Assembly: GCF_000482865.1 (NCBI RefSeq)
Contig: NZ_AXWW01000071.1
Location: 1-34,655, forward strand
Source of the DNA: Actinokineospora inagensis DSM 44258
Lineage (GTDB): Bacteria > Actinomycetota > Actinomycetes > Mycobacteriales > Pseudonocardiaceae
DNA length: 34,655 nt
Reading direction: 5' to 3'
Shown here: positions 1-34,655 of the stretch, in pieces
Position numbering within the stretch: position 1 is the stretch's first letter
Layout: each line of letters opens with the position of its first letter
Translations under genes and position numbers: made by a program
Notes under the pieces: model-generated
Databases searched by the model: none
What the model was told of the DNA's origin: nothing
The model's input: the letters and a program-made list of their open reading frames with translations, nothing else

Positions 1-104
1 GCCTGGGTAAGGCTAAAAGGCGGGGCCACTGGAAAGCGTGGCCTTACCCGCCTGCCGGCTTAGGCCACCGCTCCCCCCAAACAAAACAACTTCACCACAA
101 CGGG
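1..104 (-). repeat. Nested palindromic repeat, copy A (truncated by window edge)
   Basis: This is 104 bases of a 146-bp element that is complete at 12298-12443 and 25685-25830, here in inverted orientation. The outer arm (75-104, reading CCCGTTGTGGTGAAGTTGTT on the minus strand) and the inner GGGTAAGGC / GCCTTACCC and GGCCAC / GTGGCC stems are present. The other outer arm lies before base 1. About 30 bases beyond the arm (105-135) also match the left flanks of the other two copies. It lies downstream of the ABC exporter operon that ends at 446. No transposase is seen. Confidence 0.9.
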
Positions 105-445
105 CGGTTGGGATCGGCGGCTTTCGAGGCGCGCGGGGCAGGTTCTGAGTGGTGCTTCACCACACGGAGTTTCTGGGCTGGCGGGGCCAGTCTTGTGTGG
201 TGGGTTGTCGCGTGGGTTTTTGGGGCTGGTGGGGCCGGTTCTGTGGTGGGTTGTTGGGCGGGGTTGTCTTGGCTGGCGGTGCAGTTGGCGGCGGTGCCTC
301 ATCACGTGGCGGTTGTCTTGGTTGGTGGTGGCAGGTGGTGGTTGTCGCGTGGTGGTGTTGTCGGGGTGCGGGGTGCGGGGTGCGGGGTGCGGGGTGCGGG
401 GGTGTTGCGGTGCCTCACCGCGCGAGGGGGTGTTGTGGTGTTGTG
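105..445. repeat. G/T-rich intergenic region with degenerate and heptad tandem repeats
   Basis: This noncoding stretch lies between repeat copy A and the exporter stop codon. It holds a small hairpin (GTGGTG ctt CACCAC, 149-163), two degenerate units of about 47 bp (about 169-215 and 216-262), and five exact tandem copies of GGGGTGC at 363-397. The plus strand is strongly G/T-rich. Open frames here translate to low-complexity sequence and are not credible genes. The G-runs could form quadruplexes on the plus strand; that is inference. Confidence 0.75.
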
Positions 446-2275
446 TTAGGCCAGGGAGTCTTGCCAGGCGGAGTGGAGGGTGGCGAAGTGGCCGGGGGGG
501 GCGATCAGGGATTGGGGGGGGCCGTCTTCGGTGATGTGGCCGTCGGTGATGACTAGGACTCGGTCGGCGATGAGGACGGTGGAGAGGCGGTGGGCGATGA
601 TCAGGGCGGTGCGGTCGGCGAGGACGGATTCGAGGGCTTGTTGGACGATTCGCTCGGTGGGGAGGTCGAGGCTGGAGGTGGCCTCGTCCAGGACGAGGAC
701 GGCGGGGTTGGCGAGGAAGGCGCGGGCGAAGGCGACGACCTGGCGTTGGCCTGCGGAGAGGCGGCCGCCGCGTTTGCGGACGTCGGTGTCGTAGCCGTTG
801 GGGAGGGCGGTGATGAAGTCGTGTGCGCCGACCGCTCGGGCGGCGGCTTCGACCTCGGCGCGGGTGGCGTCGGGTTTGCCGAGCAGGATGTTGTCGGCGA
901 CGGAGCCGGAGAAGAGGAAGTTCTCCTGGGTGACCATCACCACCGAACCTCGTAGGTCTACATCGGACACTTTGCGCAGGTCGATGTCGGACAGGGTGAC
1001 CGAGCCCGCGGTGGGGTCGTAGAAGCGGGCGACGAGTTTGGCCAGGGTCGACTTCCCGGCGCCGGTGGGGCCGACCAGCGCCACGGTTTGGCCTGCGGGG
1101 ATGGTCAGGTTCACCGACGGCAGGACGACGGGGGTGTCGGGGCGGTAGCGGAACTCGACGTCGGTGAAGTGGATGGGGAGGCCGCCGGGGCGGGTCGGGA
1201 GCGGGCGGGGGTGGGTCGGCTCGGGGACGTCCGGGTGTTCCTCGAGCAGGCCGGAGATCTTCTCCAGGGCGGCGATCGCGGCCGAATACGAGTTCATGAA
1301 CATGGCGATCTCGTCGAACGGGTCGTAGAAGCGGCGCAGGTACAGGGTGAACGCGGCGAGCACGCCCAGTTCCAGCGTTCCGTCGGCGACCCGGTAGGCG
1401 CCGACGGCCAAGATCACGGCGAGCGACAGGTTGCCGATCAGGCGGATGGCCATGGTGAACACGGCCACCACGGACAGCGAGGTGCGGGCGGCGGTGCGCA
1501 CCCTGCCGTTCAGACCGTCCATGATGGACTTGTTGCGGTCCTCCCTGCGGAACGCCTGGACCGCGCGGATGCCGTTCATGGTCTCGACGTAGTGCACGAT
1601 CACGGTGGCGACCCGGCCGCTGACCCCCCGGTACGCGGTGTTGGAGTGGCGCAGGAACCAGCGGACAGCCAGGTACAGCAGCGGCAGGGCGACCAGGGCC
1701 AACGCGGCCAACTGCAGGTCCAGGGTCAGCAGGATGACGATGATGCCCGCGATGGAGGACACCGACGCCAGCAGATCGTCCATACCGGACTCGAGCAGGT
1801 CGCCCAGGGTGTCGATGTCGTTGGTCTGCCGGGCGATCACCTTGCCGGAGGTGTACGACTCGTGGAAGGACACCGACAGCCGCTGGGCGTGCCGGAAGAT
1901 CCGTTGCCGCAGTTCCAGCACCACGTCCTGACCGATCCGACCGGACAGCACCAGGAACAGCGCCCAGCACCCGGACGAGGCGAGCGTGCTCGCGGCGTAC
2001 CCGACGACGCACCAGGCCAGCACGGCGAGGTCGCCGTTGACCGCGTGCGGGATGCCGGTGTCGATCACCACGGCGATGATCAGCGGTCCGGACAGCCGCG
2101 CGGCGCTCTCCAGCACCATGATCACCAGGGCGGCCCAGACCCACTTGACGTGCGGGCGCAGCACCGAGCGGAGCAGGGTGCGCGATCGGTGTTTCAGCTT
2201 CAGGGTGACCTTGCGGTCGATCTCCTCGGTGTCCTCGGCGGCGACGCCCCGCCAATCCTCTTCTGCGGTGCTCAT
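446..2275 (-). CDS. ABC exporter half-transporter, catalytic subunit (heterodimer partner 2)
   Basis: This 609-residue half-transporter has an N-terminal six-helix exporter membrane domain followed by a nucleotide-binding domain. In the NBD I see Walker A GPTGAGKST, Q-loop VTQENFLFSG, Walker B VLVLDEATSSLD with the catalytic Glu, and H-loop IAHRLSTV. The signature is LSAGQ rather than LSGGQ. The ATG overlaps the stop of the upstream gene by 4 bp (ATGA), so the two are translationally coupled and almost certainly form one heterodimer. The substrate cannot be read from sequence; drugs, lipids or peptides are all possible. The family is multidrug/lipid exporters of the MsbA, BmrCD and TM287/288 type. 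Confidence 0.93.
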   Translation of the reverse strand: MSTAEEDWRGVAAEDTEEIDRKVTLKLKHRSRTLLRSVLRPHVKWVWAALVIMVLESAARLSGPLIIAVVIDTGIPHAVNGDLAVLAWCVVGYAASTLASSGCWALFLVLSGRIGQDVVLELRQRIFRHAQRLSVSFHESYTSGKVIARQTNDIDTLGDLLESGMDDLLASVSSIAGIIVILLTLDLQLAALALVALPLLYLAVRWFLRHSNTAYRGVSGRVATVIVHYVETMNGIRAVQAFRREDRNKSIMDGLNGRVRTAARTSLSVVAVFTMAIRLIGNLSLAVILAVGAYRVADGTLELGVLAAFTLYLRRFYDPFDEIAMFMNSYSAAIAALEKISGLLEEHPDVPEPTHPRPLPTRPGGLPIHFTDVEFRYRPDTPVVLPSVNLTIPAGQTVALVGPTGAGKSTLAKLVARFYDPTAGSVTLSDIDLRKVSDVDLRGSVVMVTQENFLFSGSVADNILLGKPDATRAEVEAAARAVGAHDFITALPNGYDTDVRKRGGRLSAGQRQVVAFARAFLANPAVLVLDEATSSLDLPTERIVQQALESVLADRTALIIAHRLSTVLIADRVLVITDGHITEDGPPQSLIAPPGHFATLHSAWQDSLA

Positions 2276-4035
2276 GACGCGACCTCAACCGGTTCATCGT
2301 CTACAGTGGACAAGAGATCCCGGTACGCCGGGCTGGTCGCCAGCAGGTGTTCGTGCGTGTCGACGGCCACGATCCGGCCGCCGTCGAGCATCGCGACCCG
2401 GTCGGCGAGCTTGACGGTGCTGGGGCGGTGCGCGACCACCAGGGCCGTCACGCCGGACAGCACGCTGCGCAGGGCGCGTTCCACCTCGGCCTCGGTGTGC
2501 ACGTCCAAAGCGGACAGCGGGTCGTCGAGCACGAGGACCTTCGGTTTTCCGACCACGGCGCGCGCCAACGCCAACCGTTGCCGCTGACCGCCGGACAGCG
2601 ACAGGCCCTCCTCGCCGATGCGGGTGTCGAGCCCCCACGGCAGCCGCTCGACGAACTCCTCGGCCTGCGCGATCCGCAGCGCGGCAAGCACTTCGTCGTC
2701 GCTGACGCCGGGGGAGCCGAGGGCGACGTTCTCCCGCACGCTCGCCGAGAACAGCACCGGCTCCTCGAACGCCATCGCCACCACGGACCGCAGGTCGCCC
2801 AGCCGCAGCTCGCGCACGTCGACGCCGTCCACGGTGATCCGGCCGCCGGTGACGTCCGCGAGCCGGGGGACCAGCATGGTCAGCGTCGACTTGCCGGAAC
2901 CGGTGGGGCCGACCAGCGCCACCGTCTCGCCGGGCCGCAGCGATAAGTCCACTCCGGACAGGATCTCGGAATCGGCGCCGGGGTAGGTGAAACGGACACC
3001 TTCGAAGTCGACGGTGCCCGTGGCGTCGGCCGGGATGTCCTTCGGCCGCTGCGGATCGGTGATGGTGACCTCCGCGTCGCGCACCTCCCAGTACCGGGTC
3101 GCCGAGGACGCCGCCTGGTTGGTCTCCGCCAGCAGCCAGCCGATGGAGTCGGTCGGCCAGCGCAGGTACGTCGCCACGGTGATGCCCGCGACGAGGGTGC
3201 CCACCGTCATCGACCCGTTCGCCACGCCCAGCGTGCCGAACAACAACTGCGCGGCGATGCCCAACTCGGGCAGCAGGATGATCGCGCCCCACAGCACGGC
3301 CAACATCTTGATCTTGGCGATCTCGGTGCCGCGCAGCTCGACGGCCTGCCTGGCGAACTTGCGCGCCAACTGCGGGCCCCGGCCGAACGCCTTGAGCACC
3401 CGGATGCCCAGCACCGACTCCTCGACCGTGGTCGCCAGGTCACCGGCCTGGTCCTGGGCCTTGCGGGCCAGCCGCTGGTACCGCGTCTCGTACTGCGTGG
3501 AGATCACGATCAGCGGCGCGGCACAGACGACCGTGATCAGCCCGAGCACCGGCGACAGGGTGAACAGCACCGCGAACCCGAGCACCAGGGTCAGCGAGTT
3601 GACCACCAGGAAGATCATCGCGAAGGCGATGAACCGGCGCAGCGTGGACAGGTCGCTCACCGCGCGGGAGAGCAACTGGCCGGACTGCCAGCCGTCGTGG
3701 AACCCGATCGGCAGCCGCTGCAGGTGGGCGTACAGGTCGGCCCGCATCCGCGCCTCGACCAGCGTGCTCGGCCCGGCGACCAGCTTGCGCCGCACGTAGA
3801 ACAGCATCGCCTCCGCCGCGCCGAGCACCGCGACCGCCAGCGCGAGCCACGGCAGCACGGCCGTCTCCTTGCGGGCGACCGGCCCGTCCAGGATGTGCTG
3901 CAGGATCAGCGGGATGGTCAACCCGCACACCATCGACCCGAGCACCGACGCGCCCGACGCGATCAGCTTGCCGCGCACCGGCCGCAGGTACGGTCCGAGC
4001 CTGCGCAACGCCACCAAAGTCGGTGTCTGGTCCAT
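2272..4035 (-). CDS. ABC exporter half-transporter, degenerate-site subunit (heterodimer partner 1)
   Basis: This 587-residue half-transporter is the first gene of a two-gene operon. It has a six-helix membrane domain, then an NBD with Walker A GPTGSGKST, signature LSLSGGQRQR, and H-loop VAHRPSTV. Walker B is VLVLDDPLSALD, with Asp where the catalytic Glu normally sits. Its partner has Glu but a modified signature (LSAGQ). In heterodimeric exporters each ATP site pairs Walker motifs of one subunit with the signature of the other. One site is therefore fully canonical (partner Walker B plus this LSGGQ) and the other degenerate. A purine-rich stretch (GAGGGGGCGGGG) lies just before the ATG at 4035. 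Confidence 0.93.
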   Translation of the reverse strand: MDQTPTLVALRRLGPYLRPVRGKLIASGASVLGSMVCGLTIPLILQHILDGPVARKETAVLPWLALAVAVLGAAEAMLFYVRRKLVAGPSTLVEARMRADLYAHLQRLPIGFHDGWQSGQLLSRAVSDLSTLRRFIAFAMIFLVVNSLTLVLGFAVLFTLSPVLGLITVVCAAPLIVISTQYETRYQRLARKAQDQAGDLATTVEESVLGIRVLKAFGRGPQLARKFARQAVELRGTEIAKIKMLAVLWGAIILLPELGIAAQLLFGTLGVANGSMTVGTLVAGITVATYLRWPTDSIGWLLAETNQAASSATRYWEVRDAEVTITDPQRPKDIPADATGTVDFEGVRFTYPGADSEILSGVDLSLRPGETVALVGPTGSGKSTLTMLVPRLADVTGGRITVDGVDVRELRLGDLRSVVAMAFEEPVLFSASVRENVALGSPGVSDDEVLAALRIAQAEEFVERLPWGLDTRIGEEGLSLSGGQRQRLALARAVVGKPKVLVLDDPLSALDVHTEAEVERALRSVLSGVTALVVAHRPSTVKLADRVAMLDGGRIVAVDTHEHLLATSPAYRDLLSTVDDEPVEVAS

Positions 4036-4163
4036 CCCCGCCCCCTCACGGTCCGTCGACCGACGTTAGCGAGCCGGGTGCGGCCGGGGCATCCGAGTTT
4101 TTCCGGTCACGGCCTGGTCAAGATCGACGACTGGCCGTGCCGACCGGCGGCATCATGGTCCCC

Positions 4164-4403
4164 ATGACCCGGCCCGACCCCGTCCGGTCCCTGCGCACGG
4201 CCGCGACCATGGCCTACCCGGCCGGTCGCCTGCTGGCCCTGCGCGACGGCCGCCACCACGTCCTCGCCCCGGACGGCTGGATCGCCATCGGCACCGCCAC
4301 ACCGCCCACGGCCACCCGGCTCACCCGCCCGGACGCGGTGCGGTGGTGTGCGCGGGAGGGGATCTCGGCGGCGGTGCTGGACGAGGTCCCTGCTCTGGGC
4401 TGA
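4164..4403 (+). CDS. Small hypothetical protein (79 aa)
   Basis: I do not recognise this family. It is a short soluble protein with no signal peptide or membrane segment. It begins MTRPDPVRSLRTAATMAYP and has a central segment GRHHVLAPDGWIAIG. Nearly every third codon position is G or C, as in the neighbouring genes, which supports real coding. An in-frame ATG nine bases upstream (4155) is an alternative start; neither has a clear Shine-Dalgarno, so a leaderless message is possible. It is divergent from the ABC exporter operon and convergent with sepH. Confidence 0.55.
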   Translation: MTRPDPVRSLRTAATMAYPAGRLLALRDGRHHVLAPDGWIAIGTATPPTATRLTRPDAVRWCAREGISAAVLDEVPALG

Positions 4404-4484
4404 GCGGGTGCCCGCATCCGGCATGTGGATGGGCAACAGTGTCGACACCCGCCTGGCCGGTGGCGCGGGCGCGAAAAGACCCGG

Positions 4485-5486
4485 TCAGCCCCGGTTGGAG
4501 CGGGTGCCCAGCAGGACGTCTTCCCAGGACGGGACGATGGGGCGGGCCTTCTTGGCCTTCGCCGGGCGTCGCGCTGGCTCGGTCTTGCGGGCGGGCTCCT
4601 CCATGAGCGCGTCCTGTTCCGGGATCTCCGCCGCCGGTGTCTCGTCCTCGGCGACCGGTTCCTCGACCTCCGGCTCCGGCTCCGGCTCGACCTGGGGTTC
4701 CGGGGTCAGCTCGAAGTCGGCGACGAAGTCCGGTTCCTCGACGGCCACCGGCTGCGGCACCGGCGCGGGCACCGGGGCGACCGGCGGCGCGAACACCGCG
4801 TCGTCGAGCTCCGGGTCCGGTTCCGGCTCGACCGGCCGGGGCGGTTCCAGGTTCAGCGCGGCCTGGGCCAGCTCGGTCACCGGCCGCACCGTGCGCAGCG
4901 GCCGGTTGGGCTGGGGGTCGAGCAGGTCGTGGGCGTGTTCGTCGAGCGGGCTGACGGTGCCGCCGTGCGCGCCGGGGTGGAACGACCAGTGCGCGCGGTT
5001 GAGCGAGCGGCCCGCGGTCCAACTGAGCTGGACGACCCACTTGCCGTCCTCGCCGCGCCAAGAGTCCCAGTCGGCTACCGCGAGGTCCTGGCCGCGCAGG
5101 CCGAACGCGTGCGCGACGACCTCGCCGAGGGTCTGCAGGTCGGGGCCGTCCTCGCGGACGGGGTGGGCGCGTTGGGCCAGTTCCGCAGTGCGGGACCGCT
5201 CCAGCAGCACCGGGTAGGCGAAGCGCTCGACCTTGTGCACGGGGATGCCCGCGGCCTCGCTCACCTGCTCGACGGACTCACCCGCGCGAATGCGGGTCTG
5301 GATCTCCCGAGGACGCATCTGGCTCTCCAGCTCGATCTCGATCTGGCCGAGTCGGGTGACGTCTCCGCGCGCGGCCGCGCGCAGGCGCTCGTCGGCGGGC
5401 AGTGCGAAGCGCTCGCCACGCGCCGGGTCCTCACAGATGACGGTCTTGCCGTCATCCGAGAGCCCGACGACCCGCAGCGCGCGCAT
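4485..5486 (-). CDS. sepH: SepH, actinobacterial FtsZ regulator
   Basis: This is the 333-residue SepH (formerly DUF3071) cell-division protein. The conserved N-terminal domain starts MRALRVVGLSDDGKTVICED and includes a helix-turn-helix-like segment (RPREIQTRIRAGESVEQVSE, about residues 60-80). It is followed by a long acidic Pro/Glu-rich linker and ends with a conserved basic/aromatic tail (KKARPIVPSWEDVLLGTR). Family knowledge: SepH binds FtsZ and stimulates filament assembly at division sites. I chose the ATG at 5486 because AGGGAGG precedes it at good spacing and the family begins there; an upstream in-frame ATG would add 16 atypical residues. The Glu/Pro linker is probably disordered. Confidence 0.93.
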   Translation of the reverse strand: MRALRVVGLSDDGKTVICEDPARGERFALPADERLRAAARGDVTRLGQIEIELESQMRPREIQTRIRAGESVEQVSEAAGIPVHKVERFAYPVLLERSRTAELAQRAHPVREDGPDLQTLGEVVAHAFGLRGQDLAVADWDSWRGEDGKWVVQLSWTAGRSLNRAHWSFHPGAHGGTVSPLDEHAHDLLDPQPNRPLRTVRPVTELAQAALNLEPPRPVEPEPDPELDDAVFAPPVAPVPAPVPQPVAVEEPDFVADFELTPEPQVEPEPEPEVEEPVAEDETPAAEIPEQDALMEEPARKTEPARRPAKAKKARPIVPSWEDVLLGTRSNRG

Positions 5487-5722
5487 CGTGAACCTCCCTG
5501 CGACCTGAGCGGACTTCACTCGCCAGCGTCCCACGGTAGATCCGGGCGGCCGTTTCCCGCGCTAGGCGCGCCGCGATCCCCGTGACATCTGCTCGTGATC
5601 TTGCCGTATCCACACCCCTCTCCGCGACCGGGTTCGTTCACCGTTCACCCATTCGCGGGCGGGTCAGCGCGGGTCTGCCCGAGTGTGCGCACCGCTCGGT
5701 GACGGAACGGGCACAGAACGGC

Positions 5723-5758
5723 AAAAAGGGCGCCGCCCTCACCAGGAGAGCGGCGCCC
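5723..5758 (-). terminator. Intrinsic terminator of serC
   Basis: On the minus strand, 12 bases after the serC stop, there is a 9-bp perfect GC stem (5728-5736 with 5750-5758). It extends past one mismatch by 3 bp to a 5-base loop and is followed immediately by TTTTT (5727-5723). This is a textbook rho-independent terminator and the clearest one in the window. Confidence 0.92.
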
Positions 5759-5770
5759 GAAAGCGGTACC

Positions 5771-8478
<2,708 letters not shown>

Positions 8479-8500
8479 GAAAGGAATTGTGCGCCATAAC

Positions 8501-9121
8501 TCAACCCAATAAGCCTCTGGCCATGGCCGTCGTGACCGCGGCGGTGCGGTCGGATACGTCGAGTTTGCCGAATGCGCGCAGCAGGTGTGTTTTCACCGTC
8601 GCCTCGCTGATGTGCAGCGACGCGCCGATCTCGGCGTTCGTGCGGCCTTTCGCGACCAGCCCGAGTACCTCGATCTCCCTACCGGAAAGCGCCTGTTTGG
8701 CGGGTTGACGGACCTGTCGGACCAATCTCCCGGCTACGGAGGGTGCGAGTACCGTCTCGCCCCGACTGGCCGCCCGAACCGCCCCGGCCAATTCCGTTCT
8801 GGAGGCGTCTTTGAGCAGATATCCGGCCGCGCCTGCCTCGACCGCGCGCAGGATGTCCGAATCGGTCTCGTAGGTGGTGAGCACGACGACCCGGCTCGGT
8901 CCGCCCGCGGCCACGATCCGACCGGTGGCGCCGACCCCGTCGAGTCCGGGCATCCGCAGGTCCATCAGCACCACGTCCGGGCGCCGCGCGGCGACCACGG
9001 CCACCGCCTCCTCACCGGAGCCCGCCTCGCCGACCACGGTCAGGTCCGGTTCGGCCTCCAGCATGCCGCGCAGGCCCTCGCGGACGACCGGGTGGTCGTC
9101 GACCAGCACGATGGTGATCAT
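8501..9121 (-). CDS. NarL/LuxR-type response regulator
   Basis: This 206-residue regulator has an N-terminal receiver domain with acidic pocket VDDH, phospho-acceptor Asp54 in VLMDLRMPG, and the Lys of YLLKDAS. The C-terminal LuxR helix-turn-helix (about 140-200) contains LSGREIEVLGLVAKG and SEATVKTHL. The ATG overlaps the stop of the histidine kinase by 4 bp, so kinase and regulator are co-translated and almost certainly partners. It probably controls its own operon and the exporter upstream; that is inference from position. Confidence 0.95.
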   Translation of the reverse strand: MITIVLVDDHPVVREGLRGMLEAEPDLTVVGEAGSGEEAVAVVAARRPDVVLMDLRMPGLDGVGATGRIVAAGGPSRVVVLTTYETDSDILRAVEAGAAGYLLKDASRTELAGAVRAASRGETVLAPSVAGRLVRQVRQPAKQALSGREIEVLGLVAKGRTNAEIGASLHISEATVKTHLLRAFGKLDVSDRTAAVTTAMARGLLG

Positions 9122-10275
9122 GTCGGTACCTCCACGGTGAGCGTGGTGCCCGCCCCTGGCGCGCTGTGCACGGTGACCGAGCCCGCGACCTGCTCGACCC
9201 TGGCCCGCATCCCGCGCAAACCGTAGCCCCCGGCGGGGGTGGCGGGGTCGAAGCCGAACCCGTCGTCGCTGATCGTCAGGGTGACACCCGTTGGTGTGTG
9301 GCAGAGGTCGACGGTCACGGAGGCGGCGCCCGCGTGCTTGCGGATGTTCGCCAGCGCCTCCTGCGCCGCCCGCAGCAGCACGACCTCGACGCCGGTGGGC
9401 AGCCCGGTCGGGTCACCCTCGGTGTGGAACGCCGCCGCCACCCCGGTCTCCGCGGCCAGCCGCTCCACCAGCCGGTGCAGCGCCTCGCTCAGCGAACCGC
9501 CGTCGAGCGCGGTCGGGGTCAGCGCGGCCACCAGCGCCCGCGCCTCGGCCAGGTTCTCCCTGGCGGTCCGCGCGGCCAGGTCGAGCGCGTGCCGCACCTT
9601 GCCGCTGTCCCGGTCCACTTCGGACTCGGCGGCCTGCACCAGGGTGACGATGCTGGTGAACCCCTGGGCCAGCGTGTCGTGGATCTCGCCAGCCAGCCTG
9701 GCCCGCTCCTGCGCCACCCCCGCCTCGTGCGAGAGCGCCGCGATCCGCGCCCGACTGGCCTCCAGTTCGACGATCAACGCCGCCCGCTCCTTGCTCTGCC
9801 GCACCACCCGGTGCACGTAGGACCCGATCAGCAGCGACAGCGACAGACCGAGGACGGTGGTCGGCAACTGGTGCACCCAGCCGACCACCGAGCCGACCCT
9901 GAGCTGGATCAGCACCGGCGGGGCCACGTTCAACAGCGTCACCAGCGGCGCGGACGCGGGCAGCGGCAGCGACATGAAGATCAACGGGCACATGACGAAC
10001 AGCAGGTAGGTGCTGTTCGGCACGAACCACACCGCGCCGAGGAACAGCAGCGAGGTCACCGCCGAGAACACCACCGCGGGCACCCTGCGCTCGTCGATGA
10101 CCGCGTGCCGCCGCCCGTAGCCCAGGTACACCGCGACGACGGCGGTCAGGCAGGCCACCGCCGCCACCCGGTCGGCCACCGGCGCCTGCCCGAGGACCAC
10201 CAGCAGGCTGACGAACAGGTAGCCCACGGTGAAGTAGATGTCCCAACCCCAGTAGTTCCGGTCGGGATCACCCAC
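9118..10275 (-). CDS. Membrane sensor histidine kinase (HisKA_3 / NarL-type)
   Basis: The protein has 385 residues from a GTG start. Residues 1-155 form a membrane domain of several hydrophobic segments with no large extracellular sensor. A coiled segment (about 160-190) follows, then the HisKA_3 phosphorylation helix LAGEIHDTLAQGF with His199. The ATPase domain shows AAQEALANIRKHA (N box), DDGFGFD (G1) and GYGLRGMRARV (G2). I placed the start at the GTG at 10275, 15 bases after the permease stop. The open frame continues upstream only through the antisense-like second frame of the permease. The short-loop membrane sensor next to an exporter resembles systems that sense membrane damage or the exported compound. 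Confidence 0.88.
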   Translation of the reverse strand: MGDPDRNYWGWDIYFTVGYLFVSLLVVLGQAPVADRVAAVACLTAVVAVYLGYGRRHAVIDERRVPAVVFSAVTSLLFLGAVWFVPNSTYLLFVMCPLIFMSLPLPASAPLVTLLNVAPPVLIQLRVGSVVGWVHQLPTTVLGLSLSLLIGSYVHRVVRQSKERAALIVELEASRARIAALSHEAGVAQERARLAGEIHDTLAQGFTSIVTLVQAAESEVDRDSGKVRHALDLAARTARENLAEARALVAALTPTALDGGSLSEALHRLVERLAAETGVAAAFHTEGDPTGLPTGVEVVLLRAAQEALANIRKHAGAASVTVDLCHTPTGVTLTISDDGFGFDPATPAGGYGLRGMRARVEQVAGSVTVHSAPGAGTTLTVEVPT

Positions 10276-10289
10276 CTTCTTCGCGGTTT

Positions 10290-11117
10290 TCAGCCCGCCC
10301 GCCGCTCGGTCCAGCGGAACGTCGTCAGGCACAGCACCAGCCCGACCACGCACCAGGCGCCCAGCACCAGCGCCACCCGGCCCAGCTCCCACGATCCCGC
10401 GACCTCCTCGGCGGCCAGCCCGTCCGGCAGGAACACCGACCGGAAACCCTGCGCCATCCAGCGGACGGGGAAGAACGCCGCCACCCGCACCATCGCACTC
10501 GGCAGCGCGCTCATCGCCACGTACACCCCGGAGGTGAACTGCAGGGCGATCACCGGGAGGTTCAGCACGGCCGCCGAACTGCGCCCGGACTTGGCCAGCC
10601 CGCTCGCCGCGACGCCCAACAGTGTGCACGCCACCACCGACAACACCAGGATCCACGCCAGCGTCAGCCACTTCGCCGGGTCGCTCGGCAGCTTCAGGTC
10701 GAACGCGACGACCCCGACCGCCAGCATCAGCACGACCTCGGCCAGCGTGGCCACCGCCACCAGCACGATCTTGCCGATGAAGTACGCGCCCGCCGTGATC
10801 GGCGTCCCGCGCAACCGCTTGAGCGTCCCGTCCTCCCGGTCCGCCGCGATCCCGACCCCGACGCTGATGAACGCGGTGGACAGGATCCCGGAAGCGATCA
10901 TGCTCGCCGCGAGCACCTGGCTCATCGGGGTGTCGCCGTGGCCACCCTTGTTGAAGATGGACCCGAGCAAGACCAGGACGATGGCCGGGAAGGAGAAGGT
11001 GAACAGCACGGCCTCCCGGCTCCGGAAGAACATCCGCAGCTCGGCCGCGCCCCGGGTGAGCCCGTTGCCCAGCGTCGACGGGAGGGTGGTCGTGGTGGGC
11101 AGCGCGATCGCGGTCAT
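10290..11117 (-). CDS. ABC-2 type permease (DrrB-like)
   Basis: This 275-residue integral membrane protein of the ABC-2 family has six predicted hydrophobic segments. It contains the family motif region DREDGTLKRLRGTPITAGAYFIGK between helices 2 and 3. Its ATG overlaps the ATPase stop by 4 bp (ATGA), so it is coupled to its ATPase. Together they form a DrrAB-type exporter. The family exports daunorubicin-like antibiotics, lipids or other amphiphiles; the substrate here is not known. Confidence 0.92.
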   Translation of the reverse strand: MTAIALPTTTTLPSTLGNGLTRGAAELRMFFRSREAVLFTFSFPAIVLVLLGSIFNKGGHGDTPMSQVLAASMIASGILSTAFISVGVGIAADREDGTLKRLRGTPITAGAYFIGKIVLVAVATLAEVVLMLAVGVVAFDLKLPSDPAKWLTLAWILVLSVVACTLLGVAASGLAKSGRSSAAVLNLPVIALQFTSGVYVAMSALPSAMVRVAAFFPVRWMAQGFRSVFLPDGLAAEEVAGSWELGRVALVLGAWCVVGLVLCLTTFRWTERRAG

Positions 11118-11947
11118 GCCTTCGCTCCGATCAGGTCCAGGTAGATGTCTTCGAGGCTGGGCTGCTTGACCTGCAACCCGCTGACCGCCCCACGCCCGGC
11201 CAGCTCGGCGACCGTCGGCACCGGATCCATCGACCGGACCTCGTGATCGCCACCCGCGTCGTGCCAGGACACCGTCGCCGGAGCCCGGTCCCGCCCCCCG
11301 AGCGTGCGCGGCGTCCCCTCGGCCACGATCCGGCCCGCCGCGATCACCGCGAGCCGGTTCGCCAGCGCCTCCGCCTCGTCCAGGTAGTGCGTCGTCAGCA
11401 GGATCGTGGTGCCCTCACCGGACAGCGTCCGCACCAACTCCCAGAACTGCCTACGCGCCTCCGGGTCGAACCCCGTCGTCGGCTCGTCCAGGAACAGAAG
11501 CCGAGGCCGTCCGATGATCCCCAACGCCACATCCACCCGCCGTCGCTGACCCCCAGACAGCGACCGCACCTTCGCGTCGGCCTTGCCCTCCAGCCCACAC
11601 AGCTCGACGACCTCCTGCACGTCACGCGGCTCCGGGTAGAACTTCGCGAACTGCAGCACGGTCTCCCGCACAGTCAACTCCGCCGCGTCCGTCGCCGTCT
11701 GCAACACAATCCCGATCTCCGACCGCCACCGACGGCCCGCCTTCCCGGGATCAACCCCGAGCACCGCGACCTCCCCGCCGTCGCGATCCCGGTGCCCCTC
11801 CAGGATCTCGGTGGTGGTCGTCTTCCCCGCCCCATTGGGTCCGAGCAGCGCGAACACCTCCCCCTCAGCCACCGTCAAGTCCAGCCCCACCACGGCGGGG
11901 TTGCTCCCGTAGCTCTTGCGCAACCCGCGCACCTCGATCGCGTCCAT
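11114..11947 (-). CDS. ABC transporter ATPase (DrrA-like)
   Basis: This 277-residue stand-alone NBD has Walker A GPNGAGKTTT, signature LSGGQRRRVDVALG, Walker B LLFLDEPTTGFDP and H-loop TTHYLDEAE. A C-terminal regulatory tail ends SLEDIYLDLIG, as in DrrA-type proteins. I chose the ATG at 11947 (MDAIEVRGLRKSYG); an in-frame TTG two codons upstream is less likely. AGGA precedes the ATG. It is the first gene of the operon ATPase-permease-kinase-regulator-serine hydrolase. Confidence 0.94.
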   Translation of the reverse strand: MDAIEVRGLRKSYGSNPAVVGLDLTVAEGEVFALLGPNGAGKTTTTEILEGHRDRDGGEVAVLGVDPGKAGRRWRSEIGIVLQTATDAAELTVRETVLQFAKFYPEPRDVQEVVELCGLEGKADAKVRSLSGGQRRRVDVALGIIGRPRLLFLDEPTTGFDPEARRQFWELVRTLSGEGTTILLTTHYLDEAEALANRLAVIAAGRIVAEGTPRTLGGRDRAPATVSWHDAGGDHEVRSMDPVPTVAELAGRGAVSGLQVKQPSLEDIYLDLIGAKA

Positions 11948-12297
11948 ACCCAAATCCTGCGCCGTTCCGAGCCCCTCGCGGGACCTGCGACCGACTGAAC
12001 CCCACTGTCAACCGGTTGATGGACACCCCCGTCCCCCAACCGGCACCCCACCCCCACCGAGCCCGATAAACTCGGCCCCGAACAATGCAGCCCCCGAATC
12101 AACCCTAGCGACACGCCCCACTTGCGTTCGAGCCACGAGCAGCCCCCTGTGGACACCCCACCAGGTTGTGGACACCCCAACCATCGGCAGATTCAACCAA
12201 CCCCGCCAGCTCGCACCGCGCGCCCCGAAACCCCACCCCATATCGACGAAGGCCGCCAGCCCACCCCGCGCGCCTCGAAACCCGCCGATCCCAACCG
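11948..12297. other. Intergenic leader of the exporter/two-component operon, A/C-rich
   Basis: No credible gene is present. This region contains a 12-bp palindrome (12008-12019), a degenerate copy of the 20-bp CAGCCCCCGAATCCAGCCTA repeat (12088-12107), and two TGTGGACAC 9-mers (12148-12156 and 12167-12175). Near the right end lie diverged CCGCGCGCCTCGAAACCC-type units that also flank repeat copies A and C. Confidence 0.6.
12008..12019. promoter_or_regulatory. Palindromic operator candidate upstream of the exporter operon
   Basis: A perfect 12-bp palindrome, TCAACCGGTTGA, lies about 60 bp before the ATPase start. It is a plausible binding site for a dimeric regulator such as the operon's own response regulator, but no regulator is assigned. 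Confidence 0.4.
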
Positions 12298-12443
12298 CCC
12301 GTTGTGGTGAAGTTGTTTTGTTTGGGGGGAGCGGTGGCCTAAGCCGGCTGGCGGGTAAGGCCACGCTTTCCAGTGGCCCCGCCTTTTAGCCTTACCCAGG
12401 CTACCGCTAGGGGCCCCAAACAAAACAACTTCACCACAACGGG
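12298..12443 (+). repeat. Nested palindromic repeat, copy B (complete, 146 bp)
   Basis: The outer arms are perfect 30-bp inverted repeats (12298-12327 and 12414-12443), beginning CCCGTTGTGGTGAAGTTGTT. Inside these lie AGCGGTGGCC / GGCTACCGCT (9 of 10), then GGGTAAGGC / GCCTTACCC, then an inner GGCCAC (12359-12364) / GTGGCC (12373-12378) hairpin with an 8-base loop. About 35 bases on the left and 25 on the right are also shared with copy C. It lies 59 bases downstream of the citA stop (minus strand). It is non-coding, with no transposase. Confidence 0.93.
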
Positions 12444-12502
12444 CACCCCGCATTTATCTGGCGCAATCCAGCGGCGTCGTCGAAGGCGACAAGCAGTCCC
12501 CC

Positions 12503-13645
12503 TCAGAAATGCCCAATTTCCCCCCACCCCTCAACATCCTCCGGCTTACGCGCATCCGGCCCAACATACTTGGCAGAAGGCCGAATCACCCGCCCCGTCC
12601 GTTTCTGCTCCAGAATGTGCGCACACCACCCCGCCGTCCGGCCACAGGTAAACATCGCAGGCATCATATGCGCGGGCACCTCGGCGAAGTCAAGAATCAC
12701 CGCCGCCCAAAACTCGACATTCGTCTCGATAGCCCGATCAGGCCGCCGCTCGCGAAGTTCAGCCAGCGCGGCCTGCTCCAACGCCGCCGCCGCCGAAAAA
12801 CGGGCAGCGCCGAGCTTCTCGCACGTCCGCCGCAGCACCCGCGCACGCGGATCCTCCGCCCGATAAACCCGATGCCCAAATCCCATCAACCGATCCCCAC
12901 GATCGAGAATCCCCCGCACAACCCCCTGAGGATCGCCCGTGCGTTCCACCTCGGCGATCATCGGCAGAACTCGCGCAGGCGCCCCGCCGTGCAGCGGGCC
13001 CGACATGGCCCCGATCGCCCCGGACAGCGCGGCAGCCACGTCAGCCCCAGTAGAAGCGATCGCGCGAGCCGTAAACGTCGACGGGTTCATTCCGTGCTCA
13101 GCCGCAGTGACCCAATACGTGTCGATCGCGGCGATGTGCGCCGGATCCGGCTCACCACGCCACCGCGTCATGAACCGCTCCGTGATGGTCGAGCACTCGT
13201 CAATGCGCCGCTGCGGGATCGCGGGCTGGTGGATGCCCCGCGCCGACTGGGCCACATAGGACAGCGCCATGACCGAAGCGCGGGCCAACTGCTCCCGCGC
13301 TTCCTCGTCCGTGATGTCCAGCAGCGGCCGGTAGCCCCAGATCGGCGCGAGCATCGCCAGCCCGGCCTGCACGTCGACCCGCACGTCACCCGAGTGGACC
13401 GGGACGGGGAACGGCTCGGCGGGCGGCAGGCCGGGGCCGAAGCGGCCGTCGACCAGCAGGGCCCACACGTTGCCGAAGGTGACCCGGCCCGCCAGGTCCT
13501 CGATGTCCACGCCCCGGTAGCGCAGGGCGCCGCCGTCGCGGTCGGGTTCGGCGATGTCGGTGTGGAAGGCGATGACACCCTCCAGGCCCGGCCGGAACCC
13601 GTCGTCCGGGGACTCGGGCTTGCTGTCCTGCACCGCGTTGTGCAT
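12503..13645 (-). CDS. citA: Citrate synthase 2 (CitA-type)
   Basis: This 380-residue citrate synthase condenses acetyl-CoA and oxaloacetate. Catalytic-site histidines are in AAEHGMN (His184), SGPLHGG (His219) and GFGHRVY (His258). The usual catalytic Asp motif NVDFYSG reads NVEFWAA, with Glu311 in place of Asp; I recall the same Glu in mycobacterial CitA proteins. It is shorter than the hexameric GltA encoded at 22763, so the locus carries both paralogs. GGCGGAG precedes the ATG. It is divergent from pdxH. The 3' end is markedly G/T-rich on its coding strand compared with its 5' half. Confidence 0.94.
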   Translation of the reverse strand: MHNAVQDSKPESPDDGFRPGLEGVIAFHTDIAEPDRDGGALRYRGVDIEDLAGRVTFGNVWALLVDGRFGPGLPPAEPFPVPVHSGDVRVDVQAGLAMLAPIWGYRPLLDITDEEAREQLARASVMALSYVAQSARGIHQPAIPQRRIDECSTITERFMTRWRGEPDPAHIAAIDTYWVTAAEHGMNPSTFTARAIASTGADVAAALSGAIGAMSGPLHGGAPARVLPMIAEVERTGDPQGVVRGILDRGDRLMGFGHRVYRAEDPRARVLRRTCEKLGAARFSAAAALEQAALAELRERRPDRAIETNVEFWAAVILDFAEVPAHMMPAMFTCGRTAGWCAHILEQKRTGRVIRPSAKYVGPDARKPEDVEGWGEIGHF

Positions 13646-13956
13646 GTGCTCCGCCTTTCACGCCATGGCCACGACTGGGTCTCGCCGGGTGTGCGTCGGC
13701 AGCGGTGTGTGGGGCGTGATCGCCGGGCACCACTGCGCGGCTGCCGAAACCATGCTCCTCCCCCCAGGGGTTAGCAATCGTTCACACCGGTGTCTTCGGT
13801 CACGATCCAGTGAAACGATCCAGATTGTCGTTGATCTCCATTGCGCCTGCCCGGGTGTCCGCTGTCACCGTGCGGGCGGTTTCCGTTCACCTCGATTCCC
13901 CGTACCGTCAAAGTGGTGTGGTGACCCCCCACGCACCAGCGGTGAGGAGATGCGGT
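13646..13956. promoter_or_regulatory. Divergent promoter region between citA and pdxH
   Basis: This is a 311-bp noncoding region. It contains a 10-bp palindrome ACACCGGTGT (13784-13793) and a direct repeat ACGATCCAG (13802-13810 and 13815-13823), 13 bp apart. No -35/-10 pair is convincing. No small gene is visible. Confidence 0.45.
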
Positions 13957-14616
13957 ATGGCTGACGGCGAGATCGTGCTGGACCTTCCAACCATGCGGGT
14001 GTCTTACGAACACGGCGACCTGCAGGAGGGCGACCTCGCCGAGACCTGGCACGAGCAGTTGCAGCTCTGGCTCGACGACGCGCGGCAAGCGGGTCTGGCC
14101 GAGCCGAACGCCATGGTGCTGGCCACCGCCGGTCCGGACGGCTACCCGTCCTCGCGCACGGTGCTGGCCAAGGGCCTCAACGCCCGGGGGCTGGTGTTCT
14201 TCACCAACTACACCTCCGCCAAGAGCCACGACCTGATGGCCACCCGCGCCGCGTCGGCCACCTTCCCCTGGTACGGCCTGCACCGGCAGGCCACCGTGCG
14301 TGGCACGGTGGAGAAGGTCAGCCCGGCCGAGACCGCCGCCTACTGGGCGCAGCGGCCGCGCGGGTCACAACTGGGGGCGTGGGCGTCGCCGCAGTCGATC
14401 GTGGTGAGCGGGCGCGGGTCGCTGGAGTCGGCACTGGCCAATGTGGAGCGCCGGTTCGCCGACGCGGAGACCGTGCCGGTGCCGCCGCACTGGGGTGGCT
14501 GGCGGATCCAGCCGGAGATCGTGGAGTTCTGGCAGGGTCGCCGGGACCGGATGCACGACCGGCTGCGGTTCCGCCTCGGCCGCGCGGGCTGGAAGGTCGA
14601 GCGGCTCGGCCCCTGA
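13957..14616 (+). CDS. pdxH: Pyridoxamine 5'-phosphate oxidase
   Basis: This 219-residue FMN enzyme oxidises PNP/PMP to pyridoxal 5'-phosphate, the cofactor used by SerC encoded nearby. FMN-binding signatures are SSRTVLAKGL (about 66-75) and VFFTNYTSAKSHDL (about 81-94). The C-terminal dimerisation and substrate region is WGGWRIQPEIVEFWQGRRDRMHDRL. GAGGAG lies 7-8 bases before the ATG at 13957; upstream in-frame codons are noncoding-like. It has the usual family length and appears complete. Confidence 0.95.
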   Translation: MADGEIVLDLPTMRVSYEHGDLQEGDLAETWHEQLQLWLDDARQAGLAEPNAMVLATAGPDGYPSSRTVLAKGLNARGLVFFTNYTSAKSHDLMATRAASATFPWYGLHRQATVRGTVEKVSPAETAAYWAQRPRGSQLGAWASPQSIVVSGRGSLESALANVERRFADAETVPVPPHWGGWRIQPEIVEFWQGRRDRMHDRLRFRLGRAGWKVERLGP

Positions 14617-14656
14617 GGGGTTCCGGGTCGGCTGTAAATCACAGGCGAGCAGGCCG

Positions 14657-14674
14657 TTAGTTAGCCTAAGCTAA
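14657..14674 (+). promoter_or_regulatory. Iron-box-like site (DtxR/IdeR type)
   Basis: TTAGTTAGCCTAAGCTAA has a central core, TTAGCCTAA (14661-14669), that matches the middle of the DtxR/IdeR consensus TTAGGTTAGGCTAACCTAA. The outer TTAG / CTAA half-sites are also present, with one base fewer in the left spacer. It ends 6 bases before the GTG of the EntS-like exporter gene, where a bound repressor would block transcription. Confidence 0.62.
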
Positions 14675-14680
14675 TAGTTT

Positions 14681-15985
14681 GTGAGCACTCAGACAGAGCG
14701 CCCCGCGCGCGCCAGCCGGGCCAGGGGAATCCTGGGGAAAGTCGTCATCGACACCCGGCCGCTGCGGATCCGCGACTACCGTCGCATGTGGGTGTCGACC
14801 GTCGTCACGGCGGTCGGCAGCCAGCTCACCGCCGTCGCCGTGCCCAAACAGGTCTACGACCTGACCGGGTCGTCCGGCTACGTCGGCCTGACCGGGGCGG
14901 TGGGGCTGGTCCCGCTGCTCGTGTTCGGCCTGTGGGGCGGTGCCATCGCCGACGCGGTGGACCGCCGCAAGGTCATGCTCTACAGCAACCTGGGTGTCGC
15001 GGTGACCTCCGGCCTGCTGTGGGCGCAGGCGTTCACGCAGATGCGCTCGGTGTGGGTGGTGCTGGTCCTGCTGGGACTGCAGCAGGCGTTCGTGGCGGTC
15101 AACATGCCCGCCCGCAGCGCCGCCGTCGCCCGGCTCGTCCCGCCGGAGCTCCTGCCGCCCGCGAACGCGCTGAGCTTCACCACGTTCACCTTCGGCATGG
15201 TGTTCGGCCCGCTGCTGGCCGGGGCGCTGATCCCGGTGCTCGGCCTGTCCACTTTGTACCTGATCGACACGGTCGCGCTGGTGGTCGCGTTCAGCTCGGT
15301 GTGGTTCCTGCCGCCCATCCCACCCGGTGAGAACGCCCGGCGCCAGGCGGGCATCTCCGCGATCGCCGACGGGTTCCGGTACCTGGCGCTGAAGAAGCTG
15401 CTGCTCGTGTCGTTCCTGGTGGACATCATCGCGATGGTCGCGGGCATGCCGCGCGCCCTGTTCCCGGAGATGGCCGAACGCACCTTCGGCGACCCGCCCG
15501 GCGGCGGCCCCGCCCTCGGCTGGCTCTACGCCGCCATCCCGATCGGCTCCGCCGTGTTCGGCCTGTTCTCCGGCGCGTTCGCCCGCATCCGCCGCCAAGG
15601 CGCCGTGATCGCCGTGTCGATCGTCGTCTGGGGCCTGGCCATGGCCGCCTTCGGCTTGACCAGCTCCATCCTGCTGGCCGCGCTGTTCCTCGGCCTCGGC
15701 GGCGGCGCCGACCTGATCAGCGCCGTCCACCGCAGCTCCATGCTGCAGACCGAGGCCACCGACGAGATGCGCGGCCGCATGCAGGGCGTCTTCACGGTGG
15801 TCGTCGCGGGCGGCCCCCGCATCGCCGACCTCGTGCACGGCTGGGGCGCCGCCATCTTCGGCACCGCCACCGCCGCGACCGTGGGCGGCATCCTGGTCGT
15901 CGTCCTGGTCATCGCCACCGTCGCCTGGCTTCCCGACTTCTGGCGCTTCCGGTTCACCCCGACCGAGGACCAGCCCGCCTCATGA
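14681..15985 (+). CDS. MFS exporter, EntS-like (siderophore exporter family)
   Basis: This 434-residue protein has 12 predicted membrane helices. Segments closely resemble E. coli enterobactin exporter EntS: LGWLYAAIPIGSAVFGLFSG, SMLQTEATDEMRGRMQGV, and a C-terminal WRFRFTP. The loop after helix 2 has the MFS motif GAIADAVDRRKVML. The start is a GTG at 14681 with no Shine-Dalgarno, directly behind an iron-box-like site, so the message may be leaderless. Export of a siderophore under iron control is inferred; no siderophore biosynthesis gene is in the window. The stop codon is the first base triplet of a 38-bp repeat. Confidence 0.85.
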   Translation: MSTQTERPARASRARGILGKVVIDTRPLRIRDYRRMWVSTVVTAVGSQLTAVAVPKQVYDLTGSSGYVGLTGAVGLVPLLVFGLWGGAIADAVDRRKVMLYSNLGVAVTSGLLWAQAFTQMRSVWVVLVLLGLQQAFVAVNMPARSAAVARLVPPELLPPANALSFTTFTFGMVFGPLLAGALIPVLGLSTLYLIDTVALVVAFSSVWFLPPIPPGENARRQAGISAIADGFRYLALKKLLLVSFLVDIIAMVAGMPRALFPEMAERTFGDPPGGGPALGWLYAAIPIGSAVFGLFSGAFARIRRQGAVIAVSIVVWGLAMAAFGLTSSILLAALFLGLGGGADLISAVHRSSMLQTEATDEMRGRMQGVFTVVVAGGPRIADLVHGWGAAIFGTATAATVGGILVVVLVIATVAWLPDFWRFRFTPTEDQPAS

Positions 15986-16020
15986 TCGTCCCGACCTGAG
16001 CAGCCCCCGAATCCAGCCTA
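15983..16020 (+). repeat. Stop-anchored repeat, copy 1
   Basis: This 38-bp repeat starts at the TGA stop codon of the MFS gene and ends with CAGCCCCCGAATCCAGCCTA. It matches the reverse complement of 16345-16382 at 36 of 38 positions. Confidence 0.9.
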
Positions 16021-16059
16021 CGATCCGCCACCGACCAACCCGGAATCCGCCGGATGCGT

Positions 16060-16287
16060 TGTGGATGGACCGCGAGGATGTGGACAACTGGAGCCGCACC
16101 GGCGTGACCCTGGGCCAGTTTCTTGATCGCCCGCCCTCGGCAGCCCCCGAATCCAGCCTAACGGTGGGTGTCGAGGGAAACCGGGGTCGGCGGCGGTCTG
16201 TGGACAAGCCGCAGGGATGTGGGTGGCTGAAAGTGTCGCCCGGGGCATAGCCGGAGGAATTGCGGGGATGTGGACGACCTATCCACA
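16060..16287. other. Cluster of DnaA-box-like 9-mers
   Basis: TGTGGACAA (reverse complement TTGTCCACA, the DnaA box favoured in high-GC actinomycetes) occurs exactly at 16079-16087 and 16199-16207. Near matches are TGTGGATGG (16060-16068), TGTGGACGA (16269-16277) and CTATCCACA (16279-16287). All lie in a noncoding region with no dnaA, dnaN or other origin gene nearby. DnaA binding is inferred. Confidence 0.5.
16124..16160 (+). repeat. Stop-anchored repeat family, copy 2 (internal)
   Basis: This is a 37-bp direct copy beginning TGATCG and ending CAGCCCCCGAATCCAGCCTA, with one base deleted and a few substitutions relative to copies 1 and 3. It is not at a recognisable gene end. Confidence 0.82.
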
Positions 16288-16303
16288 TCCCCGCAATTCC
16301 TCC
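16253..16303. repeat. Perfect 22-bp inverted repeat, 7-base loop
   Basis: The arms 16253-16274 and 16282-16303 are perfect reverse complements, starting GGAGGAATTGCGGGG and closing with TGTGGA / TCCACA next to the loop CGACCTA. There is no U-tract on either side. It could be a bidirectional terminator or a protein-binding cruciform. Confidence 0.9.
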
Positions 16304-16344
16304 ACCAGGAGCCGAAGGTTCCGATGTCGGTCGATGCCCGCCGG

Positions 16345-16382
16345 TAGGCTGGATTCGGGGGCTGCTCAGGGCGGAACGATCA
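16345..16382 (-). repeat. Stop-anchored repeat, copy 3
   Basis: Read on the minus strand, this 38-bp repeat begins with the TGA stop of the MBL-fold gene and ends CAGCCCCCGAATCCAGCCTA. It is inverted with respect to copy 1, so the pair brackets the whole convergent intergenic region from stop codon to stop codon. Confidence 0.9.
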
Positions 16383-17192
16383 CTCGGTGAAGGCGTGGAG
16401 TTCTTCGGCGTCGTGGGCGGAGAACAGGCGGACCTCGCCCGTGATCCCGCGAAGTCGTTCCTGGTTCCCCCGTCGAGCGTCGCCGTCGACCTGCATGAGG
16501 GTTTCGAACACCCGCATCCCCGGCGGGCACGACGGGGGGTTCTGCATCTCGGCCCGGTTGAAGTAGGCGTCCCCCGCGTGCAACAACCAGCCCGACGACG
16601 ACTGGATCGCCACTCCACAATGTCCCCGCGTGTGCCCGGCCAACGGCACCAGCAGGAAGTCCGACGACAACCCCGCCAGTTCGCGCACCCCGTCGAACCC
16701 CATCCACGCCGAACCGCTGACCGGCTCGTACGTTTCCCACTTGGGCTCATGCGCCCAGTGCGCCTGCCGATACCGCTGTCGCTCGCCGCGGGTCGCCGGG
16801 GTCAGGGCCGCGCGCAGTTCCGGGCCGTACACGTGGACCCGGGCGTCGGGGAAGTCCGCCAACCCGCCTGCGTGGTCCAAATCCAGGTGCGTCAACACGA
16901 TGTGCCGCACGTCCCCCGGTGCGTACCCGAGCGCCGCGAGTTGGCGCACCGCCGCCTGCGACGGGTCCCGAACCGGGCGGACGAGGGCGACGAACGGCGC
17001 GGGCAGGTTCGTCCGGGGGTTCGTCAGGTCTGCGACGCCGAACCCGGTGTCGACTAAGACGAGGCCGTCGTCCGCTTCCACCACGAGCACGTGGCAGACG
17101 ATGTTCGCCGGGCGGAACAGGCCGGGGGAGCCGTCGACGAGGGTGCCGCCGAGGGGGCGCATGCTGCCGCAGTTGAGGTGGTGGACGCGCAT
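16380..17192 (-). CDS. MBL-fold metallo-hydrolase (lactonase-like)
   Basis: This 270-residue metallo-beta-lactamase-fold hydrolase resembles the N-acyl-homoserine-lactonase / glyoxalase II branch. The metal motif reads THLDLDHAGG, that is HxDxDH rather than HxHxDH, so Asp replaces the second His. Further ligands are in AGHTRGH and HAGDAYF. I chose the ATG at 17192 (MRVHHLNCGSMRP), 2 bp after the TetR stop; the longer open frame is a shadow. It is cotranscribed with the TetR regulator and probably under its control. The substrate is unknown. Confidence 0.86.
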   Translation of the reverse strand: MRVHHLNCGSMRPLGGTLVDGSPGLFRPANIVCHVLVVEADDGLVLVDTGFGVADLTNPRTNLPAPFVALVRPVRDPSQAAVRQLAALGYAPGDVRHIVLTHLDLDHAGGLADFPDARVHVYGPELRAALTPATRGERQRYRQAHWAHEPKWETYEPVSGSAWMGFDGVRELAGLSSDFLLVPLAGHTRGHCGVAIQSSSGWLLHAGDAYFNRAEMQNPPSCPPGMRVFETLMQVDGDARRGNQERLRGITGEVRLFSAHDAEELHAFTE

Positions 17193-17194
17193 GG

Positions 17195-17752
17195 TCAGCC
17201 TTTCAGCAGTGGGGCGAAGGTCTCGGCGACCGCGTACAGCGGGGTGGTGTCGCGGCGGTTGCGGGCGAGGAGTTGGGCCCCCTCGACCGCGGACAGGACG
17301 GCGGTGGCCAGGGTGTCCGCATTGGACAGACCGGACCGGTGGAGCGCGGCGCTGATCACGCTGTGCCACTGGGCGAAGGCGTCCGCGCAGGCCGCGCGCA
17401 CCCGGTCCGAGTCGGCGTCGATCGCGACCGTCCCGATTGGACAGCCGTGGGCGAAGTCGGCGGCGGTGAGCTCGTCGGCCAGTACCCGCATCGCGTCGGC
17501 CAGGGCGTCGGCGGGGGTGGCGGCCCGGTCGAAGGTCTCGGTGATGCGGGTGCGGAACTCGGCGCCCGCCATGGTCACCGCCTCGGCGGCCAGTTGCTCC
17601 TTGCCCCCCGGGAAGTGGAAGTACAGCGACCCCTTCGGGAGTCCACCCGCGGCGAGCACCTGGTTCAGGCCGGTGCCGTGGTAGCCGTGCACGCGGAAGA
17701 GGTCGACGGCGGTGCGCAGGGTTCGGTCTCGGGTGTCGTTCCGACGGGGCAC
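17195..17752 (-). CDS. TetR-family regulator (LmrA/YxaF-like)
   Basis: This 185-residue regulator starts at a GTG (VPRRNDTRDRTLRTAVDLF). Its HTH domain contains GYHGTGLNQVLAAGGLPKGS and LYFHFPGGKEQL, characteristic of the LmrA/YxaF-like branch. The C-terminal ligand domain contains AHGCPIGTVA. The GTG lies 14 bases from a perfect AGACCGGTCT palindrome in the divergent promoter, consistent with autorepression and control of the epimerase/amidohydrolase pair. It is followed after 2 bp by the MBL hydrolase. Confidence 0.9.
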   Translation of the reverse strand: MPRRNDTRDRTLRTAVDLFRVHGYHGTGLNQVLAAGGLPKGSLYFHFPGGKEQLAAEAVTMAGAEFRTRITETFDRAATPADALADAMRVLADELTAADFAHGCPIGTVAIDADSDRVRAACADAFAQWHSVISAALHRSGLSNADTLATAVLSAVEGAQLLARNRRDTTPLYAVAETFAPLLKG

Positions 17753-17766
17753 GACCGCGACTATAC

Positions 17767-17776
17767 AGACCGGTCT
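17767..17776. promoter_or_regulatory. TetR operator candidate AGACCGGTCT
   Basis: A perfect 10-bp palindrome lies in the 54-bp divergent gap between the TetR gene and the epimerase gene. From memory, LmrA/YxaF/QacR-like regulators bind AGAC...GTCT palindromes, which fits the protein encoded next to it. Confidence 0.68.
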
Positions 17777-17806
17777 AGTAAAAAGCAGCGCCGCTACCCT
17801 CGGGGC

Positions 17807-18709
17807 ATGGCGGAGACCGAGATCAGTGCGGCGGGCGCGCGCGCCGTGATCACGACGACCGGGGCCACCCTGCGGCTGTTCGAGGTGGCGGGCGTCCCCT
17901 ACCTGGAGACCTTCCCCGCGGGCGAGCCTGCCCCGATGGGGTCCGGCGCGGTACTGGTGCCGTGGCCGAACCGGGTCGCGAACGCCCGGTGGGCGCACAA
18001 CGGCGAGGCGCTCCGGCTCGACGTCAGCGAACCGGCGCGCGGCAACGCGAGCCACGGGCTGGTGCGCCGGGAGACCTGGGAGGTCACCGAGGTCGACGCG
18101 GGCAGCGCGACCCTGGCCGTGACCATCGCCAAGCGCCCCGGCTGGCCGTTCGTCTTCCGGGCCACGATGACCTACGAGGTCGGCGAGCACGGCCTCAAGG
18201 TCACCCACGGCGTCGAGAACCTCGGCGACCAGCCGATGCCCTTCGGTGTCGGCGCGCACCCGTACCCGCGTCCCGGCCGTGCCGAGGTCGACGACTGCGT
18301 GCTGACCCTGGCCGCCACCACCCACCTGCCGCTCGACCCGACGACCATGACCCCGTCCGGCCCGGTCACCGCGATCCCCCGGTTCGCCCAGGTGGTCCGC
18401 GAGGTCACCCTCGACGACGCGTTCGGCGGGTGCGAGCCCGACGCGGACGGCCTGGTCCACCACACGCTGGTGCACCGCACCCCGCGCGGCCGATCGGGCG
18501 GCGTCGAGGTCTGGGCGGACCCGGTGTTCCGCTGGGTGCAGGTGTACACGCCGGACTCGTTCCCCGGGCACGACGGTGGCGCCGTCGCCATCGAGCCGAT
18601 GACCTGCCCGCCCGATGCGCTGAATTCCGGCACGGATTTGCTCACCGTTCACCCCGGCGAGTGTTGGCGCGCGTCCTGGGGCATTACGCCGATAGGGTCG
18701 TCGGCGTGA
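17807..18709 (+). CDS. Aldose 1-epimerase family protein
   Basis: This 300-residue beta-sandwich protein is of the galactose mutarotase-like superfamily. Visible markers are VPWPNRVANARW (about 47-58), NASHGLVRR with a probable catalytic His, and GVGAHPYPRPG. It also has DDAFGGC and a C-terminal AIEPMTCPPDALN containing the probable catalytic Glu. It interconverts sugar anomers; the specific sugar is not readable. I chose the ATG at 17807, about 30 bases past the TetR operator, so repression by the divergent regulator is plausible. Its stop overlaps the next gene's GTG by 4 bp. Confidence 0.88.
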   Translation: MAETEISAAGARAVITTTGATLRLFEVAGVPYLETFPAGEPAPMGSGAVLVPWPNRVANARWAHNGEALRLDVSEPARGNASHGLVRRETWEVTEVDAGSATLAVTIAKRPGWPFVFRATMTYEVGEHGLKVTHGVENLGDQPMPFGVGAHPYPRPGRAEVDDCVLTLAATTHLPLDPTTMTPSGPVTAIPRFAQVVREVTLDDAFGGCEPDADGLVHHTLVHRTPRGRSGGVEVWADPVFRWVQVYTPDSFPGHDGGAVAIEPMTCPPDALNSGTDLLTVHPGECWRASWGITPIGSSA

Positions 18710-19917
18710 CTATCGCGGTAACTGGTGGATATGTCGTCCCGGTCGAGGGATCACCCATCGAGGGCGGCACGGTTCTGTTCGACAACGGCAAGATCGTCGC
18801 GGTCGGCTCGTCGCACGACGTCGAGATCCCGGACGACGCCGAGGTGGTGGACGCGTCCGGCTCGTGGGTGCTGCCCGGGTTCGTCGAGGCGCACGGGCAC
18901 CTCGGCGTGCACGAGGAGGCCGAGGGCTGGGCCGGTCAGGACACCAACGAGATGACCGACCCGGTCACCGCGAAGGTGAAGGCGCTCGACGCGATCAACC
19001 CGGCCGACGAGGCGTTCCGCGACGCGCTCTCGGGCGGGGTCACCACGGTGGTCATCAAGCCCGGTTCCGGCAACGTCATCGGCGGCCAGACGGTCGCGGT
19101 GAAGACCTGGGGCCGCACCGTCGACGAGATGCTGCTGCGCGACCCGGTCTCGATGAAGAGCGCGCTGGGCGAGAACCCGAAACGGGTGTACGGGGACAAG
19201 AAGGTCATGCCGTCCACCCGGCTCGGCGTGGCCGCGGTCATCCGCGAGGCGCTGACCGGGGCGCAGGACTACAAGGCGCGCAAGGAACACGCCGCCGCCG
19301 AGGGGAAACCGTTCGACCGGGACCTCACCAACGAGGCGCTGGTCAAGGTCCTCGACGGTGAGCTGCCCTGGTGCCAGCACGCGCACCGCGCCGACGACAT
19401 CGCCACCGCGCTGCGGCTGGCCGACGAGTTCGGCTACAAACTGGTGCTCAACCACGGCACCGAGGCGCACCTGCTGGCCGACCTGATCGTCGAGCGGGAC
19501 GTCCCGGTGGTGATCGGCCCGCTGTTCACCACCCGGGTCAAGGTCGAACTGCGTCAGCGGACCCTGCGCAACCCGGGCATCCTGGCCCGCGCGGGCGCCC
19601 GGATCGCGATCACCACCGACCACCCGGTCGTGCCGATCAACTTCCTGGTGCACCAGGTGACCCTCGCCGTGAAGGAGGGCCTGGACGCGGAAACGGGTCT
19701 GCGCTCGATCACGGTGAACCCGGCGGAAATGATGGGAATCGGCGACCGGGTCGGTGTGCTGAAACCCGGAATGGACGCCGACGTGGTCATCTGGTCCGGT
19801 GACCCGCTGGATGTCATGAGCCGCGCGACGAAGGTTTTCGTCAACGGCGTTGAGGTTTACGCGTTCAACGAGAACACCGGTCTCGGCGAGACGAAGGACC
19901 CGTTCTACCGCGGCTGA
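18706..19917 (+). CDS. Amidohydrolase (imidazolonepropionase-like)
   Basis: This 403-residue metal-dependent hydrolase of the amidohydrolase superfamily has a beta-sandwich N-terminus followed by a TIM barrel. Metal ligands are HxH in EAHGHLG (His63, His65), plus His in CQHAHRADD and NHGTEAHL. Near the C-terminus are TTDHPVVP with the conserved Asp and the family tail NPAEMMGIGDRVGVLKPGMDADVVIW. It starts at a GTG overlapping the epimerase stop (GTGA), so translation is coupled. The substrate is unknown; coupling to an epimerase suggests a sugar-derived or cyclic amide compound, which is inference. Confidence 0.88.
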   Translation: MTIAVTGGYVVPVEGSPIEGGTVLFDNGKIVAVGSSHDVEIPDDAEVVDASGSWVLPGFVEAHGHLGVHEEAEGWAGQDTNEMTDPVTAKVKALDAINPADEAFRDALSGGVTTVVIKPGSGNVIGGQTVAVKTWGRTVDEMLLRDPVSMKSALGENPKRVYGDKKVMPSTRLGVAAVIREALTGAQDYKARKEHAAAEGKPFDRDLTNEALVKVLDGELPWCQHAHRADDIATALRLADEFGYKLVLNHGTEAHLLADLIVERDVPVVIGPLFTTRVKVELRQRTLRNPGILARAGARIAITTDHPVVPINFLVHQVTLAVKEGLDAETGLRSITVNPAEMMGIGDRVGVLKPGMDADVVIWSGDPLDVMSRATKVFVNGVEVYAFNENTGLGETKDPFYRG

Positions 19918-19922
19918 CCAAC

Positions 19923-19951
19923 CGCCCCCGGGCCGATTCCGCCCGGGGGCG
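19923..19951. terminator. Bidirectional terminator hairpin
   Basis: A perfect 11-bp GC stem (19923-19933 with 19941-19951) and 7-base loop fill the 37-bp gap between two convergent stop codons. There is no U-tract, as is common in actinomycetes. Confidence 0.78.
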
Positions 19952-19954
19952 CAC

Positions 19955-20572
19955 TCACGGGCGCGCGGCGGCGTCGATGATCTGGTCCACGGTGCTCTCC
20001 GGATTCTGGCCGCACGCGTACAGCACGCTCGCCACGATGTAGGGCTCGTCGCTGCGGTGGTGTTGGCCGTGGTTCTGGTAAGCGCGAACCATCAGGTCTC
20101 GTTGTTCGGTGTCGGTCAGCGCCCAGAACGTGTGGCACGGAGTGGACCCGTCCAACGGCGGTTTCTCGGTCATCCGCAGATAAATGGCGCGGCCGCCGAA
20201 GGCCAGCACCAGGACGAGCACCGCGGCGCCCGCTCCGAACAGGATTCGCCGCTGCGGCTTGGGATCCGGCGGCGCTGGGGTGCCGTCCGGGCTCCCGCCG
20301 GTCGACCGCACCAACTCGGCCAGGCCCTCGCGGAACGTCGGGTCGTCGGCGAATTCCGCCGCCAGCAGGTCGACCAGCGCGCGGCGCTGCCGCGGTCCGT
20401 GCGGGTCGGCTTCGAACAGGTCGAACGCGGAGGCCCGGCGAATCCGCCGGAGTCTGCCGACCACCGCGTCGAACAACGCGTCCGCAGGCCGCCGCCGCGG
20501 TCCCGATATGCGGTTGGTGACCAGCCCGGCCAGGATGTCGACGACCTGCTCGGCAAGGATCGGCTGGCTCAT
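19955..20572 (-). CDS. Hypothetical single-pass membrane protein (205 aa)
   Basis: I do not recognise this family. It has an N-terminal cytoplasmic helical domain of about 100 residues (MSQPILAEQVVDILAGLV..., RRALVDLLAAEFADDPTFR) and a Pro-rich linker. One membrane helix (about 108-130, ILFGAGAAVLVLVLAFGG) follows, then an external C-terminal domain with two cysteines (TPCHTFWAL and YACGQNPES) that could form a disulfide. I chose the ATG at 20572 because GAGGG lies 5 bases upstream; a GTG two codons earlier is possible. It is monocistronic. The N-terminal domain looks like adaptor-type helices found in actinobacterial signalling proteins, but this is only an impression. Confidence 0.75.
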   Translation of the reverse strand: MSQPILAEQVVDILAGLVTNRISGPRRRPADALFDAVVGRLRRIRRASAFDLFEADPHGPRQRRALVDLLAAEFADDPTFREGLAELVRSTGGSPDGTPAPPDPKPQRRILFGAGAAVLVLVLAFGGRAIYLRMTEKPPLDGSTPCHTFWALTDTEQRDLMVRAYQNHGQHHRSDEPYIVASVLYACGQNPESTVDQIIDAAARP

Positions 20573-20740
20573 TATCACCCTCGTCCGCGTGACCGGCTGT
20601 GGCTCTCTATGGAATCGCGGCCGGATCGGTTGGTGTGAGGGGGTTGCGCGAGCGGGTTTTCGCCGTTTTACCAGCGAGGCCCTAACTGCCGGTGGCAGCG
20701 GTGGGAACTGTGCCGGTGGCGGGCGACTGTGGCGAGTCGC

Positions 20741-21886
20741 TCACATTCCGCGCAGGTGTCGGGCAATTACCATCCGCTGGATCTGGTTGGTTCCTTCGAA
20801 GATTTGAGGGACTTTCGCCTCTCGCATGAACCGTTCGACCGGGAAATCGCGGGTGTAGCCCGCGCCGCCGAGCACCTGGACCGCGTCGGTGGTCACCTTC
20901 ATCGCCGCGTCGGTGGCGACCAGCTTGGCGATCGATGCCTGCCGGACGAACGGCAACCCGCGGTCGCGCCTGCGCGCCGCCTCCAGGTAGGTGGCCCGGG
21001 ACGACTCCACCGCGGCCGCCATGTCGGCCAGCAGGAACTCCACCCCCTGGAACTGGATGATCGGCCGACCGAACTGGGCGCGCTGCTTCGCGTACGCCAC
21101 CGCCTGGTCCAGCGCCGCCTGCGCCAGCCCCACCGCGCACGCCGCGATGCCGAGCCGACCCGAGTTCAGTGAGGTCAGCGCGATCTTGAGCCCCATGCCC
21201 TCCTCGTCGACCAACCGGTCGGCGGGCACCCTGGCGCCCTCGAACAGCACCTGGGTGGTGGTCGACCCGGTCAGGCCCATCTTCTTCTCCGGCGCGGTGA
21301 ACACCAGGCCGGGCGTGGCCGCATCGATGAGCAGGCAACTGATGCCGCGGCCGCCGTCGTCGGACGTGCGCACCATGGTCGTGTAGAAGTCCGCCTGGCT
21401 ACCGTGCGTGATCCACGCCTTGCTGCCGTTCACCACGTAGTCGTCGCCGTCTCGGCGGGCGCGGGTGCTCAGCGCGGAGGCGTCCGACCCGGCCTGGCTC
21501 TCCGACAGCGCGTACGCGCCCAGCAGGTCGCCGCCGAGCATGTCCGGCAACCAGCGCGCCCGCTGCTCGTCGGTGCCGTGCTCGGCCAGCGCGTAGCAGG
21601 ACATCGTGTGCACGGACAGGCCGACGCCGACCGACATCCACGCGGTCGCGATCTCCTCCAGCACCTGCAGGTAGACCTCGTAGGACAGGCCCGAGCCACC
21701 CCACTTCTCCGGGTACGGCAGCCCGAGCAGGCCGCTGCGGCCGAGCAGCCGGAACTGCTCGCGCGGGAAGCGGCCCTGCTCCTCGTACTCGGCGGCGAGC
21801 GGGGTCAACTCGTCCCGGGCGATCTCCCGGGTCAGCTTCAGCAGGTCCTCCGCCTCGGTGGAGGGGAGCAGGCGGTCGGCAGGCAT
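20741..21886 (-). CDS. Acyl-CoA dehydrogenase
   Basis: This 381-residue FAD enzyme catalyses alpha,beta-dehydrogenation of acyl-CoA in beta-oxidation or branched-chain degradation. ACAD signatures are YALSESQAGSDASAL (about 128-142), NGSKAWITHG, and AYAKQRAQFGRPI. The C-terminal QVLGGAGYTRDFPVERF is followed by IFEGTNQIQR with the catalytic Glu position. GGAGG lies 7 bases before the ATG at 21886. The divergent TetR gene 85 bp away and two CAGTACTG sites between them indicate local repression, probably relieved by an acyl-CoA. Chain length is not predictable. Confidence 0.94.
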   Translation of the reverse strand: MPADRLLPSTEAEDLLKLTREIARDELTPLAAEYEEQGRFPREQFRLLGRSGLLGLPYPEKWGGSGLSYEVYLQVLEEIATAWMSVGVGLSVHTMSCYALAEHGTDEQRARWLPDMLGGDLLGAYALSESQAGSDASALSTRARRDGDDYVVNGSKAWITHGSQADFYTTMVRTSDDGGRGISCLLIDAATPGLVFTAPEKKMGLTGSTTTQVLFEGARVPADRLVDEEGMGLKIALTSLNSGRLGIAACAVGLAQAALDQAVAYAKQRAQFGRPIIQFQGVEFLLADMAAAVESSRATYLEAARRRDRGLPFVRQASIAKLVATDAAMKVTTDAVQVLGGAGYTRDFPVERFMREAKVPQIFEGTNQIQRMVIARHLRGM

Positions 21887-21910
21887 GTTCGGCCTCCGGG
21901 GTACCAGAAC

Positions 21911-21938
21911 CAGTACTGCAGGACGCCCCACAGTACTG
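21911..21938. promoter_or_regulatory. Paired palindromic operators CAGTACTG
   Basis: Two identical 8-bp palindromes (21911-21918 and 21931-21938) are spaced exactly 20 bp apart, about two helical turns, in the divergent gap between the acyl-CoA dehydrogenase and TetR genes. The right one extends to ACAGTACTGT. They are likely cooperative sites for the adjacent TetR protein. Confidence 0.66.
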
Positions 21939-21971
21939 TTCCGGTGCGCGGGCTGTCGATACGCTGGGGGG

Positions 21972-22586
21972 ATGACCAGGCGGAACCCGACGGCGCGGCA
22001 GGCGGCACTGCTGGAAGAACTGCTCGGGATCTTCCTCGCCGAGGGCTTCGCCGACGTCACCCTGGACGACTTCGCGGGCAGGCTGCGCTGCTCCAAGTCC
22101 ACCCTGTACGCCCTCGCGCCGAGCAAGGAACAGCTCTCGGCGAGGGTCGTCGGCCACTTCTTCCGCGGCGCCACCGAGCGGATCGAGAAGCGGGTCGCGC
22201 TCGCCGTCGACGCCCGCGACCGGATCGCCCGCTACCTCGACGGCTGCGCCACCGAGCTCGGCCCGGCCTCGCCCCGGTTCGTCGCCGACGTCTCCGCCTT
22301 CGCCCCCACCCGCGCGATGTACCAGCGCAACGCCAAGGCCGCCGCCGCCCGTATCCGCGGCCTCATCCTCGACGGCGTCGCCGAGGGGCTGTTCCGCGAC
22401 GTCCACGCCCATCTGGTCGCCGAGATGGCGGGCTGGCTCATCGAGGGCATCCAGCAGGGGGTGTTGGCCGAGCGGACCGGCGAGTCGGACGGAGTGGCCT
22501 TCGCCGCCCTCGCCGACCTGTTGCTGGTCGGCATCAACCGCGGTCCGGGTGGGATCGATCCGGCGGAACCCGCCGCCGGCCTGTGA
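21972..22586 (+). CDS. TetR-family transcriptional regulator
   Basis: This 204-residue protein has an N-terminal HTH (residues ~8-55: LLEELLGIFLAEGFADVTLD, LRCSKSTLYALAPSKEQL) and a C-terminal ligand-binding domain of alpha helices. It starts at the ATG at 21972, with a G-run directly before it and no well-spaced Shine-Dalgarno, so it may be leaderless. It is divergent from the acyl-CoA dehydrogenase gene with two palindromic sites between; it probably represses both. Confidence 0.9.
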   Translation: MTRRNPTARQAALLEELLGIFLAEGFADVTLDDFAGRLRCSKSTLYALAPSKEQLSARVVGHFFRGATERIEKRVALAVDARDRIARYLDGCATELGPASPRFVADVSAFAPTRAMYQRNAKAAAARIRGLILDGVAEGLFRDVHAHLVAEMAGWLIEGIQQGVLAERTGESDGVAFAALADLLLVGINRGPGGIDPAEPAAGL

Positions 22587-22762
22587 TACGTGTCCCAACC
22601 GTGCCCGCGGGCACCGGCCACGGCTGTCCGTAATGCGCGCGGAGCACTAGCGTAGGGGGCTCAGGACCCCAATGGGGCGGTGCTGCGTGATTCCGCACCT
22701 CGACCAGGGCCGTACCGGCTCGGCCGTCTCCGCCGCCCTGCCCGAGTGTGAGAGGTACTTGC

Positions 22763-24079
<1,317 letters not shown>

Positions 24080-24090
24080 GCCCCGGCACG

Positions 24091-24122
24091 GCGGCACCGT
24101 CCCGATCCCGGGCCGGTGCCGC
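24091..24122 (+). terminator. gltA terminator hairpin
   Basis: A 9-bp perfect stem (24091-24099 with 24114-24122), with a possible CCC/GGG inner extension, lies 11 bases after the gltA stop. Only a weak T-rich stretch follows (TTGTGCTT). Confidence 0.72.
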
Positions 24123-24191
24123 TTGTGCTTACCCGATCGGGTGGTCCGCCCGTTGTGCACGGTGGTATCCCGCTCGGTAGCGTTGCCCGCC

Positions 24192-25523
24192 GTGACTGAG
24201 TCCCCCTCGGTGGTCTGGTTCCGCCGCGATCTGCGCACCGGGGACAACCCCGTGCTGTCGGCAGCCGCGGAGCGGAGCCCACGAGCACTCGCCCTGTTCG
24301 TCCTGGACGACCGCCTGACCCACCCGTCCGGCGCCCCCCGCCTCGCCTTCCTGTACCGCTGCCTGCGCGACCTCGACCGCCAACTCACCGGCCGCCTGAT
24401 GGTCGTCCACGGCAACCCGGTTGATGTGGTCCCGCGCGTGGCCAAGGCCATCGGCGCCGGTTCCGTCCACGTCTCAGCCGACTACGCCCCCTACGGCCAC
24501 CAGCGCGACTCCGCCGTCGAACAAGCCCTCGACATCGACTTCGTCCGCACCGGCTCCCCCTACGCCGTCGCCCCCGGCCGCGTCCTCAAGTCCGATGGCA
24601 CCCCCTTCAAGGTCTTCACCCCCTTCAGCCGCGCGTGGTCGGCTCACGGCTGGCGCGCTCCCGCCGACACCTCAGCGTCCACACTGGACTGGGTCGACCC
24701 CGCGGACAAGAGCGGTGGCCCCCGCCGCATCCACATCCCCGCCGATCCCACCCTCACCGCGGAATTGCCCCCCGCAGGCGAAAAAGCCGCCCACAACGCG
24801 TGGCAGGACTTCGATTTCAAGTCCTACGACAGGGATCGAGACCGCCCCGACCTCGACGCCACCAGCCGCATGTCCCCGTACCTCCGGTGGGGCTGCATCC
24901 ACCCCCGCACCCTCCTCGCCGACCTCGACCACTCCGCCGGCGCCCACACGTACCAAACGGAACTGGCCTGGCGAGACTTCTACGCCGACGTCCTCTGGCA
25001 CAACCCGGACTCCGCCCGCGAGAACTACAACCCCAAGTTCAACGCCATGCCCCACGACACCGACGAGACCCTCTTCCAAGCCTGGTGCCAAGGCAAAACC
25101 GGCTACCCCATCGTCGACGCGGGCATGCGCCAACTCCTCGCGGAGGGTTGGATGCACAACCGAGTCCGCATGATCGTCGCCAGCTTCCTGGTCAAAGACC
25201 TCCACCTCCCCTGGTGGACCGGCGCCCGCCACTTCATGCGCCACCTGGTCGACGGCGACCTGGCCTCCAACCAACACGGCTGGCAATGGACCGCAGGCAC
25301 CGGCACCGACGCCGCCCCCTACTTCCGCGTCTTCAACCCCACCACCCAAGCCCACAAATTCGACCCCACCGGCACCTACATCAGACGGTACGTCCCAGAA
25401 CTACGAAACACCCCCGACAAAAACGTCCACGCCCCAACAGGCGTCCCCAACTACCCGCCCCCCATCGTCGACCACGCCCACGAACGCCAAGTAGCCCTAG
25501 ACCGCTACGGAAAAATCAAATAG
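24192..25523 (+). CDS. phrB: Deoxyribodipyrimidine photolyase
   Basis: This 443-residue photolyase of the cryptochrome/photolyase family uses FADH- and blue light to split pyrimidine dimers. The N-terminal Rossmann antenna domain starts SVVWFRRDLRTGDNP. The FAD and DNA-binding C-terminal domain has WRDFYADVLWH, GYPIVDAGMRQL, WMHNRVRMIVASFLVKDLH, DGDLASNQHGWQW and FRVFNPTTQ. I chose the GTG at 24192 because the family begins about three residues before SVVWFRRD. The 3' third is unusually A/C-rich compared with the 5' end, approaching repeat copy C. Confidence 0.95.
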   Translation: MTESPSVVWFRRDLRTGDNPVLSAAAERSPRALALFVLDDRLTHPSGAPRLAFLYRCLRDLDRQLTGRLMVVHGNPVDVVPRVAKAIGAGSVHVSADYAPYGHQRDSAVEQALDIDFVRTGSPYAVAPGRVLKSDGTPFKVFTPFSRAWSAHGWRAPADTSASTLDWVDPADKSGGPRRIHIPADPTLTAELPPAGEKAAHNAWQDFDFKSYDRDRDRPDLDATSRMSPYLRWGCIHPRTLLADLDHSAGAHTYQTELAWRDFYADVLWHNPDSARENYNPKFNAMPHDTDETLFQAWCQGKTGYPIVDAGMRQLLAEGWMHNRVRMIVASFLVKDLHLPWWTGARHFMRHLVDGDLASNQHGWQWTAGTGTDAAPYFRVFNPTTQAHKFDPTGTYIRRYVPELRNTPDKNVHAPTGVPNYPPPIVDHAHERQVALDRYGKIK

Positions 25524-25684
25524 AAACCAATCCCAGCGACGCCAACCCACTCCACCGCACCCCAAAAAAATCCAGCCCACATCGACAAAGGCCGCCAACC
25601 CGCCCCGCGCACCTCAAAACCCACCCCACATCGACGAAGCGCCACCCCCGCACCGCGCGCCTCGAAACCCGCCGATCCCAACCG
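25524..25684. repeat. A/C-rich flank of repeat copy C
   Basis: This is noncoding. It holds two or three diverged copies of a unit resembling CACATCGACGAAGGCCGCCA plus CCGCGCGCCTCGAAACCC. Similar units flank copy B (about 12215-12297), and one unit flanks copy A (105-135). No gene is seen. Confidence 0.65.
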
Positions 25685-25830
25685 CCCGTTGTGGTGGAGT
25701 TGTTTTGTTTGGGGGGAGCGGTGGCCTAAGCCGGCAGGCGGGTAAGGCCACGCTTTCCAGTGGCCCCGCCTTTTAGCCTTACCCAGGCTGCCGCTAGGGG
25801 CCCCAAACAAAACAACTTCACCACAACGGG
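25685..25830 (+). repeat. Nested palindromic repeat, copy C (complete, 146 bp)
   Basis: It has the same length and order of stems as copy B. The outer arms (25685-25714 and 25801-25830) are 29 of 30 complementary. It differs from copy B at a few internal bases (for example GGCAGG instead of GGCTGG, the form also found in copy A). It lies between the convergent photolyase and ABC permease genes. Confidence 0.93.
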
Positions 25831-25918
25831 CACCACCGCTTTAATCTGGCGCCAAAGGCCGGCGTCGCCGCCAGGCGACCAGGCCGAACCCCGAGGCGCA
25901 GCCGAGGCCCAGTGCCCC

Positions 25919-27106
25919 TCAAGACTTCCGCAAAGCATCCCGCAACGGCAACCGAGGCCCAGTCCGCAATACCGCCCCCGCATAAATCCGCCCCGCCAGC
26001 CACGTCAACCCCCCCACCGCCCCCACCATCAACACCACAGCCACCATCACCTGCCACCCCGTCGCCACCCCCAACGCCATCCTCCCCGGCAGCAGAATCG
26101 GCGCAAACGGCGGCAACACCGACAGCACCGCCGTCGCACTCGCGTTAGGCGCCCGCGTCAACAACCCAAACCCCAGCACGAACGCCAACACCAACACCGA
26201 CGTAATCGGCAACAGCACCGACTGCGTCTCCTCCTGCCGCGACACCAACGACCCCGCCGCCGCGAACACCGTCGCGTAGAACAAATACCCCAGCAGATAC
26301 CACAACAACCCCCACAGCAGCGTCCCCAGCGCCGCCCCCGGAATCGTCAGAACCCCCGTCACAACAGCCAGCACCGTCCCAACCCCACCAACGACGGTCA
26401 ACTGCGCCAGCCCCACCAGCCCGAGCCCAACAACCTTCCCGGCCAACAACTCCCACGGCCGCACCGTCGCCAGCAGGATCTCCACGACCCGACTGGACTT
26501 CTCCTCCACCACCCCTTGCGCCACCATCGTCCCGTACAGCAGCAACGACAGGTACAGCAACGCGACGATCACCAACGCCATCGCCAGCCGCTCGTCGTGC
26601 GTCGGATCGGGCGCGCGCAACGACCGCACGTCCACCGTCGAGTCGGCGACTGTCGCGAGGACCTGGTCCGGGTCCAGGTCTTCGACCGATGCGAGTTGCG
26701 CCCGCAGCACTTCCCGCTGGACCAACGTGTTCAGCGCCCGCCGCAGGTTCTCGTCCAGGGATTCGTCCACCACCACGTGCAGCGCGGCGGGCGTCCCCGT
26801 CACCAACGCGTCCAGGTCCCCGTCGGTGATCTGCGACTCGCCCGCGGCCGGGTCCCGGACCGTGCTGACCCGCACCTCGAGACCGCGCGCGCGAGCCTCC
26901 TCGGTCAGCGGTTCGGCGATGGCCGCCGCCTGCCCGGAGAGCCCGACCCTGGTGACCCGCTCGCCGCCGAACACCGTGCTCTCCATCAGGATGAACACGA
27001 CCAGGACGGCGATCGACACGGCCGTGCCGACCAGGAAGGACCGTGCGCGCAGCCGGGTCCGCAGCTCCCGCCGCGCGACCAGCCACACCGTGCGCCGCGG
27101 TGTCAC
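25919..27106 (-). CDS. ABC-2 type permease (NatB-like)
   Basis: This 395-residue membrane protein has one N-terminal helix (about 24-43) and a large external domain of about 130 residues. A C-terminal block of five or six helices follows, preceded by EEKSSRVVEILLATVRPWELLAGK, the NatB/ABC-2 motif. It starts at a GTG overlapping the ATPase stop by 4 bp. With its ATPase it forms a NatAB-type exporter; the family includes sodium exporters and antibiotic or lantibiotic resistance systems. The last third is markedly G/T-rich on its coding strand, near repeat copy C. Confidence 0.9.
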   Translation of the reverse strand: MTPRRTVWLVARRELRTRLRARSFLVGTAVSIAVLVVFILMESTVFGGERVTRVGLSGQAAAIAEPLTEEARARGLEVRVSTVRDPAAGESQITDGDLDALVTGTPAALHVVVDESLDENLRRALNTLVQREVLRAQLASVEDLDPDQVLATVADSTVDVRSLRAPDPTHDERLAMALVIVALLYLSLLLYGTMVAQGVVEEKSSRVVEILLATVRPWELLAGKVVGLGLVGLAQLTVVGGVGTVLAVVTGVLTIPGAALGTLLWGLLWYLLGYLFYATVFAAAGSLVSRQEETQSVLLPITSVLVLAFVLGFGLLTRAPNASATAVLSVLPPFAPILLPGRMALGVATGWQVMVAVVLMVGAVGGLTWLAGRIYAGAVLRTGPRLPLRDALRKS

Positions 27107-28047
27107 CGGCTGCCCACTCCCACGACGTCACGGTACAGCTCGGCCAGTGACGGGTGGTGGTGGGTGAAGCCGCGCACCGGGCCGGTGGCCAGCGCCGCGG
27201 CCAGGATCGGCTGGTCGTCGGTGCCCGGTCGGACGCGCAGCCTGGTCTGTCCGTTGTGGACATCCAGCACGGTCACCCCCGGCAGTCGGTCGGCCCAGCC
27301 CGCCGGTGCCAGCGGCGCGTCGACCACCAAAGTGCTCCCGGCGCCCGCGCGCAACCGCGACACGCTGCCGCAGGCCACGAGTCGACCCGCCTGGATGATG
27401 CCGACCCGGTCGCACAGCCGTTCCACCAGGTCGAGCTGGTGGCTGGAGAACAGCACCGGCACCCCGGCCGCGGCCCGCTCGCGCAGCACCTCGGCCAGCA
27501 CGTCCACCGCCAGCGGGTCCAGCCCGGAGAATGGCTCGTCGAGGACCAGCAGCACGGGGTCGTGCACCAGGGCGGCCGCCAGTTGCACCCGCTGCTGGTT
27601 GCCCAGGCTGAGCCGCTGGACCTCGGTGTCGCGGTGCTCGCGCAGGCCCAGCCGCGCCGCCCAGTGTTCAGCGGCCCGGTGTGCGGCGTTCACGTCGGCA
27701 CCGTGCAGTTCGGCGAGGTAGACGAGCTGGTCGAGCACGCGCATCCGCGGGTAGAGGCCGCGTTCCTCCGGGAGGTACCCGAACCGGCGGCGGGTCGGGT
27801 GGTCGACCGGGTGCCCGGACCAGCGGACCGACCCGGCGTCCGGCGTCACCACGCCCAGCACGACCCGCATGGTGGTGGTCTTGCCCGCGCCGTTGCCGCC
27901 CACGAAACCGAACAGCTCACCGGGCCGCACACCGAAGGACACGTCGTCGCAGGCGAGCACGTCGCCGTACCGCTTGCTGACCCCGTCGACCTCCAGCACT
28001 GGCCCTCCATCGTCGTCCGCCACCGGTCCCGGCCTCGACAGCGGCAC
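27103..28047 (-). CDS. ABC transporter ATPase (NatA-like)
   Basis: This 314-residue NBD has Walker A GGNGAGKTTT, signature LSLGNQQRVQLA (the NatA-type variant of LSGGQ), Walker B LLVLDEPFSGLDP, and H-loop SSHQLD. A C-terminal extension of about 80 residues ends LAELYRDVVG. The annotated start is a GTG at 28047; a second in-frame GTG at VADDDGGPVLEV is possible. It is translationally coupled to the permease. Confidence 0.92.
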   Translation of the reverse strand: MPLSRPGPVADDDGGPVLEVDGVSKRYGDVLACDDVSFGVRPGELFGFVGGNGAGKTTTMRVVLGVVTPDAGSVRWSGHPVDHPTRRRFGYLPEERGLYPRMRVLDQLVYLAELHGADVNAAHRAAEHWAARLGLREHRDTEVQRLSLGNQQRVQLAAALVHDPVLLVLDEPFSGLDPLAVDVLAEVLRERAAAGVPVLFSSHQLDLVERLCDRVGIIQAGRLVACGSVSRLRAGAGSTLVVDAPLAPAGWADRLPGVTVLDVHNGQTRLRVRPGTDDQPILAAALATGPVRGFTHHHPSLAELYRDVVGVGSR

Positions 28048-28210
28048 GGCGCCCGCCCAAGTATCCCGGGTCTGGTCACCGGGCGGTCCGGTGCGCCTGC
28101 AAACGAGTTGGCCGATTGCCGCCCGGGGCGGAACCGAACGCGCGATGCTCCGTCCAACAGGGCGGATGCACCAGGCAGGACCAAACGACGTACCTGGGAA
28201 GGGCGTGGCG

Positions 28211-28645
28211 ATGAACCCCGATCAGTGGCTCGCGCAGTACGACGAGACGCTGCAGCGGACCGCGGCGAGCGCGCAGAAGGCGGAGAAGGCGCTGCGCGAG
28301 GTCCACGGCGTGGCCACGTCGTCGGACGGGGAGGTCACCGTCCGGGTGACCGCCTCCGGCGTGACCACCGACCTGGTGCTGCGGCCCGGCGTGCGGGAAC
28401 TGGAGCCCGAGCACCTGGCCAGGGTCATCCTCGACGTGACCCGCCAGGCCCAGCGGGACGCGGGCGCCCAGGTGGTCGCCGCCATGCAGGACCTGGTCGG
28501 CGACTCGGCGGCGCTCGACATCGTCAAGTCGTACCTGCCGCAGGGCCACACCGGGGACGAGGTGGACGGCCCACCCGCGGCCAAGCCCCGGGAACGGCGC
28601 TCCGACGACGAGTACTTCGACAACCCCCCGGAAGTCGTCCACTAG
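28211..28645 (+). CDS. YbaB/EbfC-family protein
   Basis: This 144-residue protein has the YbaB/EbfC fold: a long N-terminal helix (DQWLAQYDETLQRTAASAQKAE), a beta region (GEVTVRVTASGVTTDLVLR) and a C-terminal helix (RVILDVTRQAQRDAGAQVV), then an acidic/Arg tail. Classical YbaB proteins bind DNA; in actinomycetes such proteins are often encoded next to WXG100/EspC-type genes, as here. The ATG at 28211 follows GGAAGGG. It is the first gene of a three-gene cassette. Confidence 0.85.
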   Translation: MNPDQWLAQYDETLQRTAASAQKAEKALREVHGVATSSDGEVTVRVTASGVTTDLVLRPGVRELEPEHLARVILDVTRQAQRDAGAQVVAAMQDLVGDSAALDIVKSYLPQGHTGDEVDGPPAAKPRERRSDDEYFDNPPEVVH

Positions 28646-28665
28646 ACCCCAAGGCGGATCTGATC

Positions 28666-28965
28666 ATGGGTACAGGGTTCAACGTCAACGTGGCGGAGTT
28701 GCGGGTGCACGCGGGCAGCGTCGCCACCTGCTCCGCGCAGGCGCAGGCGGCGACCGGGGCGACGCAGTCGGTCTCGGACGCCGCGTTCGGGATGATCGGC
28801 CAGTTCTTCGCCACCGCGATCATGGCCGCCTGCGGGGACGTGCTGCAGGGCATCCAGAAGGTGGCGACCGCGATCGACGACGTCCGCAAGGGTGTGGAGG
28901 CCGTCGCCCGCGACTACGAGCAGATCGACTCCGGCAACGCGGCCACCTTCGGCGGGAAGGCGTAA
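28666..28965 (+). CDS. EspC-like type VII secretion-associated protein
   Basis: This 99-residue helical protein resembles the ESX/EspC family (former DUF2580): FNVNVAELRVHAGSVATCSAQ, then SDAAFGMIGQFF, and a C-terminal AVARDYEQIDSGNA. It probably forms a helical hairpin and is a substrate or partner for type VII secretion with the next protein. It begins 20 bases after the YbaB stop and ends 5 bases before the next start. No ESX core gene (EccC, EccD and others) lies in the window. Confidence 0.82.
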   Translation: MGTGFNVNVAELRVHAGSVATCSAQAQAATGATQSVSDAAFGMIGQFFATAIMAACGDVLQGIQKVATAIDDVRKGVEAVARDYEQIDSGNAATFGGKA

Positions 28966-28970
28966 CAGCG

Positions 28971-30623
28971 GTGACCACCACAGCCAGCACCACCGGGCAG
29001 ACCAGCAGCCAGCAGGCGGTCGCCTCGCTCGGCACCGACATCAAGGGCGTCAAGTCCGCCATCGACAGCGGCGACTGGCTCGCCGCGGGCATGTCCATCA
29101 CCAACACCGCGATGGACATCATCAACATCGCGGGCGACCCGCTCGGCGCGGCCGCCTCGGCCGGGTTCGGCTGGATCATCCAGCACATCAAGTTCCTGCG
29201 CGAGCCGTTCGACAAGCTGCTCGGCGACGCGAACTCGATCCTGAGCTCGGCCCAGGGCTGGACCAAGGCGGGCACCCAGTTGGTCCAGGCCGCCGACAAG
29301 TACCGCGACGCGGTGAAGTCGCAGACCTGCAACTGGCAGGGCGCCGCGAGCGACGCCTACCGGCGCACCGCGTCCACCCACGCCGACGGCCTCGACGCGC
29401 TCGCCGAGGTCAGCAAGGGCGTCGGCCAGGCGATCAGCGGCGCGGGCCAGTTGCTCGCCGACGTGCGCAAGACCGTGCTGGACTTCATCACCCAGTGCGT
29501 GCAGAAGGTCATCATGATCATCATCGAGGCGCTGGCCAAGTCCTGGCTGAGCTTCGGGGCCAGCATCGCCGAGGGCATCGCCCGGTCGGTCGCCCAGGCC
29601 GTGCAGACCGCGCAGAAGGTCGCGAGCAAGGTCCAGAAGTTCGTCTCCTCGCTGCAGAAGATCATGTCCACCGTCCAGAAGATCGTGAACCTGGCCAAGG
29701 CGGTCAAGCAGCTCTTGCAGACCCTCGGCGGCAAGGCCACCACCTCGCCGAGCGCGACCACCACCCAGGCCCCGGCCATCAACACCACCGGCATCGACGC
29801 GGCGTCCAACGCCCAGTACACCAACCCGAACAGCGTCACCGGGCCCACGTACACCCAGACCGCACCGCCGAACTACAGCTACAACCAGTACCAGCCCGGC
29901 GCGACCGGCAGCGGCCCCACGTACACCCAGAACCCGGTGCCCGCGTACAACGGCTACCAGCAGCCGTCGGGGAACGCGTCCGGCCTGCCGACGTACAGCC
30001 AGTCGTCGACCGTGCCGTCGTACACCGGCTACCAGCAGCCGACCGGCGGAACGTCCGGCCTGCCCACGTACGGCCAGACGTCGTCGGTGCCGTCGTACCC
30101 GGGGTACCAGCAGCCGACCGGCGGGACGACCGGTGTGCCGACGTACGGCCAGACCGGGGTACCCGGCCAGGTCTCGCAGGTGAAGCTGCCCAACGGTTCC
30201 ACCGCCACCACGCCGCTCGGCCCCAGCGGAGCGCCCCCGACCCCCGGCGCCCCGGCGTCCCTTGTGGACCGCGCCCGCTGGATCGGTGCCGCCGTGGAGA
30301 TCCTGATCGACCACGGCGTGGACCCGTCCAAGATCGACGCGGGTCAGATCGCCCAGATCATCGACCGCACCTCCGGCGGCAACCCGCACGCGATCGACAT
30401 GCAGGACCCCAACGCCGCCAACGGGTTCCCGCCCAAGGGCATCACCCAGATCACCGACCCGGTGTTCCAGCAGCACCAGGTTCCCGGCTACGACAACATC
30501 TGGGAGCCGGTCGACAACATGCTCGCGGGCGTGAAGTACTTCCTCGCCGAGTGGGGTTCGCTCGTCGTCGCCATGCAGACGGTGTTCGGGGGAGCGCAGC
30601 CCGGCCAGGTCACGCCGCAGTAG
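28971..30623 (+). CDS. WXG-type secreted protein with Tyr/Pro repeats and transglycosylase-like domain
   Basis: This 550-residue multidomain protein starts at a GTG. Residues 1-250 are helical and include a WXG turn (CNWQGAASDAY, Trp near 123). A low-complexity Thr/Pro/Tyr linker follows, with three ~25-residue repeats of the form PSYxGYQQPTGGTxGxPTYGQT (29940-30161). Residues ~430-540 resemble an SLT lytic transglycosylase: SGGNPHAIDMQDPNAANG, KGITQITDPVF, WEPVDNMLAGVKYF. The usual RESGGNP reads RTSGGNP, so the catalytic Glu is Thr467. There is no Sec signal; with the EspC-like gene upstream, type VII export is likely. It may bind peptidoglycan without cutting it. Confidence 0.82.
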   Translation: MTTTASTTGQTSSQQAVASLGTDIKGVKSAIDSGDWLAAGMSITNTAMDIINIAGDPLGAAASAGFGWIIQHIKFLREPFDKLLGDANSILSSAQGWTKAGTQLVQAADKYRDAVKSQTCNWQGAASDAYRRTASTHADGLDALAEVSKGVGQAISGAGQLLADVRKTVLDFITQCVQKVIMIIIEALAKSWLSFGASIAEGIARSVAQAVQTAQKVASKVQKFVSSLQKIMSTVQKIVNLAKAVKQLLQTLGGKATTSPSATTTQAPAINTTGIDAASNAQYTNPNSVTGPTYTQTAPPNYSYNQYQPGATGSGPTYTQNPVPAYNGYQQPSGNASGLPTYSQSSTVPSYTGYQQPTGGTSGLPTYGQTSSVPSYPGYQQPTGGTTGVPTYGQTGVPGQVSQVKLPNGSTATTPLGPSGAPPTPGAPASLVDRARWIGAAVEILIDHGVDPSKIDAGQIAQIIDRTSGGNPHAIDMQDPNAANGFPPKGITQITDPVFQQHQVPGYDNIWEPVDNMLAGVKYFLAEWGSLVVAMQTVFGGAQPGQVTPQ

Positions 30624-30638
30624 GGGTTTCTCGCTCCG

Positions 30639-30674
30639 GAACCGCCGTCGCCCACCCTCGGGCGGCGGCGGTTC
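30639..30674. terminator. Bidirectional terminator between convergent genes
   Basis: A 9-bp perfect stem (GAACCGCCG, 30639-30647, with 30666-30674) extends inward through a G-T pair and five more pairs to a 6-base loop. It fills the gap between the WXG/transglycosylase-like gene and the glpD stop. It lacks a U-tract. Confidence 0.75.
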
Positions 30675-30676
30675 TG

Positions 30677-32209
30677 CTATCGCGGCAAGCCTTGGCGGGC
30701 GCGGTTCACCAGGTCCTCCACCACGGGGCGCGCGGACTCGGCGTCAGCGGGGACGAGCCCGATGCGGGTGCGGCGGTGCAGGACGTCGTCGGCGGTGAGG
30801 GCGCCTTCGTGCCGCACGGCCCAGACGACCTCGGCGGCGGTGACCGGGCTGCCGGGCGCGACCGGGCGGGCGAGGTCGGGATCGAGCTGTCCCATGGCAG
30901 CGATGGTGGGCGCTTCGGTGCCGTAGCGGGCGACCAGCCGCTGTGGAGCGTCCAGAGTGGACAGAGTCGGGCGCGGCGCGGCGCCGACCAGGGGGAGGGC
31001 GCGGGTGGGGGAGGGGCCCGCGGCGAGACCGGCGAGGGTGGTGGCCGCGTCAATCGCGTCGGCCGCCATGCGGCGGTAGGTGGTGAGCTTGCCGCCGACA
31101 ACGGTGACGGTGTTGCCGTGGGTGAGCACCGCGTGGTGGCGGGACAGGTCGGCGCTGCTGCCGGGCGCGTCGACGAGCGGCCGCAGTCCCGCGAACGACC
31201 CGAGGACGTCGGCACGGGTGAGCCTGCACTCCAGCGCCGACGACGCCACGTCGAGCAGGAAGTCCACATCGGACTCGGGAACGGTCGGCACATCGGGCAG
31301 GTCGTCGACGGGCTCATCGGTCAGTCCGATGTAGACTCGCCCGTCATCCTGCGGGAGGACCACGACGAACCGCCCGAAACTCCCCGGGATCGGGACGGTC
31401 AGCGCGGTCACCCCGCAGTTGACCGCGGATCCGGCGACCACCAGATGCGAGCCGCGAGACGGCCGCAGCCGGACAGCCGGGACAAGACCACCCGCCCACA
31501 CCCCGGTCGCGTTGACCACCACCTTGGCCCGGACCTCGAAGGACGCCTCGGTGGTGCCGTCCACGGCCGCGACCGCGCCGCGCTCGATACCGACAACCCT
31601 GGCCTTCGTGATGATCCGCGCGCCGAGCCCCGCCGCCGTCCTGGCAAGCGCGACGACCAGCCGCGCGTCGTCCACGAGCTGTCCGTCGAACGACAACAAC
31701 CCGCCACGCAGCCCCGCCATGCGCAGCCCAGGGGCCAGCGCCAACGACTCGGCGGCGGACACCCGGCGGGGCCGGGGAAGCAGGCTGGACGGAGTACGAG
31801 CCGCACGCCGCAGCGCGTCACCCGCGAGCAGCCCGGTGAAGGTAAGCCCCGCGTCCCGACCGGACACAGGCTGGTGCAACGGCACGAGTTGGGGCAGCGC
31901 GCGGGTCAGATGCGGGGCCGTGCGCCCCATCAGGACCCCGCGCTCGACGGCACTCTCGTGGGCCAGCCCGACATCGCCTTTCGCCAGGTAGCGCAACCCT
32001 CCGTGCACAAGCTTGCTCGACCACCGAGACGTCCCGAACGCCAGGTCTTCCGCCTCCAACAACGCCACCGACAGCCCCCGCGCGGCAGCATCCAGAGCGA
32101 CCCCCGCACCGGTAACACCCCCACCGATCACAAGTACGTCAACCACAGCGCCGTCGACAAGAGCGGCAAGGTCGGCGGCACGCCGTTCGGCGTTGAGCGC
32201 AGTGTTCAT
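30677..32209 (-). CDS. glpD: Aerobic glycerol-3-phosphate dehydrogenase
   Basis: This 510-residue membrane-associated FAD enzyme oxidises sn-glycerol-3-phosphate to dihydroxyacetone phosphate and passes electrons to quinone. The FAD fingerprint is VLVIGGGVTGAGVALDAA (about 25-42), then GTSRWSSKLVHGGLRYL (about 59-75), a DAO-type core (VNATGVWAG), and the C-terminal GlpD domain (VTAAEVVWAVRHEGALTADD). The ATG at 32209 has GGAG upstream. The neighbouring FAD-linked oxidase resembles alkyl-DHAP synthase, so both may act on DHAP-level lipid precursors. The TetR gene upstream is in the same direction. Confidence 0.95.
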   Translation of the reverse strand: MNTALNAERRAADLAALVDGAVVDVLVIGGGVTGAGVALDAAARGLSVALLEAEDLAFGTSRWSSKLVHGGLRYLAKGDVGLAHESAVERGVLMGRTAPHLTRALPQLVPLHQPVSGRDAGLTFTGLLAGDALRRAARTPSSLLPRPRRVSAAESLALAPGLRMAGLRGGLLSFDGQLVDDARLVVALARTAAGLGARIITKARVVGIERGAVAAVDGTTEASFEVRAKVVVNATGVWAGGLVPAVRLRPSRGSHLVVAGSAVNCGVTALTVPIPGSFGRFVVVLPQDDGRVYIGLTDEPVDDLPDVPTVPESDVDFLLDVASSALECRLTRADVLGSFAGLRPLVDAPGSSADLSRHHAVLTHGNTVTVVGGKLTTYRRMAADAIDAATTLAGLAAGPSPTRALPLVGAAPRPTLSTLDAPQRLVARYGTEAPTIAAMGQLDPDLARPVAPGSPVTAAEVVWAVRHEGALTADDVLHRRTRIGLVPADAESARPVVEDLVNRARQGLPR

Positions 32210-32567
32210 GTCGGCTCCGGTCTGAGCTGGTCCTGCGGTTGGTCAGTACGGCCGGGCGATGGTGTCCTGGCCGGCGTGCGGGGTGTCATGTGTGGCGGGA
32301 GGCGGTGCGGGACGACTGGGTGTCGAGTGTGTGGTGCGCGAGGCGGTGGATGCGGCGCGGTAGGTGGTGGGCGCGGTGCGTGGTCTGCGGAGAGGTGCGG
32401 TGCGGGAGGCGGTGGGAGTGGTCTGCGGAGCGAGGGTGTGGGTGGTGTGGGTGTGGTGTGCGGTGCGAAGGCGTGGGTGCCGGGTGTGTGGTGCGGAGAG
32501 GTGCGGTGCGGGTGTCGGGTGCGGAGGCGTGAGTGCGGGTTTGCGTGGGGTGGGGTGTTCGGGGGTG
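32210..32567. other. G/T-rich low-complexity intergenic region
   Basis: The 358 bp between the TetR stop and the glpD start are dominated by GTGCGG / GGTGTG-like words on the plus strand. The segment TGCGGAGAGGTGCGGTGCGG occurs twice (about 32385 and 32492). Base composition switches abruptly at about 32.2 kb from A/C-rich inside glpD to G/T-rich here. Open frames are low-complexity and not credible. The glpD promoter must lie within or before it, but no clear -35/-10 is seen. Confidence 0.6.
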
Positions 32568-33173
32568 TCAGGCGGGTTCGGGTTTGAGGGCGGCGTCGAG
32601 CAGGTGGGCCAGTTCGGTGAACAGGGCGGTGGCTGGGATGTCGGCGGTGGCGGGGCTGTGTGAGAGAACGAAGGACTGGGCGACCAGCAGCAGCGCCCTG
32701 GCCTGTACGGCTGGGTTGCCTGTGCGGATGGAGCCGTCCTCGTGGCCGGCTAGTAGTTGGGCGAGCAGGAACTGCTCGGCGATGTGTTGGGTGCTGCCCA
32801 GCCGCTCGACTACGTACGGCAGCACGAGTTCGCCGTCGCGGTCGAGCACGGTGCGCATCAGGGGGTCGGCCACGATCGCGCGGACTCCGGCGACCGCGCC
32901 CGCGACCAGCCGGGACCGGGCGTGGTGGCCGTCGGCGGCCCGGTTGGTGCGGGCCAGCAGGGCGCCGAACTCGCGGGTCATCAGCGCGGCGAGCAGGCTT
33001 CGCACGTCCGGGAACCGCCGGTACAGCGTCATCCGGCTCACCCCGGCACCGCGGGCCACGTCGGTCAGCGTGGTGCGGCGCACCCCCTGGGCCAGCACGC
33101 AGTCGCGAGCGGCGTCCAACAGGACGTCGTCGTCCACCCGGGTGGGCGAAACTGTGTGACGTTTTAACGTCAT
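32568..33173 (-). CDS. TetR-family transcriptional regulator
   Basis: This 201-residue protein has the HTH TLTDVARGAGVSRMTLYRRF (about 36-55) and a helical ligand domain. The ATG at 33173 sits inside or next to a 16-bp palindrome, consistent with autorepression; an in-frame GTG at codon 14 is an alternative start. It lies upstream of glpD in the same direction and divergent from the FAD-linked oxidase gene, 16 bp away. It likely controls this glycerolipid locus. Confidence 0.9.
   Translation of the reverse strand: MTLKRHTVSPTRVDDDVLLDAARDCVLAQGVRRTTLTDVARGAGVSRMTLYRRFPDVRSLLAALMTREFGALLARTNRAADGHHARSRLVAGAVAGVRAIVADPLMRTVLDRDGELVLPYVVERLGSTQHIAEQFLLAQLLAGHEDGSIRTGNPAVQARALLLVAQSFVLSHSPATADIPATALFTELAHLLDAALKPEPA
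33157..33172. promoter_or_regulatory. TetR operator candidate (16-bp palindrome)
   Basis: TGACGTTTTAACGTCA has 7-bp perfect arms and a 2-base centre. It overlaps the TetR start codon, with flanking GTGTGAC (33154-33160) / GTCACAC (33176-33182) arms forming a second, wider inverted repeat. It lies in the divergent promoter of TetR and the FAD-linked oxidase. Confidence 0.7.
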
Positions 33174-33189
33174 ATGTCACACTCTATTC

Positions 33190-34655
33190 GTGAACGGTTC
33201 TGTGGACCACCTCGACCACCGGGTGCGCGGCGGCTGGACCCCGAGCGGGGCCGCCGACACGGGCCTGCCCGCGCACGCGAGCCGGTGGCTGGGTGCGCGG
33301 ACCGGGTTGACCCCCAGGGACACGCCGGTCGCCCCCGACTCCGGCTTGGCGGTGCCCGAGTCGGGACTGCCCGCCGCAGTGCGGTCCGTCCTTGCCGACA
33401 TTGTCGGCGTGGAGCACGTGCTGGTCGAGCGGGATGAGCGGTTGGGTCGAGCCGGTGGACTGTCCTACCTGGACCTGCTGGCCCGCCGCGGCGCCGGTGA
33501 GCTGCCCGTACCGGATGCCGTCGTCGTCCCGGCCGACCCCGAGCAAACCCGTAGGGTCGTGTTGGCCTGCGCGACCCATGACGTCGGAATCGTCCCGTTC
33601 GGTGGCGGAACGTCCGTTGTCGGCGGTGTCTCGGCCCGCCGCGGCGACAAGACCGCCGTGGTGGTCCTCGACCTCCACCGCCTCGACCGACTCGTCTCCG
33701 TCGACCCGGTCTCCCGACTCGCCGTGTTCCAGGCAGGTGTGGTCGCCCCCGACGCCGAGCGGATGTTGGCGGAACACGGCTTCACCCTCGGCCACGTCCC
33801 CCAGTCGTTCGAACGAGCCACCCTCGGCGGCTTCGCCGCCACCCGCTCCTCCGGTCAGGCCTCCGCGGGCTACGGCCGCTTCGAGGACATGGTCCAAGGC
33901 GTCCGCCTGGCCACCCCCCGCGGCGAATGGCGCCTAGGCGTCGCCCCGGCCTCCGCCGCAGGCCCCGACCTCCGTCAGCTCGTGGTCGGCAGCGAGGGCG
34001 CTTTCGGCGTGATCACCGAGGTGACCGTCCGAATCCGCCCCACCCCTACCCACCACCGCTACGAGGCCTTCATCGTCGACGGCTTCGCCGCGGGCGCCGA
34101 CCTGGTCCGCACCCTCGCCCAAAACGACGCCCTGGGCACCGTCACCCGCCTGTCCGACCCCGAGGAAACCGACCTGGCCCTGACCCTCACCGGCGGCTGG
34201 AAAACCGCCCTGGTCCGCGCCTACCTCAAGGCCCGCCGCATCACCACCCCCTGCCTCCTGATCATCGGCTGGGAAGCCCACTCCCGCACCGCCCTCAACT
34301 CCCGCCGCCGCACCACACTCAGCTTCCTCAGGACCAGCTCCCGCAAGCCCGGTCTCCTCAAGCCCAGCTTCCCCAAGTCCCACCTCCCCACCCACCTCGA
34401 CTTCTCCACCCACCACCTCCCCGGCGACGCCCGCATCCCCGACCATCCCGACTTCTCCGCTCACCATGCCCCCGACGATGCCCGTCTTCCCGACGATGCC
34501 CGTCTTCCCGACGATGCCCGTCTTCCCGACGATGCCCGTCTTCCCGACGATGCCCGTCTCCCCGACGATGCCCGTCTTCCCGACGATGCCCGTCTTCCCG
34601 ACGATGCCCGTCTTCCCGACGATGCCCGTCTTCCCGACGATGCCCGTCTTCCCGA
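33190..34655 (+). CDS. FAD-linked oxidase, alkyl-DHAP synthase-like (partial, 3' end beyond window)
   Basis: The frame is open from the GTG at 33190 to the window end (488 codons, no stop), so it is easily missed. It is a flavoenzyme of the FAD_binding_4 / alkyldihydroxyacetonephosphate synthase type: PDAVVVPADPEQ, the FAD loop PFGGGTSVVGG (from residue 136), QSFERATLGGFAATRSSGQ, GYGRFEDMVQG, and VVGSEGAFGVITEVTVRIRP. After LIIGWEA (about residue 357) the sequence becomes low-complexity, then ends in tandem PDDARL repeats from residue 428, where related proteins have a variable loop and continue to the C-terminal domain. The C-terminal domain is outside the window, so completeness cannot be judged. 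Confidence 0.85.
   Translation, partial: MNGSVDHLDHRVRGGWTPSGAADTGLPAHASRWLGARTGLTPRDTPVAPDSGLAVPESGLPAAVRSVLADIVGVEHVLVERDERLGRAGGLSYLDLLARRGAGELPVPDAVVVPADPEQTRRVVLACATHDVGIVPFGGGTSVVGGVSARRGDKTAVVVLDLHRLDRLVSVDPVSRLAVFQAGVVAPDAERMLAEHGFTLGHVPQSFERATLGGFAATRSSGQASAGYGRFEDMVQGVRLATPRGEWRLGVAPASAAGPDLRQLVVGSEGAFGVITEVTVRIRPTPTHHRYEAFIVDGFAAGADLVRTLAQNDALGTVTRLSDPEETDLALTLTGGWKTALVRAYLKARRITTPCLLIIGWEAHSRTALNSRRRTTLSFLRTSSRKPGLLKPSFPKSHLPTHLDFSTHHLPGDARIPDHPDFSAHHAPDDARLPDDARLPDDARLPDDARLPDDARLPDDARLPDDARLPDDARLPDDARLPDDARLP
34471..34655 (+). repeat. 18-bp coding minisatellite (PDDARL)n, at least 10 copies
   Basis: The unit CCCGACGATGCCCGTCTT is repeated without spacers ten times (34471-34650), with one T-to-C change in unit 5, and continues into an eleventh at the window edge. 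Each unit keeps the flavoenzyme frame and encodes Pro-Asp-Asp-Ala-Arg-Leu. Diverged precursors (PGDARIP, PDHPDFS) lie just upstream. There are no spacers, so this is not CRISPR. Confidence 0.95.

Follow-up and report, generated by a model that had tools for sequence, protein, structure and literature searches.

A possible family of structured RNA hairpins at gene ends in part of the Pseudonocardiaceae, evolving in concert within genomes

Results and Discussion

The genome of Actinokineospora inagensis DSM 44258 contains roughly 120–145 copies of a palindromic element, three of which lie in the 34,655-nt stretch of DNA under study (the window). It is close to an even possibility that these elements are a family of structured RNA hairpins at gene ends, under concerted evolution in part of the Pseudonocardiaceae and defined on one strand (+). 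Among the identities put forward in the original prediction, a structured RNA is the best supported, through paired changes in the stems, G·U pairs found mainly on one strand and conserved unpaired motifs. From these sequence features a cellular function may be inferred, in the formation or protection of RNA 3' ends.

Copies in the window and in the genome

Three copies were predicted in the window and all three are present. Two are complete, and the third, at 1–105, is inverted and truncated; the window is the whole of contig C63, which begins inside this copy, and the truncation is therefore due to the assembly. The complete copies are of equal length, as predicted, however this is 148 bp with 31 bp outer arms rather than 146 bp with 30 bp arms. 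The arms are 100% complementary in copy 2 (12297–12327 with 12414–12444) and 97% complementary in copy 3 (25684–25714 with 25801–25831). They are indeed A/T-rich, at 51.6% GC against 70.4% for the window, and the flanks are conserved more widely than had been stated, for about 45 bp on the left and 80 bp on the right. Folded as RNA, copy 2 reaches -107 kcal/mol, with z-scores of -10.7 on the + strand and -12.8 on the - strand (200 shuffles each). These are far below the shuffled sequences, thus the palindrome is not a chance occurrence. The features of the window are as follows.

1..105, - strand: copy 1, the remainder lost beyond the contig end (model R1, 68.6 bits, model positions 1–105, 3' end missing)
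12240..12296, + strand: left C-rich flank module of copy 2, last degenerate tandem unit of about 48 bp
12297..12444, + strand: complete copy 2, 148 bp (R1, 139.8 bits, E 4.8e-29; the copy belongs to the model's own alignment)
12330..12340, + strand: stem 2, 5' strand, partner 12398–12408 (predicted fold; the helix covaries in both alignments)
12340..12345, + strand: conserved UAAGC motif at the inner end of stem 2 (alignment A3)
12398..12408, + strand: stem 2, 3' strand (predicted fold)
12409..12413, + strand: conserved AGGGG bulge at the junction of stem 2 and the 3' arm (predicted fold and alignments)
12445..12496, + strand: right flank module of copy 2, with hairpin GTCGTC-GAA-GGCGAC at 12476–12490 (by eye)
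12503..13645, - strand: citrate synthase gene whose stop lies 58 bp from copy 2 (Pfam PF00285)
24192..25523, + strand: DNA photolyase gene, its 3' end ahead of copy 3 (Pfam PF00875, PF03441)
25580..25683, + strand: left flank of copy 3, made up of roughly two degenerate tandem units (by eye)
25684..25831, + strand: complete copy 3 (R1, 138.8 bits, E 7.7e-29; the copy belongs to the model's own alignment)
25832..25909, + strand: right flank module of copy 3, with hairpin GTCGCC-GCCA-GGCGAC at 25864–25879 (by eye)

The original prediction was open to failure if there were no further copies, or if the three were mere segmental duplications. The family survived this, since a core pattern has 122 matches in the 7.28-Mb draft genome of 97 contigs (60 and 62 on the two strands; none for the reversed-pattern control) and an arm pattern has 286 (143 on each strand; 0 and 1 in the control). 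The 66 copies that were fetched and readable whole, a set which excludes copies that contain N or do not have both arms, have a mean identity of 95.7% and a minimum of 88.8%.

The repeat extends into the flanks. Most copies share some 45 bp on the left, with degenerate tandem units of about 48 bp beyond, and the 80 bp or so on the right include a further small hairpin. In A. inagensis, C outnumbers G on the + strand of the left flank, with a mean skew of 0.45 regardless of the direction of the left gene (0.45 in 45 copies with this gene pointing in and 0.45 in 14 with it pointing away). It is C-rich on the + strand in 65 of the 66 A. inagensis elements and in 41 of 42 and 62 of 72 elements from relatives, where the flanks are common to the copies within one genome and different between genomes. 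Inverted pairs of elements also occur. Those of A. inagensis at L049 and L069 are joined by N and could be scaffolding artefacts; pairs free of N are present at L014 and in relatives. Relatives' pairs were seen in G009 (L197, L233, L234, L259), G002 (L222–L224) and G001 (L201, L238). Each of the four G009 pairs has one element from each of two subfamilies, about 131 bp apart, and resembles a compound unit.

Distribution among relatives

Of 15 congeners, 5 gave matches of about 70% identity in a plain DNA search; those in G005, G006, G011 and G015 span the full length, and that in G003 is restricted to the 3' arm. The same search gave no match in 45 further genomes. Two covariance models were used. 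A1 is based on 40 hand-picked sequences, being 9 of the 66 A. inagensis elements and 31 of 42 from relatives, and A3 on 40 sequences picked across several genera. Matches to A1 are present in 15 of 16 Actinokineospora genomes and 37 of 249 sampled Pseudonocardiaceae genomes. Matches to A3 are present in 55 of the 249, in 12 of 46 genera, with most of the genomes added by A3 being known from the model match alone; the 30 best loci of the A1 search were read. At most the best 8–12 candidates per genome were scored, so that copy counts for relatives are lower bounds. A search of 394 genomes across the class recovered A. inagensis and a single congener, together with three genomes that have one weak hit each (E 4.6e-7 to 3.2e-6), taken to be chance. 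Two loci with weaker scores and doubtful folds (L217, L219) were omitted from the analyses of context, end repeats and G·U pairs and from A3.

The element is 116–152 nt long in the copies read. There are no Rfam matches in the window at the gathering score, and a search of 13 loci at E values up to 1 gave one hit (E 0.64), which lies outside the element. Among the literature matches listed, no title or abstract opening names this element.

Fold, covariation and strand

The covariance modelling that the original prediction had named as a check gave compensatory changes beyond the shuffled control in both alignments. Both sides have changed with pairing kept in 23 of 43 pairs in A1 and in 28 of 30 in A3. 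None of 500 shuffles reached the observed value in four of five measures for A1, the exception being the number of pair types (83 of 500), nor in any of the five for A3. When partners were slid out of register, the proportion of paired cells fell from 96.2% (A1) and 92.0% (A3) to below 49%. Amid these changing stems three largely unpaired motifs persist in A3: UAAGCU in stem 2, CUUU after the inner hairpin, and AGGGGC (or AGAGGC) before the 3' arm.

In the outer arms of the 66 A. inagensis elements and 42 from relatives, G·U is present in 90 cells and A·C in 5. A second set of 71 distinct elements, reduced to 66 by the omission of 5 with weak pairing, has 81 G·U against 5 A·C, which makes 171 to 10 for both sets together. 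Counted as distinct genome-position states, the further 66 give 31 against 5 (binomial p 1.3e-5, uncorrected for relatedness). The asymmetry is weaker over all 30 consensus pairs of A3, which include the inner stem and distant genera, with 56 G·U, 24 A·C and 66 other mismatches. RNAalifold scores A3 at -32.8 on the + strand against -19.6 on the other. The orientation of relatives' elements was set by the model, and of 72 such elements 69 carry the AGGGG-type motif, which is independent of pairing, on the + strand within the 3' half, and 13 carry it on the other strand. Pairing therefore seems, from these sequences, to be kept mainly on one strand, as is expected of RNA or of one folded DNA strand. 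Part of the asymmetry could come from strand-specific mutation bias or from folded single-stranded DNA.

Recombination among copies and linkage of paired bases

Variants are shuffled among the copies within a genome. In the A. inagensis core, all four gametes occur at 66 of 91 pairs of variable sites (66 copies), and with the flanks included the four-gamete test fails for 1444 of 1868 site pairs (61 copies). With flanks, r2 declines with distance (rho -0.21), from 0.37 at 1–5 bp to about 0.05 at more than 40 bp. It is flat (rho 0.04) when the core is taken by itself, where the linked arms are far apart. Single reads span 5–15 bp, therefore shuffling at this scale is hard to attribute to short-read chimaeras.

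Against this background, partner bases of the arms remain linked. The partners 8/143, about 135 bp apart, have an r2 of 1.00 and 5/146 have 0.92. Linkage is nil (r2 0.00) for a site 9 bp off in the left flank and for another 5 bp off within the arm, and partial (0.59–0.76) between the arms and the closest sites of the right flank. Pair 13/138, where T faces either A or G in the 5' arm, is unlinked and has G·U in 25 of the 66 copies.

The same analysis was applied to two relatives. In G006, which is a single contig with 31 copies, the four-gamete test fails for 203 of 299 site pairs, and the partners 11/138 and 16/133 both have an r2 of 1.00; sites 11 and 16 are also fully linked with each other's partners, and the non-partner pair 16/110 has an r2 of 0.87. 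In G007 (11 copies) the test fails for 26 of 45 pairs, with r2 values of 1.00 for partners 17/127, 0.69 for partners 6/138 and 1.00 for the non-partner pair 7/117. Linked ends could also come from arm-to-arm copying, or from conversion tracts that replace only the middle of the element.

Gene context and shared positions

The original prediction placed each copy 59–340 bp downstream of the stop codon of a minus-strand gene. This holds in the window, at 340, 58 and 87 bp, and does not extend to the genome as a rule. Based on gene calls from a simple GC-frame heuristic, 79 A. inagensis copies were placed, and the 52 with both neighbouring genes called comprise 29 convergent, 12 co-directional sense, 9 co-directional antisense and 2 divergent contexts. 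For 107 of 114 elements from relatives these numbers are 58, 24, 14 and 11. The elements are thus located at gene 3' ends, mostly between convergent genes, and are rare in divergent spaces. There is a weak sense bias in the co-directional contexts.

A gene for an IclR-family regulator (Pfam), presumably NdgR-like, is present in all 16 genomes of the genus. In 10 of the 16 an element lies just downstream, always in one orientation, and the same ten genomes were recovered with the second model. When a tree was built from the gene and its upstream region, all ten carriers fell inside one supported group of twelve (99/99). Carriage requires three changes on the tree, a number as low being reached by 23 of 500 sets of shuffled labels, and is possibly the result of one gain and two losses. 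Of the 10 copies, 8 are nearer to a sampled genome-mate than to any orthologue, with 3–14 mates sampled per relative. The exceptions are G004 (0.71 to an orthologue against 0.68 to the best sampled mate) and G011, which is a tie.

The A. inagensis copy beside this gene (L303:2260–2410) has arms and an inner hairpin of the A. inagensis type together with a wholly different, yet paired, stem 2, and is read as a mosaic or a partly converted old copy. In G003 the region downstream of the IclR gene (L304) contains long arrays of AGAGGC and a AGAGGGCTGGAACC unit, at the position where ten other species carry the element.

Two other positions tell against simple inheritance. Among 11 Actinokineospora loci of the asparaginase gene, 5 have an element, which is inverted in A. 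inagensis relative to the other four. Downstream of the photolyase gene an element is found only in A. inagensis and G002 among 14 loci, at the same place and in the same orientation, and in G006 there is an element upstream of this gene. Some element positions therefore look old, with others turning over.

Candidate agents of movement

Searches for an agent that could have moved the element addressed the REP-like and MITE-like identities of the original prediction. The REP-like identity, with a Y1 (RAYT) transposase, was not borne out, since PF01797 is absent from A. inagensis and from 12 of the other 14 Actinokineospora genomes that carry the element. This domain is present in G007 and G014 and, among carriers in other genera, in at least G022. 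Membership of the REP/REPIN-RAYT system was rejected on this ground, Y1 being absent from 13 of 15 carriers, and on the size of the unit, at 148 bp with 31 bp arms against the 20–40 bp of a REP. Spread by a reverse transcriptase was also rejected; PF00078 is found in 3 of 16 genomes of the genus (G003, G007, G011) and is absent from 12 of 15 carriers, including A. inagensis. Likenesses to twister ribozymes and to integron attC sites were dropped by eye.

As in a MITE, there are terminal inverted arms of 31 bp and, because over 120 copies must once have spread, a MITE is kept as a possible origin. Duplications of 5 bp or more at the ends did not emerge in excess of the control, nor did a longer element with the same arms among the loci covered. 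Direct repeats of 5 bp at the ends are present in 4 of 72 elements against 8.6 in the control, and in 4 of 42 against 4.4. A match of 7–8 bp is found at one element of 72 (control 0.5–0.3). Matches of 4 bp do exceed the shuffled flanks, at 37 of 72 against 23.8 and 15 of 42 against 11.9, where the end of the insert is uncertain and the flanks are shared within species.

Among the 100 of the 286 A. inagensis arm places that were listed, most arms are paired about 107 bp apart and no longer element bounded by these arms was seen. Nor did a longer autonomous relative turn up at seven A. inagensis loci with unpaired or widely set arms, which were explained by gaps, a mutated mate, truncation or an inserted transposase gene. 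There are assembly gaps at L032, L046, L261 and L263, the mate is present at L047, and L262 is a truncated copy. Beyond the gap of L261 there is a transposase-like frame (by eye). The copy at L264:2500–3063 (contig C10) has a DDE transposase gene (PF01609) inserted into stem 2, at CCTAAG, and its far side lies beyond the contig end.

Proposed mechanism and alternative explanations

Short-tract gene conversion would homogenise the copies inside each genome, and selection on the transcript would keep the two arms complementary. The element would be included in the 3' portion of adjacent mRNAs or transcribed in the space separating convergent genes. The long duplex, following a C-rich strand, may then set RNA 3' ends by blocking read-through and exonucleases, by providing a cleavage site for RNase III, or by both, and the conserved bulges may be recognised by a putative factor acting in trans. 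A wider proposal, made more tentatively than the gene-end RNA family itself, is that this is a new class of structured RNA. The more than 100 gene-end copies of a genome would be one recombining population, in which conversion spreads variants and pairing in the transcript holds partners together, so that lineages rewrite the family and yet keep its fold, size and some positions. A dedicated RNA-binding factor that reads UAAGCU and AGGGGC would have co-evolved with it.

It is rather unlikely that the element is instead a MITE-like DNA element that is still mobile and non-autonomous, with its fold recognised by a transposase in trans and its shared positions being hot spots for insertion at gene ends. 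Inverted arms at the termini, an almost constant size, the large number of copies, a sequence particular to each species and placement at gene ends would all fit such an element, as would the inversion of the A. inagensis asparaginase copy within the intergenic space used in relatives and the excess of four-base end matches in the set of 72. Yet 5 bp end repeats do not exceed the control, the arms listed are mostly paired at the standard spacing, with the odd loci that were read explained otherwise, and PF01797 and PF00078 are missing from 13 and 12, respectively, of the 15 carriers of the genus. A single orientation at all ten IclR loci is also unlikely under repeated insertion.

A site acting at the level of DNA, related to the nucleoid, gyrase or replication, is an improbable explanation, although dispersed palindromes at gene ends are known as DNA-level sites (REP/BIME) and offer a precedent. 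In such a site the palindrome would be kept by template-switch correction between the arms rather than by selection on RNA, and arm-to-arm copying alone would keep these both complementary and linked. The same copying should remove G·T as well, yet at pair 13/138 G·T is present in 25 of 66 copies against A·C in one, and the outer arms have the 171 to 10 excess. Tolerance of G·U therefore speaks for selection on the folded strand. Conservation of unpaired motifs while the stems are rewritten also argues against a DNA-level site. At least as improbable is a plain transcription terminator, perhaps bidirectional, that has been copied around the genome. Consistent with a terminator are the strong hairpin, its frequent position between convergent genes, the C-rich + strand of the left flank and, in some copies, short runs of T4–T5 about 10 nt past the 3' arm (by eye). 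However, no run of T directly follows the arms in the copies read (by eye), and some 145 nt with loops conserved over genera exceeds what termination needs. A gene-end RNA hairpin family under concerted evolution is therefore preferred.

Comparison with known repeats

Gene conversion has reportedly been proposed for REPs (Higgins et al. 1988), and bcr1 is said, going by a title (Okstad 2004), to be limited to one species group and to have traits of a mobile element. In anatomy the present element is like YPAL, Correia/NEMIS, bcr1 and REPINs, with the defining features of REP/REPIN and MITE members found only in part. YPAL/RU-2 of Yersinia, at about 168 bp, is a similarly sized, intergenic, strongly folding dispersed palindrome in the portions of the accounts consulted (PMC2229807, PMC2267715). 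It differs in that target duplication is tabulated for it (PMC2229807, in part), with none of 5 bp or more above the control here. The fold kept across genera with rewritten sequence, and the shuffling of alleles, are absent from those descriptions as far as these excerpts go. REP/REPIN sequences are alike in high copy number, extragenic location mostly between convergent or unidirectional genes, inverted doublets and GT pairs in the stem, according to the excerpt of PMC3733652, and compensatory changes have been noted for REPs in the part seen of PMC3116915. They are shorter, at 20–40 bp against one unit of 116–152 nt here, and have a Y1 transposase and tags of GTAG or CGTC (PMC3733652, same excerpt). 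For bcr1 of the Bacillus cereus group, the excerpt of PMC2267715 describes a dispersed repeat of about 150 bp with a predicted consensus RNA structure. The Correia/NEMIS elements of Neisseria, of about 107 and 155 bp, form long stem-loop transcripts for which RNase III processing of adjacent mRNAs is proposed in the sections seen of PMC2229807. Their 24 bp terminal inverted repeats, TA termini and target duplication (PMC2229807, in part) set them apart, as such ends were not seen here.

The novelty seems to lie in the combination of a fold kept across genera with rewritten sequence, mainly on one strand, some inherited positions, and recombination that spares paired partners. If true, this would be bacterial concerted evolution in a dispersed repeat that is not ribosomal. 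The family would carry a built-in readout of selection, in that partner bases are linked across about 135 bp despite free recombination and the site that tolerates G·U is unlinked. The old question of whether gene-end palindromes are selfish DNA or working RNA would become directly testable. The results also point to a 3'-end element, with no Rfam family, that is shared within the Pseudonocardiaceae, many of which are antibiotic producers.

Other repeats in the window

Three other sets of repeats were noted in the window. An array of 18 bp units of the TCCCGACGATGCCCGTCT type occupies 34416–34649, almost to the contig end, within a long frame. Three tandem repeats of 75 bp, 68–80% alike, are located at 29937–30161 within the frame 28971–30623. 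Imperfect inverted repeats with GCAGCCCCCGAATCCAGCCTA are present at 15983–16382 and 12077–12107. Sequences like GCAGCCCCCGAATCCAGCCTA also occur near elements of relatives (L112, L114, L119) and between the members of one A. inagensis pair (L014), and these inverted repeats are possibly a second dispersed repeat.
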